64,000 nt of DNA from Cellulomonas fimi ATCC 484. GTDB taxonomy: Bacteria; Actinomycetota; Actinomycetes; Actinomycetales; Cellulomonadaceae. Numbering within the stretch: the first letter of the stretch is position 1; each line of letters starts with the position of its first letter. The notes beneath the pieces were generated by a model that saw only the letters and a program-made list of their open reading frames with translations, made no database searches and was not told the origin of the DNA. The stretch is taken from NCBI RefSeq assembly GCF_000212695.1, contig NC_015514.1, positions 434,001 through 498,000 on the forward strand, read 5' to 3'. This document shows, piece by piece, positions 1 to 64,000 of the stretch. The position numbers were made by a program, and so were the translations under genes.

Positions 1-801
1 CGTGGCGAGCAGGTGGTCGACGTCGGGCGGCCAGGCGCCCCAGTCGTGCACCTTGTCCGCGACCCACGCGAGCTGCGCGACCGGCGAGTCGTGCAGCGCG
101 TAGGCGACGGTGTGCGGGCGCGTGCCCTGCAGCACCGCGTACCCGGTGTCCTCGGCCGTGCGGCGGTGGGCCGCGGCGAGGCGCTCGGCCTCGGCGGTGT
201 CGAGCAAAGACGCGTCGACGTCCGGCACGTCGAGCGACCCGTGCACGTGGACACCGACCACGTGCACGGGGTCCACGCGCGCGAGCCACGGCGAGACGAT
301 CGAGCCGGAGTCACCGCCGGCCGCGCCGTACCGGGTGTACCCGAGGTGTGCCATGAGCGCGGCACAGGCGCGGGCGATGCGCGGGTAGTCCCAGCCGGGA
401 CCGGCCAACGGCGTCGAGAAGCCGAACCCGGGCAGGCTGGGGACGACGAGGTGGAAGGTGTCCCGCAGCCGCTCGACGACGGGCAGCCAGTCAAGGATCG
501 AGCCGGGCCAGCCGTGCGTGAGGACGAGCGCGAGCGCGTCGGGGTCGTGGCTGCGCACGTGCAGCGCGTGCACGCGCTGGCCGTCGACGTGCGTCACGAC
601 CTGCGGCAGCGCGTCGAGCCGGTCCTGCCAGGGCGTCCAGTCGTGCCGGAGCCAGGCGTCGACGAGGTCGCGCAGGACGTCGGCCGGCACGCCGCGGTCC
701 CAGCCGACCTCGGGCAGCGTCGGGGGCCAACGGGTCCGGGCCAGGCGGGCCCGCAGGTCGGCCAGCGTCCCCTCGGGCAGGTGCGCGGTGACGGGCTCCA
801 T
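1..801 (-). CDS. Epoxide hydrolase family protein (3' end cut by window)
   Basis: Alpha/beta-hydrolase of the epoxide hydrolase family, which opens epoxides through an aspartyl ester intermediate. The N-terminal ~95 residues look like the EHN lid domain. The oxyanion motif HGWPG is at residues 96-100 and the nucleophile elbow GGDSG puts the predicted nucleophile at Asp164. The ATG at 801 gives the full EHN domain. Only 267 codons are inside the window; the family usually has 370-390 residues, so the acid and histidine of the triad lie outside. It is divergent from the AHSA1/ArsR unit. The natural substrate is unknown; a haloalkane dehalogenase is less likely because of the EHN domain. Confidence 0.85.
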   Translation of the reverse strand, partial: MEPVTAHLPEGTLADLRARLARTRWPPTLPEVGWDRGVPADVLRDLVDAWLRHDWTPWQDRLDALPQVVTHVDGQRVHALHVRSHDPDALALVLTHGWPGSILDWLPVVERLRDTFHLVVPSLPGFGFSTPLAGPGWDYPRIARACAALMAHLGYTRYGAAGGDSGSIVSPWLARVDPVHVVGVHVHGSLDVPDVDASLLDTAEAERLAAAHRRTAEDTGYAVLQGTRPHTVAYALHDSPVAQLAWVADKVHDWGAWPPDVDHLLAT

Positions 802-860
802 CGCGCGACGGTAGCGACCGCGTCCGACACCCCTCGACAGGGCGTCCGTCCGGGGCTAAC

Positions 861-880
861 GTATAAGTGTCGGCTTATAC
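861..880. promoter_or_regulatory. Palindrome GTATAAG-N6-CTTATAC, probable ArsR operator
   Basis: A perfect 7-bp inverted repeat with a 6-bp spacer ends 14 bp before the ATG of the AHSA1 gene. It is strikingly AT-rich for this genome. Since the operon's second gene is an ArsR-type repressor, an autoregulatory operator is the simplest reading (inference). Confidence 0.65.
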
Positions 881-894
881 GAAGGGAACGGGCG

Positions 895-1578
895 ATGACG
901 ATCGACGCACTGGAGCAGGTCGGGCTGGTCGCACGCGAGGTGCGCACGGGGGAGCGGGGCGGGCGGCCCACCAAGGTCGCCGAGGCGCGCCGCACCTACC
1001 GCGCCGAGGTCGAGGACGTCTGGGACGCGCTCACCAGCGCCGAGCGGCTGCCCCGCTGGTTCCTGCCGGTCAGCGGCGACCTGCGGGTCGGCGGCCGCTA
1101 CCAGCTCGAGGGCAACGCGGGGGGCACGGTCGAGGCGTGCGAGCGCCCCGGACGCCTCGCGGTGACCTGGGAGTACAACGGCGAGGTCAGCTGGGTCGAG
1201 GTCCACCTCGCGCCCGCCGGCGACGGCACCGAGCTGCGGCTCGTCCACGAGGCGCACGTCGACCCCGCCTTCTGGGAGCAGTTCGGCCCGGGCGCCGTCG
1301 GTGTCGGCTGGGACCTGGCGCTGTGGGGGCTCGCGACGCACCTCGCGACGCGCGCCGCCGTCGACCCCGCCGCCGCCGAGGCGTGGACGGTCGGACCCGA
1401 GGGTCGGGCCTTCGTCACGACGGCGGCGACCGGCTGGGCCGACGCGGCCGCGGCCGACGGGGACGACCCCGCCGCGGCCCGCGAGGCGGGCGCCCGGACC
1501 ATCGCGTTCTACACGGGCCAGGAGGCCCCGACGGGTGACGCGGCTGCGCCCGCCGACGGGGACGAGCAGACGCGTTGA
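895..1578 (+). CDS. SRPBCC (AHSA1-like) domain protein
   Basis: A 227-residue START/AHSA1-fold protein, a hydrophobic-ligand pocket fold common in actinobacterial ArsR-linked operons. Hallmarks are the early RTYRAEVEDVWDALT segment (residues ~31-45), LPRWFLPV, GGRYQLEG and the C-terminal VGWDLALWGL helix. The last ~60 residues are Ala/Asp-rich and probably disordered. The ATG at 895 follows AAGGGAACGGGCG. Its TGA overlaps the TTG start of the ArsR gene, so the two are translationally coupled. Ligand and exact role unknown; a binding or detoxification partner of the regulator is an inference from context. Confidence 0.8.
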   Translation: MTIDALEQVGLVAREVRTGERGGRPTKVAEARRTYRAEVEDVWDALTSAERLPRWFLPVSGDLRVGGRYQLEGNAGGTVEACERPGRLAVTWEYNGEVSWVEVHLAPAGDGTELRLVHEAHVDPAFWEQFGPGAVGVGWDLALWGLATHLATRAAVDPAAAEAWTVGPEGRAFVTTAATGWADAAAADGDDPAAAREAGARTIAFYTGQEAPTGDAAAPADGDEQTR

Positions 1579-2123
1579 GCACCGCGGATCGTGCCGCGGA
1601 CGCGCCGGCCGGCGGTCACCGCACCGCGTCCGCCGCCACGCGGCCCGCCGCCGTGCGCCCCGCCACGACCGTCCGCACCCGGGCCGGTGGGTCGGCCCTC
1701 CGGCCGCACCTCGACGCCGTGCTCGCGGCACTCGCGGACCCGGTGCGCCGCCGCCTGCTGGAGCGCCTCGCGGCCGGGGAGTGCGCCGCGGGCGACCTCG
1801 TCGCGCTCGCGCGCGCGGAGTTCGGCATCTCGCAGCCCGCGACGTCGCAGCACCTGCGCGTCCTGCGCGACGCGGGCGTCGTGACGGTGCGCGCCGACGG
1901 GAGCCGCCGCCTGTACGCGCCCGACCCGGCGGCGCTCGCGGTGGTGGGCGACTGGCTCCGCGCCTTCCAGGACCCGTTCGCCCAGCCGCTCGACGCGCTC
2001 GCCACCGAGCTCGCACGCGGCCGTCGCTCCCGCGCCGCGTCCGCCCCGGCGGCGGGTGGCGACGCGGCGCACCCGGCCGCCGCCGAGGCGGGGGACGGGG
2101 AGCGCCACGCCACCGGGGCCTGA
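1575..2123 (+). CDS. ArsR-family winged-helix regulator
   Basis: A 182-residue winged-helix repressor. The HTH core runs from about residue 50 (LDAVLAALADPVRRRLLERL) through FGISQPATSQHLRVLRDAGV to the wing VRADGSRRLYAPD at about residue 115. No CxC metal-binding pair of ArsR/SmtB metal sensors is present, so it is probably one of the non-metal ArsR members that accompany AHSA1 proteins. The assigned TTG start overlaps the upstream stop; internal GTG codons near 1653 would remove the Ala/Pro-rich N-terminus and are an alternative. Likely binds the palindrome at 861-880. Confidence 0.8.
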   Translation: MSTADRAADAPAGGHRTASAATRPAAVRPATTVRTRAGGSALRPHLDAVLAALADPVRRRLLERLAAGECAAGDLVALARAEFGISQPATSQHLRVLRDAGVVTVRADGSRRLYAPDPAALAVVGDWLRAFQDPFAQPLDALATELARGRRSRAASAPAAGGDAAHPAAAEAGDGERHATGA

Positions 2124-2134
2124 CCCGGCCGCGG

Positions 2135-2776
2135 TCAGGCGGCCAGGTGGAACGTGCTCGCGAACCGGTCGAGCAGCTCCGCGCGCCCGTGCAGGACCTG
2201 CACGACGCCGGTCTCGATCGCGCGGGACGGCGCGAGCTGCCCGGAGATGACGTGCCGGATCGCGGGGCCGGCCGCGAACGCGAGGTCGGCCGGCCCGTCG
2301 CCACGCCCCACGTCGAGCGTGGGGCCGTCGACGCGGACGAGCAGCTCGGCCGGGCCGACGCGTGCCCCGTAGACGGTCGACGGCAGGCCGGCGGCGACGT
2401 CGGGCCGGAAGGCGGTGCGCAGCGCCATCGTCATCGAGTCGGGCGTCACGACCTGCTCGTCGCGCGGGTCGCCCATCGCCTTGAACCCCCAGGTCCCGAG
2501 CGCGAGGACCACGGGCTCGAGCTCGTGCCCGTACGGCGTGAGCTCGTAGACGATGACGCGCGAGCGGGGGGCGCGGCGGATGACGCCGGCCTCCTGGAGC
2601 TCCTTGAGCCGCGCCGCCAGGATGTTGCTCGGGATGCGCGGCAGGCCCGCGGCGAGCTCGCCGTAGCGGCGCGGCCCGACGAGCAGGTCGCGGACGATGA
2701 GCAGGGCCCACCGCTCCCCGACGAGCTCGAGGGCGCGCGTGACCCCGCAGTACTGCCCGTACTCCCGTGCGGCCAC
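2135..2776 (-). CDS. HxlR-family regulator with C-terminal sterol-carrier-like domain
   Basis: A 213-residue protein. Residues ~5-95 form the HxlR winged helix: YCGVTRALELVGERWALLIV, the GPRRYGELAAGLPRIPSNIL recognition region and a wing before LTPYGHELEPVV. The remaining ~115 residues resemble the SCP2-like domain attached to many actinobacterial HxlR proteins. The Cys in YCGV is at the position used as a redox switch in some family members. GTG start one base after the stop of the VOC gene, so the two genes form an operon. Probably represses its own operon through the inverted repeat at 3250-3276. Confidence 0.85.
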   Translation of the reverse strand: MAAREYGQYCGVTRALELVGERWALLIVRDLLVGPRRYGELAAGLPRIPSNILAARLKELQEAGVIRRAPRSRVIVYELTPYGHELEPVVLALGTWGFKAMGDPRDEQVVTPDSMTMALRTAFRPDVAAGLPSTVYGARVGPAELLVRVDGPTLDVGRGDGPADLAFAAGPAIRHVISGQLAPSRAIETGVVQVLHGRAELLDRFASTFHLAA

Positions 2777-2777
2777 G

Positions 2778-3212
2778 TCAGGCCTGCTGGCTCGCGAACG
2801 CCTCGGGGCCCTGCTCGGCCGCAGCGGGGTCCATCCAGCCGAACTCGAGCACGTTCCCGTCGGGGTCGGTGATGCCGCGCTGGTACATGAACCCGTAGTC
2901 GGTGGCGGGCCGCGGCTCGGCGCCGCCCGCGACGAGAGCCGCGGCGGCCGTGGCGTCGACGGCGTCCCGGCTGTCGAGGAAGACCGCGGTCGAGACCGAC
3001 GGGCTCACGGCCGGGTCGCCGAGCGGCAGGTCCGTGAACGTCTGGAAGTACTCGCGGGTGAGCAGCATGAACGCGCTGTGGTCCTCCTCGACCACGACGC
3101 AGGCGGCGTTGTGGTCGGTGAACATCGGGTTGATGGTGAAGCCGAGGGCCGCGTAGAAGGCCTTCGCGCGGTCCAGGTCGGTCACCGGCAGGTTGACGAA
3201 CATCGCGGTCAT
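2778..3212 (-). CDS. VOC (glyoxalase/bleomycin-resistance) superfamily protein
   Basis: A 144-residue vicinal-oxygen-chelate fold protein. It begins with MTAMFVNLPVTDLDRAKAFY, the usual first VOC half, and ends with the second-half signature ITDPDGNVLEFGWMDP. The ATG at 3212 has a GAGGGAG ribosome site; a second Met three codons on is possible. The long upstream frame is not used because it runs through the operator. First gene of a two-gene operon with the HxlR regulator. Substrate unknown; family members include lyases, dioxygenases and antibiotic-binding proteins. Confidence 0.85.
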   Translation of the reverse strand: MTAMFVNLPVTDLDRAKAFYAALGFTINPMFTDHNAACVVVEEDHSAFMLLTREYFQTFTDLPLGDPAVSPSVSTAVFLDSRDAVDATAAAALVAGGAEPRPATDYGFMYQRGITDPDGNVLEFGWMDPAAAEQGPEAFASQQA

Positions 3213-3249
3213 GACGGACTCCCTCGTCTGGGTGTGACCTGCTGACCCG

Positions 3250-3276
3250 CTCACACTTGCAAAAAGCAAGCGTGAG
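3250..3276. promoter_or_regulatory. Inverted repeat CTCACACTTGC-A5-GCAAGCGTGAG, probable HxlR operator
   Basis: Two 11-bp arms (10 of 11 pairs match) flank five adenines, 38-64 bp upstream of the VOC start. The CTTGC-N5-GCAAG core has the symmetry expected for a dimeric winged-helix repressor. HxlR-family operators often flank their own operons, so autoregulation is inferred. Confidence 0.65.
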
Positions 3277-3302
3277 GTCAAGGGGTGTCGCCCCGGGACG
3301 CG

Positions 3303-3336
3303 CGAAGGCCGCCGCCCCCAGGGGCGACGGCCTTCG
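3303..3336. other. Strong hairpin in an otherwise empty intergenic stretch
   Basis: Arms 3303-3318 and 3321-3336 (15 of 16 pairs) form a GC-rich stem. It resembles a terminator but no recognised gene ends beside it on either strand. Between it and the hairpin at 3652-3691 lie about 315 bases without a convincing gene, including a relatively AT-rich patch around 3500-3560. Confidence 0.4.
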
Positions 3337-3651
3337 TACCTCGGGCCTTGCAGACCGATCTGACCGAACCTCACCGGCCCGGCCATCGTGCGGCGCATCG
3401 TGTCGTGTGGAGAGCTCCGCGGCTGTCAGGACGGCGCGCGCCGAACATCCGGCATTTACCCGCGGCTCTCGGTGTGACGCCCCGTCGTGCGGGGCGTGCA
3501 GATATGGGAAACCTATCACGATTTCTCGACCATTCCCAGAACATCGTCAAGAAAACACCAAGCGGACGTGGTCTGCCGGGTGGCGGCTGCACCTCGACGC
3601 CGGACCTCCGGCGGCCGTCGAGCCGGCCCGGAGGCGCGGGAGTCCGGTGCG

Positions 3652-3691
3652 CGGTGGCTGCACCGCCCCGTTCCGGGCGGTGCAGCCACCG
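3652..3691 (-). terminator. Terminator of the pectate lyase gene
   Basis: A perfect 17-bp stem (3652-3668 with 3675-3691) and a 6-base loop lies 25 bp after the stop codon of the pectate lyase gene. There is no U-run, as is common for actinobacterial terminators. Confidence 0.7.
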
Positions 3692-3716
3692 GCTCAGCCG
3701 CAGGTGCCGACGGGTG

Positions 3717-4988
3717 TCACCTGTAGGTGATCGACGAGGTCGAGTAGCCGCAGGCGGCCGACGGGCCGGAGCCGATCTTGGTCGGCTCGCCCGACGTCAC
3801 GCCCTTGTACTCCTCGCAGATCGCGATCTTCTTCGAGGAGTCGCCGATGATCGTCACGTTGGTGATCGTCGCCTTGTCGCCGAGGTTGGAGTTGATCCCG
3901 ACGAGGGACTTGCCGGGTGCGGTGACCTGGACGTTGTCGACGACGACGGTGCGGGCGTACTGCTTGGAGCAGTTGCCGCACGAGCGGTAGAGCTTGCCGA
4001 AGCTCGAGACCTGGAAGTTCGTGATGACGAACCTGCCCGGGCCGTTGTGCTGGAACACCTTGTCGGAGGCGCTCTTCGCGCCGCCGCCGTTGACGGTCAT
4101 GACCTGCGACGACGACGAGCCCTTGAGGGTCGCCGCGTCCTCGCCGACGTCCTCCCACCAGACGTTCTCGAGCGTGCAGGTGCCGGTGCAGTGCACGCCG
4201 TCACCCGCGCCGGTCCCGAGGATGACGTTCTTCAGCACGGCGCCGTCGGAGAGCTGGAACATCGGCGGCTGCGACTCGCCCTGGTCGCCCGAGGAGATCC
4301 CGTAGTAGCGGACGTAGCCGCCGTCGAGCGTGCCGGAGACGCTGATGGTGCTCGACACCTTCTTCTCGCCCGTGGCCGACGGCCAGGACGGGAACGAGCC
4401 CGAGGGCGGCGGGGTCGTGGTGCCGCCGCCCGAGCCGACCTTCGCGAGCTCCCACTGCTGGTTGTACTGGTTGTTGTCGGTGAGCTGCGTGATCCGCGCG
4501 CCGTCCGCCGTGGAGCGGTCGGTGACGGTCACGGCCTTGCCGCTGTGCCGGTTGACCAGCCGGATGCGGCCGCTCTCCGAGTCGCCGAGCTTGAAGTGCT
4601 GGTTGGCCCCGTTCAGGTCGGCGTACTGGCGGAACTCGCCGCCGTCGGCGGTGCTCCAGCCCCACAGGTCGAGGACCTTGCCGGAGTGGCGGTTCTGCAG
4701 CTTGTACCAGCCGTCCCCGACGGAGACGAACCTCCACTGCTGCCAGCTGCCGTCGTTGCGGGACCACTGCTGGACGACGCCGCCGTCGGCGGTCGACCAG
4801 TCGGCGACCTCCATGGCCTTGCCGCTCTGGCGGTTGACCAGGACGTAGTACGCGCCCGTGTCGACGCTGGCCGCTGTCGCGGTCAGCGCGGACCCGAGCC
4901 CGAGCGTGCCGCCCAGCACGAGTGCGAGGGCGGAGGCGAGCACGACGCGCACGGTGCGTCGCCGTGTCGCTGCGGAGTGGCGGGACAT
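3717..4988 (-). CDS. Secreted PL3 pectate lyase with N-terminal CBM13-like domain
   Basis: A 423-residue secreted enzyme that cleaves pectate by beta-elimination. Residues 1-40 are a signal peptide with an Arg-rich start and a TATAA cleavage region. Residues ~45-175 contain three ricin-B-like repeats (SGKAMEV, SGKVLDL, SGKAVTV, each followed by a QW/QQW-type motif), a carbohydrate-binding trefoil. A Gly/Thr/Pro linker leads to a PL3 catalytic domain (~200-423) with GDGVHC, NVWWEDVGEDAATLK and FGKLYRSCGNCSKQ motifs. ATG at 4988 with GAGAGGAAG ribosome site. A LacI-type palindrome lies just upstream and a terminator follows, so it is monocistronic. Confidence 0.9.
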   Translation of the reverse strand: MSRHSAATRRRTVRVVLASALALVLGGTLGLGSALTATAASVDTGAYYVLVNRQSGKAMEVADWSTADGGVVQQWSRNDGSWQQWRFVSVGDGWYKLQNRHSGKVLDLWGWSTADGGEFRQYADLNGANQHFKLGDSESGRIRLVNRHSGKAVTVTDRSTADGARITQLTDNNQYNQQWELAKVGSGGGTTTPPPSGSFPSWPSATGEKKVSSTISVSGTLDGGYVRYYGISSGDQGESQPPMFQLSDGAVLKNVILGTGAGDGVHCTGTCTLENVWWEDVGEDAATLKGSSSSQVMTVNGGGAKSASDKVFQHNGPGRFVITNFQVSSFGKLYRSCGNCSKQYARTVVVDNVQVTAPGKSLVGINSNLGDKATITNVTIIGDSSKKIAICEEYKGVTSGEPTKIGSGPSAACGYSTSSITYR

Positions 4989-5006
4989 GTGCTTCCTCTC
5001 TGCGTC

Positions 5007-5018
5007 GAAAGCGCTTTC
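5007..5018. promoter_or_regulatory. LacI-type operator GAAAGCGCTTTC
   Basis: A perfect 12-bp palindrome with the central CG typical of LacI-family sugar repressors, 19-30 bp upstream of the pectate lyase start. The cognate repressor is not in the window. Induction by pectin breakdown products is inferred. Confidence 0.7.
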
Positions 5019-5122
5019 CCGGCGAACCAAGCACGGGCCCGCCACCCCGCGACAGGGTGTGAATCGTTGAAGGCGCCGGTTTCTCGGGTTTCTCAGTGGG
5101 CGGTGCGCGCGAGGACCTCGAG

Positions 5123-5491
5123 CTAGTGGGGGTTCGACATCACGCCGAGCACGTTGCCGAACGGGTCGACGACGGAGGCCGTGACGAACCCCTCGCCGCG
5201 CTCGGTGACCGGCTCGCGCAGGGTCGCGCCGAGCTCCAGCAGGCGGTCGACGGCATGCGGCAGGTCGTCCACGTGCCAGTGCACGACGGCGCCGCCGGGC
5301 GCGTCCGGCTCGCCGGCGGGCGCGTACCGGCGGTCGATGATGCCGAGCTCCTGCTGGAGGTCGCCCACGCGGAACTCGTGGTACCCGGGGCGCTGGAAGT
5401 AGGGCTCGATGCCGAGCACCTCGGTGTACCACCGCGAGGCGGCGGCGTGGTCGGCGGCGTAGACGTTCACGGTGGCGATCCCACGGAGCAC
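5123..5491 (-). CDS. VOC superfamily protein
   Basis: A 122-residue single VOC unit: start region GIATVNVYAADHAAASRWY, central HWHVDDLPHAVDRLLELGA, and end VVDPFGNVLGVMSNPH. The GTG at 5491 is chosen because GAAGGA lies upstream and the reading starts directly with the first beta strand. It is divergent from the WYL regulator that begins at 5595, with an inverted repeat between them. This arrangement of VOC gene plus WYL regulator suggests the regulator controls it. Substrate unknown. Confidence 0.85.
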   Translation of the reverse strand: MLRGIATVNVYAADHAAASRWYTEVLGIEPYFQRPGYHEFRVGDLQQELGIIDRRYAPAGEPDAPGGAVVHWHVDDLPHAVDRLLELGATLREPVTERGEGFVTASVVDPFGNVLGVMSNPH

Positions 5492-5554
5492 GGGTCCGGT
5501 CCTTCCCTCGGGGGCGGTCCCTCCCGCCCGACAACTCCCACCATGCTCCGTGAA

Positions 5555-5573
5555 GTGCTCACCTCCTGAGCAC
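5555..5573. promoter_or_regulatory. Inverted repeat GTGCTCA-N5-TGAGCAC between divergent genes
   Basis: A perfect 7-bp inverted repeat sits 22 bp before the WYL regulator start and 64 bp before the divergent VOC start. It is a candidate operator for the WYL protein. Confidence 0.5.
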
Positions 5574-5594
5574 GTTGTGCAGCAGACTGACGAC

Positions 5595-6545
5595 GTGCGC
5601 GCAGACCGGCTCGTCGCCACCCTCCTGCTGCTCCAGACCCGCGGCCGGACGACCGCCGCGGAGGTCGCGGCCGCGACCGAGGTGTCGCTCGCCACGGCCC
5701 GACGGGACCTCGAGGCGCTGTCCGCCGCGGGCATCCCGGTCTACCCGCAGGCAGGCCGCGGGGGCGGGTGGCAGCTCGTCGGCGGCGCCCGCACCGACCT
5801 CACCGGGCTCACCGCGCCGGAGGCGCGCGCCCTGTTCGCGCTGCTCGGGCCCGCGTCCTCCGGCCGCGCGCGGCCCGAGGCCCGCTCGGCCCTCCGCAAG
5901 GTGCTGCGCGCGCTGCCGCAGACGTTCCGCGCCGAGGCCGCCGCCGCGGCGGACGCCGTCGTCGTCGACCCCGTCGGGTGGGGCGAGCAGGGGCGCGCGC
6001 GCCCGGCGCTCGCCGACGCGCTCGAGCCCGCGGTCGTGCGGCGCCGGCAGGTCCGGCTCCGGTACGCGGGCCGCACGCGTGAACCGTCCGAGCGGCTCGT
6101 CGACCCGTGGGGCCTGGCGGACAAGGACGGCACCTGGTATCTCCTCGCGGGCACCGACGCCGGGCCGCGGACGTTCCGGCTCGACCGCGTCGTGCACGCC
6201 GAGGTCACCGAGCTGCCGGCGGCCCGACCCGACGACCTCGACGTCGAGCGGATGTGGGAACGGACCGTCGAGGAGGTCGAGCGGCGGCGCTCGACGCTGC
6301 GGGCGACGGTCCTGATCGCCCCGCACCTGCTGCCGATCCTCCAGGCCCGCATGGGGCGGCACTGCGAGCCGGCCGGCACCCACCCCGACGGACGAGCACG
6401 CGCCCACGTGACCGCGCCGCGCGCGCTCGACGTCGCGCGGCACCTCGCGGGCTGGGGCGCCGACGTCGAGGTGGTCGAGCCCGCGTCCGTCCGGGTCGAG
6501 CTCGCCCGCATCGGCGCCGAGCTGGTCGCCGCGAACGCCGGCTGA
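5595..6545 (+). CDS. YafY-type HTH-11/WYL-domain regulator
   Basis: A 316-residue transcription factor. Residues 1-60 form a DeoR-like winged helix (MRADRLVATLLLLQ, then TTAAEVAAATEVSLATARRD). Residues ~135-210 form the WYL ligand domain, with RLVDPWGLADKDGTWYLLAG and FRLDRV, and a C-terminal WCX extension follows. The GTG at 5595 matches the start of the paralogous regulator at 34025, whose first 13 residues are nearly identical. No clear ribosome site, so it may be leaderless. Likely regulates the divergent VOC gene. Confidence 0.85.
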   Translation: MRADRLVATLLLLQTRGRTTAAEVAAATEVSLATARRDLEALSAAGIPVYPQAGRGGGWQLVGGARTDLTGLTAPEARALFALLGPASSGRARPEARSALRKVLRALPQTFRAEAAAAADAVVVDPVGWGEQGRARPALADALEPAVVRRRQVRLRYAGRTREPSERLVDPWGLADKDGTWYLLAGTDAGPRTFRLDRVVHAEVTELPAARPDDLDVERMWERTVEEVERRRSTLRATVLIAPHLLPILQARMGRHCEPAGTHPDGRARAHVTAPRALDVARHLAGWGADVEVVEPASVRVELARIGAELVAANAG

Positions 6546-6616
6546 CCGGACCGGACCGCGATGATCGGGTCCAGCACCCTCCGGTGACGGCACGGTGGAC
6601 GACGGAAGGGAGCACC

Positions 6617-7486
6617 GTGATCGCCTGGCTCAACCGGCTCGTCGACCTCGTCGAGGACCACCTCACCGACGACCTCGACGTCGACCGGCTCGCATCGACG
6701 CTCGGCACCACCGAGCACCACCTGCGACGCATGTTCTCGTCGCTCGCCGGCATGCCGCTGTCCGACTACGTGCGCCGCCGGCGGATGACGGTGGCGGCGG
6801 CCGACGTCGTCTCCGGCTCCGGCGACCTGCTCGACATCGCCGTGCGGCACGGCTACGGGTCGGCCGAGGCGTTCGGACGGGCGTTCCAGGCCGTCCACGG
6901 CGTCACCCCGGGACGAGCCCGGCGCGACGGTGGCCCCTTCCGCACCCAACCCCGCCTCAGGTTCCGCCTGACAGTCGAAGGAGCGCTGCCCATGGACGTC
7001 CGCCTCGTCACCCGCCCCGCCTTCCGCCTCGTGGGGCACGCCGCACGCGTGCCGCTCGTGCACGAGGGCGTCAACCCCGCGATCCGGGAGCACGTCGCCG
7101 CGCTGCCGCCCACCGAGCACCACCGTCTCAAGGCGCTCGGTGACGCCGAGCCGCACGGACTGCTCGCCGTGAGCACCGACCTCGACCCCGATCGCCGGGA
7201 GAGCACCGAGCTCACCTACCTGCACGGCGTCGCCGTCACCGACGGCGTCGACGTCCCCGCCGACCTGGACGTCGTGCCCGTCGACGCCGGGTCGTGGGCC
7301 GTCTTCCGCGCCACCGGCCCGTACCCCGCGACCCTGCAGTCGGTGTGGGCGGCCACCGCGACCGACTGGTTCCCGTCCAACCCCTGGCGCCTGCGTCCAG
7401 GGCCGGAGGTGGTCGCGGTGCTCGACCGCGCCGACGACTTCAGCACCGCCACCGTCGAGCTCTGGCTTCCGGTCGAGCCTGCCTGA
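6617..7486 (+). CDS. AraC-family regulator with GyrI-like effector domain
   Basis: A 289-residue protein. Residues ~1-105 carry two AraC helix-turn-helix motifs (LDVDRLASTLGTTEHHLRRM and LLDIAVRHGYGSAEAFGRAF, ending HGVTPGRARR). Residues ~125-289 form a GyrI-like/SOUL small-molecule domain (RLVTRPAFRLVGHAARVPL to VELWLPVEP). This order, DNA-binding first and GyrI second, is that of Rob/SbmC-type multidrug regulators. GTG at 6617 with GGAAGGGAG. It follows the WYL gene by ~70 bp; no obvious target gene beside it. Confidence 0.87.
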   Translation: MIAWLNRLVDLVEDHLTDDLDVDRLASTLGTTEHHLRRMFSSLAGMPLSDYVRRRRMTVAAADVVSGSGDLLDIAVRHGYGSAEAFGRAFQAVHGVTPGRARRDGGPFRTQPRLRFRLTVEGALPMDVRLVTRPAFRLVGHAARVPLVHEGVNPAIREHVAALPPTEHHRLKALGDAEPHGLLAVSTDLDPDRRESTELTYLHGVAVTDGVDVPADLDVVPVDAGSWAVFRATGPYPATLQSVWAATATDWFPSNPWRLRPGPEVVAVLDRADDFSTATVELWLPVEPA

Positions 7487-7624
7487 GATGCGCGGTGGGC
7501 GGCGGGGCCCCCGCCGCCCACCGCGCTCACGGGCTTGCCCACCGCCGCACCCCGCCGGCTCTCGGCTGTCGGCCCTCGGCGAACGCGGGTATGGACACGG
7601 CCCGCTGGGGTGCTGCACCAGGGC

Positions 7625-8548
7625 ATGGACGACGAGGACGTGCTGGACGCCTACTCGCGCACCGTCTCGGGGGTCGCCGAGCGCGTGCTGCCGAGCGTCG
7701 CGAGCCTCACGGTGACGACCGCGACCGGCACCGGCGCGGGATCGGCGAGCGTCATCACGCACGACCGGCACCTGCTGACCAGCGCGCACGTCGTCGCGGG
7801 CGCGCGTCGCGTCGAGGCCGCGTTCCTCGACGGGACGACCGTCGACGCGGACGTCGTGGGGCGCGACCCGCTGTCCGACCTCGCGGTCCTGCGCGCCCAC
7901 GACGACCTGCCCGATCCCGTGCCGATGGGCGACGCCGCACGTCTGCGCGTCGGGCAGCTCGTCATCGCGCTCGGCAACCCCCTCGGCCTCGCGGGCAGCG
8001 TGACCGCCGGGATCGTCTCGGCGCTCGGGCGGTCCCTGCCCACGACGTCCGGGCGCGTCGTCGACGAGGTCGTGCAGACCGACGCGGCGCTCAACCCCGG
8101 CAACAGCGGCGGCGTGCTCGCCGACGGCACGGGGCGGATGGTCGGGGTGAACACGGCGCTCGCGGGCATCGGGGTCGGGCTCGCGGTGCCCGTCAACGAC
8201 ACGACCCGGCGGATCGTCGACGCGCTCATGACGCGCGGCCGGGTGCGGCGCGCGTGGCTCGGCATCGCCGGCACGCAGGTCCGTCTGTCGCCCGAGCTCG
8301 CGGCGCGCATGGGTTCCCGCACGGGGCTCCAGGTCGTCGAGGTGTCGCCCGGCAGCCCCGCCGCCGAGGCCGGCCTGCACCGCGGGGACGTGGTCGTCGA
8401 GCTCGACGGCAACCGCGTGGTGACCGCGACGGCCGTGCAGCGGCTCATGGTCGAGGACGCGATCGACCGGCGCATCGAGGTGACGGTGTGGCGCAACGGC
8501 GCCCTCGTCGACGTCCTCGCCTACCCGCGGGAGCTCGTCACGCCCTGA
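7625..8548 (+). CDS. HtrA/DegP-like trypsin-type protease with PDZ domain, no export signal
   Basis: A 307-residue S1C serine protease. The triad is visible as His55 (TSAHVV), Asp85 (LSDLAVL) and Ser161 (NPGNSGG). A PDZ domain occupies ~205-300 (LQVVEVSPGSPAAEAGLHRG, DVVVELDGNRV). Unlike most actinobacterial HtrA proteins there is no signal peptide or N-terminal membrane anchor; the protease domain starts within 20 residues, so it is predicted to be cytoplasmic unless the start is misjudged. Single gene, followed by a strong hairpin. Confidence 0.87.
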   Translation: MDDEDVLDAYSRTVSGVAERVLPSVASLTVTTATGTGAGSASVITHDRHLLTSAHVVAGARRVEAAFLDGTTVDADVVGRDPLSDLAVLRAHDDLPDPVPMGDAARLRVGQLVIALGNPLGLAGSVTAGIVSALGRSLPTTSGRVVDEVVQTDAALNPGNSGGVLADGTGRMVGVNTALAGIGVGLAVPVNDTTRRIVDALMTRGRVRRAWLGIAGTQVRLSPELAARMGSRTGLQVVEVSPGSPAAEAGLHRGDVVVELDGNRVVTATAVQRLMVEDAIDRRIEVTVWRNGALVDVLAYPRELVTP

Positions 8549-8583
8549 CGTCGGCCGTCCCGTCCGGCGCCGGGCGGTGAAGC

Positions 8584-8622
8584 CGACCGGCGGCGGGGCG
8601 CGCCCGCTCCCGCCGCCGGTCG
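8584..8622. terminator. Bidirectional terminator between convergent genes
   Basis: A perfect 14-bp stem (8584-8597 with 8609-8622) lies between the HtrA-like gene (+) and the CBM2 hydrolase gene (-), which converge here. Confidence 0.65.
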
Positions 8623-8657
8623 AGTCGTGGGCCGCCGTCGGCGGCGTTTCGGCGCGC

Positions 8658-9869
8658 TCAGGCGGCGTCGCAGGTCACGGTCGCGCCCGCGCCCGTGCCG
8701 ACGCCCTGGAAGCCGAACCCGGTCGACTGCCCCGCGGACAGCGTGCCGTTCCAGGCGGCGTTGCGGACGGTCGGCGTCGCGGCGGGGCCGGAGCTCACGC
8801 CGTTCCACACCGAGGTCGCCGACGCGCCCGACGGGAGCGCGACCCGGACGGTCCACCCGGCCAGCGGCTGCCGCGCGGTCACGTCGACGTTCGCGACGAA
8901 GCCGCCCGGCCACTGGTTGACGACCGTGTAGGTAGCGGTGCACGCCGCGCCGCCGGTGGGGGAAGGCGTGGGGGTGGGCGTCACGGTGGGGGTGGGCGTC
9001 GGCGTGGGGGTCGGCGTCGGGGTCGGCGTCGGGCCCAGGACGAGGTTCTTCTGCTGGACCGTCCACCGTCCGTCCGTGCACAGCCCGCAGTCCCGGCCGA
9101 CGAACGCGCGGCCCGCGTCCGTGTCACCCAGGAGCTGCCACCTCGCCCACAGGGCCGCGACCCGGCCGAACTCGCCGCCGTTCGGCTGGTCGTAGGTGCC
9201 GCCGTGGCCGACGGGCAGGTTGCCCATGAACGCGGGCAGCCCGGCGGGCAGCTTGCCCCAGTCGTCCATCGCGTTCGGGTAGGCGATGTCGCCGGGGCCG
9301 CCGATGACGTACGCGACCGGGTGGTCGAGGCGCCGGAGCTGGTAGTCGTCGGCGTCGTTGAGCAGGCCGCTGCTGAAGATCATCGTGGTCGTCACGCGGG
9401 GGTCGCCCGAGACGGCGTAGGCCTCCAGGCCGCCGCACGAGAAGCCGGCTGCCGCGACCCGGGTGGTGTCGATGCGCCCCCGCAGCGCGCTGCCGGACCG
9501 CGTGCTCTCGGTGAAGGCCCAGTCGATCGACTGCGTGAGCATCGCCGCGGTCGTGGAGCCGGAGCCGTTCGGGGCGCCGTTGGAGATGACGAGGACCCCG
9601 TGCGACGCGATCTCGCGCAGGAAGTTCGCCGCCGACGTGCCGTTGCCGGAGCACGCGCCGTTGCCCCACACGAGGACGGGCATCGGGCGCGACGGGAGCG
9701 TCGCCGGCCGGTAGATGGTGTGGTTCGGCAGGGTGCTCGACGTCTCGTGGTCGGCGGGGTAGGGGCCCGAGCCGCCGGCCGCTGCCGCCGGTGGTGCCAG
9801 GACCGCCGCGGCGAGGAGCGTGCTGACGCCGACCGCGGCCCAGCGTGCCGCCCGAGCGAGTCGTCCCAT
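8658..9869 (-). CDS. Secreted alpha/beta-hydrolase (esterase-like) with C-terminal CBM2
   Basis: A 403-residue secreted protein. Signal peptide 1-31 (ends PPAAAAG). The catalytic domain (~35-275) is an alpha/beta-hydrolase with nucleophile elbow GFSCGG (Ser144) and a candidate His in PVGHGGTY. A Thr-Pro repeat linker (~282-305) joins a CBM2 cellulose-binding module (~308-403) bounded by paired Cys and carrying NQWPGGF and VWNG motifs. ATG at 9869 behind GAGG. It is divergent from a second CBM2 esterase. Bond specificity is not visible; an acetyl- or feruloyl-esterase-like role on plant cell wall is inferred. Confidence 0.85.
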   Translation of the reverse strand: MGRLARAARWAAVGVSTLLAAAVLAPPAAAAGGSGPYPADHETSSTLPNHTIYRPATLPSRPMPVLVWGNGACSGNGTSAANFLREIASHGVLVISNGAPNGSGSTTAAMLTQSIDWAFTESTRSGSALRGRIDTTRVAAAGFSCGGLEAYAVSGDPRVTTTMIFSSGLLNDADDYQLRRLDHPVAYVIGGPGDIAYPNAMDDWGKLPAGLPAFMGNLPVGHGGTYDQPNGGEFGRVAALWARWQLLGDTDAGRAFVGRDCGLCTDGRWTVQQKNLVLGPTPTPTPTPTPTPTPTVTPTPTPSPTGGAACTATYTVVNQWPGGFVANVDVTARQPLAGWTVRVALPSGASATSVWNGVSSGPAATPTVRNAAWNGTLSAGQSTGFGFQGVGTGAGATVTCDAA

Positions 9870-9995
9870 CGTGCTGCCTCCGAGGTCGTGTGCCGCAGCG
9901 TCGCGACCGGTCGGCCGTCGACGTCCCTGTCGCCGCTGACCACCGTGGAGGGGACACCGCCGAGGTGTCCAGGGCAACGGCTCTACTTCGGTGAA

Positions 9996-10007
9996 GAAAA
10001 TCGTTTC
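9996..10007. promoter_or_regulatory. Degenerate LacI-type site GAAAATCGTTTC
   Basis: GAAA-N4-TTTC lies between the two divergent CBM2 esterase genes, 127 bp from one start and 108 bp from the other. It resembles the perfect GAAAGCGCTTTC site in front of the pectate lyase. Assignment is tentative. Confidence 0.35.
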
Positions 10008-10114
10008 GGACGCTGCCGCACCGTCGCGGGGCCGCACTACGGTCGCCGGACCGCCGGGGGCGTCCCGCGGTGGCCCGGAGAACGGGCCCGGCTGACGGCA
10101 CAAGGAGCGGCCCC

Positions 10115-11416
10115 GTGCGACACCCCACTCCCACCCGACGTGCACGAACCCTGCTCGTGGCGGCCGCCGCCGCGCTGCTCACGGTCGTCGGGCTGACCGC
10201 GCCCGCGTCGGCGCTGCTCGGCGGCGCCACCCCGGCGGCGGTCCCGGCCGCGGTCCCGGCCGCGGCGACGTCCGGGTGCGGTCGCCCGGCCGCGCTGGCG
10301 AGCGGGAGCCACACCGTCAGCGTCGGCGGCACGGCCCGCACCTTCCGCCTCGACGTGCCCGACGGGTACGACCCGAACCGGGCGTACCGGCTCGTCGTCG
10401 GGCTGCACTGGTGGCACGGCACGTCCGCGGACGTCGTCAACCAGCGCTTCTACGGCCTCGAGCCGCTCGCCGGCACCAGCACGGTGTTCGTCGCGCCGCA
10501 GGGCATCGACAACGCCTGGCCCAACACGAACGGGCAGGACGTCGCGTTCATCGACGCGGTGCTGCGCGTCGTCGAGTCCGGGCTGTGCATCGACACCACG
10601 CAGCGGTTCGCGACCGGCTTCAGCTACGGCGGCGGCATGAGCAACGCGCTCGCGTGCGCGCGCGCCGACGTGTTCCGCGCCGTCGCCGTCCTCAACGGCG
10701 CGCAGCTGTCCGGGTGCGCGGGCGGGACCCAGCCGATCGCGTACCTCGGGTCGCACGGCGTCGTGGACGACGTCCTCGCGATCTCCCAGGGTCGCGCGCT
10801 GCGCGACCGGGCGCTGCGGACCAACGGCTGCCAGCCCCAGCAGGCACCCGAGCCCGCGGCGGGCAGCGGCACCCACGTGCGCACGGCGTACACGTGCCGC
10901 GACGGGTTCCCGGTCGTGTGGATCGCGTCCGACAGCGGGCACCAGTGGGATGCCCGTGACCGCGGGCAGCAGCAGTCGTGGGTGCCCGGCGAGGTCTGGC
11001 GGTTCTTCACGTCGCTGCCGTCGACGACGCCCACCCCGACGCCCACGCCGACGGTGACGCCCACCCCGCCGCCCACGCCCACCCCGACGCCCACGCCGAC
11101 CGTGACGCCCACGCCGACGACCTCGCCCGGCGGCTGCACGGCGACGTACCGGACGGTCAACGCGTGGCCGGGCGGGTTCCAGGGCGAGGTGACGGTGCGG
11201 GCCGGTGCGCCGACGACCGCGTGGAGCGTGAGCTGGCGGCCCGCCGGCGAGCGCGTCGACCAGGTCTGGAACGGCTCGGTGAGCACGCAGGGCGGCGCGG
11301 TCGTCGTCACGAACGTCGAGTGGAACGGGCGCCTGGCGACGGGCGGGACGGCCACGTTCGGCCTGCTCGGCAGCGGCACGGCTCCGACGCCGACGCTGTC
11401 CTGCACCGCCTCGTGA
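10115..11416 (+). CDS. Secreted feruloyl-esterase/PHB-depolymerase-like CE1 enzyme with CBM2
   Basis: A 433-residue secreted enzyme. Signal peptide 1-33 (TAPASA). The catalytic domain (~55-295) is of the CE1/LpqC type: YRLVVGLHWWHG, nucleophile GFSYGGGMS (Ser170) and SDSGHQWD with the likely catalytic His. A Thr-Pro linker (~300-340) leads to a CBM2 (~342-433) with NAWPGGF and VWNG. The GTG at 10115 follows AAGGAG. Predicted to cleave ferulate or acetyl esters on arabinoxylan while bound to cellulose or xylan. Its linker and CBM2 closely parallel those of the divergent neighbour. Confidence 0.88.
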   Translation: MRHPTPTRRARTLLVAAAAALLTVVGLTAPASALLGGATPAAVPAAVPAAATSGCGRPAALASGSHTVSVGGTARTFRLDVPDGYDPNRAYRLVVGLHWWHGTSADVVNQRFYGLEPLAGTSTVFVAPQGIDNAWPNTNGQDVAFIDAVLRVVESGLCIDTTQRFATGFSYGGGMSNALACARADVFRAVAVLNGAQLSGCAGGTQPIAYLGSHGVVDDVLAISQGRALRDRALRTNGCQPQQAPEPAAGSGTHVRTAYTCRDGFPVVWIASDSGHQWDARDRGQQQSWVPGEVWRFFTSLPSTTPTPTPTPTVTPTPPPTPTPTPTPTVTPTPTTSPGGCTATYRTVNAWPGGFQGEVTVRAGAPTTAWSVSWRPAGERVDQVWNGSVSTQGGAVVVTNVEWNGRLATGGTATFGLLGSGTAPTPTLSCTAS

Positions 11417-11421
11417 CGACG

Positions 11422-11465
11422 CGGGCCGGGCCCGGACCGCGCGTGGCGGTTCCGGGCCCGGCCCG
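11422..11465. terminator. Bidirectional terminator between convergent genes
   Basis: A perfect 15-bp stem (11422-11436 with 11451-11465) with a 14-base loop starts 6 bp after the CE1 esterase stop and ends 9 bp before the end of the convergent SRPBCC gene. Confidence 0.75.
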
Positions 11466-11473
11466 TGACGTGG

Positions 11474-12265
11474 TCAGGCGGAGACGGTGAGCCCCTGCAG
11501 CCAGGACTGCCAGGCGGGCTCCTCGCGGCGGGCGTACTCCGGTGCCTCCGCCCCGAACAGGTAGGCGCGGACCCCGACGGTCGCCTTGCCGTCCTCCTCG
11601 CCGTACGACCAGAGGTTGAGCACGCCGGGCACGGGTGCGGTCAGGCGGACGAGCGCGTGGCGGTCGACGACCTTCTCGACCGTCCCGGTGGCGCCCCGCA
11701 GCTCGACGGAGGTGCCCTCGTCGCCGACGCCGAGCGCGTCACGCGCGGCCTGCCAGACCGCGACCGGGTCGCCCGCGTGCGTGGCCTGGGCCTCGAGCTG
11801 CGTCGCGGACTGCCCGGCGAAGTGCTCCAGGTAGACGCGCAGGTTGTCGAAGAACGGCTTCCAGTCGGGGCCGAGGGTGTCCCACCACTGCGGCTCCCAG
11901 TCGGCGCCGACCCCGAACCCGCTGCTGGTGACGCGCACGACGCACGTGCCGCCCGACGTCGCCTCGACGACGAACTCCGAGGTCAGCGGGCTGAGGCTGT
12001 CGGGGTCCTTGCCCATGAGGGCGGCCCAGTCCTCCTCGTAGACGAGCCGGTGCGGCGGGTCCCATCGGACGACCTTGCCGACCGAGTCCATCTCGGGGCC
12101 CATGACGAACCGCAGGGCGCCACCCTCGCGCTCCTCGAGCTCGGTGGTCGTGAACCACGCGCTCATGCCCTTCGCGGTGGCGAGCGCCTCCCACACCTGC
12201 TCGGGAGTGCCCGGGACCTCGACGCTGAACTCCAGGCGGTAGGGGACGTGCGGGGTGCTGGTCAT
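11474..12265 (-). CDS. SRPBCC (AHSA1-like) protein, two-part
   Basis: A 263-residue protein with a typical N-terminal AHSA1 domain (residues ~8-150: RLEFSVEVPGTPEQVWEALA, MSAWFTTTELEEREGG, WDPPHRLVYEEDW). A ~100-residue C-terminal half could be a second, degenerate SRPBCC fold. ATG at 12265. Its start overlaps the stop of the ArsR gene by 4 bp, so it is the second gene of an ArsR-AHSA1 operon; gene order is opposite to the similar unit at 895-2123. Ligand unknown. Confidence 0.82.
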   Translation of the reverse strand: MTSTPHVPYRLEFSVEVPGTPEQVWEALATAKGMSAWFTTTELEEREGGALRFVMGPEMDSVGKVVRWDPPHRLVYEEDWAALMGKDPDSLSPLTSEFVVEATSGGTCVVRVTSSGFGVGADWEPQWWDTLGPDWKPFFDNLRVYLEHFAGQSATQLEAQATHAGDPVAVWQAARDALGVGDEGTSVELRGATGTVEKVVDRHALVRLTAPVPGVLNLWSYGEEDGKATVGVRAYLFGAEAPEYARREEPAWQSWLQGLTVSA

Positions 12266-12840
12266 GAGGACTCCTCCGGGACGGGGTGCGCGGCGACGAC
12301 GAGCCGGTGCGGGCGCCCGTCGTCATGGTGGTAGCGCGCGGCCAGGTCGAGCACCGCGGCGGTGAGGTCGTCGGCGAACGCGGCCCGGTCGGCGGCCGAG
12401 CGGAAGCCGATCTGCGTGTCGATCGTGAGCGTCGGCAGGCGCCGGCCGGACGTGCCGGCGCGGCGGGCGAGGGCACCGACCTCCCGGACGAGCCGACCGG
12501 CGAGCGCGACGAGGTACGCGGCCGAGTGGTGGTCGGCGGACGCGCCGGGGTCGGCCGCCGAGGCGCTGACTGCTGTCGGCGAGACGACGTAGGACGCCGC
12601 CGAGGCCTGCAGCACACGCTCGGTGATGCCGCCGTGCCGCCGCTCCTCGGCGAGCTCGACGAGGCCGTGCGCCTCGAGCGCCTTGAGGTGGTAGTTGACC
12701 TTCTGGCGCGTGATGCCGACCCGTGCGGCGAGCCCGGCGGCCGACGCCGGGACGGTGAGCTCACGGAGCAGCTGGGCCCGGACGGGGTCCAGCGCCGCCG
12801 CGGCGGCCTCCGCGTCCTCGATGACCTCGATGTCGTGCAT
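12262..12840 (-). CDS. ArsR-like winged-helix regulator
   Basis: A 192-residue DNA-binding protein. The HTH lies at ~15-80: AALDPVRAQLLREL, AGLAARVGITRQKVNYHLKA, LEAHGLVELAEERRHGG. The C-terminal ~100 residues are Ala-rich and probably mediate dimerization or ligand sensing. No metal-sensing CxC. ATG at 12840, only 15 bp from a 10-bp-arm palindrome. Co-transcribed with the AHSA1 protein. Confidence 0.82.
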   Translation of the reverse strand: MHDIEVIEDAEAAAAALDPVRAQLLRELTVPASAAGLAARVGITRQKVNYHLKALEAHGLVELAEERRHGGITERVLQASAASYVVSPTAVSASAADPGASADHHSAAYLVALAGRLVREVGALARRAGTSGRRLPTLTIDTQIGFRSAADRAAFADDLTAAVLDLAARYHHDDGRPHRLVVAAHPVPEESS

Positions 12841-12854
12841 GGCTCCAGGCTGGC

Positions 12855-12876
12855 CTTGACAACAAATGTTGTCAAG
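12855..12876. promoter_or_regulatory. Palindrome CTTGACAACA-N2-TGTTGTCAAG, ArsR operator over a -35 box
   Basis: Perfect 10-bp arms with a 2-bp spacer. On the minus strand it contains TTGACA, a consensus -35 box, so a bound repressor would block RNA polymerase at the ArsR-AHSA1 promoter. Confidence 0.75.
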
Positions 12877-13005
12877 AGCGGACGCATCCTCGTCCCGACC
12901 CGTCGCCGGGCCCGGAGGACCGACCCCGCCCGGCGCGTGGCGATGCTGCGCCACGCACCTGCTGCGCGCGCCGACGACAAGCCCGGCGCGCGCGGCAGGG
13001 TGGCC

Positions 13006-13647
13006 TCAGGCGCGCCCGGTGCGCCCCGCGCGGGCGTGCTCGACGAGGGTGCGCCCGGCGTCGTGCAGGGTGCGGGCGACGACGTCCGGACCGACCGCGG
13101 GGCCCGCGACCATCGCGCCGTCGCGCAGCATCACGAGCTGCACGGCGACCTCGTCCGGGCGCGGGACGTCCATCGCGCGCAGCAGCTCACCGGCCGTCGT
13201 GCGCAGCCAGGCGCGGTGGTCGTCCGCGACCCGGCGGACGGGATGCTCCGGGTCGGGGTACTCGGCGACCGCGTTGAGGAACGGGCAGCCCCGGAACCCC
13301 TCGCCGCACGTCTGCGCCGCGAGGTGGTCGCCGTACGCCGTGAGCACGTCCTGCGGGGGCAGCGCAGCGCGCCACCCCTCGACGGCGGCCCGCTCGGCGG
13401 CCGCGACCGTCGCCAGGTACGCCGCGACCAGGTCGTCCTTGGTGGGGAAGTGCCGGTAGAACGTCGCCTTCGTGACCTGCGCGTCCGCCATGACCGCGTC
13501 GGCGGACACCGCGCGGATCCCCTCGCGGTAGAACCGCGGCCCCGCGGCGGCGAGGATGCGCCGGGCCGCCTCGGACTGGCCGCCGTCGCGCCGCGGCCGG
13601 CCGACGACGGGCGCCGTCGGGTCCTCCAGCGCGACCGGGGTGCTCAT
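13006..13647 (-). CDS. TetR-family repressor
   Basis: A 213-residue TetR regulator. The HTH is at ~25-75: SEAARRILAAAGPRFYREGI, VSADAVMADAQVTKATFYRHF, PTKDDLVAAYL. The ligand domain contains CGEGFRGCPFLNAVAEYPD, a motif common in TetR proteins that control thiol or electrophile stress genes. ATG at 13647 overlaps the stop of the DoxX gene by 4 bp, making it the last gene of an Ohr-DoxX-TetR operon. Probable autorepressor acting at 14556-14577. Confidence 0.87.
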   Translation of the reverse strand: MSTPVALEDPTAPVVGRPRRDGGQSEAARRILAAAGPRFYREGIRAVSADAVMADAQVTKATFYRHFPTKDDLVAAYLATVAAAERAAVEGWRAALPPQDVLTAYGDHLAAQTCGEGFRGCPFLNAVAEYPDPEHPVRRVADDHRAWLRTTAGELLRAMDVPRPDEVAVQLVMLRDGAMVAGPAVGPDVVARTLHDAGRTLVEHARAGRTGRA

Positions 13648-14104
13648 CGCGCGTCCGCCGTCTGCGTCGCGGCGCGGTGCGCGCGGTACGCCCTCCACGT
13701 CCCGCAGGACCACAGCGCCCACAGCACGAGGACCGCCTGGAAGGGCAGGCGGGCCAGGCGCTTGGCGTCGGTGTCGAGCCCGAAGCCGTCGACGCCCTCG
13801 ACGTACTGCGCGACGTTGCCGGGGAAGATCGCGACGAAGAACAGCGCCACGACCGCCCCGACCCAGGGCCGCCACCGGCGGGGCGCACCCACGAGCGCGA
13901 TGCCGAGCGCGATCTCGACCGCGCCGGACGCGAGGACCACGAGGTCGTGGTCGACCGGCACCCACGCGGGCACCTGCGCGAGGAACTCCTGGCGCGCGAC
14001 CGTGAGGTGCGTCGTCCCGGCGAACGCGAGCGTCAGGCCGAGCCACACGCGCCCGACCGTGCGCAGCACGCCGTCGCGCGCGGGCGGGGCGATCGTGGTC
14101 GCGG

Positions 14105-14108
<4 letters not shown>
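13644..14108 (-). CDS. DoxX-family membrane protein
   Basis: A 154-residue integral membrane protein with four predicted helices (around residues 15-35, 55-77, 84-102, 120-140), the usual size and layout of DoxX-like proteins. Features: TVGRVWLGLTLAFAGTTHLT, SGAVEIALGIALVGAP, FFVAIFPGNVAQYVEG. Overlaps both neighbours by 4 bp, so it is tightly coupled to the Ohr-like peroxidase and the TetR regulator. DoxX proteins are linked to thiol and oxidative stress. Confidence 0.82.
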
Positions 14109-14539
<431 letters not shown>

Positions 14540-14555
14540 GACGGTGGCTCCTCAA

Positions 14556-14577
14556 GTAGACGAACTAGTCTGTCTAC
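14556..14577. promoter_or_regulatory. TetR-type operator GTAGAC-N10-GTCTAC
   Basis: Nested symmetry: GTAGAC-N10-GTCTAC with an inner AGAC-N6-GTCT around ACTAGT. It begins 17 bp upstream of the Ohr start, where it could occlude the promoter. The TetR gene in the same operon is the likely ligand-responsive binder. Confidence 0.7.
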
Positions 14578-14633
14578 CTTAACCCCGATCGGTCCTGCTC
14601 GTAGGCTGCGCGCAGACGACAGGGAGGACCGCC

Positions 14634-15527
14634 GTGCACGTGAGCATCCCGAGCCCCGACCCGGCGTGGGCGACGTGGTCGATCGGCCCGCTGACCGTCC
14701 ACACCTACGCGCTGTGCCTGCTCGCGGGGATCGTCGCCGCCACCTGGCTGACGTCCCGGCGGCTCACGGCCCGCGGCGGGCACGAGGGCGCCGTCCTCGA
14801 CGTCGTCCTGTGGGCCGTCCCCCTCGGGATCGTCGGGGCGCGGATCTACCACGTGCTCACCCACTGGGGCGACTACGTCGGGGCGGGCCGCGACCCGCTG
14901 ACCGTCCTCTACGTGTGGGAGGGCGGGCTCGCCGTCTTCGGGTCGCTCCTCGGCGGCGCCGTCGGCGCCTGGATCGGGTGCCGCCGCGCCGGCATCCGCC
15001 TCTGGTCGTTCGCCGACGCGCTCGCCCCCGGGATGCTCCTCGCGCAGGCGATCGGGCGTCTCGGCAACTGGTTCAACCACGAGCTGTACGGCAGCCCCAC
15101 CACGCTGCCCTGGGGGCTGGAGATCCCGTCCAGCAACCCGGCGTACCCCGACGACCTGCCCGCGGGCACGCTGTTCCACCCGCTGTTCCTCTACGAGTCG
15201 CTGTGGAACCTGCTGGGCGTGGCTGTGATCCTGTGGGCCGAGAGGCGGTTCGCGCTGCGGTGGGGCCGGGCCTTCGGGCTCTACCTCGTCTGGTACGGCC
15301 TCGCGCGGGTGTGGCTCGAGCTCCTGCGCATCGACCCGACGAGCGTCACGCCGCTCGGGCTGCCCGCCAACGTGTGGGGCGCGCTCGCCGCGGTGCTGCT
15401 GGGCGCCGGGATCGTCGTCGTCCAGGGACGCCGGCACCCCGAGCCGGAGACGTCCGTCCACACGCCGGGTCGCGAGCCGGTACCGGTCGCCGCCGCGCCG
15501 GACGCCCCGACGACGGCGTCCCCCTGA
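14634..15527 (+). CDS. lgt: Prolipoprotein diacylglyceryl transferase
   Basis: A 297-residue, ~7-helix membrane enzyme that transfers diacylglycerol from phosphatidylglycerol to the lipobox Cys of prolipoproteins. The signature GRLGNWFNHELYG (about residues 141-153) contains the essential Arg and Asn. HPLFLYESLWN and YGLARVWLELLR match the other conserved blocks. The ~40-residue C-terminal tail is Pro/Ala-rich. GTG at 14634 behind AGGGAGG. Flanked by an Ohr operon and a phosphatase; another lgt copy could exist elsewhere, which cannot be judged here. Confidence 0.92.
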   Translation: MHVSIPSPDPAWATWSIGPLTVHTYALCLLAGIVAATWLTSRRLTARGGHEGAVLDVVLWAVPLGIVGARIYHVLTHWGDYVGAGRDPLTVLYVWEGGLAVFGSLLGGAVGAWIGCRRAGIRLWSFADALAPGMLLAQAIGRLGNWFNHELYGSPTTLPWGLEIPSSNPAYPDDLPAGTLFHPLFLYESLWNLLGVAVILWAERRFALRWGRAFGLYLVWYGLARVWLELLRIDPTSVTPLGLPANVWGALAAVLLGAGIVVVQGRRHPEPETSVHTPGREPVPVAAAPDAPTTASP

Positions 15528-15617
15528 CGTCCCGACGCCCGCGCGCGGCGCCGTCGACCCGAGGTCGCCCCCCGTCCAGCTGCGCAGGATCGACGCGAAC
15601 TCCTCGTCCGGTGCCGC

Positions 15618-16334
15618 TCAGCCGACCAGCAGGTCACGCAGCCGCGTGCGGGTGTCGTCGTCGACGCCGACGACGTCCAGCAGCCCGGCCACGTCGGCCG
15701 CCACCTCTTGCGCGACCGGCACGGTCTGCGCGAGGAACGCCTCGACCTGGTCCTCGTCCCACGAGGACTGCCGGTCGTCCGCATGGTGCCCGCGTCCGGC
15801 CACCGCCCGCACCGACTCGGCCCAGTCGGCCGCCACGTGCTCCGGCGGGACGCCCGCGTGCGCGAGCAGCAGCGCCGTGACCATCCCGGTCCGGTCCCGC
15901 CCGGCGCTGCAGTGCACCAGGACGCCCGGCTCGGCCGACGCGACCGCCTCGAGCGTCACGCGCAGCAGGTCCGGCAGCAGGCGGACGTTGTGCGCCCAGT
16001 ACTCCGGCGAGTCGAGGATCGGCCCGCACGTCTCCAGGAACCCGGCGTGCGTCGGGTCCTCGGTCGGGGCGTGCACCACGGTGATGCCCACCCACTCCCG
16101 GCCCGCGACGTCCGGGTCGCCGTCCCGCGGGCCGTGCTCGTCGGCGTTGCGCAGGTCGACGACGGTCCGCACGCCCCACCGGACCGCGTCCTCGCGGCCC
16201 TGAGCCGTCAGCAGCTCCCGCCGCGGACCGCGGGCCACGCGGCCCGAGCGGGTCGTGCCGGTCGCCGACAGCGGCGTCGGCAGCCCGCCCAGGTCACGCA
16301 CGTTCCGGTAGCCGTCCCACGAGAGCGTCCGCAC
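15618..16334 (-). CDS. Tyrosine/serine protein phosphatase (MptpB/PtpB-like)
   Basis: A 238-residue phosphatase. It starts with WDGYRNVRDLGGLPTPLS, typical of the bacterial Tyr/Ser phosphatase family, and has the P-loop HCSAGRDRTG (about residues 142-151), where Cys is the nucleophile and Arg binds phosphate. An aspartate-rich DDRQSSWDEDQ segment follows. GTG at 16334. No signal peptide or membrane segment, so cytosolic unless exported by another route. Physiological substrate unknown. Confidence 0.87.
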   Translation of the reverse strand: MRTLSWDGYRNVRDLGGLPTPLSATGTTRSGRVARGPRRELLTAQGREDAVRWGVRTVVDLRNADEHGPRDGDPDVAGREWVGITVVHAPTEDPTHAGFLETCGPILDSPEYWAHNVRLLPDLLRVTLEAVASAEPGVLVHCSAGRDRTGMVTALLLAHAGVPPEHVAADWAESVRAVAGRGHHADDRQSSWDEDQVEAFLAQTVPVAQEVAADVAGLLDVVGVDDDTRTRLRDLLVG

Positions 16335-16508
16335 GCCGGGGACCCTAGCGCGCGCGCCGGCGGCGGGACTGCGGATCGCGGCCGCGCCGGCCGAGGCGGG
16401 CCACGGCCCGCGCCTCGTCGTCGGGGACGGCGGGCACAGCCCGAACCACGGAGGCGTCCTGCTGCCCGAGTCGCTGCGGTCCCGCTGGGCCCCGACCGGC
16501 TGACCCGC

Positions 16509-17111
16509 TCAGGGTCGTGGTGCCGGCCGGAAGCCGGTCCAGCGCAGGTCGGTCGGCAGGTGGGCCAGGTCGTTGAACGTCACGAGCGTCGGCGGCAGGT
16601 CGGGGCGGAGCTCGATCACCGTGAGGGCGGCGTTCGCGCTGTCGAGGCCCAGCCACCGGCCGGGCGGGGCGTCGAGCGCGTGCCGCACGAGCCAGGCGAT
16701 CGGGTACGCGTGCGTCACGACGACCTCGTGCGTGTCGCGGTCGCCGCGGGCGGGCGGTGTCCCGAACCGGGCGACGAGCGCATCGGCGGTTGCCCGGCCG
16801 GCTGCTGCCTCGGCGAGGTCGTAGCCGTCGAAGAAGCCGCGCCAGGCGGGCGGGGTCGCGGCCGGCTCGGGCACGAACGGCACGTGGTCGACGAGCTCGG
16901 CCGCCTCGCCGACGGGGACGCCGGGCAGGTGCCGGGCCAGCTCGCGGGCGGCGGCGCGGGCGCGCGGCAGGGGCGAGTGCCACACCACGTCGACCGGGAG
17001 GTGCGCGAGCCGCTCGCCCAGCAGGCGCGACTGGCGTCGACCGGCGGCGGTGAGCTCGCCGAAAGGGTCAGCCTCGCCGTGGCGTGCCAGGTAGAGGTGC
17101 CGTGTGCTCAC
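16509..17111 (-). CDS. Histidine phosphatase superfamily protein
   Basis: A 200-residue phosphoglycerate-mutase-like phosphatase. The phosphohistidine motif LARHGEA is at residues 8-14; the second catalytic His is in VVVTHAYPIAWLV. The GTG at 17111 gives a start just before the first beta strand. It overlaps the 3' end of the PEP-utilizing enzyme gene by 4 bp, so the two are co-translated. Target phosphate unknown; the coupling to a phosphohistidine enzyme makes a functional link plausible. Confidence 0.85.
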   Translation of the reverse strand: MSTRHLYLARHGEADPFGELTAAGRRQSRLLGERLAHLPVDVVWHSPLPRARAAARELARHLPGVPVGEAAELVDHVPFVPEPAATPPAWRGFFDGYDLAEAAAGRATADALVARFGTPPARGDRDTHEVVVTHAYPIAWLVRHALDAPPGRWLGLDSANAALTVIELRPDLPPTLVTFNDLAHLPTDLRWTGFRPAPRP

Positions 17112-18397
17112 TGCACCTCCTGGACGGTGACGGTCCCGGCGGTGCCGTCGACGGTGACGGTCGTCCCGTCGAGCAGCGCCGTCGTCGCGTCCGTGACCCC
17201 GAGGACGGCGGGGATGCCGCGCTCGCGGGCGACGATCGCGGCGTGGGCGAGCACGCCGCCTGCCTCGGTGACGACCGCGGCGGCCACGTGCAGCAGCGGC
17301 GTCCAGCCGGGGTCGGTCCACGGGCAGACCAGGACGTCACCGGGCCGGGTGCGCGCGAAGTCCGCCGGTCCCCGGACCACGCGGGCCGGGCCGGTCGCGC
17401 GGCCCGCGCTGCCCGGGGTTCCGACGAGGCGCGTCGGCGGGCCTGCGGTCGCGTCGGGAAGGCGCGTCGCGTCGGGTGGGCCCGCGGGAGCGCGCGACGC
17501 CGCGGGGGCCCCGACCGGTCCCGGTCGTCCGGCCGGGACGTCGGCCGTCACCGGCCTCGCCTGGAGCACCCAGGCCTCGCCGTCGACGACGGCCCACTCG
17601 ACGTCCTGCGGCCCGGCGAGGACGGCGGCGACGCGACGGCCGAGGGCGGCGAGGCGCGTGGCGGTGGGGTCGTCGAGGGCGGGGCGGCGCCGGTCGACGT
17701 CGGCGACGGTGCTCGTCACGAGCCGCCCGTCGCGCCGGTCCGTGCGCGTGCGCTTGTCCGCGACCGTGCACGTCACGGACCCGTCGGCGGCGACGCGATA
17801 CGTGTCGGGCGTGACGGTGCCGTCCACGACGGAGGTGCCGAGCCCCCAGGTCGCCTCGATCAGCGTCGGGCCGTCCGGGTCACCGGGCACGAGCATGACC
17901 CCCGCGACCTGCGGGTCCAGATGGCGCTGGACGAGCACCGCCATCCCGGGCGCGTCGGCCCCGTGCCCGGCCCTGCCCCGGCGGTACGCGGCCGCGCGGG
18001 GCCCGTGCAGCGACGCCCAGCACGCACGCACAGCCTGGGCCAGCCGCTCCGCGCCCTCCACTGCGAGGACGGTGTCGTACTGCCCGGCCGCCGACGCGTG
18101 CGCGGTGTCCTCGTCGTCCGCCGAGGACCGGACGGCGACGGGCGGGTCGCCGAGCGTGCGCAGCCCGCGGGCGAGGGCGTCGGCCAGCCCCGTGGGCGCC
18201 GTCGGCGGCCGGACGGGTGGTCGGCCGGGGCGTGCGTCCTGCGCCGTGCCCGCGGCGGCGGCCGGGACGGCGCGGTGCACGGAGCGCGGCACGACGAACC
18301 CGTCGGGCACGGGGAGCCCCGCGCGGAGCAGGGCGCCGAGCGTGCCGGCCTTGCCTCCGCAGGTCGCGGGCACGGCCTCCCGCAGGGGGACGATCAC
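17108..18397 (-). CDS. Short PEP-utilizing (PPDK/PEP synthase-like) enzyme: ATP-grasp plus phosphohistidine domain
   Basis: A 429-residue protein. Residues ~5-290 form the PPDK/PEP-synthase N-terminal ATP-grasp (CGGKAGTLGALLRAGLPVPDG, VAVRSSADDEDTAHASAAGQ, VQRHLDPQVAGVML, EWAVVDGEAWVLQARPV). After a Pro/Ala-rich linker, residues ~345-425 form the swivelling phosphohistidine domain with catalytic His in GGVLAHAAIVARERGIPAV. The C-terminal PEP/pyruvate TIM barrel of PPDK (~875 residues) is absent, and so is the drug-binding insert of rifampin phosphotransferase. The phosphoryl acceptor is therefore unknown. GTG at 18397 with GAGGAG; upstream lies a large dyad. Confidence 0.82.
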   Translation of the reverse strand: MIVPLREAVPATCGGKAGTLGALLRAGLPVPDGFVVPRSVHRAVPAAAAGTAQDARPGRPPVRPPTAPTGLADALARGLRTLGDPPVAVRSSADDEDTAHASAAGQYDTVLAVEGAERLAQAVRACWASLHGPRAAAYRRGRAGHGADAPGMAVLVQRHLDPQVAGVMLVPGDPDGPTLIEATWGLGTSVVDGTVTPDTYRVAADGSVTCTVADKRTRTDRRDGRLVTSTVADVDRRRPALDDPTATRLAALGRRVAAVLAGPQDVEWAVVDGEAWVLQARPVTADVPAGRPGPVGAPAASRAPAGPPDATRLPDATAGPPTRLVGTPGSAGRATGPARVVRGPADFARTRPGDVLVCPWTDPGWTPLLHVAAAVVTEAGGVLAHAAIVARERGIPAVLGVTDATTALLDGTTVTVDGTAGTVTVQEVQ

Positions 18398-18407
18398 GGA
18401 CCGGCTC

Positions 18408-18438
18408 CTCAACAAGTCGTTGACAACGTTCTGTTGAG
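18408..18438. promoter_or_regulatory. 31-bp dyad between divergent PEP-enzyme and HTH genes
   Basis: Concentric symmetry about base 18423: outer CTCAACA/TGTTGAG (18408-18414 and 18432-18438) and inner CGTTG-A-CAACG (18418-18428); 12 of 15 pairs match. It lies 11 bp before the PEP-enzyme start and touches the start of the HTH gene. It is the probable binding site of one of the divergent HTH proteins. Confidence 0.65.
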
Positions 18439-18439
18439 A

Positions 18440-18844
18440 ATGCACGATCGACGCGTGCCGAGCAAGGAGCAGGACGCCGCCCGTGCCGACCAGGAGCAGG
18501 CCCGCCGCGAGCACGACGCCCGCACCCGCCTGATGCGGGCCGGTGGCGACGCGCTCGCGGACCGGCCCTGGCGGCACGCCCCCGTGCCCCCGTCCGCCGT
18601 CGACCTCGTCCAGCTCGCGCTGTGGCGCTCCGACCGGCTCGACGACGAGGACCTCCTCGCGGCGCTCGCGCTCGTGGCCGCCGCGCGCGCCGAGGTCGAC
18701 GGGCTCGAGGACGGGTTGCTGTTCGTCGCGCGCGCCGCCGGCCTCACGTGGGCCCAGATCGCGCAGGCCATGGGGTTCAACTCGCCGCAGGCCTGCCAGC
18801 AGCACCACACCCGGCTCGCCGCCCGCCGCGGGGCGTCGACATGA
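18440..18844 (+). CDS. Small helix-turn-helix DNA-binding protein
   Basis: A 134-residue protein with an acidic/basic N-terminal ~40 residues and a C-terminal sigma-like HTH (about residues 100-130: AAGLTWAQIAQAMGFNSPQA, then CQQHHTRLAARR). ATG at 18440; a GTG at 18455 is an alternative. Its stop overlaps the start of the next gene by 4 bp. It is divergent from the PEP-enzyme gene across the 31-bp dyad, which it may bind. No catalytic motif seen. Confidence 0.7.
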   Translation: MHDRRVPSKEQDAARADQEQARREHDARTRLMRAGGDALADRPWRHAPVPPSAVDLVQLALWRSDRLDDEDLLAALALVAAARAEVDGLEDGLLFVARAAGLTWAQIAQAMGFNSPQACQQHHTRLAARRGAST

Positions 18845-19473
18845 CGCACCGTTCGGCGCCCGACCTGCTCGTGCTGCACGCCGTGCGGATCACGGGCTTC
18901 GCCGACACCGCCGCGGTGGCCCGCAGGTTCGACCTCGACGAGACCGCGACCGCCGAGGCGCTGCTGGACGCCGAGGCCCACGGCTGGGTCACGCACACGT
19001 CGTTCGCCGGTCTCGGCGGCTGGTCCCTGACCGCACGAGGGCGCGCGGCAGGGGAGCGGCTGCTCGCGACCGAGCTGGCCGAGGCCGGCGGGCTCGACGA
19101 GGTCCACGCCGTCCACGACGCCTTCCTCCCGCTCAACGCGCGCCTCCAGCAGGCGTGCACCGACTGGCAGCTGCGTCCCACCGCCGACGACCGCCTCGCC
19201 GTCAACGACCACACCGACGTCGCCTGGGACGCCCGCGTCCACGACGAGCTCGCCGCGGTCGCCGACGGTCTCGCGCCCCTCGCCGACCGCCTCGCGCGCG
19301 TGCTCGCCCGGTTCGACGGCTACCACCACCGGTTCACGGCCGCCCTGAGCCGGGCGCGCGCGGGCGAGCACGGGTGGGTCGACCGCAGCGACGTCGACTC
19401 GTGCCACCGCGTCTGGTTCGAGCTGCACGAGGACCTGCTCGCGACGCTCGGCCGGGACCGGGCCGCGCAGTGA
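18841..19473 (+). CDS. Winged-helix-like protein paired with the PEP-utilizing enzyme
   Basis: A 210-residue protein. Residues ~5-70 look like a winged helix (DLLVLHAVRITGFADTAAVA, LLDAEAHGWVTHT, WSLTARGRAAGERLL); the rest is helical with VHDAFLPLNARLQQACTDWQ and a conserved-looking Trp/His set. ATG at 18841 overlaps the previous gene, so both are one operon. Divergent to the PEP-utilizing enzyme and histidine phosphatase, it probably belongs to the same functional unit, as regulator or acceptor protein. Specific role not recognised. Confidence 0.65.
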   Translation: MTHRSAPDLLVLHAVRITGFADTAAVARRFDLDETATAEALLDAEAHGWVTHTSFAGLGGWSLTARGRAAGERLLATELAEAGGLDEVHAVHDAFLPLNARLQQACTDWQLRPTADDRLAVNDHTDVAWDARVHDELAAVADGLAPLADRLARVLARFDGYHHRFTAALSRARAGEHGWVDRSDVDSCHRVWFELHEDLLATLGRDRAAQ

Positions 19474-19561
19474 CACCCCCGGGCGGCGTCGGGCGGCACG
19501 GAGTCCGGCCGCGCCGACGGACGCGCGGGCGCCCGGGCTGCCGGACGCGTACCGTCCCCGC

Positions 19562-20794
19562 GTGACGACGGACGCGACGGGCACCGGACGCTCCGCGGCC
19601 TGGCGGGTCGTGCTGGGGCTCGGGGTCGTGTCCCTCGCGGCCGACATGGTCTACGAGGGCGCGCGCTCAGTCACGGGACCGCTGCTCGCGCTGCTAGGCG
19701 TCCCGATGGTCGTCGCAGGCCTCGTCACGGGCCTCGGGGAGGCCGCCGCGCTCGTGCTGCGCCTGCCGTTCGGGGCGCGCGCCGACCGGGTCGGCCGGTA
19801 CTGGCCGACGACGCTCGCCGGCTACGGGCTCACCGCCGTCGGGGTGCCGCTGCTGGCGGTGACGCCCCTGCTCGGCGCGGGCGGCGCCGCGGTCGCGTGC
19901 GCCCTGCTGCTGCTGGAGCGGGTCGGCAAGGCCGTGCGCAGCCCGTCGAAGTCGGTGCTGCTCGCGCGCGCCGCCGAGGACGTCGGGCTCGGCCGCGGGT
20001 TCGGCGTGCACAAGGCGATGGACCAGCTCGGGGCGTTCGTCGGGCCGTTGCTCGTCGCCGGGGTCCTCGCCGCGACGGGCTCGCTCAGCCCGTCGCTCGC
20101 GGTGCTGGCCGTCCCGGGCGCGGTGGCGATGCTGCTGCTGGTCGCCGTCCGCCGCCTCGCCCCGGACGACCCGCCCCCGACGACGGTCGACCCCCGGGTC
20201 GGCACACCCGCCGGCCGCGGCGCGTGGCTCCGGCCGGCCCGGGAGCTGCCCCGGCCGTTCTGGTCGTTCGCCGCCGCGGCTGCCGCCGTGGGGGCCGGTC
20301 TGACGACGTTCGCCGTCATCTCGTACCACCTGGTCGACGAAGGGCTGCTGGACGCCGCCCTCGTGCCCGTCGTCTACGCGGGCGCGATGCTCGCCGCCGC
20401 CGTGGGGGCCCTCGTGGTCGGGGCGGTGCACGACAGGTTCGGGCCCCGCGTCGTCCTGGCGGTCCCCGTGCTCGCCGCGGCCGTCCCGCCGCTCGCGTTC
20501 GGCGCGACGCTTCCGGCGGTGCTGGTCGGCGTCGTGCTGTGGGGCCTGGCCGGCGGGCTGCTCGACTCGACCGTGAAGGCGCGCGTCGCCGAGCTCGTGC
20601 CCGCAGGCCGCCGCGCCACCGCCTACGGCTGGTTCGCCGCCGTGCAGGGGGTCGCCGCGGTCGTCGGCGGCGGGCTCGCGGGCGCCCTCGCGGCGGACGC
20701 GCCGGTCGCGCTCACCGTCGTCGTCGCGCTGCTGCAGGTCGTGGCGGTGGTCTTCATGCGTCGTTCCCAGCAGGCCGTTCCGGGCCGGTCCTGA
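19562..20794 (+). CDS. MFS transporter
   Basis: A 410-residue major facilitator with ~12 hydrophobic helices and the cytoplasmic-loop motif GARADRVGRY (loop 2-3). KAVRSPSKSVLLARAAEDVGLG and GFGVHKAMDQLGAFVGPLLV resemble a subgroup of actinobacterial MFS proteins of unknown substrate. GTG at 19562 without a clear ribosome site, probably leaderless. A small hairpin follows. No regulator adjacent. Confidence 0.83.
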   Translation: MTTDATGTGRSAAWRVVLGLGVVSLAADMVYEGARSVTGPLLALLGVPMVVAGLVTGLGEAAALVLRLPFGARADRVGRYWPTTLAGYGLTAVGVPLLAVTPLLGAGGAAVACALLLLERVGKAVRSPSKSVLLARAAEDVGLGRGFGVHKAMDQLGAFVGPLLVAGVLAATGSLSPSLAVLAVPGAVAMLLLVAVRRLAPDDPPPTTVDPRVGTPAGRGAWLRPARELPRPFWSFAAAAAAVGAGLTTFAVISYHLVDEGLLDAALVPVVYAGAMLAAAVGALVVGAVHDRFGPRVVLAVPVLAAAVPPLAFGATLPAVLVGVVLWGLAGGLLDSTVKARVAELVPAGRRATAYGWFAAVQGVAAVVGGGLAGALAADAPVALTVVVALLQVVAVVFMRRSQQAVPGRS

Positions 20795-20867
20795 GCCTCG
20801 GTCGCCCCACGGCCACCCCGCGCCCGCTGCGCCCCGGCGAGCCCGCTGGGCGCCCACGCTGCGCACC

Positions 20868-20886
20868 CGTCCGGCGACGCCGGACG
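20868..20886. terminator. Hairpin between convergent MFS and TerD genes
   Basis: CGTCCGGC-GAC-GCCGGACG, an 8-bp stem with a 3-base loop, 74 bp after the MFS stop and 24 bp before the end of the convergent TerD gene. Possibly a weak bidirectional terminator. Confidence 0.4.
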
Positions 20887-20909
20887 ACCGCCCGGAGCCG
20901 ACCGGGGCG

Positions 20910-22580
20910 TCAGGCTCGGTCCGTGCCCGCCGCCGCCCGCAGGACGCCGTCGAGCACCGTCGCGTCGTCCGGGCCCAGGTCCGGGGTGTAGCGCCACTGC
21001 GTGCCGGTCCAGCCGTCGGCGATGTGGTCGTCCGGCTCGACCGGCAGCCGCAGCGACTCGCGGAACAGCGTCGTGACGAGCGGGCTGCCGTCCAGGACGG
21101 GGCTGCGCTCGCCCGTGAGGAGCACCTGGACGCCGGACGCCGGGCCCTCGTCGACCAGGTAGCGCACGCGGCCCACGGCCGCGTCGTCGAGGGCGGTCGG
21201 GAAGTCGTGCAGCACGAGGAGCCGCGCACCGCCTGCGCCGTCCAGCGCGTCCATCGCACCGGCGGACCGGGCCATCTGCACGAGGTCGACCCGGCGCACG
21301 AGCGCGTCGAGCACCCCGGCCGCGGCCGCCACGGACGTCGCCGCGGGCGTCGTCATGACCCGGCTGCCAGGCTGCGCCAGCGCGGCGAGGGAGGGTGCAA
21401 GCCCGCCGGTGAGGTCGACGACGTGCACCTCGAGCCCGCCGGCCGGGTGCGCCGCGAGCAGCCGGGTGACGAGCGCGCGCACCATCCGCACGGCGGCAGC
21501 GCCGGTGCCGGTCGCGGTGTCGACCCACAGGGGCTGCGACAGCGGCAGGCCGAGCAGCATGGGGAAGCGGAGCGTCGGGGCCTCCTCGACGTGCAGCTCC
21601 CCGACGCGCACGGCCGGGGACGGCACCGTCGGCGGCCGCCACCCCCGCCACGCACCGGACGCCCAGGGCGCCATCGCCGCGGGCAGCCGCGCCTCGAACG
21701 TGGCGAGCTCGCCGCCGAGCTGGCGCAGGTCCGCGTCGTGCCGCGCCCGCGCCTGCGCGACGAGGTCGTCGCGCTCACGCTCCGCCGTGGCGGCCGCGCG
21801 CGCGTACTCGGGCCCGCCGCGCAGCCGCGGGTCGGCGACGAGCGCGGCCAGGGCCTCGTCGCGGCGGCCGTCGGCGTACCCGACGCTGGACCGCAGCGCG
21901 GCGGTGGAGCGTGCGGCGTCCTCGAAGATCGCCGCGGCGTGGCGCAGCAGACGCTCGCCGTCGCTGGTGCCCGGCGGCGTCGTCGGGCCCATGGCCGCCG
22001 GTGCGGGTGCCGGAGGCGGCGCCGCACCGTGGGCGGCCGGGGCCGCGGGGGCCGCGTGGGCTGCAGGGGCGTCGTCGTCGACGTCGACCCCGTGCTCGGT
22101 GACCGCCTGCGCGAGCCCGCCGTCGTACCCCTGCCCGACGGCGCGCACCTTCCACGCCGGACCGCGGCGGTACACCTCGACGGCGACGACCGCGCGCTCG
22201 CTCGTCAGCCCGGCCAGCGCGAAACGGGCACGCTCCGTCCCGTCGGCGCCGCGGAGCACCGCCGTGAGAGGCGGCAGAGCGCCGAGCGGCGGGCGGTGCG
22301 CGTCGACGCTGACCAGGCACAGCACCGCGTGCACGCGGGCGGGGACCGCGGCGAGCGTCAGGCGGACGCGCGCCGGGGTGCCCGGCTCCAGCGTGGCGCC
22401 CGGCGCCGACGGCTGGTTGTAGAACACGAAGTCGTCGGACGACGCGACCCGCTGCCGCTCGTCGACGAGCAGCACGGACACGTCGCAGTCCGCGACCGCC
22501 GCGCCCACGACCTCCACGAGGAGCCCCGCGTCCGGCCAGGGTGCGTTCTGCCCCTTCGCGAGCTCGAGCGGTGAGCTCAC
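20910..22580 (-). CDS. TerD domain fused to an FtsK/HerA-like domain
   Basis: A 556-residue protein. Residues ~1-175 form a TerD domain with the Ca-binding block SSDDFVFYNQP and the end block AWKVRAVGQGYDGGLAQAV. An Ala/Pro linker (~180-225) and a coiled-coil-rich region (~230-340) follow. The C-terminal ~210 residues resemble FtsK/SpoIIIE-type ATPase folds, but the expected Walker A site reads VDTATGTGAAAVR without Lys-Thr/Ser, suggesting a degenerate nucleotide site. GTG at 22580 overlaps the upstream TerD gene by 4 bp. Ter proteins are linked to tellurite, phage and DNA-damage stress complexes. Confidence 0.78.
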   Translation of the reverse strand: MSSPLELAKGQNAPWPDAGLLVEVVGAAVADCDVSVLLVDERQRVASSDDFVFYNQPSAPGATLEPGTPARVRLTLAAVPARVHAVLCLVSVDAHRPPLGALPPLTAVLRGADGTERARFALAGLTSERAVVAVEVYRRGPAWKVRAVGQGYDGGLAQAVTEHGVDVDDDAPAAHAAPAAPAAHGAAPPPAPAPAAMGPTTPPGTSDGERLLRHAAAIFEDAARSTAALRSSVGYADGRRDEALAALVADPRLRGGPEYARAAATAERERDDLVAQARARHDADLRQLGGELATFEARLPAAMAPWASGAWRGWRPPTVPSPAVRVGELHVEEAPTLRFPMLLGLPLSQPLWVDTATGTGAAAVRMVRALVTRLLAAHPAGGLEVHVVDLTGGLAPSLAALAQPGSRVMTTPAATSVAAAAGVLDALVRRVDLVQMARSAGAMDALDGAGGARLLVLHDFPTALDDAAVGRVRYLVDEGPASGVQVLLTGERSPVLDGSPLVTTLFRESLRLPVEPDDHIADGWTGTQWRYTPDLGPDDATVLDGVLRAAAGTDRA

Positions 22581-23821
22581 CCGAGGTACCGGGCGAGCGC
22601 CGGGAGGGTGTCCGTCGGGACGCGGGCCTGCATGCCCTCGCCGACGGCCTGCAGCTTCCACGCCGAGCCGTGCCGGTACACCCGCGCCATGAGCATCCCC
22701 GTGTACGGCATCCCGCCCGCGAGCGTGTAGCGCGCCAGCTCGGCACCGGTCGTCTGGTCGACGAGCCGGCAGAACGCGTTCTGCACCTGCTCGAACGTGT
22801 GGCCCTCGTAGGACGTGACGACGAGCATCACGTTGGTGACGTGCACCGGGACGCGCGTGAGGTCGATGAGGATCGTCTCGTCGTCGCCCTCGCCCTCGCC
22901 GGTGCGGTTGTCGCCCGTGTGCTGCACGGACCCGTCGCGGGTGCGCAGGTTGTTGTAGAAGGCGACGTCCACGGGGTCGGTGCCCGCGAAGAGGATCGCG
23001 GAGGCGTCCAGGTCGATCTCGACCTCACGGCTGCCGAACATGCCGCGCTTGCGGACCGGGTCCCACCCGAGGCCCATGCGGATCATCGTCAGCGCGACGC
23101 CGCCGTCCTTGGTCAGCGTGACCTTCTGACCCTTCGTCAGGCTCACCGGCCGCGCCTTGGTGAGCTGCACCTCGCCGGTCTCGGCGGGTGCGGGCGGCGC
23201 CGCGGGCACCGGCGGGGCGGCGGTGGGCGGGGCGACGACGGGCGGGGCGACGACGGGCGGGGCGGCGGCGGGCGGCGGCGGGACCGCAGCGGCAGGAGCC
23301 GGGGGAGCGGGCGGCGGCGCGTCCTCGACGGAGACCCCGTGGTCCGTGATGAGGTCGGCGAGCCCGCCCGCGTAGCCCTGACCGACCGCCCGCACCTTCC
23401 ACGCACCCGCACGGCGGTAGAGCTCGAGCGCGACGACGATGCTCTCGGTCGCGAGGTCGTCCATCGTGAACGCGAACAGCGGCGTGCCGGCGTCGTCCGC
23501 GACCCGCGCGACCGGCTGCCCGACGCGGCCGAAGGTCGCCGACGTGTCGTCCAGGCTGGTGACGAGCCGGACGGCGTGCACGTCGGCCGGGACGGACGCG
23601 AGGTCCACCTCGACCCGCCACGGCTGCCCCGCGGACGGCTGCACGCACCGCACGCCCGGGCCGGTCGGCTGGTTGTAGAAGACGAAGTCGGCGTCGGAGC
23701 GGACCTTGCCGCTCTCGGTGACGAGCAGCGCCGACAGGTCGGCGGGCGCCGGGACGTCGACGGTCAGCGTGACGCGGGGCGCGGTCAGCGGGGCGTTGGC
23801 CCCCTTGGTGAGCTGGTCCAC
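22577..23821 (-). CDS. Double TerD-domain stress protein
   Basis: A 414-residue protein with two TerD domains: ~1-170 (SDADFVFYNQP, VRAVGQGYAGGLADL) and ~225-410 (LTKGQKVTLTKDGG, MIRMGLGWDP, GTDPVDVAFYNNL, AWKLQAVGEGM). They are joined by a ~55-residue Pro/Ala/Val linker of repeated PPVVAP type. TerD domains bind calcium through Asp/Asn clusters. GTG at 23821 with AAGGA. First gene of a two-gene operon with the TerD-FtsK-like fusion, with matching N-terminal domains that suggest duplication. Confidence 0.85.
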   Translation of the reverse strand: MDQLTKGANAPLTAPRVTLTVDVPAPADLSALLVTESGKVRSDADFVFYNQPTGPGVRCVQPSAGQPWRVEVDLASVPADVHAVRLVTSLDDTSATFGRVGQPVARVADDAGTPLFAFTMDDLATESIVVALELYRRAGAWKVRAVGQGYAGGLADLITDHGVSVEDAPPPAPPAPAAAVPPPPAAAPPVVAPPVVAPPTAAPPVPAAPPAPAETGEVQLTKARPVSLTKGQKVTLTKDGGVALTMIRMGLGWDPVRKRGMFGSREVEIDLDASAILFAGTDPVDVAFYNNLRTRDGSVQHTGDNRTGEGEGDDETILIDLTRVPVHVTNVMLVVTSYEGHTFEQVQNAFCRLVDQTTGAELARYTLAGGMPYTGMLMARVYRHGSAWKLQAVGEGMQARVPTDTLPALARYLG

Positions 23822-23945
23822 CAGGATCCTTCCGTGGGTCGCCGACCGGCAGACGCCACCGGCCGCTCGGAATCTACCGGCGACCAGCGCGTTCCGGGGG
23901 TGGTGGCCACGATCGGGTGCGCACGACCGCCCGGCCGCCGCGCGG

Positions 23946-24929
23946 TCAGCGGTGCAGGAGCACCGGCATGACGAGCCCGACGTCGGCCGGGCGGTCCGCG
24001 GGCGAGACGCCGAGGGCGGCGCGCTCGTCGTCGAGGGACAGCGCGACGTGCTCGGCACGTGCCGCGCGCACGGCGTCGAGCAGGAACGAGCGCGAGTAGC
24101 CGAGCGTGTCGCCGGGCCGCGGAGGAGCCAGCGCGACGCGCCCGCCGTCGAGCCGCACGACGACGACGTCGCCGGCGCCCACGACGGCCTCCGTCAGCGC
24201 GCCGGACGCCATGGTCGCGGCCGGGAGGCCGCTGGGCGGGAGCAGCCGCTCGTAGTCCGGGTACGCGCCCGCGAGCGCGGCGCTCGTGCGGCCCAGGACC
24301 TCCAGGCGGTGCGGGTGCAGCGTCACGGGACCGGAGGCGGGCAGCGTCGCCGCGGTCAGCGCGTCCAGGAACGCCGGCGGAGCGAGCACCCGGACGGGCG
24401 GGCCGGACGGCTCGGCGACGGGGACCGAGGCCACGGCCAGGCGGGACCGGTCGCACCCGACGAGCCGCAGCGTCGCCCCGTCCAGGTGCAGGAGGACCCC
24501 GGCCAGGCCGGGCCACCGGGCGTCGGCCGCACCCACCGCGTGCCGCACGGCGCCGACGGCACCGACGAGCGCGTCCGCGGCGACGACGCACCGTGCCGGT
24601 GCGGCGAGCAGGCCCGCGGCGTCGTCGAGGTGCGCCTGCGCGGCGACCAGGTCCTCCACCAGCCGGCGCCGGTGCCGGTCCAGGACCACGGCCGCGTGCT
24701 CGGGAGCCCTGAGCACGGCGACCAGGTCGGCCACCGGCAGCCCGGCCCGGCGCAGGCTCGCGACGAGGCGCGCGGGGTGCACCTGCGCGCCGGTGTACCA
24801 GCGGTACCCGGTGACGGGGTCGACGTGCGCGGGGCGCAGCACCCCCGTCGCGTCGTAGTACCGCAGCGCGGTCACCGGCAGGCCGCCCGCGCGGGCGAGC
24901 TCGCCGATGCTGAGGAGGTCGTCGTGCAC
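23946..24929 (-). CDS. MerR-family regulator fused to a DnaN (sliding clamp)-like domain
   Basis: A 327-residue protein. Residues ~6-75 form a MerR winged helix (IGELARAGGLPVTALRYYDA, DPVTGYRWYTGAQ), followed by the MerR dimerization coiled coil to ~125. The C-terminal ~195 residues match the later domains of the DNA polymerase III beta clamp: LHLDGATLRLVGCDRSRLAV, GAYPDYERLLPP, SRSFLLDAVRAA, and an end VGLVMPVLL like the clamp C-terminus. A clamp-like sensor domain on a MerR regulator is unusual. Likely binds the two matched sites at 24944 and 26180, so it controls itself and the MFS gene. Confidence 0.82.
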   Translation of the reverse strand: MHDDLLSIGELARAGGLPVTALRYYDATGVLRPAHVDPVTGYRWYTGAQVHPARLVASLRRAGLPVADLVAVLRAPEHAAVVLDRHRRRLVEDLVAAQAHLDDAAGLLAAPARCVVAADALVGAVGAVRHAVGAADARWPGLAGVLLHLDGATLRLVGCDRSRLAVASVPVAEPSGPPVRVLAPPAFLDALTAATLPASGPVTLHPHRLEVLGRTSAALAGAYPDYERLLPPSGLPAATMASGALTEAVVGAGDVVVVRLDGGRVALAPPRPGDTLGYSRSFLLDAVRAARAEHVALSLDDERAALGVSPADRPADVGLVMPVLLHR

Positions 24930-24943
24930 GGACCCACTGTGGG

Positions 24944-24968
24944 CCCTCCACCGGCACGAGGGTCAACC
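24944..24968 (-). promoter_or_regulatory. MerR-type promoter/operator of the MerR-clamp gene
   Basis: On the minus strand TTGACC (-35) is followed by the palindrome CCCTC-N9-GAGGG. The 25-bp block is identical at 23 positions to the block before the MFS gene at 26180-26204. It overlaps the MFS stop codon. Confidence 0.75.
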
Positions 24969-26165
24969 CGTGAACCGGCGTCGGGCCCACACGGCGCACG
25001 CGGCGAGGCCCGCGGCCGTCAGCACGAGCGCCGCGCCCGGCGTCGTCCGTTCCGCGACCGCTCCGAGTGCGGCCGTCGTCGCCATGACCGGCACCGCCTG
25101 GACCAGCCCGACCAGGGCCTGCACGCGCGCCAGGTGCGTGCGGGGCGCGGTACCCAGGACGAGCGGCGCGAGCCGCGCGGCGAGGGCGCCGTTGCCGAAC
25201 CCGAGCACCAGCCCGCCCACCGCGGCGACGGCGGGGGCGGACGACCCGCCCGCGGCGACGAGGACGATCCCCGCGGTGCTCACGGTCAGCCCTGTCGCGA
25301 GCGGGAGCGTCGTGGCGCGGCCCGCGCGCCTCGCCGGTCGGGCGGCGAGCAGCGCCGCGCACACCGACCCGACGCCGACGGCACCGGTCACCGCCCCGGT
25401 CGCGCCGGGCCCCCAGCCCGAGGTGCGGCCGAGCAGCGGCACGAGGAGCGTCGCGACGGGCAGCGCGAGCGCGGCGGAGGCACCCGTCAGGAGCAGCGCC
25501 GCACCGAGCCCCGGTGTGCGCAGCACGACCCCGAGGGCGCTCGGCGCCGCGCGACGCACGGCACCGTCCACCGTCGCCGGGTCGGCGCGCTCGCGCACGA
25601 CCAGCAGGCTGCACAGCGAGACGGCCGACGCGGCCACGGCGCCCCATGCGACCGCCTGCAGCCCGCCCGCTCCCACGAGCAGGCCGCCCAGCGGTGCGGC
25701 GGCGAGCAGCACGACCTGCCCCGAGCCCTGGCGCACGGCGAGCGCGCGGGCGAGCAGTCCGTCCGGAACCAGCCGGCGCGGCATCGACCCCGAGGCGGGC
25801 AGGCACAGCGCGGTCACCGTGCCGAGCGCCGCCGCCGCGCCGGCGAGCAGCCACGTGGGCGTCCCGAACCGTGCGAGCGCCACGGCGAGGACGGCGGCCA
25901 GCACCAGCAGCGCCGCCTCCCCGGCGACCAGCAGCCGCCGCGCCCCGGACCGGTCCGCGACCGCGCCGCCCACCAGCAGCAGGACCACGCGCGGGAGCCC
26001 CCCGGACGCCAGGACGAGCGCGGCGGTCGTCCCGCCGAGCCCGGTCGCCGCCCAGCCGAGCGCGAACGCGAGCGTCGCGTCGCCGAGCCGGCCGACCGTG
26101 AGCCCCGCCAGCCAGACGAGGTAGGTGCGGGGCAGGGGCGGGGCCGGTGCGTCGACGACGGTCAT
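24963..26165 (-). CDS. MFS transporter controlled by the MerR-clamp protein
   Basis: A 400-residue 12-helix major facilitator of the short, Ala/Leu-rich efflux type: VWLAGLTVGRLGDATLAFAL at the start, GGAVADRSGARRLLVAGE for the loop 2-3 motif, and GRATTLPLATGL mid-protein. ATG at 26165. Immediately upstream of the MerR-clamp gene on the same strand (33-bp gap), and preceded by the same operator, so it is probably an efflux pump induced through that regulator. Substrate unknown. Confidence 0.85.
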   Translation of the reverse strand: MTVVDAPAPPLPRTYLVWLAGLTVGRLGDATLAFALGWAATGLGGTTAALVLASGGLPRVVLLLVGGAVADRSGARRLLVAGEAALLVLAAVLAVALARFGTPTWLLAGAAAALGTVTALCLPASGSMPRRLVPDGLLARALAVRQGSGQVVLLAAAPLGGLLVGAGGLQAVAWGAVAASAVSLCSLLVVRERADPATVDGAVRRAAPSALGVVLRTPGLGAALLLTGASAALALPVATLLVPLLGRTSGWGPGATGAVTGAVGVGSVCAALLAARPARRAGRATTLPLATGLTVSTAGIVLVAAGGSSAPAVAAVGGLVLGFGNGALAARLAPLVLGTAPRTHLARVQALVGLVQAVPVMATTAALGAVAERTTPGAALVLTAAGLAACAVWARRRFTG

Positions 26166-26179
26166 GGCGGCACGCTCGG

Positions 26180-26204
26180 CCCTCCACTTGCACGAGGGTC
26201 AACC
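26180..26204 (-). promoter_or_regulatory. MerR-type promoter/operator of the MFS gene
   Basis: Second copy of the TTGACC plus CCCTC-N9-GAGGG block (23 of 25 positions identical to 24944-24968), 15 bp before the MFS start. Confidence 0.75.
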
Positions 26205-26240
26205 GTGGACTCGCGCGCACCGCGTCGGGGCGAACGCCGG

Positions 26241-26365
26241 TCACCGCTGGACGGCCCCGGCGATCAGCTCGGCGACGCGCTTCGGGGTGACTCCCGAGGT
26301 GTGTCGACGTGGGTCCCGTCGATCGACGCGATCACGCCGCGGGCTGCAGGGGCTCGTCGGGTGGG
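26241..26365 (-). pseudogene. C-terminal remnant of an SGNH-type hydrolase/acyltransferase
   Basis: On the minus strand one frame reads ARGVIASIDGTHVDT and a second, one base away, continues SGVTPKRVAELIAGAVQR to a stop at 26241. Together they resemble the end of an SGNH hydrolase, with a DGxH catalytic Asp-His pair and the closing helix, broken by a frameshift. Nothing of the N-terminal part remains. Confidence 0.4.
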
Positions 26366-26371
26366 CCGTGC

Positions 26372-27274
26372 TCAGGCGAACCGCACGCTCGCCTCGCCCG
26401 TCCCGTCCATGACACCGGGACCGGCTCCGTCCCCGGCGGCAGGCGTGCGGCGCACCGTCAGCACGCCGTCGCGCATCTGCTTGCGGATCTGGAACCCGCT
26501 GCTCGGGATCGGGCGGACCGCGCCGGTCTCGTCGACGAAGTCGAACCGCTGGAAGGCCTCGTAGACGCCGTCGCTGGTGCTCGCCGCGGACGCCGGCTGC
26601 TCGTCGGTGACCGGCTCCGCTCCCTCGTCGCGGGGCTCGGGTCGGCTCACGGTGCTGATCGTCAGGAGGTCGACCATGCTCCCGCCGGGGAACCACGCGC
26701 CGAAGTCCCGCTGCGCGACGGCCGGCGCGGACGCGAACCAGCCGGTGGCCTGCTGCGTCGTGACGGACTCCAGGATGGCGACGCCGCTCGTCTGCAGCCG
26801 CTTCTCGTCCTCGCCGTACAGCGAGATCCCGAAGGACATCCCGCAGTGGTGCTCGGCCGACCCGGGGACCTGCGCACCGTCGAGAACCTGCGGGTCACGC
26901 ATGAGCAGGAAGGCGGGCCGCCCCGGCTCGTAGGGCTCGGTGTCGTCGGTCAGCAGGTGGTGGACGACGACGCTGCCGTCGAGCCGGCGCAGCAGCACCT
27001 CGTCGCGGGTGAACGGGCTCACGAGCTCGTGGTCGCGCCCGAAGTCGTCCACGAGCCACGTCCCCCGGGGCAGCGCGTGCACGTTCTCGGGGCGGACCGC
27101 GCGGCGCTCGGGCACCGTGGTCCACAGCGCCCGCTGCACGGCGAGGGTCGTGGCCCGGTTGCCTGCGGCGCGCTGGAGGGCCAGCACCGCGGACTCCCGG
27201 GGACCGGCCGGGCGCGACCGGGGCCGCGCGGCGAGCGCCGCGACCTGGGGCGCGGGGACGCGCAGCACACCCAT
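26372..27274 (-). CDS. Unknown protein with N-terminal AGNRA motif, possible injection-system cargo
   Basis: A 300-residue protein of unrecognised fold. Residues ~27-48 carry VLALQRAAGNRATTLAVQRA, a motif found near the N-terminus of many actinobacterial proteins encoded with extracellular contractile injection systems (eCIS). The rest shows no catalytic motif I can name (blocks: GTWLVDDFGRDHELVSPFT, EHHCGMSFGISLYGEDEKRL, WFPGGSMVDLLTIS). ATG at 27274. No eCIS structural gene is in the window. It shares the motif with the protein at 35916. The cargo role is inference; single gene upstream of nothing related. Confidence 0.6.
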   Translation of the reverse strand: MGVLRVPAPQVAALAARPRSRPAGPRESAVLALQRAAGNRATTLAVQRALWTTVPERRAVRPENVHALPRGTWLVDDFGRDHELVSPFTRDEVLLRRLDGSVVVHHLLTDDTEPYEPGRPAFLLMRDPQVLDGAQVPGSAEHHCGMSFGISLYGEDEKRLQTSGVAILESVTTQQATGWFASAPAVAQRDFGAWFPGGSMVDLLTISTVSRPEPRDEGAEPVTDEQPASAASTSDGVYEAFQRFDFVDETGAVRPIPSSGFQIRKQMRDGVLTVRRTPAAGDGAGPGVMDGTGEASVRFA

Positions 27275-27318
27275 GGGGCCGACGCTAACGGCGGGACCGG
27301 CCCGTCGCCGCGCGACGC

Positions 27319-28041
27319 TCAGGCCCGCCGCGCCTCGACGACGAGGAGCGGTGCGTCGTCGGTGCACGGGGAGCGGGACCAGTCGCCCCAGACGTGCGCG
27401 ACGTCGAACCCCGCCTCGGCGAGCTGGCGCTCGAGCTGCTCGCGTTCGCGGAACTCCAGGGTCAGCCGCTCGACGACGAGCTCGCCGAGGTCCGTGAGCT
27501 CGTTGGAGAAGGTGAGCAGCACACGCCCCGGCTCCAGCTCCTCGGCCTCCGTCCACTCCCGCAGCGGGCCGTGGTCGGTGGGGCGGGTCGTCGGCTCGGC
27601 GCCCGCCCAGGCCTCCCAGGCACGCACGCGCGGGTTGCGGCTCTCGAAGACGAGCACGCCGCCGGGCCGCAGCGCGTCGTGCAGGTCCGCCAGGGTCCGC
27701 TGCCACGCGGGGTCGGGGATGTGCTGCGCGACGTTGCCCGTCATGAGCGCGAGGTCGAACGGGCCGTCGGGGACGTCGCGCGAGTCGCCGTGCACCCACG
27801 TCACGCGGTCGCCGCCGGGGCGCCGCGCGGCGTACGCGAGCATCGTGGCGGACGGGTCGACGCCCACGACCCGGCGCCCGGGCCGCACGAGGGCCGCGGT
27901 GACGAGGCCGGTCCCGCAGCCGAGGTCCAGCACGGACGTCGCGCCGATCGCGTCGGCGAGCTCGCGGACGTGGTCCAGGTCGGGCCCCGCGGGGTTGTCG
28001 GTGTCGTACAGCTCCACGAGCCGGGCGTCGTAGTCGGGCAC
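27319..28041 (-). CDS. Class I SAM-dependent methyltransferase
   Basis: A 240-residue Rossmann-fold methyltransferase. Motif I is VLDLGCGTGLVTAAL (about residues 37-51), the acidic post-I residue is in VVGVDPSATML, and motif IV reads FDLALMTGNVAQHI. The C-terminal part (LTLEFREREQLERQLAEAGF) is typical of small-molecule methyltransferases. GTG at 28041. Substrate unknown. Confidence 0.83.
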   Translation of the reverse strand: MPDYDARLVELYDTDNPAGPDLDHVRELADAIGATSVLDLGCGTGLVTAALVRPGRRVVGVDPSATMLAYAARRPGGDRVTWVHGDSRDVPDGPFDLALMTGNVAQHIPDPAWQRTLADLHDALRPGGVLVFESRNPRVRAWEAWAGAEPTTRPTDHGPLREWTEAEELEPGRVLLTFSNELTDLGELVVERLTLEFREREQLERQLAEAGFDVAHVWGDWSRSPCTDDAPLLVVEARRA

Positions 28042-28224
28042 GCGCCGACGCTAGGTCGCCGCGCGGCGGCGGGCCTAGCGGATTCGTCGCCGGGTGGGTC
28101 CCCTCCTCCCGTGGGGGGAGACGGCGGCCGCGCGGGTTTCCGCCGGCGGTCGGTGCTGGGCGCTGCGCCGTCTTCGTAGCGTCGCCGACGGACGCCCGCA
28201 CGGGCCCGACGACGAGGAGACGCG

Positions 28225-29151
28225 ATGATCGAGGTGGAGGCGCTGACCAAGCGCTACGGCAGCACGACGGCGGTCGACGGCCTGACGTTCACCGCGCGGC
28301 CGGGGACGGTCACGGGGTTCCTCGGGCCGAACGGCGCGGGCAAGTCGACGACCATGCGCGTGGTCGTCGGGCTGGAGCGCCCCTCGTCGGGGTCGGCGAC
28401 GGTCGACGGCCGGCGGTTCGCCGACCTGCCGGCCCCGCTGCACGCGGTCGGCGTCATGCTCGACGCGCGCTCGGTGCACCCGGGCCGCACGGCGTACAAG
28501 CACCTGCTGGCGATGGCGCAGACGCACGGCATCGGCAGGGCGCGCGTGCGGGACGTCCTCGCGCAGACGGGCCTGGAGCCGGCCGCGCACCGCCGGGCGG
28601 GCACGTTCTCGCTCGGCATGGGGCAGCGGCTCGGCATCGCGGGCGCGCTGCTGGGCGACCCGGCCACGCTGATCCTCGACGAGCCGGTCAACGGCCTGGA
28701 CCCCGACGGCGTGCTGTGGGTGCGGCGCCTGGTGCGGGAGCTCGCGGCGGAGGGGCGGACGGTGCTGCTGTCGTCGCACCTCATGCACGAGCTCGCGCTG
28801 TGCGCGGACCGGGTCGTCATCATCGGCCGTGGGCGGCTGCTGGCCGACGCGTCCGTGCAGGAGGTCGTCGACCGCTCGGAGCGGGCCGGCGTGGTCCGGG
28901 TCCGCACGGACGAGCCGGAGCCGCTGGTCCGCGCGCTGACGGCCGCGGGCGCCGACGTCACGCCGCAGGACGGCGGGGTGCTGCACGTGCGGGGCGCGAC
29001 GGTCGACGAGGTGGGCACCGCGGCGCGCGCGTGCGGCGTCGCGGTCCTCGAGCTCGCCACCGAGCAGGGGTCGTTGGAGGAGGCGTACCTGCAGCTCACG
29101 GGCGACGCCGTCGAGTACCGCACGGACGTCACCGCGGGCGGTGCCCGATGA
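28225..29151 (+). CDS. ABC transporter ATP-binding protein
   Basis: A 308-residue ATPase of the antibiotic/bacteriocin export type. Walker A GPNGAGKST (~35-43), signature FSLGMGQRLGIAG, Walker B LILDEPVNGLDPDG, and H-loop SSHLMHE are intact. The ~90-residue C-terminal extension is common in this subfamily. ATG at 28225 behind GAGGAG. First gene of a five-gene operon with two permeases and a two-component system, each overlapping or nearly touching the next. Confidence 0.92.
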   Translation: MIEVEALTKRYGSTTAVDGLTFTARPGTVTGFLGPNGAGKSTTMRVVVGLERPSSGSATVDGRRFADLPAPLHAVGVMLDARSVHPGRTAYKHLLAMAQTHGIGRARVRDVLAQTGLEPAAHRRAGTFSLGMGQRLGIAGALLGDPATLILDEPVNGLDPDGVLWVRRLVRELAAEGRTVLLSSHLMHELALCADRVVIIGRGRLLADASVQEVVDRSERAGVVRVRTDEPEPLVRALTAAGADVTPQDGGVLHVRGATVDEVGTAARACGVAVLELATEQGSLEEAYLQLTGDAVEYRTDVTAGGAR

Positions 29152-30029
29152 GCGCCGCGACCACCACGCCCCAGCGGGCCGTGACCCCGGCGGGCACCCG
29201 CGGACCCGCGTTCGGGCGTGTGCTCGCCGCCGAGTGGACCAAGGTCGTCTCGCTGCGATCGCCGTGGTGGACCGCCGCCGCGACGGTCCTCGTCGGCGGG
29301 GCGATCACCTACCTGAGCGCGCAGGCGTCGTCGGTCGACCCGGGGTTCCAGCCGGTCGACTCCCTCACGACCGGCCTGGTGCTCGCGCAGATCGGCCCGC
29401 TCGTGCTCGGCGTCCTCGTCGGCGCGGGCGAGTTCCGTACCGGCGCCGTCCGGACGACGTTCACCACGGTGCCGCGTCGGTGGCCCGTGCTCGCGGCGCA
29501 GGCGCTCGTCGTCGGTGCGTTCGCGCTCGGCGTCGGCGTCCTGACGGCGCTCGCGAGCGCCCTCGGGATCCTGCCCCCGGCGGCGTCGCGGGGCATCACG
29601 GTCGACCTCGCGGCCGGCGACGGTCCCGGCCTGCTGCTCGGGACGGCCCTGCTGGTCGTCGGGCTCGCCCTGCTCGGGCACGCGCTCGGCGCGCTGCTGC
29701 GGCGGACCGTCCCGGCGCTGGTGACGGCGCTCGTCGTCGTCCTGGTCCTGCCGGTCGTGCTCATGACCGCGAGCGACCCGCTCCTGGCCGGGGGCGACCC
29801 GGCGTCGCTGACGGCCGCCGGCACGGTCCCGCGCGTCACCCTCGTCGGGACGCTCAACATCCTCACGCCCGGCACGGCGGGCAGCCTCATGACGACGTCG
29901 CCCTCGGCGGGCGCCATGGAGGGCACGCCCGACCTCGGACCGGTCGGCGGCGGACTCGTGCTCGCCGCGTGGGTCCTCGTCCTGCTCGTCGCCGCGGCCG
30001 TGCGGCTGCGCACCCGGGACGTCCGGTGA
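29148..30029 (+). CDS. ABC transporter permease (ABC-2 type)
   Basis: A 293-residue membrane protein with ~6 helices (starting VLAAEWTKVVSLRSPWW, then GGAITYLSAQ, IGPLVLGVLVGAGEFRTGAV, VVGAFALGVGVLTALAS, LLLGTALLVVGLALLGHALG, VVLVLPVVLM). The EWTKVxSLRS start and GEFRTGAVRTTF loop are typical of actinobacterial ABC-2 permeases. Overlaps the ATPase gene by 4 bp and the next permease by 4 bp. Confidence 0.85.
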   Translation: MSAATTTPQRAVTPAGTRGPAFGRVLAAEWTKVVSLRSPWWTAAATVLVGGAITYLSAQASSVDPGFQPVDSLTTGLVLAQIGPLVLGVLVGAGEFRTGAVRTTFTTVPRRWPVLAAQALVVGAFALGVGVLTALASALGILPPAASRGITVDLAAGDGPGLLLGTALLVVGLALLGHALGALLRRTVPALVTALVVVLVLPVVLMTASDPLLAGGDPASLTAAGTVPRVTLVGTLNILTPGTAGSLMTTSPSAGAMEGTPDLGPVGGGLVLAAWVLVLLVAAAVRLRTRDVR

Positions 30030-30868
30030 CGGCCGTCGACCAGGGGCGCCCCCCGGTGCGGCGCACCCCGCGCGGCGCGCCGGCGCGCACGGGCGTCACC
30101 ACCCGCCGTGTCCTGCGTGCCGAGGCCACCAAGCTCACGAGCGTCCCGGCGCACCTGTGGCTGGTGCTGGGCACGGTCGTCGTCGCGGCGGGCACCGCGT
30201 ACGGGCTCGGGCTGTTCGTCCGGCCCGGCGACGGCCGCTCCGGCTCCTGGGTCGTCACGTCCGGGTTCGTGCTCGCCCAGGTCGGGTTCCTCGTGCTGGG
30301 GGTGCTCGTGGGGACGGGCGAGCACACGACAGGCACGAGCCGCACGACGTTCACGGCCGTGCCGCGGCGTCGTCCCGTCCTCGCCGCGCAGGCGGTCGTC
30401 ACGGCTGCTGCGGCGCTCGTCACGGCGTCCGCCGCGCTGGGCACCTCGTGGCTGGCGACCGCCGGCGTCCGCGGCGGCGACGCGCCGGAGCTGGACCTCG
30501 CCGTCCCCGGGACGGCCCGTGCCCTGCTCGGCCTCGTCCTGGCGGGCGTGGCCGTCGCGCTGCTCGGGCTCGGTCTCGGCGCGCTGCTGCGCCGCCCCGC
30601 GGACGCGGTCGTCGTCGGCATGGTGCTGGCGGTCGTCGGCGACCACCTGCTCGCCGCGAACCCCGGCAGTGTCACCGACACGATCCGGGCGCTGCTGCCG
30701 TCGGCCGGTGCGCGGCTCGTGCAGGACGACGCCGCGCTCGCGGCCCTGGACGCGGCGACGCACGGCCCTCACCTGGGGACGTGGGGCGGCGGCGCCGTCG
30801 TCGCCGCGTGGGTGACCGCCGTCCTGGTGGCGGCCGCGTACCGGCTGCGGCGGCATGACCTCCGCTGA
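30026..30868 (+). CDS. ABC transporter permease (ABC-2 type), paralogue of the previous gene
   Basis: A 280-residue membrane protein with the same layout as its neighbour: VLRAEATKLTSVPAHLWLVL start, LAQVGFLVLGVLVGTGEHTT, TSRTTFTAVPRRRPVLAAQA and GLGLGALLRRPADAVVVGM. GTG at 30026 overlaps the previous stop. Similarity of the two permeases suggests duplication and a heterodimeric channel with the ATPase at 28225. Confidence 0.84.
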   Translation: MTAVDQGRPPVRRTPRGAPARTGVTTRRVLRAEATKLTSVPAHLWLVLGTVVVAAGTAYGLGLFVRPGDGRSGSWVVTSGFVLAQVGFLVLGVLVGTGEHTTGTSRTTFTAVPRRRPVLAAQAVVTAAAALVTASAALGTSWLATAGVRGGDAPELDLAVPGTARALLGLVLAGVAVALLGLGLGALLRRPADAVVVGMVLAVVGDHLLAANPGSVTDTIRALLPSAGARLVQDDAALAALDAATHGPHLGTWGGGAVVAAWVTAVLVAAAYRLRRHDLR

Positions 30869-30965
30869 CGGGCCGGGCGCGGGCGGGGTCGTCCGGCCCA
30901 GCCCGGCCGCCGCGCCGACCCGCACCGTGGGCGGGCAGGTCGCCGCCGGATGGGAGAGTGGGCCC

Positions 30966-32348
30966 GTGGTGATCCGGCGCGCGGTCGCGGTGCGCGCGGC
31001 GCGCTCCGCCGACGAGACGCTCACCGAGCAGCAGGTGCGGGGGGCCAGCCCGGTCGCCCGCCTGGTCACGGCGCGGCCGTGGGTCATGGACGTGGCCGTC
31101 GCGGGGGCCATGGCGGTCGTCGGGCTCGTCGGCACGATCTTCGTGTGGGAGACCGCCGGGGGAGCCGTCGCCCTCGGGCTGTACCCGCGCGGCTCCGACG
31201 TCGTGCACTCGGTGACGCGCACGTGGCTGCTCGGCACCGCGGTCGGCGCGACGCTCCTGCTCGTGCGCCGCACCCGCCCGATCACGGTCACCGCGCTGCT
31301 CGCCGTCGCCGCCCTCGCGTCGCTGTGGGCCGACGGCGTGCTCGGCGTCCTGGGCGCGTGCCTGGCGTGCGCGCTCTACAGCGTCGCGGCGGAGCGGGGC
31401 GCCGCGACCGCCTGGGCCGTGTGCGGCGGCGTGCTCGTCGTCGTCACGACCGCACTGTGGCAGTGGCAGGACATCGGCCTGATCGAGATCATCGCGTGGT
31501 TCGGCGAGGGCACCCGTCCCCGGTCGGCGTTCGGGCCGGGGCTGGAGGAGCCGCTGTTCTCCGCCGGGCGGCGCATGGGCTCCGTGCTGCTGCTGCTCGC
31601 GCTGCTCCTGCTCGGCGTGGCCGTCGGGTCGGCAGAGCGGGCGCGTCGCCTGCACGCGGCCGACCTCGTCGAGCGGTACCGCGCGCTGGCCCGCGAGCGC
31701 GACCAGAGCGCGGCCCTCGCGCGCGCGGCGGAGCGCCAGCACATCGCGCGCGAGATGCACGACGTCGTCGCGCACAACCTCACGGTCATGGTCGCGCTCG
31801 CCGGCGGCGCCGACGCGGCGTTCGATCGCGCACCCGACCGCTCCCGCGAGGCGCTGCGGCAGGTCGCCCGCACCGGCCGGACCGCACTGACCGACATGCA
31901 GCGGGTCCTCGGGGCGCTCGGACCGGCGGGCGGCGACGCGACCGAGCCGACCGACGTGGACCTGACGACCGTCGTGGAGCGGTTCGCGGTCACGGGCGTC
32001 CCCGTGACGGCGACCGGCCTCGACGTCGCGCTGCCGCAGGACACGGCCGTGCGGCTCGCGGTCGTGCGGATCCTCGGCGAGGCGCTGACCAACGTCCTGC
32101 GGCACGCCCCCGGGGCGCCGTCCGTCGAGGTCGCGGTGCGGCGCACGCCCGCGGGCGTCGAGGTCGAAGTCACCGACAGCGGCGGCACGCGGCCCGGCGG
32201 CGGAGGCGGCACGGGCCGTGGCATCGTCGGCATGCGCGAGCGTGCCGCGCTGCTCGGCGGCCACGTCGAGGCGGGCCCCCGCCCGGGCGGCGGGTGGCGC
32301 GTGCACGCGGAGCTGCCGTGGACCGACGACGAGGGAGACGCCCGATGA
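30966..32348 (+). CDS. Sensor histidine kinase (NarL/DesK-type)
   Basis: A ~460-residue membrane kinase. Four to six helices occupy the first ~215 residues. The HisKA_3 dimerization box contains the phospho-accepting His in IAREMHDVVAHNL, and the ATPase domain shows LGEALTNVLRHAP (N box) and GRGIVGMRERAALLGG (G box). GTG at 30966 is preferred because GGGAGAG precedes it; an ATG at 30855, overlapping the permease gene, would add 37 residues without a visible ribosome site. Overlaps the response regulator by 4 bp. The signal may be a drug or membrane stress handled by the ABC pump. Confidence 0.87.
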   Translation: MVIRRAVAVRAARSADETLTEQQVRGASPVARLVTARPWVMDVAVAGAMAVVGLVGTIFVWETAGGAVALGLYPRGSDVVHSVTRTWLLGTAVGATLLLVRRTRPITVTALLAVAALASLWADGVLGVLGACLACALYSVAAERGAATAWAVCGGVLVVVTTALWQWQDIGLIEIIAWFGEGTRPRSAFGPGLEEPLFSAGRRMGSVLLLLALLLLGVAVGSAERARRLHAADLVERYRALARERDQSAALARAAERQHIAREMHDVVAHNLTVMVALAGGADAAFDRAPDRSREALRQVARTGRTALTDMQRVLGALGPAGGDATEPTDVDLTTVVERFAVTGVPVTATGLDVALPQDTAVRLAVVRILGEALTNVLRHAPGAPSVEVAVRRTPAGVEVEVTDSGGTRPGGGGGTGRGIVGMRERAALLGGHVEAGPRPGGGWRVHAELPWTDDEGDAR

Positions 32349-33025
32349 CGACCGTCCTGCTCGTCGACGACCAGGCGCTGCTGCGCAGCGGCTTCCGGCT
32401 CGTCATCGAGTCCGAGCCCGACCTGCGGGTCGTCGGCGAGGCCGCCGACGGGCGCGTCGCGCTCGACCAGGTCGCCGCGCTCGCACCCGAGGTCGTGCTC
32501 ATGGACATCCGGATGCCCGGGATGGACGGCATCGAGGCGACCCGGCGCATCGTCGCCGCCCACCCGGGCTCGCGCGTGCTGGTGCTCACGACGTTCGACG
32601 TCGACGACCTCGCGTTCGCCGCGCTGCGGGCCGGTGCGTCGGGCTTCCTGCTGAAGACGGCCCGTCCCGACGAGCTCGTCGACGCGATCCGCACGGTTGC
32701 GGCGGGCACGTCCGTCGTCGCGCCGCGCGTGCTGCGCCGGATGCTCGACCTGTTCGCGCCGCACCTGCCGACGGGCGGCCGCGCGCCCGCCCCGGACGGT
32801 CAGGACCCCCGCCTGGCCGCCCTGACGCCGCGCGAGCTCGACGTGCTGCGGCTCGTCGCCGAGGGCGCGTCGAACGTCGAGATCGCCGCCGAGCTCGTCG
32901 TCTCGGAGGCGACGGTGAAGACGCACGTGGGCAACGTCTTCGCGAAGCTCGGCGCACGCGACCGCGTGCAGGCGGTGATCATCGCGTACGAGTGCGGGCT
33001 CGCCGGCAGCGCGGCCCGCGGCTGA
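32345..33025 (+). CDS. LuxR/NarL-family response regulator
   Basis: A 226-residue two-domain regulator. The receiver domain (1-~120) has acidic DDQ, phospho-Asp in VVLMDIRMPGMDG (about residue 55) and Lys in FLLKTARPDEL. The C-terminal LuxR HTH (~160-220) reads LTPRELDVLRLVAEGASNVE, then TVKTHVGNVFAKLGARDR. ATG at 32345 overlaps the kinase stop. Probably activates its own operon (28225 onward). Confidence 0.92.
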   Translation: MTTVLLVDDQALLRSGFRLVIESEPDLRVVGEAADGRVALDQVAALAPEVVLMDIRMPGMDGIEATRRIVAAHPGSRVLVLTTFDVDDLAFAALRAGASGFLLKTARPDELVDAIRTVAAGTSVVAPRVLRRMLDLFAPHLPTGGRAPAPDGQDPRLAALTPRELDVLRLVAEGASNVEIAAELVVSEATVKTHVGNVFAKLGARDRVQAVIIAYECGLAGSAARG

Positions 33026-33077
33026 GCCGGGAGACCGGGGGACAGCGCGAGGACCTGGCGCGTCGTCGCGCGCGCGC

Positions 33078-34025
33078 TCAGCGGTACCGCTCCACGATCG
33101 CGCGGCCCGTGGCGGCCAGGTGCTCGCGCACCTCCGGCGGGCCGGTGACCTCGACCCACTCGACGAGCCCGGCGAGCTCACCCGCGAGCACGGACGCGTC
33201 GCGCCCCCGGACCACGACCTCGACACGACCGTCGGGGGTCGGACCCCCCACCTCGAGGCGACCGCCGAACCCGCGGCGCAGGATCGGCAGGCCGTGCGGG
33301 ACGCACAGCGCCCGGGCCTCCAGGGGCGTGCGCCGCCGGTGGACCTCGTCGGCGATCTCCCGCCAGCTCGCGGCGAGGTCGAAGTCCTCGGGCCGGTCGA
33401 CGGGGTCGTCGGTCGGGTCGACGGACGACACGCGGTCCACCCGGAACGTGCGCCGGCCCGCGCCGGTGCCGCCGACCAGGTACCAGGTCGGGCCCTTCGC
33501 GACCAGGCCCCACGGGTGCACGGTCCGCGTCGACGTGGCGCCCGACCCGTCGACGTAGCCGAGCCGCACCTGGACGCCGCGCACCACGGACTCCTGCAGC
33601 ACGTCGAGGAACGGCGGCGGTGGGCGCCTCGTCCCGTCCGAGCCCCACGGCTGCGGGTCCGTGACGACCGACGCCGCCGCTGCCTCGGCCTGCTCCCGGA
33701 ACGGCTCCGGCAGGGCGCGGACCAGCTTGCGCAGGGCGGCGCGCACGGCCGGCGTCGCGTCGGCCGCGGGGCCGGCGACGAGGAACAGCGCGCGGGCCTC
33801 GCCGGACGTCAGGCCCGACAGGTCGGTGCGGGCGCCCCCGACGAGCCGCCAGCCCCCGCCGCGGCCCTGCACGGAGTACACGGGCACGCCGGCGGTCGCG
33901 AGCGCGTCGAGGTCACGGCGCGCGGTCCGCTCCGACACCTCGAGCTCGCGGGCGACCTCGGCCGCGGTCACCTGCCGCCGCTGCTGCAGCAGGAGCAGGG
34001 TGGCCACGAGACGGTCGGCGCGCAC
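33078..34025 (-). CDS. YafY-type HTH-11/WYL-domain regulator
   Basis: A 315-residue paralogue of the regulator at 5595: MRADRLVATLLLLQQRRQVT start, wHTH VTAAEVARELEVSERTARRD, WYL block TVHPWGLVAKGPTWYLVGG and FRVDRVSSV, and a WCX tail. GTG at 34025. It is divergent from the epoxide-hydrolase-like gene at 34088, with an AACCGG inverted repeat in the 62-bp gap, so it likely controls that gene. Confidence 0.87.
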   Translation of the reverse strand: MRADRLVATLLLLQQRRQVTAAEVARELEVSERTARRDLDALATAGVPVYSVQGRGGGWRLVGGARTDLSGLTSGEARALFLVAGPAADATPAVRAALRKLVRALPEPFREQAEAAAASVVTDPQPWGSDGTRRPPPPFLDVLQESVVRGVQVRLGYVDGSGATSTRTVHPWGLVAKGPTWYLVGGTGAGRRTFRVDRVSSVDPTDDPVDRPEDFDLAASWREIADEVHRRRTPLEARALCVPHGLPILRRGFGGRLEVGGPTPDGRVEVVVRGRDASVLAGELAGLVEWVEVTGPPEVREHLAATGRAIVERYR

Positions 34026-34044
34026 ACGACGACCGTCCCAGAGA

Positions 34045-34067
34045 AACCGGCCACGAGATGACCGGTT
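34045..34067. promoter_or_regulatory. Inverted repeat AACCGG-N11-CCGGTT between divergent genes
   Basis: Perfect 6-bp arms with near-matching GAGA/TCTC extensions, in the 62-bp gap between the WYL regulator and the hydrolase. Candidate operator for the WYL protein. Confidence 0.5.
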
Positions 34068-34087
34068 CTCCTCCGCACCATGACGAC

Positions 34088-35050
34088 ATGACCACGCAGC
34101 CGAGCACCACGCCCATCCCGACCGACTTCCCCGAGCCCACGCTCGTCGCCCTCGACGACGTCGAGCTCGAGGTCTACGAGGCAGGCCCGCGCGACGCGGA
34201 CCGGGCCGTCGTGCTCTGCCACGGCTGGCCCGAGCACGCCTACTCCTGGCGCCACCAGGTGCCCGCGCTCGCTGCCGCGGGCTACCACGTGATCGTCCCC
34301 AACCAGCGCGGCTACGGCCGGTCGTCGTGCCCGGCCGACGTCGCCGCGTACGACGTCGCGCACCTGACGGGCGACCTCGTCGGGCTGCTCGACCACTACG
34401 GCCACGAGGACGCCACGTTCGTCGGCCACGACTGGGGCGCCTTCGTCGTGTGGAGCCTCGCCCAGCTGCACCCCGAGCGCGTGAACGCGGTCGTGAACCT
34501 GAGCCTGCCGTACCAGGAGCGCGGCGGACGGCCGTGGGTCGACGCCCTGGAGGAGGCGCTGGGCGAGGACTTCTACCTCGTGCACCTCAACCGCCGACCC
34601 GGCGTCGCGGACGCCGTCCTCGACGCGGACCCCGAGCGGTTCCTGCGCAACCTCTTCCGCACCGGCCAGCCGCCTGCGCCGCCGCAGCCGGGCATGGCGC
34701 TCATCGACCTCGCCCGCACGCAGGACCCGCCCGGCGAGCCGCTGCTGAGCGACGACGAGCTCGCCGTGCTCGTGTCCGCGTTCACGGCGACGGGCTTCAC
34801 ACCGAGCCTGAGCTGGTACCGGAACCTGGACCGCAACTGGCACCTGCTGGCGGACGCCGACCCCGTGGTCCGGCAGCCCGCGCTCATGGTCTACGGCACG
34901 CGCGACACCGTGGTCCGCTCCGAGCGGCTCACGGACTTCGTGCCGCACGTGGACGTCGTCGACCTGGACTGCGGCCACTGGATCCAGCAGGAGCTCCCCG
35001 AGCAGGCGACCGAGGTGATCCTCACCTGGCTGGCCCGGCACGGCGGGTAG
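34088..35050 (+). CDS. Alpha/beta-hydrolase, epoxide-hydrolase type
   Basis: A 320-residue hydrolase. Oxyanion motif CHGWPEHAYSW (about residue 50), nucleophile elbow GHDWGA with predicted nucleophile Asp, and the catalytic His in DCGHWIQQELPEQ near the C-terminus. The nucleophile Asp and HGWPE fit soluble epoxide hydrolases; haloalkane dehalogenases are the main alternative. ATG at 34088 (MTTQPSTT). Probably controlled by the divergent WYL regulator. Confidence 0.87.
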   Translation: MTTQPSTTPIPTDFPEPTLVALDDVELEVYEAGPRDADRAVVLCHGWPEHAYSWRHQVPALAAAGYHVIVPNQRGYGRSSCPADVAAYDVAHLTGDLVGLLDHYGHEDATFVGHDWGAFVVWSLAQLHPERVNAVVNLSLPYQERGGRPWVDALEEALGEDFYLVHLNRRPGVADAVLDADPERFLRNLFRTGQPPAPPQPGMALIDLARTQDPPGEPLLSDDELAVLVSAFTATGFTPSLSWYRNLDRNWHLLADADPVVRQPALMVYGTRDTVVRSERLTDFVPHVDVVDLDCGHWIQQELPEQATEVILTWLARHGG

Positions 35051-35111
35051 CCCTCGACGGGCAGCGGCGCGACGCCTCGTCCTCGTCGGGGTCGTCTGCC
35101 ACGCTGCCGGT

Positions 35112-35828
35112 ATGACGGACGGCGGGACGGCGAACGACTACGACAGCTTCGCGGCGCTCTACGCGGCGCAGACCGAGAGCAACGTGCTCAACGCGTACTA
35201 CGCGCTGCCGGCGATGGAGGCGCTCGCAGGCGACGTGCGGGGCCGTCACGTCCTCGACGCCGGGTGCGGCGCGGGGGCCCTGACCGCCCGGCTGCGCGAC
35301 CGCGGCGCGACGGTCTCCGGGTTCGACGCCAGCGCCGCGATGGTGGCCCTCGCCCGCGAGCGCCTCGGTGACGACGTCGACGTGCGCGTCGCCGCCCTCG
35401 GCGAACCCCTGCCGTACGACGACGCGTCCTTCGACGACGCGGTCTCGTCGCTGGTCCTGCACTACCTCGAGGACTGGGGCCCGGCGCTGGCGGAGCTGCG
35501 TCGCGTCCTGCGTCCCGGTGGCCGTCTCGTCGTGGCCGTGCACCACCCGTTCGCGGACTACGCGCACCTCGATCCCCGTCCCGACTACCACGCGACCACC
35601 AGCTGGACCGAGGAGTGGACCTTCGGCGAGCAGGCGTTCCCGATGACCTTCTGGCGCCGCCCGCTGCACGCGATGACCGAGGCGTTCACCGCCGCGGGGT
35701 TCCGGCTGTCCGTCGTCAGCGAGCCGCAGCCGGACCCCGCTGCGCGCGAGCTCTTCCCGGACGACTTCCGGGACCTCTCCACGAAGATCACGTTCCTCTT
35801 CTTCGTCCTCGAGGTCCCCGGCCCCTGA
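35112..35828 (+). CDS. Class I SAM-dependent methyltransferase
   Basis: A 238-residue methyltransferase. Motif I VLDAGCGAGALTARL (about residues 44-58), SAAMVALARERLG after it, motif IV FDDAVSSLVLHYLEDW, and RVLRPGGRLVVAVHHPF for motifs V-VI. ATG at 35112. Stands alone 61 bp after the hydrolase gene. Small-molecule or quinone-type methylation is typical of this subfamily; no specific substrate can be named. Confidence 0.85.
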   Translation: MTDGGTANDYDSFAALYAAQTESNVLNAYYALPAMEALAGDVRGRHVLDAGCGAGALTARLRDRGATVSGFDASAAMVALARERLGDDVDVRVAALGEPLPYDDASFDDAVSSLVLHYLEDWGPALAELRRVLRPGGRLVVAVHHPFADYAHLDPRPDYHATTSWTEEWTFGEQAFPMTFWRRPLHAMTEAFTAAGFRLSVVSEPQPDPAARELFPDDFRDLSTKITFLFFVLEVPGP

Positions 35829-35915
35829 GCCGGACCGTGCCCGATCGGGAACCCGGCCCCTCGCTACGATCGGGAGGTCGGCGGACCCCGGGGAGGCACC
35901 GATGGGACGGCACGC

Positions 35916-37013
35916 ATGAGGCGGGCGTCGGCACGCCGGCAGCCCGACCACGAGGCCGCCGAGCCGGCGGAGCGTCGTGCGTCGCCGCCTGCGGCGCTCC
36001 TGGCCCTGCAGGCGACGGCGGGCAACCGCGCGGTCGCCGGGCTCCTCGGGGCGGCGCGGTCGCCCCGGGCCGACGCGGTCGCGCTGCAGCGGGCGCTCAC
36101 GTCGCCGCGGTTCGCGTCCGACACCGTGCTGCAGGACGTCGAGGCCGGCCGGGCGACGCTCGCGCGCGGCGCGACGGGCGACCCGGTGCGCAAGGTCCAG
36201 CACGCGGTGCACGACGCGGGCGTGCTGTTCCGCACGTTCGGCGTCGACGGGATCTTCGAGGCGGAGACGGCCCGGCGCGTGCGCCAGTACCAGCAGCGCG
36301 AGTCCGTCGGCGGCGACACCGCCGGCGCGGTCGGTGCGCACACCATCCGGTCGCTCGACGCACGGTTCCCCGCGATGGCGCTGCCGTCGACGGCCGGCGA
36401 CCCGTACACGTTCGCGGGGATGAAGGCGGTGCTCGCGCAGTGGAACTCCGCGATGCTCGCCGACCTGCAGAACCTGCGGGTCGAGATGGTCGCCGGCCTC
36501 TCGTGGGCCGACGAGCAGTTCGACGGCACGGGCTGGGTGCCGCACCCCATGCCGGGCGCGGGGGAGACGGCCGGCACGTCGATCACGATCGCGACGGGTG
36601 ACACCAACGAGAACGTGGCCAAGTCGCTGTACCACGAGTACCAGCACGCGCGGCAGCCGCGGGCCTACCAGACGCGCAGCTGGGAGGCGGAGGAGACGCG
36701 GGTGTTCGAGATGGAGACCTACTGGGCGATCGACCGCGGGCTCGCCGCCGACCCGGGCCTGACGACCACGGACCCCACGACGGGCGCCGTGTCGATCGAC
36801 CCGTCCGGCGTCGGTGCGACGGTCGGCAGCTACCCCGGGGTCGGCGGGCCCGCGGTCGGCGAGGTGATCGCGAAGGTCGGCGCGACGCGGGTGCGGGTGC
36901 GGATGCCGAACGGCAGCATCACGGTCCGCAACGCGGTCGCGGGCGACACGGTCCCCGGGCCGCGCACGATCACGCCGCCGCGCCACGTCGTCGCGGCCGC
37001 GGAGTGGCGATGA
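35916..37013 (+). CDS. AGNRA-motif protein with peptidoglycan-binding and HExxH metallopeptidase-like regions
   Basis: A 365-residue protein with three regions. Residues ~28-52 hold LLALQATAGNRAVAGLLGAA, the N-terminal motif of eCIS-linked cargo, followed by VALQRAL. Residues ~82-150 form a PG_binding_1-like fold (GDPVRKVQHAVHDAGVLFRT, FGVDGIFEAETARRVRQYQQ). Residues ~225-270 contain YHEYQHARQPRAYQTRSWEA with HEYQH (HExxH) and EEETRVFE downstream, consistent with a zinc peptidase. ATG at 35916; a 5-codon frame at 35902 sits between the GGGGAGG site and the start. Possible injected or cell-wall-acting toxin (inference). Confidence 0.68.
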   Translation: MRRASARRQPDHEAAEPAERRASPPAALLALQATAGNRAVAGLLGAARSPRADAVALQRALTSPRFASDTVLQDVEAGRATLARGATGDPVRKVQHAVHDAGVLFRTFGVDGIFEAETARRVRQYQQRESVGGDTAGAVGAHTIRSLDARFPAMALPSTAGDPYTFAGMKAVLAQWNSAMLADLQNLRVEMVAGLSWADEQFDGTGWVPHPMPGAGETAGTSITIATGDTNENVAKSLYHEYQHARQPRAYQTRSWEAEETRVFEMETYWAIDRGLAADPGLTTTDPTTGAVSIDPSGVGATVGSYPGVGGPAVGEVIAKVGATRVRVRMPNGSITVRNAVAGDTVPGPRTITPPRHVVAAAEWR

Positions 37014-37411
37014 CCGGCGCGGGCGCGCTCGACGTGACGGGGGTCGCGGTCGAGCAGGTCGTCACCGACCCGGCCGTCCCTGCGGTCACGCACGCGCGGT
37101 TCACGGCCCGCAGCTCCGGGACCGCAGCGCGCCGCCTGGCCGTGTCGGGGGTGCGGGTGCGGTTCCCGGAGCGGACCGTCACGGTGGGGGACGTGTTCGT
37201 CTACCGGCTGCCCGCGTACGACGAGGTCCCCGCCGGGGCGATCGAGGTCCCCGCCGGTCGTGAGGACGAGTTCGAGGTGTCGTTCGCCGGGGTCCCGCTG
37301 GAGTCGGGGCTCGCGGTCGACGTCGCGGTCGAGGTGGAGATCGCCACGGACGCCGGTGTGCTCGTCGCCGTCAGCCCGTGGACGGGCACGGTCCGCACGC
37401 CCCGCCGCTGA
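37010..37411 (+). CDS. Conserved-looking hypothetical protein coupled to the AGNRA/HExxH gene
   Basis: A 133-residue, beta-strand-rich soluble protein without signal peptide or membrane segment; no family recognised. Its ATG overlaps the stop of the HExxH gene by 4 bp, so it is made with it. If the upstream protein is a toxin, this could be its chaperone or immunity partner; that is inference from position only. Confidence 0.65.
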   Translation: MTGAGALDVTGVAVEQVVTDPAVPAVTHARFTARSSGTAARRLAVSGVRVRFPERTVTVGDVFVYRLPAYDEVPAGAIEVPAGREDEFEVSFAGVPLESGLAVDVAVEVEIATDAGVLVAVSPWTGTVRTPRR

Positions 37412-37568
37412 CGTCGCGGTCGCGCAGCACCGCCGGTGGGCTCGCCGCCGAGCACGGGGTAGTCCTGGACGACGAACGTGCCGTACGACGTCCGGGGCTG
37501 CGCCTCCACGACGCCCTGGCACGGCCGTCGTCGTCGACGCGGCTGTTCCGCGTCGAGGCGCCGGCAGG

Positions 37569-38039
37569 TCAGAGCGGGTCGGGGATCGCCGAGCCCGTGC
37601 TCGGCCAGGGCAGCAGCCCGCGCAGGTCCGCGGCGAACCGGCTCAGCTGCTCGCCCGCGTCGACCCAGGTCGTCACCGAGAGCCTCCAGTCGTCCGGCCG
37701 CGACACCAGCGGGTACAGCTCCCACGCGAGGCTGACGCGACCGCCGGGGTGGAAGGCCGCGCGCACCTCCAGCCGGTCCGTCGCCCACAGCCGCTCACCG
37801 ACCCAGCCGTCGCTCTGCGCGGCGAGCGCCCCGACGAAGTCCGGCAGCCAGACGGTGTCGAACCCCCAGACCTCGACCCCGTGCACGTCGGCCCGCAGCC
37901 CGCTCGCCGCCGCGGAGACGGAGAACCCCACCCCCTGCTCGCTCGGGAAGTACCGGCTGTGCAGCCGCACGGAGACCTCGGGCTCGTCCCGGCACGTGAC
38001 CGTGGCGGCGGGCTCGTCGGAGGGTCGCGCGGTGGGCAT
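37569..38039 (-). CDS. Hypothetical protein, DUF6228-like
   Basis: A 156-residue soluble protein: VTCRDEPEVSVRLHSRYFPS, ADVHGVEVWGFDTVWLPDFV, TDRLEVRAAFHPGGRVSLAW, DDWRLSVTTWVDAGEQLSRF. The pattern of an all-beta first part and acidic residues resembles the small DUF6228 family from memory, without proof. ATG at 38039. Between it and the gene before it, ~155 bases hold nothing convincing. Confidence 0.7.
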   Translation of the reverse strand: MPTARPSDEPAATVTCRDEPEVSVRLHSRYFPSEQGVGFSVSAAASGLRADVHGVEVWGFDTVWLPDFVGALAAQSDGWVGERLWATDRLEVRAAFHPGGRVSLAWELYPLVSRPDDWRLSVTTWVDAGEQLSRFAADLRGLLPWPSTGSAIPDPL

Positions 38040-38291
38040 CCCGGCACCGTAGACCGCCGCGTGCCCGGGCGCCCGGGTCGGGGGTCTCGCACCCCGCGGT
38101 CGGCGGTACGCGCGTCGCCCGATCGAGCGACCGCCGGCTGCGGCCGTCACCCTGCCCGGCGCGCGGGACGCGGTCGCAGGTGGTCGACGTCGCGCGACCG
38201 TCCCCGCTCGCCACGGCGCAGCACGACGCGCCGGTCGCCGCGCCCGGCGCGTGCGAGCCGTCGGGGCCGTCGCGGCTCCTACGCTCCCGGT

Positions 38292-38636
38292 ATGGCCCGA
38301 CCCACCCGCGCGACGCGGTACGCCCGACGCCGACGCAGCCGGCTCGCGCGGGTCGAGAACGACCTCACGACGACCGAGTGGAGCGCGCTGCGGGCTGCCT
38401 GGGGCGGCTGCGCCTACTGCGGTGCGACCGACCGCCCGCTCCAGCGCGACTGCATCCTGCCGATCTCCCGCGGGGGCCGGTACACCGTCGACAACGTGGT
38501 CCCCGCGTGCGGGCCCTGCAACGCGAGCAAGTGCAACGCCGAGGTCGTGTCGTGGTTGCGGCGCAAGCGGCTCGACGAACGCGCCTTCCTCCTGCGTCAC
38601 GCGGAGATCCGCCTCGTCCTGCGCCCGGCCCCGTAG
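38292..38636 (+). CDS. HNH-family endonuclease-like protein
   Basis: A 114-residue protein with an Arg-rich N-terminus. It has the zinc-type Cys pairs CAYCG and CGPCN and the core LQRDCILPISRGGRYTVDNV. The first His of the HNH core is replaced by Cys (RDC rather than RDH), so nuclease activity is uncertain. ATG at 38292. Single gene just before the cold-shock-domain gene. Confidence 0.75.
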   Translation: MARPTRATRYARRRRSRLARVENDLTTTEWSALRAAWGGCAYCGATDRPLQRDCILPISRGGRYTVDNVVPACGPCNASKCNAEVVSWLRRKRLDERAFLLRHAEIRLVLRPAP

Positions 38637-38704
38637 CTCGTCGCCGGGTGCTCCCCGATCGGGGACACTGGACGCGAGCAACGCATGTCGACGAGGAGTG
38701 AGCC

Positions 38705-39643
38705 GTGCCCCAGGGAACTGTCCGATGGTTCGACGCCGAGCGGGGATTCGGCTTCCTCAGCCTCGGGGACGAGGCCGAGGACCTGTTCGTCCACGCGTCC
38801 GAGATCGTCGGCGACGACGGGCCGCGCGTGCTCCGCGAGGGCCAGGAGGTCGAGTTCGAGGTCGGCGAGGGCGACCGGGGTCCCGTCGCGCGTCGCGTCC
38901 GCGTCGTCGGCGACGTGGCCGGCGACGCGCCGCTCGGCGTGCTGGGCACGGTGAGCTGGTACGAGCCGACCAAGGGGTACGGCTTCGTCGGCCCGGACGG
39001 CGGCGGTCCCGAGATCTTCGTGCACAGCTCGGCCATCGTGGGGGGCGGGGTGATCACGGAGGGCCAGCGGGTCGCGTTCCTCGTGGTGCCCGGCGAGAAG
39101 GGCCCCCAGGCCGACCACCTGCTCCCGCTCGGCGCCCAGGCCACCCCCGCGGCGGTCTCCGACGGTGCCGACGGCACCGTCACCTGGTACGACCCCGACA
39201 AGGGATTCGGGTTCGTGAGCCCCGACGACGGGGGCGAGGACCTGTTCGTCCACGCCCGCTCGCTGGTGGGCGACCTGAGCGAGCTCGTCGAGGGCGACCG
39301 CGTGACGTACGACGTCGCGGCCGGGGACCGGGGCCCGCAGGCCCGCGACGTCCGGCTCGCGGGTGGCTCCACCCGCCGGGCCAGGGCCGCGCAGCCGGCG
39401 CACGGCCGGCAGGGGCGCCCGTCGTCGGGCGACGCGCCCGTGCGCGGCGGTGACGGCGTGGTCGCGCGCTTCGACCCCGACCGCGGGTTCGGCTTCATCA
39501 CCCCCGACGCCGGGGGGCCCGACCTGTTCGTGCACGTGTCGGTCGTGCGGAACGGCGAGGTGCTCGAGGAGGGCGACCGCGTCCGGTTCAAGGTCCGCCA
39601 GAGCGACAGGGGCCCGCAGGCCGACCGCGTCGAGCTGCTCTGA
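38705..39643 (+). CDS. Protein of four cold-shock domains
   Basis: A 312-residue protein made almost only of four CSDs, at about residues 3-68, 80-145, 157-222 and 250-312. Each has RNP1 ([32 protein letters not shown]) and RNP2 ([28 protein letters not shown]). Bacterial Csp proteins are normally a single ~67-residue CSD, so this is an internal multiplication. A basic linker ([15 protein letters not shown]) separates CSD3 and CSD4. It should bind single-stranded RNA or DNA at several points. GTG at 38705 after GAGGAGTGAG. Confidence 0.88.
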
Positions 39644-39698
39644 GGGTCGTCCGCCGCGCGTCCCGTCGACGGCGGTGGCGTGCCCGAGAGCCCTTCCT

Positions 39699-40451
39699 CT
39701 AGACCGGCGCCGGCGCCGCAGGCGCCCGGTAGACCGACACGTGGGAACGGGAGTCGGCGGTGAGCTCGGCGCCGGACCAGTCGGCGTGCCGGCTCTCGAG
39801 GCTCAGGCCCGCCAGCTGCGCCATGAGGTCGAGCTCGGCCGGCCAGACGTACCGGTGCGCGCTGCGGCCGAGGCGCGCCTCGCGGCCCTCGTCGAACCGG
39901 AAGTGGTGCGACACGACGCGCTGCTGCAGCACGTCGTAGGTGTCCAGCCCGATGTAGCCGGGCTCCAGCGCCCAGACCGTCGCGCCGGTGCCCGGCGGGA
40001 GCTTGCGCAGCTCCGGGACCCACAGCTCGACCACGAACCGGCCGCCCGGGACAAGGTGCCGCGCGGCGTTCCGGAAGCACGCGACCTGCTCCTCCTGCGT
40101 CAGCAGGTTGGAGATGGTGTTGAACACGAGGTAGACGAGCGAGAACCGACCCGGCGCGCTCGCGGTCGCCATGTCACCCACGACCACGGGGATCGTCGCC
40201 TCGTCGACCTTGGCGCGCAGCTGCTCGACCATCGGCTCCGACAGCTCGATGCCGACGACCTCCACCCCGCGCTCCGCGAGGGGGACGGCCACCCGGCCCG
40301 TGCCGATCGCCAGCTCGAGCGCCCGCCCACCGCCCGCGAGCTCGACGAGCCGGTCGACGGTCGGGTCCAGCACCTCGGGCGCGAACATCCCGACGCCCGG
40401 GGTGTCGTACTGCTGCGCGGTCTCGGCGTCCCAGATCTGCTGCGGGTCCAT
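39699..40451 (-). CDS. Class I SAM-dependent methyltransferase
   Basis: A 250-residue methyltransferase: ALELAIGTGRVAVPLAERGV (motif I), VVGIELSEPMVEQL, VVVGDMATASAPGRFSLVYL (motif IV) and HLVPGGRFVVELWVPEL. The N-terminal MDPQQIWDAETAQQYDTPG and ATG at 40451 fit the family. Single gene, convergent with the CSD gene. Substrate unknown. Confidence 0.85.
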   Translation of the reverse strand: MDPQQIWDAETAQQYDTPGVGMFAPEVLDPTVDRLVELAGGGRALELAIGTGRVAVPLAERGVEVVGIELSEPMVEQLRAKVDEATIPVVVGDMATASAPGRFSLVYLVFNTISNLLTQEEQVACFRNAARHLVPGGRFVVELWVPELRKLPPGTGATVWALEPGYIGLDTYDVLQQRVVSHHFRFDEGREARLGRSAHRYVWPAELDLMAQLAGLSLESRHADWSGAELTADSRSHVSVYRAPAAPAPV

Positions 40452-40617
40452 GCCGACGACGATCGCAGCGAGTCCGCGGACGGTCCACGCGTTTGAGCCC
40501 GTCGGGTCGGCGCCGTGCGCGCTCGCGGCCGGGCCCGCAGCCGGCGGACCGTCGCGTGGCAGGCTGTCGCCGTCAGCGCCGCACGGCGGGACCGAGGAGC
40601 GGCGTGTCGCCGACCGC

Positions 40618-41865
40618 CTACGCGTCCGCTGCCTCCACCTGGTGGCGCAGCAGGTAGTCCAGCAGGGGTCGGTCCACGACGTCCGCATGCTGCTCGAAGT
40701 AGGAGTCGAGGGCCTCGAGCAGCTCGGCGGGCGTCACGAGGGGGATGGACGGCTCGCCGACGTTGACGAGGCGGACCGGCCCCTTCGTGTGCACGACGAC
40801 CCACCCGCGGACCCGGTACCCGTCGTGGTAGGGCTTGCGCGGATCGCCGGAGACGACGTCGTACCGGCCCGACACGGTCCGGTGCTTGCCGATCGCGCCG
40901 CCGAGGGTCTCGAGCTCGACGAGGGCAGGTTCCGTCGCGAGTGCCCGGCGGAGGGCGGACACGGCGTGCTCGAGGCGGGGCGGGTGGCGGAGCGTCTCGC
41001 CGTCCCGGGTGAGCGTGGTGCCGTCCCAGGTGTAGTCGCCCGCGGGCCACATCTTGGAGTCGACGACGGCCACCTTCCGGCCGGCGAACACCACGTGGTC
41101 CAGGTCGGCGTTGTCGGTCCCGGGCCAGCGGACCCCGTTGACGAGGCGAGCGGTGAACCACCGCGTGTTGACGCCGTCGGTCAGGAGGGCGCTCGTGAGC
41201 TCCTCACCGGCTCGCCCCGCGGCGGCGTTCTCACCGAACGTCGTGGTCGACAGCCCGGCGCCCGCGAAGCCGTGGGCGGGCCGGCTCGTCACCTCGAGCG
41301 GGGTCGTCTCGTCGAGGTGGTTGGCCTGTGCGGTGCGGTAGCCCTCGATCTGCGTGAGGTGGTCCACGTGCGCCTGCCGTGCCCGCGCCGCTGCCGCATG
41401 CTGCCGCAGCGGGAGGTCGCGCCTGCTCCTGGCCGTCGCCAGCCAGACGCCTGCCGGCAGCAGCGTGACGAACGCGAGGCCGGTCGCGTTGGCCAGCCAC
41501 TGGTACACCTTGTCGGCCACCGAGGTGTCGTCGACCCACCAGCCGGCAGCGTCGCCGACGTAGTTCAGGACGACCAGGGCTGCCCAGACCACCTGCAGCG
41601 CGACGGAGACCCACCAGACGACCCGAGCGCCGCGCAGGCCCGGGACGTGCGCGGGTTCGGGTGCCGGAAGGGGTGGCACCTCGGGCACCCGCAGCTGGTG
41701 CGGCCCGAACGGGGGCCACACCGGGTCGTCGTGATGCGGTCCGTAGGCCCGGAGGCGGCGGAGGGTCTCCGACAGGACGTCGTCCGAACCCCCGGGCGCG
41801 CGCGCCGTGGAGTCGTCGGCGTCGGGGGTGGGCGGCCCGCCTGCGGCGGACGTGTGGGTGGTCAC
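40618..41865 (-). CDS. Membrane-anchored NERD (nuclease-related) domain protein
   Basis: A 415-residue protein. A Pro-rich N-terminus is followed by two helices (~residues 82-105 and 128-150). The NERD domain (~205-320) includes AGEELTSALL, DNADLDHVVFAGRKVAVVDS and the KM pair, so the D-D-K core of restriction-endonuclease-like folds appears intact. A ~90-residue C-terminal region follows. GTG at 41865. NERD proteins are linked to plasmids, DNA processing and defence; the function here is unknown. Confidence 0.8.
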   Translation of the reverse strand: MTTHTSAAGGPPTPDADDSTARAPGGSDDVLSETLRRLRAYGPHHDDPVWPPFGPHQLRVPEVPPLPAPEPAHVPGLRGARVVWWVSVALQVVWAALVVLNYVGDAAGWWVDDTSVADKVYQWLANATGLAFVTLLPAGVWLATARSRRDLPLRQHAAAARARQAHVDHLTQIEGYRTAQANHLDETTPLEVTSRPAHGFAGAGLSTTTFGENAAAGRAGEELTSALLTDGVNTRWFTARLVNGVRWPGTDNADLDHVVFAGRKVAVVDSKMWPAGDYTWDGTTLTRDGETLRHPPRLEHAVSALRRALATEPALVELETLGGAIGKHRTVSGRYDVVSGDPRKPYHDGYRVRGWVVVHTKGPVRLVNVGEPSIPLVTPAELLEALDSYFEQHADVVDRPLLDYLLRHQVEAADA

Positions 41866-42009
41866 TGAACCTCCGGGCGTGCCGGCCCGGACGGTCGTCG
41901 GGCGCGCCTGCCCATCGGCACGCGTTCCCGCGGCGTTGAGCGGTTCGCCCGAACGCCACCCGTGCGCGACGTCGACCCGGTGCGGCGGCCCGACCTGCGC
42001 CGGTGCGGC

Positions 42010-43695
42010 CTACCGGCGCGACCAGCGCTGGTTCACCGCTCCCGTGCAGGTCCACAGCAGCACGGCCGTGCTGTTGGCCGTGAGGTTCCGGTCGACGTCC
42101 AGGCACAGCCCGGACCGGGCGCCACGGATCGTGCCGTCGGCCTGGGACGTCCACTGCTGGTTGGTGCCGCCGTTGCAGTCCCAGAGCTGCACGCGCGTGC
42201 CCGCGGTCGCGCTCGGCGGCGCGTCGAGGCACTTGCCGAGCGAGCGGAGGGTGCCGTCCGCGCCGGCGGTCCAGGTCTGGTTGGCTGCGGTGTGGCAGTC
42301 CCAGATCACGAGCCCGGTGCCGTTCGCGGTCGCGCTGCCGGGCACGTCGAGGCAGCGCCCCGACGACGCGCTGACGAGCGCGGTGCCGGTCGGCGGCGGG
42401 GTCGTGCCGCCGGCACCGACCCGGAACAGGGCCACGCCGTGCTGGGCGACCTGCGCGGAGATCTGGCCCGTCGTCGAGCCCGTCGCGCCGGTCCACACCT
42501 CGCGGTACTGGTACGTCCCGGCACCGAGGCCGACCTGCCCGAGCGTGGTCGAGATCTGCCGGGTGCCAGAGCCGCGGTTGAGCAGCGCGACGGCGACGGA
42601 GCCGTCCGCGAGCGGCTTCGCCCACACCTCGGCGTCGCCGTCGTCCCGCACGCGGTCGGCCTGCCGCACGAGCGGGTCCTGGTCGATCGCGAGGACGTCG
42701 CGGTTGGTGAGCACCGCGCGCACGTCGGCGCTCATGCTGCGCAGGTCGTTGCCGGCGATCAGGGGAGCGCCGAGCATCGCCCACATGCTCATGTGGGCCC
42801 GGTTCTCGGTGGCGGTGAGCGCGTTCCGCACGCCCACCATCAGCATGTCGGGGTCGTTGTACTGGCCCGGCCTCGTCCACTCGCGCATCGGCTCGACGAT
42901 GTCCAGCGCCTCGGTGATCCCGACGAAGCAGTCGGCGGATGGCGCGCAGCCGGTCGACCACGAGGCCGACAGGTCCTCGGAGGTCCGCCACATGTCCGAG
43001 AACGCGCCCCAGCCGGAGTACGTCGGGGCCGTGTTGGAGTGCGCGCTGTTCGGGTTGATCGAGTAGACGATCGGGCGGCCGGTGGCCTTGAGCGCGGCGC
43101 CGAACCGCTGGAAGACGGCCGCCTGCTCGGTCGCGCTGCCGCGCGGGTCGCACCAGTCGTGCTTGACGTAGTCGACGCCCCACGACGCGAAGAGGGTCGC
43201 GTCCTGCGCCTCGCGCCCGTACGACGACGTGCCCGGGAGGTTCGCGAAGTACTGGTTGCACGTCTTCTCGCGCGGCGCGTGGTAGATCCCGAACTTCAGC
43301 CCCTTGCTGTGGATGTAGTCGCCCAGCGCCTTCATCCCCGACGGGAAGCGGTCGGTCCGTGCCCGCAGGTTGCCGTTCGCGTCGCGGGTGTCCTGCATCC
43401 AGCAGTCGTCGACGACGACGTACTGGTACCCGGCGGCGGCCATCCCCGAGCTCACCATCGCGTCCGCCGTCTGCCGGATCATCTGCTCGTCGATGTTGCA
43501 GTAGAACGTGTTCCAGCTGTTCCAGCCGAGCGGCGGCAAGGGAGCGGGCTCGTCGACTGTGGGTGCAGCGAGCGGGACCGCCGCGGCGCCAGGGGCCCGC
43601 GGGGCGGCCGCGTCGGCGCCCGTCCCGAGGCCGACGGCGCAGACGGTCAGGGCGGCCGTGGCCAGCGTCGTGGTCCAGCGACGAGGACTTCTCAC
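42010..43695 (-). CDS. Secreted GH27 alpha-galactosidase with C-terminal CBM13
   Basis: A 561-residue secreted glycosidase. Signal peptide ~1-30. The GH27 barrel (~52-325) starts LGWNSWNTFYCNI, has nucleophile Asp180 in YVKHDWC and the likely acid/base Asp241 in WRTSEDLSASW. A beta-sandwich domain (~330-405) and short Thr/Pro linker precede a ricin-B-type CBM13 (~430-561) with three repeats ending NQTW, NQQW and NQRW. Removes terminal alpha-galactose from galactomannan or raffinose-type sugars. GTG at 43695; a LacI-type operator lies ~97 bp upstream. Single gene. Confidence 0.92.
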   Translation of the reverse strand: MRSPRRWTTTLATAALTVCAVGLGTGADAAAPRAPGAAAVPLAAPTVDEPAPLPPLGWNSWNTFYCNIDEQMIRQTADAMVSSGMAAAGYQYVVVDDCWMQDTRDANGNLRARTDRFPSGMKALGDYIHSKGLKFGIYHAPREKTCNQYFANLPGTSSYGREAQDATLFASWGVDYVKHDWCDPRGSATEQAAVFQRFGAALKATGRPIVYSINPNSAHSNTAPTYSGWGAFSDMWRTSEDLSASWSTGCAPSADCFVGITEALDIVEPMREWTRPGQYNDPDMLMVGVRNALTATENRAHMSMWAMLGAPLIAGNDLRSMSADVRAVLTNRDVLAIDQDPLVRQADRVRDDGDAEVWAKPLADGSVAVALLNRGSGTRQISTTLGQVGLGAGTYQYREVWTGATGSTTGQISAQVAQHGVALFRVGAGGTTPPPTGTALVSASSGRCLDVPGSATANGTGLVIWDCHTAANQTWTAGADGTLRSLGKCLDAPPSATAGTRVQLWDCNGGTNQQWTSQADGTIRGARSGLCLDVDRNLTANSTAVLLWTCTGAVNQRWSRR

Positions 43696-43791
43696 GAGAG
43701 CACTCCCTTGTGCGGCGGTCGTGGCGGTGGCGGAACGGCGAGGCGGCCCGTGGCGAGGTCGGCGGTGACCAGGCCGGGTCGGCGCGCGGGA

Positions 43792-43805
43792 TGTGAGCGT
43801 TCACA
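43792..43805. promoter_or_regulatory. LacI-type operator TGTGAGCGTTCACA
   Basis: TGTGA-GCGT-TCACA has LacI-family symmetry with central CG and lies 97 bp upstream of the alpha-galactosidase start. The repressor gene is not in the window. Confidence 0.6.
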
Positions 43806-43934
43806 CGAGCGGACGACCACCATCGTGCCAGCGCCCGGCCTCGTACGGACCTCCCGGTCGCGTCCCGAAACGCTTAGGGAGCTGGTCGTCCGTCGGGGTC
43901 TACCACGCCCGGTCCACGGGTCTGCCTGACGGTT

Positions 43935-44186
43935 AGCGCCGCCGAGGTCGCGCACGGCAAGCCGGCGCCGGACCTGTACCTGCACGCCGCCCGGCAGATG
44001 GGTGTGAGCCCGGCGGCGTGCGTCGTGGTCGAGGACAGCCGGTACGGGGGTGCAGGCGGCGCGCGCGGCCGGGATGCGTTCGCTCGGGTACGCGGTGGGC
44101 TCACACCGGCGGAGTGGCTCGAGGGGCCGGGCACGACCGTGTTCGACGACATGCGGGCACTGCCCCCGCTGCTCGCGTCGGTCTGA
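43935..44186 (+). pseudogene. 3' remnant of a HAD-superfamily hydrolase
   Basis: The frame starting VAHGKPAPDLYLHAARQMGV and VVVEDSRYG matches the second half of a beta-phosphoglucomutase-like HAD enzyme, with the conserved Lys of GKP and the Asp of EDS. After EDSRYG the good frame moves by one base, apparently through an extra G near 44046 (GVQAARAAGMRSLGYAVGSH), and then returns for TPAEWLEGPGTTVFDDMRAL to the stop. The N-terminal DxDxT half is missing. A decayed gene fragment. Confidence 0.6.
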
Positions 44187-44235
44187 CGGGATCCCTTGAG
44201 CGGCCGCGACGCATCGTGGTCGAGGCGGCGACCGG

Positions 44236-44574
44236 CCTCCGGCCGAGCAGCGGGTACGCGCCGCCGAGCGTGCCGAGGGGGTCGCGCGAGCGCTTGAGCT
44301 CCTGCAGCCGCGCGAACGCGTCGGGGGAGTAGGCGGCAGCCGCGCCCTCGCCCGGGCTGAGGAAGGTGACGGGCTTGCGACCGGTAGCCACGTCACCGAG
44401 GTCGGCAGGGAGCCGGCCGAGACGCTCGCCGACGGCGGACGCGAGGCCCGGCTCGTGGGCCAACCCGAACGCGTCGAGCAGGTATGGCTCGATGAGCACG
44501 CCGAGCGCGCCGTCGTCCGGGCCAGCGGCGAGCGCGCCACCGAGACGCGCCGCTCGCGCACGCACGGCGTCTGC
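44236..44574 (-). pseudogene. Remnant of an FAD-linked oxidoreductase (BBE domain)
   Basis: The minus strand reads a berberine-bridge-enzyme C-terminus: YSPDAFARLQELKRSRDPLG followed by the usual YPLL end, preceded by EPYLLDAFGLAHEP-like sequence. No FAD-binding N-terminal domain, no start and no proper stop directly after the domain, so it is a fragment. Together with the adjacent HAD fragment it marks a decayed patch between 43.9 and 44.7 kb. Confidence 0.5.
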
Positions 44575-44769
44575 TGTACCCGGGGTTCGACTACGAGCTC
44601 GGCGACGACGGCATGGACGAGAGCGAGCGCGCCTGCACGGACTCGCCGTACTGGCAGTCACCCGAGACGCCGCAGCACCGTTCACGGACCGGCTCGGGCT
44701 ACCTCCACGCTGAGCGCATCCCGGTCGTCCTCACGCTCCGAGCGTGGCGGCCTGCGGTCGTGCCGGACG

Positions 44770-45078
44770 TCAGGTCGGTGCGGCCGACAGCAGCCAACCA
44801 CCGAGGGTGACGAGCGCCAGGACCATGACGGGCGGCACGAGGCTGCGCACGTACGCGCCGGCCGGCACGCCCGGAGCGAACGGCGGGATCCACGTCGGCA
44901 GGCTGAACCAGACGATCACCGGGCACGGCAGCAGGCACACGAGCGCGAGGGCGAGCTGCCAGCTCGGGTACGTGACGAGCGCGACGAGCACCCCGAACGT
45001 CAGCACGCCCAGGACCGCGACGGACACGGCGCGAGCCAGCGCCAGGCGGCGGCCGGTCAGCAGCGGGGCGGTGCTCAC
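44770..45078 (-). CDS. Small membrane protein, three predicted helices
   Basis: A 102-residue hydrophobic protein with helices at about residues 15-37, 41-62 and 78-98, and a PTWIPPFAPGVPAGAYV loop. No family recognised. GTG at 45078. Neighbouring genes give no clue to function. Confidence 0.6.
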   Translation of the reverse strand: MSTAPLLTGRRLALARAVSVAVLGVLTFGVLVALVTYPSWQLALALVCLLPCPVIVWFSLPTWIPPFAPGVPAGAYVRSLVPPVMVLALVTLGGWLLSAAPT

Positions 45079-45167
45079 GCCAGCACGATAGCGGCGGCCC
45101 GCGGGTGCTCCGGCCGCTCGGGCGGCCACGGCCGCGAGCCCGTGGCCGTGGCCGTGGCCGTGCGTGA

Positions 45168-45695
45168 TCACGCTCGGAGCCAGTCCAGCAGAGGCAGAAT
45201 GCGTTGAGCGACCTCGACGGGGAGCAGGCCGTCCGTCGCGAGCCGATGGACCTCGGGCGGTGCCTTCTCCTCGAGCAGCTCGGCGGCCTGGGCGCTGCGC
45301 TCCAGATGACGGGCCAGGCTCTCGCCCCGCTCTCGGCAGGCGAGCCGTGCGCATGTCGTGACGTCGGATGCCGAGAGAAGGACAGCCGTGACGCGCGGCT
45401 CGTCACCCATCGCTGCCGCGATGCTCGTGGTGTGGAGCACTGCGACGGTGTTCGTGTACACGAGGCGGCGGTAGCCGAGCGACCGGTAGTTCGCCCAGAC
45501 GGCCGCGAGGTTGCGCTCGGCGAGTCGGTGCTCCCACGGAGCAGGGTGCGCCAGGTCGAGGGCGTCACCCTCGATGACGGCGTGCTGGACGTCGCGCTGC
45601 CTGAGCAGGTCGTGCAGAGCGAAGGCCGCGGACGACTTCCCCACGCCGGACCGTCCGCCGATGACCACGAGATGCGAGCCGCTCACAGTCGGCAT
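45168..45695 (-). CDS. P-loop nucleotide kinase-like protein
   Basis: A 175-residue AAA_33/kinase-like ATPase. Walker A GGRSGVGKSS is at about residues 13-22; VIEGDALDLAHP resembles the acceptor-binding DxD region and RLACRERGESLARHLERS the lid. Similar proteins include small antibiotic- or nucleoside-kinase-like enzymes, but no substrate can be assigned. ATG at 45695. Confidence 0.75.
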   Translation of the reverse strand: MPTVSGSHLVVIGGRSGVGKSSAAFALHDLLRQRDVQHAVIEGDALDLAHPAPWEHRLAERNLAAVWANYRSLGYRRLVYTNTVAVLHTTSIAAAMGDEPRVTAVLLSASDVTTCARLACRERGESLARHLERSAQAAELLEEKAPPEVHRLATDGLLPVEVAQRILPLLDWLRA

Positions 45696-45746
45696 GCTCC
45701 CACCGCGTCGTGCCGGGCGCCGTGACGAACGCCCCGGCGCCCCTGG

Positions 45747-46628
45747 TCATGCTGCGTCGACGGCCGCGGTGAAGTCGAGGATGGCCGCCGCGAGCGCGTC
45801 CGGGGCCTCCAGGGCCGCGTAGTGACCGACGCCCTCGAGCTGGACGGCGGTGACCTCACCTGCCGTGACCTGGTCGAGCGTCGCGGAGGTGAACGGTCCA
45901 CCGCCTGCGCCGACGGCCAGCACGGGCACGGTCAGCGGTCTCGACTTCGCCAGTGCCCTGAGGTCCTCGCCCTCCGTGAGCATCGAGCGGTAGAGGCCGA
46001 CGGCCCCGCGCCAGCCGCCGGGGCGGGCGTAGGTGCGAGCGAGCTCGTCCACGTCGGCGTCGGTGACGGACCCGGCGACGGCGGTCATGCTCGGGAAGGC
46101 CCACCGGCCGAGCAGCTCGCGCTCGCGGCCGGTGAACAGCAGCTCCGGGATGCCGGCTGCCGCGAGGGCCCCGATGTGCCACGAGCCGCCGTGCGTGACG
46201 TCCGCCAGGCCCTCCAGGCCGAACCCCGCCAGGCCCGCCTCGATCGCCGTGAGGCTGAGGACGTCCTGCGGGTGGGTGGCGACGAGCCGGAACACCGTCC
46301 CTCCGCTGATGTCCTGCGTGGTCACGTGCACGGGTCCCCAGCCCAGGTGCTCGATCAGCCCGTGCAGGTCCCGTGCGGCGGTCGTGCTGTCGTGGTCGTC
46401 GTCGGCGGTGCTGGAGTCGCCGAAGCCGCGCAGGTCGACGGCGACGACCCGGTGCGCCTCGGCGAGCAGGGGGATGACGTTGTGGAACGCCCACCACGTC
46501 TCCGGGAAGCCGTGCACGAGCAGGACCGGCGTCCCGGTGGAGCCCGCGGTCACGTAGTGGATCCGCGCACCGTTGATCCGCGCGGTGTGGTGGGTGGCGG
46601 CGGGGATGGTCGCCTGCGTGGTGCTCAT
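45747..46628 (-). CDS. Alpha/beta-hydrolase (epoxide-hydrolase-like), MarR-controlled
   Basis: A 293-residue hydrolase: VLLVHGFPETWWAFHNVIPL, nucleophile region TTQDISGG (Asp as probable nucleophile, an unusual QDIS in place of HDWG) and His in GVGHYAALEAPDAL. ATG at 46628 (MSTTQATIP) with GAGGAGTCG. It is divergent from a MarR regulator, and two perfect palindromes sit 18-57 bp upstream of its start, so it is the likely regulated target. Substrate unknown. Confidence 0.85.
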   Translation of the reverse strand: MSTTQATIPAATHHTARINGARIHYVTAGSTGTPVLLVHGFPETWWAFHNVIPLLAEAHRVVAVDLRGFGDSSTADDDHDSTTAARDLHGLIEHLGWGPVHVTTQDISGGTVFRLVATHPQDVLSLTAIEAGLAGFGLEGLADVTHGGSWHIGALAAAGIPELLFTGRERELLGRWAFPSMTAVAGSVTDADVDELARTYARPGGWRGAVGLYRSMLTEGEDLRALAKSRPLTVPVLAVGAGGGPFTSATLDQVTAGEVTAVQLEGVGHYAALEAPDALAAAILDFTAAVDAA

Positions 46629-46645
46629 CGTCGACTCCTCGGATG

Positions 46646-46685
46646 GACAACTAGGTTGTCGACTACTGTAGACAACCGGGTTGTC
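46646..46685. promoter_or_regulatory. Two MarR-type operators GACAAC-N3-GTTGTC
   Basis: Perfect 15-bp palindromes at 46646-46660 (spacer TAG) and 46671-46685 (spacer CGG), centres 25 bp apart. They lie between the hydrolase (-) and MarR (+) starts, so one repressor could control both promoters. Confidence 0.8.
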
Positions 46686-46716
46686 CATGTCCACCGTGGC
46701 GTCTAGGCTCCTCGTC

Positions 46717-47199
46717 ATGTCCCGGTCCGGTGCCGACCTCGCCCTGCTGCTGCTCAGCGGCTTCCGCACGCTCGTGGACGGTGCGATGGTCGAGCTGGCC
46801 GCTCGCGGCTACGACGACTTCCGTCCCACTCACGAGTTCGCGATGCGCGCGATCCTCGCCGGCGCCGACAGTGCGTCCGACGTCGGACGACGCCTGTCCG
46901 TCTCCAAGCAGGCGGCCGCGAAGACCGTCGCGGTCCTCGTCGACCGCGGCTACGTGTCGAGCGACCCTGACCCGTCCGACGCCCGACGCAACCGGCTCCA
47001 GGTCACCGCCCGCGGGCTCGACGTCCTGCGCGAGGGCGAAGCGGTCTTCGACGACCTGCGCGCGCGGTGGGAGGAGACGCTGGGCGCCGCGGAGCTCGCG
47101 CACCTCGAGGCAAGCCTGGTGAAGGTCGTCGGTGGAGCGACGGTGGACCCGGACGCACCCGGGTGGGTCGGCCAGGACGTGGCCGCGATCGAGCAGTAG
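46717..47199 (+). CDS. MarR-family regulator
   Basis: A 160-residue winged-helix regulator: THEFAMRAILAGADSASDVG, RRLSVSKQAAAKTVAVLVDR, wing SDPDPSDARRNRLQVTARG. The ATG at 46717 is chosen because codons at 46681 and 46687 lie in or next to the second operator palindrome. Divergent from the hydrolase it presumably represses; the signal is probably the hydrolase substrate (inference). Confidence 0.85.
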   Translation: MSRSGADLALLLLSGFRTLVDGAMVELAARGYDDFRPTHEFAMRAILAGADSASDVGRRLSVSKQAAAKTVAVLVDRGYVSSDPDPSDARRNRLQVTARGLDVLREGEAVFDDLRARWEETLGAAELAHLEASLVKVVGGATVDPDAPGWVGQDVAAIEQ

Positions 47200-47250
47200 C
47201 CGGCCGCCGCTGGGCGGGTCCCTGTGGCGACGGATGAGACTCGGGAGCGC

Positions 47251-47730
47251 TCAGAGCTCGCGCAGCATGGTGTCCGAGCCCCCGTTGCGGCCGACCGTCA
47301 CGAAGCCGTGCCGGACGTAGAGCGCACGGGCGGCGGCATTCCCGTCCTCGACGCTCAGGCTCACAGCCCGCCACCCGAGACCGCGCGCCTGCTCGAGGCA
47401 TCCGGCGAGGAGCGCGGACCCCACACCCCGGCCGTGGTACGGACGAGAGACCGCCATGCCCAGCTCCGGGACGTCGTCCGCCACGTAGCCGTAGCCCGGC
47501 GTGGCGGCCGGCAGGGCGCGCGCCCAGACGGCGCCGAGCGGGCAGCCGTCCTCGTCGGTCGCGACGAGCCCGAAGTCGTCCGGTCGCTTCCAGCCTCCGA
47601 GGTAGCGCCCTGTGTGGGCGTCCGCGACCACCTCGGCGCGGGTGAACCGCGGCGTGCCGTCCCAGTTGAACGCCTCGAGCAGCAGGTTGTGGAGCAGGTC
47701 GAGGTCGTCGCCGGTCGCGTCGCGCAGCAT
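47251..47730 (-). CDS. GNAT-family N-acetyltransferase
   Basis: A 159-residue GNAT protein: MLRDATGDDLDLLHNLLLEA start, ELGMAVSRPYHGRGVGSALL with the acetyl-CoA P-loop (Q/R-x-x-G-x-G/A type, here YHGRGVGSA), then AVSLSVEDGNAAARALYVRH and GFVTVGR. ATG at 47730. Acceptor unknown. Confidence 0.84.
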   Translation of the reverse strand: MLRDATGDDLDLLHNLLLEAFNWDGTPRFTRAEVVADAHTGRYLGGWKRPDDFGLVATDEDGCPLGAVWARALPAATPGYGYVADDVPELGMAVSRPYHGRGVGSALLAGCLEQARGLGWRAVSLSVEDGNAAARALYVRHGFVTVGRNGGSDTMLREL

Positions 47731-47858
47731 CACGGCCGCGATCCTCGCACGATGCCCCGGAACGCACGGCCGACCGCAGGAAGCGCGTCGCTGACGGGTG
47801 TGCTGCCGGCGTGCGTCTCCCTGCGTGAGCACGTCGGGCACGCGCGGATCACGGGACG

Positions 47859-49001
47859 TCAGTCGGTGTCGGTCGCGGCCAGCACGGCCAGGCGCCGACG
47901 GTCCGGCCCGAGGGCGGCCAGGCCGATGTCCCAGGCCACACGCTCGAACCACTCCGTGCCCGCCTCGAAGCCGTACCAGATGCTGTCCCGCGCACGAGCC
48001 TCGACGTCACCGACGCCGTCGCCTTCCGGGCTGCCCGCCAGCGCGGCCAGCGACCGCCAGGCGGCCAGCCGGCCGTAGGCGCCGTAGGCGCCGTGGTTGT
48101 ACGCCCCTCCCGTGGAGGCCGCAGCGAAGAGCACCTGCCATGCCCGAGCCGGGGGGTGGACGGCGACCGACACGGCGGCCCCCGTCCCTGCGCCGTGCAG
48201 GCACTTCAGCCCCAGCGTCAGGAGCGCATCCGGGACCGACGCGGCGTCCAGGGGTTCTGCCAGCGCGAACACCCGCGCCTCGATGCGGCCGTTGGACTCG
48301 TCGGCCCAGTTCGACACGGCGGCGGCCATCGCTGTGGCGACGGCCGGTGTCGTCGTCTCCTTCGACGACGGGACAGGTGCGCCGGAGATCACCGCCGGCT
48401 CGCGGCTCGTCGACGGCCCGTAGGGCATCGCGTGGCTGCCACCACGTGCGTGGTAGCTCGGCAGAGCTGCGCCGGCCTCCAGCTCGGAGCGTGTCCGCGG
48501 CAACCACCCCAGAGGGTGACGACTCCCGTGGGGCGACGTCGCCCACTCCGCGATCCCAGGTGTCTCGTCGACGACGACGCCCCGGAGAACCAGCTCCTGG
48601 ACCAGGCACGCCCGCAGCTCCTCCGACGCGGGTCCGGTGAACGCCGCAGCGAGGTGCGCGACCTCGTGGCTCGATGCCAGCAACGAGGCCATGGAGCGAT
48701 CGCGCTTCGGGCTGGTGACCTCCGCCGCGGAGACGAGCCGCAGTGCCTGGACCACGTTCTCCGGACCAGCGGTGGTCGCGAGCAGCCGAAGCAGATGGCC
48801 GAAGACGCTGGTGTACTGCCACATCCGCTCGCTGGAGCCGTACGCCCGGGCGAGGGCGAGGCCCAGGTCCGCCGCGAAGGCTGCGTCCCCCTGCGCGACC
48901 CGGGCGTCGGCCAGCGCGAACACGCCGGTGACGTCCTGCAGCTCCGGCAGCTCGGCCACGATCTTCTCGATCCCATCGACCACGGCTCTGAGACTACGCA
49001 C
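47859..49001 (-). CDS. Hypothetical protein, DUF6183-like
   Basis: A 380-residue, mostly helical soluble protein; blocks include FALADARVAQGDAAFAADLG, ELRACLVQELVLRGVVVDET and VAVHPPARAWQVLFAAASTG with GGAYNHGAYGAYGRLAAWRS. The last block resembles the DUF6183 family from memory. GTG at 49001, with a second GTG at 48983. No catalytic motif or transmembrane segment. Stands alone. Confidence 0.7.
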   Translation of the reverse strand: MRSLRAVVDGIEKIVAELPELQDVTGVFALADARVAQGDAAFAADLGLALARAYGSSERMWQYTSVFGHLLRLLATTAGPENVVQALRLVSAAEVTSPKRDRSMASLLASSHEVAHLAAAFTGPASEELRACLVQELVLRGVVVDETPGIAEWATSPHGSRHPLGWLPRTRSELEAGAALPSYHARGGSHAMPYGPSTSREPAVISGAPVPSSKETTTPAVATAMAAAVSNWADESNGRIEARVFALAEPLDAASVPDALLTLGLKCLHGAGTGAAVSVAVHPPARAWQVLFAAASTGGAYNHGAYGAYGRLAAWRSLAALAGSPEGDGVGDVEARARDSIWYGFEAGTEWFERVAWDIGLAALGPDRRRLAVLAATDTD

Positions 49002-49131
49002 CCGACGGGCGCGTTCACCGGGCGCCAGCGGTGACCGCGGAGTCCTAGGACAAGACCTCGGCCAGGCCGAACCCAGGAGCTCACGCGACGAGATCGCGTC
49101 ACGGTGGTGAAGCGCCGAAGGACCTGTCGAC

Positions 49132-49779
49132 TCAGCCGGCCGTGCTGATGACCAGGCCCTCGGCAGTCACCTCGACGGCGCAGGCCGCGAGGTCGGGCAC
49201 CACGACGTGCGCTGCGCTCAGGTCGTGGGCCGGGTGGGAGGTCGCCACCCCGAGCACGTGCGCCCCCGCTGCACGTCCCGCCTCCAGGCCGGCTGGTGCG
49301 TCCTCCACGACGAGGCACCGGCGAGGGTCGAAGCCGAGCTGCCGGGCTGCGTTCAGATATCCCTGCGGGTCAGGCTTGCCCAGGAGGACATCCTCTGCCG
49401 CTACCAAGACGTCGGGCACCGGCAGCCCGGCGGCGGCCAGCCGCGCACGCATCAGCAATCGCGACCCCGACGTCACCGCGGCCCATCGATCGGATGGGAG
49501 GCGCGACAAGAGGTCTCGCGTGGCGGGGAGCGCGGTCACGTCGTCGAGGTCTGCCATCTCCAGCCGCTCGAGCTCATCGACCGCTGCGGCGCGCTGGTCT
49601 CTCGGCAGGAACTCGGCCACCGTGTCCTCCGAGCGGCGCCCGTGACAGACCCTGAGGACCTCCCGAGCGTCGATCCCGCGGGCAGCGCACCATGCCCCCC
49701 ACGTGCGCTCGACCACGGCGGTCGAGTCCACCAGTGTCCCGTCGATGTCGAACAGGATCGCGTCGACGTCCAAGCGCAT
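49132..49779 (-). CDS. HAD-superfamily sugar-phosphatase
   Basis: A 215-residue HAD hydrolase of the beta-PGM/DOG1 type. Motif I FDIDGTLVDST (about residues 8-18) with nucleophile Asp, cap domain, motif II VTSGS, motif III Lys in LLGKPDPQGY, and motif IV VVEDAPAGLEAGRAAGAHVL. ATG at 49779. Dephosphorylates small sugar phosphates in related proteins. The fragment at 43935 belongs to the same superfamily. Confidence 0.88.
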   Translation of the reverse strand: MRLDVDAILFDIDGTLVDSTAVVERTWGAWCAARGIDAREVLRVCHGRRSEDTVAEFLPRDQRAAAVDELERLEMADLDDVTALPATRDLLSRLPSDRWAAVTSGSRLLMRARLAAAGLPVPDVLVAAEDVLLGKPDPQGYLNAARQLGFDPRRCLVVEDAPAGLEAGRAAGAHVLGVATSHPAHDLSAAHVVVPDLAACAVEVTAEGLVISTAG

Positions 49780-49810
49780 GCGCAGCAACCTACAGGGGGT
49801 GATCAGCGGC

Positions 49811-49911
49811 TGTAGAAGCTCTCGGAACGTGTCCGGCAGGCGTGCGCCTGGCGTGCGAGCGGTCACGGTGGTCAGTCGGCGTTCGTCTCATCTGCCTGTC
49901 CGAGTCCTCAG
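49811..49911 (+). repeat. Dispersed hairpin repeat, copy R1
   Basis: First of six ~100-base intergenic repeats. It begins TGTAGAAGCTCTCGGAACGT and ends TGTCCGAGTCCTCAG, with CGTCTCA at 49884-49890; the ends CTCGGA and TCCGAG can pair. The 376 bases between the HAD gene and the next gene (49780-50155) hold no other recognisable feature. Confidence 0.5.
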
Positions 49912-50155
49912 CGAGCTGGGGGAGCCCGCCACAGACGTGCCCGGCGTCGAGCGTGCGCGAGCTCCGGCGGACACCGTGCGGATGCGTCGAGTGCAGCCGG
50001 GACCGGGGCGCCGAGCGTCACGCCGGCGGCGAGGATGCCGCGCCGAGCCCTTGGGCTTACTGCCCGGTCGTGCTGCGCTTGCGCCCGCGTGGCCCCGAGA
50101 TGGGCGCCCGTCCGGTGACGTCGCCCTCGCACTCGTGCCGCTCCAAGGGGCCGGA

Positions 50156-50548
50156 TCAGCCAGGTGAGGGCTGCACGTCCAGCGTGACGACGTAGCCGCT
50201 CAGCCGGACGCCAGGACCGCCCGTGGCGGTCTCCTCGACGTGCGCCACCTCGCGCAGGAACGCCGTGCCTGGCACCGGGGACAGCACGCCCCCGACACCG
50301 GAGCCTGCGTAGCCGACGAAGGCAGCGTGGATCTCGAGCACGGTTCCGTGCGTCGAACGACTGGTGTCGTCCGACGCGCCGTGGCTGTTCTCGACAAGAG
50401 AGATGCGCTGGGCGACGTCACGGGGAAGCACGGTTTCGAGCGAGTCGGATTCAGGATCTGCAACGTGCCAGTCGACGGAGTCCCCCACGCCGAAGACGCT
50501 CCCGCAGCACGTCAGCGTCAGCTCGGGGACCCAGACGACGACCGGCAC
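50156..50548 (-). CDS. Small hypothetical protein, DUF6578-like
   Basis: A 130-residue protein with VVVWVPELTLTCCGSVFGVG and GDSVDWHV at the start, the CCG-x-F-x-VG-D-x-V-x-W pattern I associate with the DUF6578 family. Ends in a beta-rich ~40 residues. The GTG at 50548 is chosen because a GTG at 50563 falls inside repeat R2. It lies alone between repeats R1 and R2. Function unknown. Confidence 0.65.
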   Translation of the reverse strand: MPVVVWVPELTLTCCGSVFGVGDSVDWHVADPESDSLETVLPRDVAQRISLVENSHGASDDTSRSTHGTVLEIHAAFVGYAGSGVGGVLSPVPGTAFLREVAHVEETATGGPGVRLSGYVVTLDVQPSPG

Positions 50549-50556
50549 CGGGCCAT

Positions 50557-50646
50557 TCTGCACCGGACTTGTCCGCCGTCCGTCGCCGTGACCTGAGTCC
50601 TGACAGGAACGGGAGACGACCGATGTCTCGTTCGCGTCTGGATCTC
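50557..50646 (+). repeat. Dispersed hairpin repeat, copy R2
   Basis: Slightly short copy: CACCGGACTTGTCCGCCGTC near the left, TGACC, then GAGAC-N7-GTCTC (50613-50629) and GTCTGGATCTCAG at the right. It directly abuts the start of the DUF6578-like gene. Confidence 0.45.
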
Positions 50647-50881
50647 AGACGACGCCCGAGGGTCCGCTGAGTAGTCGCGGCGAGCAACACGAGCTCGTCG
50701 TTCACCCGGGGCCGGACAGCACTCATGGACGAGCTCGGGATTCTCGGCGAGCCGTCTCGCACAGTGACAGGAGACCAGTTGCACGCAGTGGAGAACTTGC
50801 TCGGGGCTCTTCGGACGTGGCTGTCCCCGCTCGCCCTTGCCCCTCTCGTTGCGGTCCGCTCTTGAGCTTTTTGCAGATTCC

Positions 50882-51456
50882 GTGAGTGGTGGCGCGGTGA
50901 GGTACGGCAGCTACATCGACGAGCTCGCGGCAGCTGTTGACGATCTCGCTCCCCGCGCACGGGCTTCCGTCTTCTGGCTGTCGGGATCGGCACTGCGCGC
51001 GACGCTGGTCACGCCTCCCAGCTGGCATGACTGGATCGCCGCCGCCAATCATGCTGGATTCGAGTTCGCCACGACCGGCGTGGTGCGTCCAGCCGCCGCC
51101 GAGCTCCGGGAGGGGGTGGACACCCCGACGGGTAGCGACGAGTCACAACGGCTGCACTCCACGATCGTGTGCCTCAGCACACCCCTGGCCATCGCTCTCG
51201 ACCCCAACAGGCGAGTCGGGCCATGGATCGAGCATGCCTTCTGCGCACTCATCACCACGGTCTCTCTCGAGATGACGGGCGACGTCGCCATGCCCGGTGA
51301 CGACGACGAGCTGGACGAGGTAGTCGCGCAGAGCGTCCTGCAGGACGTCGGGGCCACGTCCGTTCGGTCTCCAGCCTCGCTCGTCGGGCCGAACCGGAAG
51401 AGGCGACGCTGCGATCGCTGGCCGAGCAGATGCGCGAGCTCGTTCGGACGGTGTGA
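50882..51456 (+). pseudogene. Frameshifted hypothetical gene
   Basis: From GTG 50882 the frame reads an ordinary soluble protein (AVRYGSYIDELAAAVDDLAP, SWHDWIAAANHAGFEF, STIVCLSTPLAIALDPNRRV, MPGDDDELDEVVAQSVLQDV). Near 51355-51372 the plausible frame shifts and continues SSLARRAEPEEATLRSLAEQ to a stop at 51454-51456. The total of 575 bases suggests one lost base from a ~191-residue protein. GC content and codon use look lower than in neighbours. No family recognised. Could be a real decay event or a sequencing error. Confidence 0.55.
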
Positions 51457-51501
51457 GGGTGGCAGCCGATCTGGCGTCACCGGTATCCGAAGACAAGACA
51501 C

Positions 51502-51602
51502 TGTGGGAACTCATCGGACTCGTCCGGAGGGCCAGGCTCTGATCTGCGGCGGGATAGCTCGGAGAGACGTCACTCGTCTCAGCAAGTTGTCCGAATCCCC
51601 AG
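51502..51602 (+). repeat. Dispersed hairpin repeat, copy R3
   Basis: TGTGGGAACTCATCGGACTC start, GAGACG-N5-CGTCTC central hairpin (51564-51580) and TTGTCCGAATCC end. TCGGAC at the left pairs with GTCCGA at the right, enclosing the central hairpin. It follows the frameshifted gene by 45 bp. Confidence 0.55.
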
Positions 51603-51620
51603 CCTGGTGCTCCGAAGGAT

Positions 51621-52166
51621 CTACAGCAGCCTCGGCAGCCCGTACATGAATGCGACGGTGGCGAGCGCGGAAGCGAGGACCGGGTACGCCGTGACGATCC
51701 AGAACGCTTCGGGCCACCGACGGCGGGCGTCCTTCAACCGGTTGATGGGCAGGTTGATCCGCGCTGTGGGGACATCGAGTGGTGACCAGCGTGCGCGCAT
51801 GGCTGTGTCGCCGTCTGTGCTCGTGTCCCGCACGCGAAGGAGCACACCTCCCGTCGTTCCGATGACGAGGTGGTGGTCGACGGCCATGTCGGTGCCCCGC
51901 ATGCCGCGGTCGAGGAAGGGCACCGTCTGGACGAGCTCGACGCGGGAGATCCGGGCTCGTTCGATGCGCCGCTGACGACCCGCCCGGTTCCTCCACTGGA
52001 CAGCCTCGGACGTCACGACCGCCCGTTTCCAGTTGGTCCTGGGTGCTCGTGGGTAGTGGGGGCGAGGCATGTCCGGCCGCTGTCCGAGCAGGAGGTCGAG
52101 GGCGATGCGTCGGACCCCGGGACGGGTGGGCGCCGCCGATGTTCCTGCCGGGTCGTGTCGAGTCAC
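51621..52166 (-). CDS. Hypothetical protein with PH-like region and C-terminal membrane helix
   Basis: A ~181-residue protein. The middle (VVTSEAVQWRNRAGRQRRIE, LVQTVPFLDRGMRG, LVIGTTGGVLLRVRDT) looks like a bacterial PH-type beta barrel. Residues ~160-180 (FWIVTAYPVLASALATVAFM) form one membrane helix at the C-terminus. The start is uncertain: GTG at 52166 is used; ATG at 52070 would give 149 residues. No function can be assigned. Confidence 0.5.
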   Translation of the reverse strand: MTRHDPAGTSAAPTRPGVRRIALDLLLGQRPDMPRPHYPRAPRTNWKRAVVTSEAVQWRNRAGRQRRIERARISRVELVQTVPFLDRGMRGTDMAVDHHLVIGTTGGVLLRVRDTSTDGDTAMRARWSPLDVPTARINLPINRLKDARRRWPEAFWIVTAYPVLASALATVAFMYGLPRLL

Positions 52167-52671
52167 TTCGGACGCATCGGCATCGACCGTCGCCAACTAC
52201 ATCGTTCACGGGCGCACGCTCGACGGCATGAGCCGCACGATCGGTCGCGCGACAGCGACGGACACGAGCAGTGACGACTCGTGCTCGTGGCCTCGCCACC
52301 GCACGCCACGTTCGTAGCGAGCGACTCGCGAGCACCCACCCTCCCCATGCTTCCGTGACACGTACGCACGAACGACGACACGACGATTGGTCGGAGGATC
52401 GCAGCAGCAACGGGGCGATCGCCACCTCTGGTGCCCTCGTCCTCGAGCCGTTCCGGGGCCGCGCTGTGCTGCTACCCCGGGTGACACGTCGATGACAACG
52501 CGACATCGCGATGACAGGTCGATGATGTAGGTTCGCGCGGATCCTGACGGAGTCGCGACACGAGGGCCAGGCGCTTCGCAGAGCCGTGTCGGTGGCACGT
52601 TCGCAGCGGGATGGCGACGTCTTCGTTCCGAAGAGGGCGGCATCCGCTTGTGGTTCGGTACGCCGCAGGGG
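52167..52671. other. Intergenic stretch without a recognisable gene
   Basis: About 500 bases. Open frames here have unconvincing composition. Near 52490-52530 the motif GATGACA/GATGATG recurs four times in ~45 bases (CGATGACAACGC, CGATGACAGG, CGATGATG), of unknown meaning. Confidence 0.4.
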
Positions 52672-53955
52672 TCAGACCGTGCGGCCGTGCTCCTCGACCC
52701 CGGCGTCCTGGCGCAGGCTCGCGCGGGTGACTTCGACAGCCCACTCGGTTGCGTCGTCGGCCTTCTCGGGGCCGAGCCGCGTCCACGCGACCGCCACGTG
52801 CGTTGCCGCGCTCTCGCCGGCGAGGAGGGCGGGCAGCAGCCAGGACAGGCCTCGGGGGTTCTCGAGCGGTCCGTAGGGGTCGTCCCAGGTGAACGATCCC
52901 TGCCACGAGAGCGCGTGGAGTCCGGCGCGCAGCTCGTCCTCGAAGGCGTCGTGGTGGGGCCCGCCCACAGTCAGTGTGTGCTCGTCGTCGTCGAAGTGCG
53001 TCGCCGCGAGGTGCCAGCCGCCGCCGGGCCCACCCTCCATCCCGTCCGGGAGCTGCGCGTCGACGCGGATCGGTCCGGTGTCGGCCCGGGCGTGCATGCG
53101 CCACTCGATGCCCCAGCACGTGCACTGGGGGTGCTCGAGGAGCTCGTTCTCGTAGGTGTAGGGCACGACGAGGGCGTCGACGGTCAGCCCGCCGACGTCG
53201 TCCCACCGGGCGGTGCGGGCGCCGGACGGCAGGACCGACGTCGCGGACGGCAGGCCGAGCGGGACGCCGCCGCACGTCAGGGAGATCGCGAGCGGCCCGA
53301 GCGGCGTCGCGATCCGCTCGCCGCTGTGCGCGGCGGCGAGGTCGCGCACCTGGTCGTCGGGGTCGTCGACGAGCCGGCGGGCGACGAGCAGCGCCCGTGG
53401 CGGGTCGACGACGAACCCGCCTTCCTGGACCAGGGCGTACAGGGCGTAGTGGCGGACGTCGGCGTCCGGGTCGGCGGTCAGGTGCTCCAGGGCGTCGAGC
53501 ACCTCGGTGGCCGGGTCGTCCGGGTCCGTGAGGTACGGCAGCTGGAACGCGACGGTCGTGCGGACCCCGTCGTCCGGGTGGTCGACCCGGTCGAGGAACC
53601 GCCCGACCGCTTCTCGAGCGCCGTTGTAGGCCAGCGCCTGCAACAGGCTCCGCTCCCTCGCCGGGTCGTCCGACCCGTCCAGGAGCCCGAGCAGGTGCGG
53701 GACGACCCGGTCGCTGAACGGACGGCGACCCACCGGGTCCGCCGGGCCGAGCTCGCGCAGGACGCTGACGCCCAGCTCCCACGCATCGGGGTCGTCACTC
53801 GCCGTCCAGCGCAGCGCCAGGTCGAGCACCTCCGCCGTCGCACGCCGCTGAAGCTCGACCACGTGAGGCACAGGGCTGTCGCCGGTGTCGTGGCGGACCT
53901 CCGCCAGCGCGGCCGCGACGACCGCCCCCAGCGACAGGTCGGAGAGTGAGTGCAC
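52672..53955 (-). CDS. HEAT-repeat-type protein
   Basis: A 427-residue soluble protein. Residues ~40-215 contain helical pairs of HEAT/PBS-lyase type (ERSLLQALAYNGAREAVGRF, DGVRTTVAFQLPYLTDPDDP, DADVRHYALYALVQEGGFVV, DDQVRDLAAAHSGE). The second half is different, beta-rich, with HPQCTCWGIEWRMHARA and HALSWQGSFTWDDPYGPLEN. GTG at 53955. HEAT repeats suggest protein binding; no partner is evident. It shares the R3-R4 segment with the PH-like gene. Confidence 0.75.
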   Translation of the reverse strand: MHSLSDLSLGAVVAAALAEVRHDTGDSPVPHVVELQRRATAEVLDLALRWTASDDPDAWELGVSVLRELGPADPVGRRPFSDRVVPHLLGLLDGSDDPARERSLLQALAYNGAREAVGRFLDRVDHPDDGVRTTVAFQLPYLTDPDDPATEVLDALEHLTADPDADVRHYALYALVQEGGFVVDPPRALLVARRLVDDPDDQVRDLAAAHSGERIATPLGPLAISLTCGGVPLGLPSATSVLPSGARTARWDDVGGLTVDALVVPYTYENELLEHPQCTCWGIEWRMHARADTGPIRVDAQLPDGMEGGPGGGWHLAATHFDDDEHTLTVGGPHHDAFEDELRAGLHALSWQGSFTWDDPYGPLENPRGLSWLLPALLAGESAATHVAVAWTRLGPEKADDATEWAVEVTRASLRQDAGVEEHGRTV

Positions 53956-54002
53956 GACCGCACCGTAGCCGCAGGGCTACACCGGTAGACCGCGCCCTGC
54001 CG

Positions 54003-54060
54003 CCGACAGCCGAACGCGAAACTCGCCACTCCTCCGACAGCCGAACGCGAATTCGCCACT
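54003..54060. repeat. Direct tandem repeat upstream of the HEAT gene
   Basis: Two units (54003-54030 and 54034-54060), each beginning CCGACAGCCGAACGCGAA and ending TCGCCACT, 31 bp apart and almost identical. They lie 48-105 bp upstream of the HEAT gene and could be regulator binding sites or remains of a duplicated end. Confidence 0.6.
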
Positions 54061-54084
54061 TCGCGTGCGAACCGACACCACAGG

Positions 54085-54184
54085 TGTAGGAACTCATCGA
54101 ACGTGTCCGGAGCCCAACCCTTTGACCTGCGGTGGGACATGTAGGTGAGACGGTGCGCGTCTCACCTACATGTCCGATTCCTCG
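54085..54184 (+). repeat. Dispersed hairpin repeat, copy R4, with perfect 18-bp stem
   Basis: TGTAGGAACTCATCGAACGT start and TGTCCGATTCCTCGG end. Its central hairpin is a perfect 18-bp stem (54135-54152 with 54158-54175) around GTGCG, the most regular of the six copies. Confidence 0.6.
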
Positions 54185-54308
54185 GCCCGGAGCCTCGTCT
54201 GGCTCGAAGGACGCTTGCGCCGGTCATGCCGAGAGGCGAGGGCGTTCGAGGCTGCCTGGCGGCACAATCGACTGTGTGCAGACATCCGCGGTTGCTGGCC
54301 GCGCCGAC

Positions 54309-54788
54309 ATGGCGGCGCGACATGTAAGCATGCAGCTCGCGGCTCCGGGGCCCGTGGACCGCGTCTGGCAGGCGCTGACGGATGGTCGGCACACAGTCAG
54401 CTGGCTAGGCCGCCTCAATGTCGAGCGAGTCGTTGAGGGCGGGCACTTCGACCTGTGGCACGACGAGGACGTCAGCTCCCGGCACACCGTCGTGCAGTGG
54501 CACCCTCGACGACTGCTGGCTTTGACGTGGGACTTCCCCGAGGAGCACTCGAGTCGCGTCAGCTTTGGCCTCGCCGAGACGAGCGCGTCCACAGCGATGC
54601 TCACCGTGCATCACGAGTCCGTGGACGATGCGGTGTCCTACGCCGCCGGCTGGCACCGGCACCTCCAATTCCTCGAGGCGCACCTGCGCGGGCGAGACCT
54701 TCCGCTGGGAGAATTCTGGACCGGCTACGACGACCTCGTCGGGCTCTACGGCGCAGATCAGTTCAGCTCCGACGCTCGACCCACCTAA
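54309..54788 (+). CDS. SRPBCC (AHSA1-like) domain protein
   Basis: A 159-residue AHSA1 protein: VSMQLAAPGPVDRVWQALTD, LNVERVVEGGHFDLWHDEDV, VVQWHPRRLLALTWDFPEEH and HRHLQFLEAHLRGRDLP with the terminal helix. ATG at 54309; a GTG at 54276 is possible. No regulator adjoins it, unlike the two ArsR-linked copies. It is the only recognisable gene between repeats R4 and R5. Confidence 0.78.
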   Translation: MAARHVSMQLAAPGPVDRVWQALTDGRHTVSWLGRLNVERVVEGGHFDLWHDEDVSSRHTVVQWHPRRLLALTWDFPEEHSSRVSFGLAETSASTAMLTVHHESVDDAVSYAAGWHRHLQFLEAHLRGRDLPLGEFWTGYDDLVGLYGADQFSSDARPT

Positions 54789-54799
54789 CCGCGCAGCGC

Positions 54800-55115
54800 G
54801 GCATCCGCAGATGCCGCGGGCCAGCGCGTCGTCGACTGCCTCGTCACGACGATCAATCGGCTCGTCGCGGTGGTGAAGGTCGCCGCGGCCGCTTGTGCAC
54901 CGGGCCCTCCTGGACCGCGGACACGCAACCGCGACGGCGGACACACCGAGCGCCGTCGCGGCCGCCCGCAGATCCTCGTCGGCCAGCCGGTCCTGGTGGC
55001 GGATCAGCTCACAGCAACGCGAATCGGACAAGCTCAACCGCCTGACGCAGCGGCAGAAGTGCCGAGCCATCTGAGCGTCTTCCCACAGGATCCGCCACGT
55101 CTTCCTACAGAGCAC
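54800..55115 (-). other. Doubtful minus-strand reading frame / gene-poor gap
   Basis: The 540-base gap 54789-55328 has no clear gene. A minus-strand frame from 55115 (LIRHQDRLADEDLRAAATAL within it) runs on antisense through the AHSA1 gene and has no stop near its plausible part, so it may be a gene remnant. TTCCTACAG (55105-55113) is an inverted copy of the left end of R5. Confidence 0.25.
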
Positions 55116-55122
55116 CGACTGT

Positions 55123-55222
55123 AGGAACGCACCGGACTTGTCAGCCGCCAGGCTCTCTGACCTGCGCCGTGACAGCAGCCTCAGACGGCGGCCGTCTCAT
55201 CTTCGTGTCCAGATCCTCAGGA
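55123..55222 (+). repeat. Dispersed hairpin repeat, copy R5
   Basis: TGTAGGAACGCACCGGACTT start, AGACGG-N3-CCGTCT central hairpin (55186-55200) and TGTCCAGATCCTCAGG end. The left end CTGTAGGAA (55122-55130) forms a perfect 9-bp inverted repeat with 55105-55113. Confidence 0.55.
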
Positions 55223-55328
55223 TCACGCCCAGCGCCCGGCGGACCGCGTTCGGACGTGCCTACGCTGCGAGCGGCGGGTGGACCGCCGCTCTCGGCGGGG
55301 AGTGCCAGCACCTGAAGGGGCAGCGACC

Positions 55329-56297
55329 ATGGAGTACACACGGCTGGGGCGCTCCGGCCTCAGGGTCAGCCGCATCGGCCTCGGCTGCATGAGCTACGGC
55401 GTGGCCGCGACCGGCATGCACCAGTGGACGCTCGACGAGGACGCGGCGGCGCCGTTCTTCCGCCAGGCCGTCGAGGTCGGCGTGACGTTCTGGGACACCG
55501 CGAACGTCTACCAGGGCGGCACGTCCGAGGAGTTCGTCGGCCGAGCGATCCAGCGCTACTCCCGCCGCGAGGACATCGTCCTGGCCACCAAGGTCCACGG
55601 GAAGATGCACGACGGTCCCGGCGGCAGCGGCCTGTCCCGCAAGGCGATCCTCGAGCAGCTCGATGCTTCGTTGCACCGGCTCGGCACCGACTACGTCGAC
55701 GTCTACTACATCCACCGCTTCGACGACGACGTCCCGGTGGAGGAGACCATGGAGGCCCTCCACGACGTCGTGAAGGCCGGCAAGGTCCGCTACCTCGGCG
55801 CCTCCTCCATGTGGGCCTGGCAGTTCGCCAAGCTGCAGCACACCGCGCGCCTGCACGGCTGGACCCCCTTCGTCGCGATGCAGGACCAGTACAACGTCCT
55901 GCGCCGGGAAGAGGAGCGGGACATGATCCCGCTCTGCCTGGACCAGGGCGTCGGCCTGACCCCGTACTCACCGCTGGCGAAGGGCCGGGCTGCACGACCC
56001 TGGGGTGAGCAGACGGCCCGGTCCTCGACGGACGCCGTCGCCAAGGCCTTCGACCGGGACGTCGACCAGGCGGTCGTCGATGCGATCCAGCGGGTCGCGG
56101 AGGCCCGTGGCGCCTCGATGGCCCAGGTTGCCCTGGCGTGGCTGCTCTCCAAGCCGGTGGTCGCCTGCCCGATCGTGGGTGCCACCAAGCCGCACCACCT
56201 CGCCGACGCCGTCGCCGCCCTCGACGTGGACCTCACCGACGAGGAGATCGCCGCGCTCGAGGAGCCCTACACGACCCAGGACAACTACTGGTGGTGA
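55329..56297 (+). CDS. Aldo/keto reductase
   Basis: A 322-residue TIM-barrel NADPH-dependent oxidoreductase of the YajO/Tas type. LGRSGLRVSRIGLGCMSYG start; catalytic tetrad visible as Asp in WDTANVY, Tyr in the same motif, Lys in LATKVHG and His in VYYIHRF. NADPH-binding IVGATKPHHLADAVAAL near the end. ATG at 55329 behind AAGGGG. It is the only gene between repeats R5 and R6. Reduces aldehydes or ketones; substrate unknown. Confidence 0.9.
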   Translation: MEYTRLGRSGLRVSRIGLGCMSYGVAATGMHQWTLDEDAAAPFFRQAVEVGVTFWDTANVYQGGTSEEFVGRAIQRYSRREDIVLATKVHGKMHDGPGGSGLSRKAILEQLDASLHRLGTDYVDVYYIHRFDDDVPVEETMEALHDVVKAGKVRYLGASSMWAWQFAKLQHTARLHGWTPFVAMQDQYNVLRREEERDMIPLCLDQGVGLTPYSPLAKGRAARPWGEQTARSSTDAVAKAFDRDVDQAVVDAIQRVAEARGASMAQVALAWLLSKPVVACPIVGATKPHHLADAVAALDVDLTDEEIAALEEPYTTQDNYWW

Positions 56298-56341
56298 CCG
56301 GGTAGGCCGCTCGGTGCCGCAGCGGTGGTCGCGCGAGCGGC

Positions 56342-56441
56342 TGTAGGGACGCGCCATGCATGTCTGCCGTCCAGCGCGGTGAACTCGCTGCGGACAGGCG
56401 CGTGGGACGACCGTCGTCTCACCATCGTGTCCAGATCCTCA
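56342..56441 (+). repeat. Dispersed hairpin repeat, copy R6
   Basis: TGTAGGGACGCGCCATGCAT start, GGACAGGCGCGTGGGACG...CGTCTC central region and TGTCCAGATCCTCA end. It lies 45 bp after the aldo/keto reductase stop and 19 bp before the end of the acetyltransferase gene. Confidence 0.55.
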
Positions 56442-56459
56442 CGCGGGGGGCGCGAGCGG

Positions 56460-57035
56460 TCAGGCACTGAACCCCGTCATACGGACGAGCCGTGCCGGGA
56501 CGCCGGCGACGATCGCGTTCGCGGGCACGTCCTTGGTGACGACCGCGCCGGCGCCGACGATGGCGCCGTCTCCGATCGTCACTCCCGGCAGGACCGTGAC
56601 AGAGGCGCCGAGCCAGGCCCTGCGGCCGATCACGACGGGCGCCGGGACCATGTCGGCGCGACGCGCGGGGTCGGCGACGTGGTTGAGCGTCACGATGGTG
56701 GTGCCGTGCCCGATCAGCGTCCCGTCGCCGAGGGTGATGCCGCCGGCGTCCTGGAACCGGCAGCCCATGTTGATGAAGACGTCCTGGCCGAGCGTGAGGT
56801 TCTGGCCGAACTCGCAGTGGAACGGCGGGAACAGGGCCACCGAGTCCGCCACGGGCCGCCCCGTGAGCCGGGACAGCAGCGCGCGCACCTCCGCGGGCGT
56901 GCGGTAGCCGGAGTTGAGCTCCGCCAGCACCCGCAGCGCGTCCTGGGCCGCGGCGTGCAGGAACGCGTGCTGCTCGGAGCCACCCTCGATGACCGCCCCC
57001 CGGGCGACGTGGTCGAGGAACTCCTGCAGCTCCAT
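56460..57035 (-). CDS. Sugar O-acetyltransferase (left-handed beta-helix)
   Basis: A 191-residue hexapeptide-repeat acetyltransferase of the maltose/nodulation type: [40 protein letters not shown] with catalytic His in TLNH, and [20 protein letters not shown] with [23 protein letters not shown] at 57035 overlaps the stop of the XRE regulator gene by one base, so it is co-transcribed with it. With the regulator split by an IS, its expression may be changed. Confidence 0.88.
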
Positions 57036-57779
57036 CACGCCTCCGACCGGGCCGCGGGTGCAGGGTCGGTGGCCCACGACGCGAGCAGGCGCAGGCGCTC
57101 GGCCGACGGCGAGCCCGGCTCGGCGGTGTAGACCATGAGCACCTGGCCCGGCTCCGCGGTGATCGCGAGCTCCTCGTAGGCCAGGGTCAGCTCACCGACG
57201 ACGGGGTGGTGGAACCGCTTGGTGCCCGACCCGTGGGTGCGGACGTCGTGTGCGCCCCATAGCCGGCGAAAGACGTCGCTGCGGGTGGACAGCTCACCGA
57301 CGAGGTCCTGCAGCCCCTTGTCGTGCGGGTCGCGGCCCGCCTCGGCGCGCATGATCGCCACGCACATCTCCGCGAACAGCTCCCAGTCGGGGTAGAAGTC
57401 GCGCGCCGCGGGGTCGAGGAACTGGAAGCGCGCGAGGTTCGGGGCGCGGCCGCCGTCGCCGATGACGGGGGAGTAGAAGGCGCGACCGAGCGCGTTGGTC
57501 GCCAGCAGGTCCTGGCGCTGGTCGCGCACGAACGCGACCCCGTCGGTGATCGCGGCCAGGGCCCACTGCAGGCTGGGCCGAGGAGTCGCCGAGCGGGCCG
57601 CGCGACGGCGCGGCCGGCCGGACGACGGGATGCCGTCGGCGGCCCGGGCGAGGTCGAGCAGGTGCGCGCGCTCGGTGTCGTCGAGCTGCAGCGCCGTCGC
57701 GACGGCGTCCAGGACGGAGGCCGACGCCCCGGCGATCGCGCTGCGCTCGAGCTTGGCGTAGTACTCCACGCTCACGCCC

Positions 57780-57785
57780 GCTAGC
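57780..57785. repeat. Target-site duplication GCTAGC, left copy
   Basis: Six-base GCTAGC directly outside the left IS end; the second copy is at 58864-58869 outside the right end. Confidence 0.9.
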
Positions 57786-58863
57786 TGTACTCGGCCGTCA
57801 GGTTGGTGACAGTCGGCTGACGGGTGGGAGTCCGCCCAGGGCGTTGTGGCGTCGTCGAGTGTTGTAGTGCTCGAGCCAGGGGGCAAGGGCGGCGGCTCGT
57901 TCGTCGTTGGTGGTGAAGACCTGCCGGTAGGCCCACTCAGTCTGCAGAGTGCGGTTCAGTCGCTCGACCTTGCCGTTCTGCCAGGGGCAGTGCGGGCGGA
58001 TGAAGACCTGCTTCGCGCCGAGGTCGGCGGCGACGTCGCGCAGTGACCAGCGGTAGGCCCAGGCGTTGTCGGTCATGATCCGCTCGATCCGGGTGATGCC
58101 GTGAGCGGCGAAGTAGGCCGCGGCGCGCGTCACGAACCCCGCGCAGGTGGCGCCTTTCTCGTCCGCGAGGATCTCGGAGTAGGCGAGCCGGGAATGGTCG
58201 TCGACCATGGAATGGACGTAGTCGAAGCCGATGGGGTCGTCCCGGTGCCGGTCGGCGACGTCGCGGCCCAGGGCGCGCCAGCCGCCGCCGTCGGGGATGC
58301 GCCCGAGCTTCTTGACGTCGACGTGGACCAGCTCGCCGGGCCGGTCGCGTTCGTAGCGGACCGCGGTGGCCTTGCTGGCCCGGACGACCTGGCCGGTCAG
58401 CGGGTCCAGGTCGCGCAGCAACGGCATCCCGCGCCGGCGCAGCACCCTGGTGATCGTGCGCGCCGGGACACCCAGGGCCGCGCCCAGCACGTCCGGCCCT
58501 GACCGGTCACGTGCTCGCGCCGCGCAGATCGCGTCCTCCAGGGCGGCCGGTGTCCTGCTCGGGCTCGTCCGCGGCCGTGACGACCTGTCCACGAGACCGT
58601 CGGCCCCCTCGGCGCGCCAGCGCCGGACCCATCGGTAACCGGTCTGGCGGGCGATCCCGAGCTCGTGGGCGACGTGAGCGACCGGTCGACCCTGATGCAC
58701 GACGCGGTCGATCAGCAGCTGGCGGCCACGCAGATTCAGTCGGGCGTTAGCGTGAGGCACGAGAACCTCCGGGTGGGTGTGGGCCTTCGACAAGCCACAG
58801 CCCAACCGGAGGTTCTCCTGTCGTCAACGGCCCCCGACGTCACCAACGTCCCGGCCGAGTACA
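57786..58863 (-). mobile_element. Complete IS481-family insertion sequence (1,078 bp)
   Basis: Ends begin TGTACTCGGCCG on both sides as inverted repeats, continuing with GTTGGTGAC after three variable bases, and have the TGT...ACA termini of IS481 elements. It carries one transposase. The duplicated target GCTAGC fits the NCTAGN preference known for IS481. Both ends and the transposase are intact, so it looks recent. Confidence 0.92.
57798..58760 (-). CDS. IS481-family transposase
   Basis: A 320-residue DDE transposase. N-terminal HTH (IDRVVHQGRPVAHVAHELGI, ARQTGYRWVRRWRAEGADGL), then an integrase core with Asp in LVHVDVKKLG, Asp in RIMTDNAWAYRW and Glu in GKVERLNRTLQTEW, ending HYNTRRRHNALGGLPPVSRL. 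GTG at 58760 has GGAGG upstream; a TTG at 58805 would add 15 residues. All catalytic residues are present, so it is likely active. Confidence 0.92.
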   Translation of the reverse strand: MPHANARLNLRGRQLLIDRVVHQGRPVAHVAHELGIARQTGYRWVRRWRAEGADGLVDRSSRPRTSPSRTPAALEDAICAARARDRSGPDVLGAALGVPARTITRVLRRRGMPLLRDLDPLTGQVVRASKATAVRYERDRPGELVHVDVKKLGRIPDGGGWRALGRDVADRHRDDPIGFDYVHSMVDDHSRLAYSEILADEKGATCAGFVTRAAAYFAAHGITRIERIMTDNAWAYRWSLRDVAADLGAKQVFIRPHCPWQNGKVERLNRTLQTEWAYRQVFTTNDERAAALAPWLEHYNTRRRHNALGGLPPVSRLSPT

Positions 58864-58869
58864 GCTAGC
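58864..58869. repeat. Target-site duplication GCTAGC, right copy
   Basis: Matches 57780-57785. In the uninterrupted gene it encodes part of the Ala-Leu-Ala-Gly junction. Confidence 0.9.
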
Positions 58870-59139
58870 GCGGCGACCTCGCTGCGTCGCAGCCCTGGCA
58901 CCCGCCGGTTCGCCCCGCCGACGACACCGGCGGCCTCCGGGGTCACCTTCGCCCGTCGCGACATGAGGAACTCGCGCACGTCCGCCCGGTTGTCCATACC
59001 TCGACCGTAGGACGCCGACAGCCGGCGGGGGAGGCACTGCTGAAAGGTGCACTGCCGGTACACCCCACGTCAGGGACTCCCGCGCCCGCGGGATCCGGCG
59101 CAAGGTCGAGGCGAACCAACCCAAGACGAAGGAGAACTC

Positions 59140-60162
59140 ATGCGTGGCGTGATCATGCACGGCCCCGGCGATGTGCGGGTCGAGGAACGCGATGACCCCA
59201 CGATCGTCGACCCGACCGACGCCATCATCCGGCTGGCCGCGACCTGCATCTGCGGGTCCGACCTGTGGCCCTACCGCGGCGCCGACCCCGTGGACCACGC
59301 AACCATGGGCCACGAGTACGTCGGCGTCGTCGAGGAGGTCGGCGCCGAGGTGCGGACGGTCAAGCCCGGCGACTTCGTCGTCGGCTCGTTCGTCATCTCC
59401 GACGGCACCTGCGAGATCTGCCGCGCCGGGTACCCGTCCAGCTGCGTGCACCGCATCTTCGTCGACGGCGCCATCGGCACCCAGGCGGAGAAGGCCCGCA
59501 TCCCGTTCGCCGACGGCACCCTCGTGGCCACCCCCGGCCAGCCCGACCCCGACCTGATCCCGCACCTGCTCGCCGCCTCCGACGTCCTGGGCACCGGCTG
59601 GTTCGCCGCCGTCGCCGCACAGGCCGGCCCCGGCAAGACGGTCGCCGTCGTCGGTGACGGCGCGGTCGGGCTCATGGGCGTCCTCGCCGCCAAGCAGCTC
59701 GGCGCCGAGCGCATCATTGCGATGTCCCGACACAAGGACCGCCAGGACCTCGCCCGCCACTTCGGCGCGACCGACATCGTCGAGGAGCGCGGCGACGCGG
59801 GCGTCGCGCGGATCAAGGAGCTCACCGACGGGCTCGGCGCCCACTCCGTCATCGAGGCCGTCGGCACGCAGGAGTCGATGGTCCAGGCCATCAGCTCCGC
59901 CCGCCCCGGTGGGAACGTCGGGTTCGTCGGCGTCACGCACGACGTCGAGCTGCCCGGCCAGCTGCTGTTCTTCTCCCAGGTGCAGATCCTCGGCGGCCCC
60001 GCCCCCGTCCGCCGCTTCCTGCCCGAGCTGATCGACCTCATCTGGCGCCGGCAGATCGACCCCGGCAAGGTCTTCGACCTCACCCTGCCCCTCGAGCAGG
60101 CCGCCGACGGCTACAAGGCCATGGACGAGCGCCGCGCCACCAAGGTGCTCCTCACCCTCTGA
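59140..60162 (+). CDS. Zinc-dependent medium-chain alcohol dehydrogenase
   Basis: A 340-residue MDR enzyme. Catalytic zinc ligands: Cys in CICGSDLWPYRG and His-Glu in MGHEYVGVVEEVG. A Cys pair (CEICRAGYPSSC) in the structural-zinc loop is shortened to three Cys. Rossmann motif VGDGAVGLMGVLAAKQLGAE and SRHKDRQDLARHFGATDIVE. ATG at 59140 behind GAAGGAG. First gene of an operon with the cupin (32-bp gap), divergent from the broken XRE gene. Oxidizes alcohols or reduces aldehydes/ketones; substrate unknown. Confidence 0.9.
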   Translation: MRGVIMHGPGDVRVEERDDPTIVDPTDAIIRLAATCICGSDLWPYRGADPVDHATMGHEYVGVVEEVGAEVRTVKPGDFVVGSFVISDGTCEICRAGYPSSCVHRIFVDGAIGTQAEKARIPFADGTLVATPGQPDPDLIPHLLAASDVLGTGWFAAVAAQAGPGKTVAVVGDGAVGLMGVLAAKQLGAERIIAMSRHKDRQDLARHFGATDIVEERGDAGVARIKELTDGLGAHSVIEAVGTQESMVQAISSARPGGNVGFVGVTHDVELPGQLLFFSQVQILGGPAPVRRFLPELIDLIWRRQIDPGKVFDLTLPLEQAADGYKAMDERRATKVLLTL

Positions 60163-60194
60163 CCGGCGACCACAGCGAACGCAAGGACAAGACC

Positions 60195-60593
60195 ATGAAG
60201 CTCACGCGAAGCGGCGGCCGGACCGCGCCAGGCCCCGGCGACTGGTTCACCGGCGCCGTCTTCATCGACGCGGTCCGCGATCCGGACCACCAGTCCGCGA
60301 TCGGCTGCGCTCACGTGCGGTTCGCACCCGGCGCACGCACCGCCTGGCACCACCACCCCAAGGGACAGACCCTCTACGTCACCGACGGCATCGGCTACGT
60401 CGCCCGCCGCGGCGGCCAGGTCCAGGAGATCCGCCCCGGCGACGTCGTCCACATCGAGCCCGGCGAGGAGCACTGGCACGGCGCCACCCCCGACCGGTTC
60501 ATGGCCCACATCGCACTCCAGGAACCCGCCGAAAACGGAAGCGTCGTCACCTGGCTCGAGCACGTCGACGACAGCGACTACAACCGGCTCTGA
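60195..60593 (+). CDS. Cupin-domain protein
   Basis: A 132-residue single cupin. Metal-binding motif 1 appears as [19 protein letters not shown] and motif 2 as [18 protein letters not shown]. Similar small cupins next to alcohol dehydrogenases and aldo/keto reductases are often annotated as carboxymuconolactone-decarboxylase-associated or quercetin-dioxygenase-like. ATG at 60195 with AAGGAC. Enzymatic role unknown. Confidence 0.87.
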
Positions 60594-60606
60594 CGGATCC
60601 CCGCGC

Positions 60607-60637
60607 AGCGGGCCTCACCCCCGTGGTAAGGCCCGCT
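60607..60637 (+). terminator. Terminator of the dehydrogenase-cupin operon
   Basis: AGCGGGCCT (60607-60615) pairs with AGGCCCGCT (60629-60637), loop 13 bases, 14 bp after the cupin stop. Confidence 0.7.
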
Positions 60638-60827
60638 CATCCGTCTCCGAGGCTGCGGAGCCGCCCGTGCGTGGTTCCGCCGCGCACGGCCCCTGGTGGA
60701 CGCAGCCGCAGAGTCTGCCGGCACCACGGGCCCTCCGAGCGATTCTGCGTCTTCCCGAGCCCTTGGGACGCGACCAGGACTGTGCATGCGTGCGCGCGTG
60801 TGCGGGAACACGGCGGGTCGCTTCAGA

Positions 60828-60848
60828 GTTGAGCCAAGCAGACTCAAG
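60828..60848. promoter_or_regulatory. HAIR element 1 (HspR operator)
   Basis: GTTGAGC-N7-ACTCAAG, one mismatch from the HspR inverted repeat CTTGAGT-N7-ACTCAAG, about 130 bp before dnaK. Confidence 0.85.
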
Positions 60849-60890
60849 ATCGACGGGTCGAGGTTGCGTCACCGGCACGTGCGACGCAGA

Positions 60891-60911
60891 CTTGAGCCCG
60901 GCGGACTCAAG
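60891..60911. promoter_or_regulatory. HAIR element 2 (HspR operator)
   Basis: CTTGAGC-N7-ACTCAAG, a near-perfect HAIR sequence 68 bp before the dnaK start. Two copies imply cooperative repression of dnaK by HspR with DnaK as co-repressor, as known in Streptomyces and mycobacteria. Confidence 0.92.
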
Positions 60912-60978
60912 AGTGGCCCGCTCGCACGACAGCGATCAGGGCCCCGCAGACCCGGAGCAGCAGAAGGAAGGCACACAC

Positions 60979-62837
<1,859 letters not shown>

Positions 62838-62841
<4 letters not shown>

Positions 62842-63482
62842 CGCAGGACAAGGACCGTCCGGAGGCGGGGTCGGGCCAGCCCGACCCCGCCGAGGGGGCG
62901 CCCCGGTTCACCGACAAGCGCCGTATCGACCCGGAGACGGGCCAGGTGCGGCAGCCCACACCGGAGGAGCAGGTGCTCGCGGACGCTGAGACCATCGCCC
63001 AGGGGGCGGAGGAGGAGGTCGTCCTCGAGGGCCTGATCGAGGCGCAGAAGCTCGCGGCCGAGCGGCTCGAGGAGCTGCAGCGCGCGCAGGCGGCGCACTA
63101 CAACCTCGAGCAGCAGTACTCCGCCTACGTGAAGCGGTCGAAGGCCGACGCCCTCGCCGCGCACGACCGGGGGATCGCCGCGCTCGCGGAGGCGCTCATC
63201 CCGGTGCTCGACGACATCGAGCTCGCCCGCCAGCACGGTGACCTCAGCGGCCCGTTCGCGTCGATCGCCGAGAAGCTCACGGCGACCCTGCAGCGGTTCG
63301 GCGTCGAGCAGTACGGGCAGGCCGGCGAGGCGTTCGACCCGGTGGTGCACGAGGCGCTCATGCACTCGCACTCCGCCGACGTCACCGAGCCGACCGTGCA
63401 GATGGTGCTGCAGCACGGCTACCGCACGCCCGAGCGCATCCTGCGCGCGGCGCGCGTCGCCGTTGTCGACCCGGAGGGCTGA
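62838..63482 (+). CDS. grpE: Nucleotide exchange factor GrpE
   Basis: A 214-residue GrpE. A charged N-terminal tail is followed by a long coiled coil (~residues 55-125: [40 protein letters not shown]) and the beta-wing with [29 protein letters not shown] and [23 protein letters not shown] at 62838 overlaps the dnaK stop by 4 bp. Speeds ADP release from DnaK. Confidence 0.96.
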
Positions 63483-63513
63483 CACGATCATCACCACCAG
63501 GAGGGAGGCGCCG

Positions 63514-64000
63514 TGACCGGGCAGGACTGGCTCGAGAAGGACTTCTACGCGGTTCTCGGCGTCCCCAAGGACGCCGACGCCACGACGATCAAGAAGGCGT
63601 ACCGCAAGCTCGCGCGCAGCATGCACCCGGACCACAACCCGGGGGACGCGTCCGCGGAGGCGAAGTTCAAGGAGATCGGCGAGGCCTACGCGGTCCTGTC
63701 CGACACCGAGCAGCGCCAGCAGTACGACCAGCTGCGTGCCATGGCGGGCGGCGCCCGCTTCACGGCGGGTGGTCGTGGCGGCGGCACCGCCGGGTTCGAG
63801 GACCTGTTCGGCGGCATGTTCGGCGGGGCCAACGGTCCCGGCGGGCGCGTGCGCTACACCACGTCGGGCTCGGGCGCGCCGGCCGGTTTCGAGGACCTGC
63901 TCGGCGGCCTGTTCAACCAGGGCGGCGGCTTCGGCGGTGCGCGCGGCCCGCAGCCCGGCGCCGACCTCGTCGCCGAGGTGACCCTGCCGTTCCGGCAGGC
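63514..64000 (+). CDS. dnaJ: Chaperone DnaJ (3' part beyond window)
   Basis: The first 162 codons are present. J domain 9-~75: [40 protein letters not shown] with the HPD tripeptide that stimulates DnaK ATPase, then a Gly/Phe-rich region with repeated [24 protein letters not shown]. The window ends just as the C-terminal substrate-binding domain begins, before any zinc-finger repeats, so DnaJ1/DnaJ2 type cannot be settled. GTG at 63514 with GGAGGGAGG. Confidence 0.95.

Follow-up and report, generated by a model that had tools for sequence, protein, structure and literature searches.

Stacked Tn7-like left ends upstream of dnaK in Cellulomonas, with the HAIR operator as the probable insertion target

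The six repeats in a 64,000-nucleotide stretch of Cellulomonas fimi ATCC 484 (the window) are likely left ends of Tn7-like elements stacked upstream of dnaK, with units moved in trans and the HAIR operator read by TnsD. We do not hold this explanation more firmly because HAIR loci away from dnaK are few and the right-end pattern was added post hoc. A wider form of it is probable, though held with less assurance: a Tn7-like lineage homes on the HAIR box of HspR anywhere (dnaK, lon, clpB), leaves the stress promoter intact and builds integron-like, time-ordered arrays of trans-moved single-gene mini-transposons.

Six plus-strand blocks had been described by eye in a first-pass annotation, and they were confirmed at the same starts or a few bases away (55120 instead of 55123). 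They are about 101 bp long and co-oriented, with a mean column identity of 72% in the alignment.

49811..49911, plus strand: left end copy 1 (87.4 bits; element base 1 is the first T of TGTAG)
50557..50650, plus strand: left end copy 2 (71.8 bits; outer bases eroded, TGTAGGAAC missing)
51502..51602, plus strand: left end copy 3 (98 bits)
54085..54185, plus strand: left end copy 4 (107.7 bits; best-kept inverted inner sites, with 18-bp arms)
55120..55220, plus strand: left end copy 5 (99.3 bits)
56342..56442, plus strand: left end copy 6 (95 bits; the copy nearest to dnaK)

When the window was scanned with a weight matrix of the six blocks, these scored 57 to 133 bits and all else -21 bits or less. 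The proposed covariance-model search was run on the 4.27-Mb genome and returned the same six copies (71.8 to 107.7 bits) and no further strong one; the next independent place, disregarding reverse-strand matches to the copies' own palindromic core, reached 20.2 bits. The left-end consensus (L) comprises 101 bp, starts with TGTAGG and contains three motifs, L1, L2 and L3. Transposase sites in L, as in the right end (R), were defined by motif alone; L would hold three of them with a TGTCC core, namely, L1 forward, L2 inverted and L3 forward, and the "hairpin" of the block would be L2 and L3 together. L1 showed weak or no correlation with L2 or L3 in co-variation. The fold of each block into one long hairpin was borne out weakly, as only 54083-54186 clearly beat its shuffles when folded as single-stranded DNA (z -4.5), while the other five had z values from -1.5 to +1.4.

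Copies also exist in related genomes, as the annotation had proposed to check. At an E value of 1e-5 or lower, the covariance model matched 41 of 221 family genomes, 31 of which belong to the genus of the window (81 genomes listed in the genus sample). In 30 of these 31 genomes, the repeats lie upstream of dnaK on the same contig and strand, according to a hand comparison of repeat and dnaK positions; the one exception is G026, where the contig breaks. One extra repeat match was found on a different contig in G072. All 103 independent repeats above 30 bits, from 21 arrays, point in the same direction as dnaK. A tRNA gene was rejected as the array anchor, with no tRNA in the window or in the 15 of 20 array stretches that were scanned. 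At the loci of relatives, insertion is site and orientation specific, and the element's right end, like tnsA, lies on the side of the attachment gene.

The window carries the following cargo genes and a further transposase.

50156..50563, minus strand: DUF6578 (PF20218) cargo gene
51621..52016, minus strand: cargo gene, 131-aa reading (the longer reading has no Pfam family)
52672..53955, minus strand: HEAT-repeat cargo gene
54330..54788, plus strand: AHSA1-domain cargo gene
55329..56297, plus strand: aldo/keto reductase cargo gene
56460..57077, minus strand: hexapeptide transferase cargo gene, directly after copy 6
57798..58805, minus strand: IS481-family transposase in the dnaK-proximal segment (NF033577, 304 bits, cut-off 224)

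The gene at 51621..52016 has relatives in the arrays of G059 and G078 (cluster cl13), and the block that copy 3 has in common with G078 begins at exactly 51502. A search of ten cargo proteins for defence functions with PADLOC gave one weak match (E 1.2e-4). The statement that the window contains no recombinase held for PF00589, which had no match there, but overlooked the IS481-family transposase at 57798-58805, which lies outside the Tn7-like system.

The units end in a second end, R, which differs from L in having tandem sites and the terminus CC(C/T/G)ACA. A single clear right end is present in the window, and no right end borders dnaK.

54003..54077, minus strand: right end of the segment that starts with copy 3 (tandem sites, terminus ..GCGAACCGACA, motif end 54077)
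55007..55109, minus strand: degenerate right-end remnants before copy 5 (..AACGCGAATCGGACAAGCTCAA.., ..GCGTCTTCCCACA.., ..GTCTTCCTACA; judged by eye against the right ends of relatives, unscored)

The former contains two reverse-complement sites TTCGCGTTCGGCTGTCG (54004-54020 and 54035-54051) and matches in kind the right end that adjoins dnaK in G080. For 8 of 12 dnaK-proximal right ends, a 5-bp duplication is shared exactly with a repeat; among the remaining four, three are one letter off and G059 has no match. Any left end in the array was allowed as partner in this test, and 100,000 permutations gave a maximum of 7. Several observations count against the pairing: when every right end was paired with its nearest left end, only 4 of 28 pairs had exact duplications; in four of the 12 youngest elements (G035, G047, G011 and G080), the left end picked out by the duplication lies farther off than the nearest one; and the partner in G068 is ambiguous. 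It is also odd for a single TnsB that R falls into several sequence classes beside one L family; an alternative left-end class for right-end class A was sought, and none was found.

The [repeat + downstream segment] recurs with differing upstream flanks and a sharp border. A whole 976-bp unit is 98.7% identical end to end between two species (G077 and G079), and another whole unit, from L to R, is common to the two species G035 and G068. The units include single-gene elements of 0.8 to 1.05 kb without a transposase, the 976-bp unit among them. Single-gene units are mobile between species, and those of 0.8 to 1.05 kb would have to be mobilised in trans. The earlier suggestion of small non-autonomous elements came close, with units moving whole and the block forming one end of each. 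The same observation upholds the notion of exchangeable segments in part; however, the recombination-type sites proposed as their borders gave way to DDE transposition of the Tn7 kind, because tnsABC-tniQ genes are at the same locus in relatives, the second end differs and 5-bp duplications are present.

The dnaK locus of relatives carries tnsA-tnsB-tnsC-tniQ/tnsD, with tnsA adjoining the right end beside dnaK, and the families found there are TnsA (PF08722), TnsB, TnsC (TniB) and TniQ. The TnsB profile matches solved TnsB structures (6e-24). The rve family search was of little use because the TnsB of G035 scores below the rve cut-off. The TniQ/TnsD protein has about 535 residues with PF06527 at the N end. 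Its model (pLDDT 86) had 8v32, a TnsD, as top Foldseek match (E 9e-4, TM-scores 0.24 to 0.26), aligned mainly over residues 1-314; for the C-terminal part, VIA-align gave no firm match. No TniQ was found in the window's own genome, and no TnsB of the relatives' clade at 1e-60. Therefore, the array of the window is non-autonomous or a remnant.

On the right, this array and those of relatives are anchored at dnaK.

60770..60775, no strand: predicted site of attachment, with the dnaK -35 box about 31 bp downstream (placed from 15 relatives)
60804..60833, plus strand: dnaK promoter-like element GGGAAC-N18-GTTGAG, which we take to be of the SigR/SigH type
60829..60847, plus strand: HAIR 1, TTGAGCCAAGCAGACTCAA, proposed target operator (genome position G000:C1:494829-494847)
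60892..60910, plus strand: HAIR 2, TTGAGCCCGGCGGACTCAA
60982..62841, plus strand: dnaK, first gene of dnaK-grpE-dnaJ-hspR

No intact right end is left at 60770..60775 in the window. Insertions enter at one point with R facing dnaK; the -35 box is then about 31 bp away and the HAIR operator about 57 bp. The newcomer would land between dnaK and the older element, so that the order of units would follow time, the oldest being the most distant from dnaK. In autonomous members, tnsA-tnsB-tnsC-tniQ/tnsD adjoin R, and their TnsD would read the HAIR operator, the box of HspR, which is a heat-shock repressor. Insertion near an older copy is contrary to Tn7 target immunity, which counts against the scheme; the stacked copies suggest that such immunity is weak or evaded here.

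The distance from R to TTGAG, within the HAIR operator of HspR, was 56 or 57 bp in 19 of the 27 loci with TTGAG in range (sought at 45 to 70 bp from the right end only). The other eight loci, one of them at 70 bp, count against a fixed spacing. Exact HAIR sites occur only three times in the 4.27-Mb genome, two at dnaK and one at clpB. The HAIR-type cases away from dnaK are one lon, one clpB-like and one HAIR-like half-site locus; the spacings to TTGAG away from dnaK were 56 bp at lon, 57 bp at a hadA/hadB gene and 59 bp at the clpB-like gene. For these HAIR-type cases, and for L156-L158 and L239, the right-end pattern was added after the locus had been read. In L159 and L239-L241, no score of the left-end model exceeded 8 bits, so that only right ends and Tns proteins tie these to the family. 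Because similar spacing recurs at lon, the clpB-like gene and the HAIR-like half-site, the insertion target is probably the HAIR operator and not dnaK, and TnsD probably reads HAIR.

The elements might instead be Tn7-like with a TnsD that reads the dnaK promoter or the dnaK start (coding sequence or -35 box), the lon, clpB-like and hadAB loci being look-alikes with other specificities. Most loci are indeed at dnaK, the -35 box GGGAAY is tightly spaced (30 to 31 bp from R in 13 of 15 relatives) and the lon locus retains this box as well as HAIR. However, neither the clpB-like nor the hadAB locus has dnaK, or GGGAA(C/T/G) within 330 bp of sequence following the start of tnsA, yet TTGAG is present at both, at the spacings given above; TTGAGY falls in a 6-bp window by chance with a probability of 0.0027. 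We therefore consider a dnaK-reading TnsD unlikely, although it deserves some weight. Far less credible are integron-like cassettes, with the blocks as attC-type sites and insertion by an integrase in trans or by Xer. Co-oriented sites of about 100 bp that separate unrelated one-gene segments, and [site + segment] units that move with a sharp border, would fit such cassettes. Integron attC core sites are RYYYAAC and GTTRRRY, but by eye neither stands at either end of the 101-bp consensus, and the unit has a differing second end, 5-bp duplications and tns genes in place. No IntI-type tyrosine integrase could be tied to the arrays in a PF00589 search of 28 array genomes. The suggestion to look for a tyrosine recombinase near further arrays led to four of these genomes (G003, G017, G068 and G078) with two matches each, none array adjacent. 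The attC reading was dropped after this search, given also the second end and the duplications.

The blocks had also been thought to be a family of non-coding RNAs; as a structured RNA family or RNA terminators copied between genes, they would account for an inner stem that is paired in 81.5% of cells and for strong co-variation in three pairs. This claim found no support: the window has no Rfam match at the gathering score, one of the six copies folds clearly better than shuffles, co-variation is clear in only 3 of 18 inner-stem pairs, most pairs do no better than independent columns and the block borders are transposition borders. Two inverted protein-binding sites account for the inner-stem co-variation as well, and an RNA explanation seems highly improbable to us.

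Tn7 itself, which uses TnsABC with TnsD and attTn7 downstream of glmS, resembles the Tn7-like elements of Cellulomonas in fixed orientation and 5-bp duplication. In Tn7, tnsA adjoins the right end, which lies towards the attachment gene, and the Cellulomonas elements share this placement. Termini of the Tn7 type (TGT...ACA) with several internal candidate transposase sites are present at both ends. In contrast, the target of Tn7 is the 3' end of a coding sequence and that of the Cellulomonas elements probably a regulatory operator upstream of a gene; dense stacks, 1-kb single-gene members and dissimilar L and R also set the Cellulomonas elements apart. In integron cassette arrays and CALINs, unrelated small genes stand in a defined order, each has a single co-oriented site, and growth is at a fixed end. 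The Cellulomonas arrays are alike in order and co-oriented sites, and presumably in fixed-end growth, but differ in DDE transposition, two dissimilar ends and the lack of an integrase and of attI/attC. At attTn7, Tn7-like elements that insert repeatedly form genomic islands, which also combine several insertions at one site, whereas the Cellulomonas arrays have many tiny units and a different target. PMC2918618 places the Tn7 TnsD site at +23 to +58, counted from the midpoint of the duplication; on this scale, the start of the Cellulomonas -35 box is near +28/+29 and that of the HAIR TTGAG near +54. Tn6022/TnsF (comM target) and CAST families are similar in TniQ-family target selection at attachment sites, as described in the main texts of PMC10293859 and PMC11406308. 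A Tn7-like clade dominated by Actinobacteria, with no experimentally characterised member, is described in the main text of PMC8649781 (mBio 2021), whose pipeline has tnsB as its minimal requirement, so that transposase-less elements fall outside it. The term dnaK is absent from the main texts of PMC8649781, PMC10293859 and PMC11406308, as is HspR from that of PMC10293859. Tn7-like targets named in passages from these three papers, PMC9775585 and PMC2918618 are the glmS 3' end, parE, tRNA genes, comM and guide-RNA targets. No published account of a dnaK/HAIR target turned up in the literature searches made or when terms were counted in main texts.

Tn7-like elements supply DNA-insertion tools, and a selector that reads a short operator, if true, would be a new type of address; a 4.3-Mb genome contains the exact pattern just three times. 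Cargo would be placed beside the master stress operon. Stacks of single-gene units of about 1 kb at one site would constitute a second natural way of gathering genes singly, beside integrons, and the order of units would be a record of their arrival. The Tn7-like arrays explain the variable region upstream of dnaK in the family, where annotation alone would leave unrelated genes.

The six blocks of the window were confirmed as repeats: all lie on the plus strand within a span of 6.6 kb, their mean column identity when aligned is 72%, and a weight-matrix scan set them apart from the rest of the window. In the 4,266,344-base genome, a covariance model scored them at 71.8 to 107.7 bits versus 20.2 bits for the next independent place. 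The search of relatives that the first-pass annotation had proposed returned further copies in related Cellulomonas genomes. Matches with an E value of ≤1e-5 were obtained in 41 of the 221 genomes of the family (G-numbers), 31 of these in the genus of the window, and a looser threshold (E ≤ 0.1) yielded matches, many of them weak, in 59 of the 81 genus genomes. Arrays from 15 further genomes were added, and alignment of 78 copies with 40 bp per side delimited a repeat of 101 bp, in which similarity begins with TGTAGGAACTCA and ends after ATCCTCAG. The flanking columns were near random except for a loose motif 25 to 30 bp upstream, later recognised as the terminus of the adjacent upstream unit.

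The arrays are anchored to one locus. With the repeats set to plus, 11 of 16 stretches (that of the window and those of the 15 added genomes) lead into the dnaK-grpE-dnaJ-hspR operon. A dnaK match was present in 80 of the 81 genus genomes (partial or doubtful in G060 and G070), and comparison by hand placed the repeats upstream of dnaK, on the same contig and strand, in 30 of the 31 genomes with strong repeats; the exception was G026, in which the contig ends. G072 carries one additional repeat on a different contig. The 103 repeats that scored above 30 bits, spread over 21 arrays, showed a single orientation within each array, that of dnaK, with no reversed copy. Ten genomes of other genera contained repeats: dnaK follows in six (three of these repeats being weak, at 21 to 28 bits), the dnaK promoter and then the contig end follow in a seventh, and tns genes adjoin dnaK in an eighth (G176). 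Contig C4 of G039 displayed two oppositely oriented dnaK loci (85164, plus; 98367, minus) and left ends of equal score at 74401 (plus) and 109526 (minus), which may represent either a large inverted duplication or an assembly artefact.

Many units terminate in CC(C/T/G)ACA just before the next repeat or the dnaK promoter, while no right end was recognisable in others. Tandem motifs precede this terminus and share a TGTCC core with the inner motifs of the left end; several right-end classes occur (..GATGAGATCCCACA, ..AACGCGAACCCACA, ..GGTGCGAACCGACA and others). Twelve dnaK-proximal right ends were tested for a target duplication by comparing the 5 bp that follow each of them with the 5 bp that precede every left end of its array. 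Exact duplications were found in eight (G035, G047, G011, G080, G041, G014, G008 and G040), one-letter mismatches in three (G072, G077 and G068) and none in G059. In 100,000 permutations of the right flanks across genomes, eight was never reached (the maximum, seven, occurred four times), and random positions gave at most two exact duplications in 20,000 trials. The G040 element, 1,048 bp with a single gene (SUFU domain) and without a transposase, has GAGAA on both sides. In G035, the duplicated CCCAC forms the extremity of an earlier right end (ATCCCAC/TGTAGG ... AACCCACA/CCCACAG), so that the younger insertion can be read directly. Of 16 right ends followed by a left end within 25 bp, 10 showed a gap of 4 to 6 bp, as would result from successive insertions entering at about one point adjoining dnaK. 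In 4 of the 12 (G035, G047, G011 and G080), the left end that matches the dnaK-proximal right end is not the closest one, and the element thus contains further left ends; the pairing in G068 was ambiguous. Composite units, too, move or have arisen, and transposons of this kind, with ends in their interior, may be frequent.

TniQ (PF06527) was detected in 12 of the 81 genus genomes and adjoins the array on the dnaK side in 8. Starting from dnaK, the order is tnsA, tnsB, tnsC (product of 354 to 355 amino acids), tniQ/tnsD, cargo and repeats, as seen by homology in G072, G008, G011, G047 and G041 and by Pfam in G035; G014 has a full-length TnsB beside TniQ, and in G003 the TniQ match alone was seen. 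Simple gene calling skipped or cut some tns genes. The cargo of the autonomous element in G072 (locus L085, 9561 to 16293) resembles, as judged from the sequences, a type I restriction-modification set with a large helicase and specificity and methylase subunits. A TnsB scan of 84,980 species genomes, which used an alignment of five TnsBs and two peptide patterns and therefore gives minimum counts, returned at least 39 loci; dnaK adjoins tnsA in 9 of them (six Cellulomonas, an uncultured Isoptericola, Cellulosimicrobium funkei and Paraoerskovia sediminicola). A profile search of the C. fimi genome did not find TniQ, nor was TnsB of this clade found there.

Away from dnaK, other Tn7-like loci, each with two adjacent TniQ matches, were observed at G074:C7:9622-11851, G023:C68:111438-113664 and G079:C1:4138291-4140218. 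The non-dnaK insertions attributed to the present family are a separate set of three, at lon, at a clpB-like gene and at a half-site resembling HAIR (the HspR operator upstream of dnaK and proposed TnsD target). Loci L161 to L187 (Streptomyces, Nocardia, Rhodococcus, Micromonospora and others) are sister Tn7-like elements. In twelve that were inspected, HAIR was not found before tnsA, and most seem to terminate in CCTACA.

The blocks had been read as borders of exchangeable gene segments, as noncoding RNAs or as small non-autonomous elements. A given repeat recurs together with its downstream segment behind differing upstream sequences, so that the unit consists of these two parts. Comparison of the arrays by blastn gave 22 shared blocks containing a repeat, of which 13 start within 8 bp of the first repeat base and 9 start further upstream, by 22 to 969 bp. 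Two span left end to right end exactly (within 3 bp): a 976-bp unit of G077 and G079 (98.7% identity, differing array positions) and a unit of G035 and G068 (86% identity). The reading as exchangeable segments was close, in that each segment moves as part of a complete unit. The 5-bp duplications and the tns genes argue against site-specific recombination; four array genomes contained no tyrosine recombinases beyond two each. The inner inverted repeat of the proposed hairpin corresponds, as predicted from its sequence, to the inverted pair of putative transposase sites L2 and L3. Across 64 copies, 81.5% of the inner-stem cells pair versus 78.5% in shuffles. Of six pairs tested, strong covariation was confined to columns 57 to 59 with 86 to 88 of alignment A4 (P ≤ 0.0006), which are three positions in the spacers of the inverted pair. 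A variable core common to the two predicted binding sites, or relatedness, would explain it. The remaining 15 stem pairs lie near the independent-column expectation, and no RNA structure is needed to account for the pairing.

The window itself contains six left ends and one clear right end, with the following features:
To 54077: clear right end, 7 bp before copy 4
Before copy 5: degenerate right ends, recognised by eye
57798-58805: IS481-family transposase, in the dnaK-proximal segment
About 60747-60767: GCGTCTTCCCGAGCCCT-like motif
60982: start of dnaK

Two other places in the genome gave rve matches equal in length and score to that of the IS481 transposase, and the element is therefore probably present in several copies. 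No right end was found at the attachment point of the window. The GCGTCTTCCCGAGCCCT-like motifs near this point, which also occur upstream of dnaK in G004, G050 and G076, may be right ends that belong to a further class. The cargo is mundane (DUF6578, HEAT, AHSA1, aldo/keto reductase and hexapeptide transferase). The single clear right end, the degenerate ones, the IS481 copy and the lack of an end at the attachment point together indicate that the array of C. fimi is probably old and would stay immobile unless a helper arrives.
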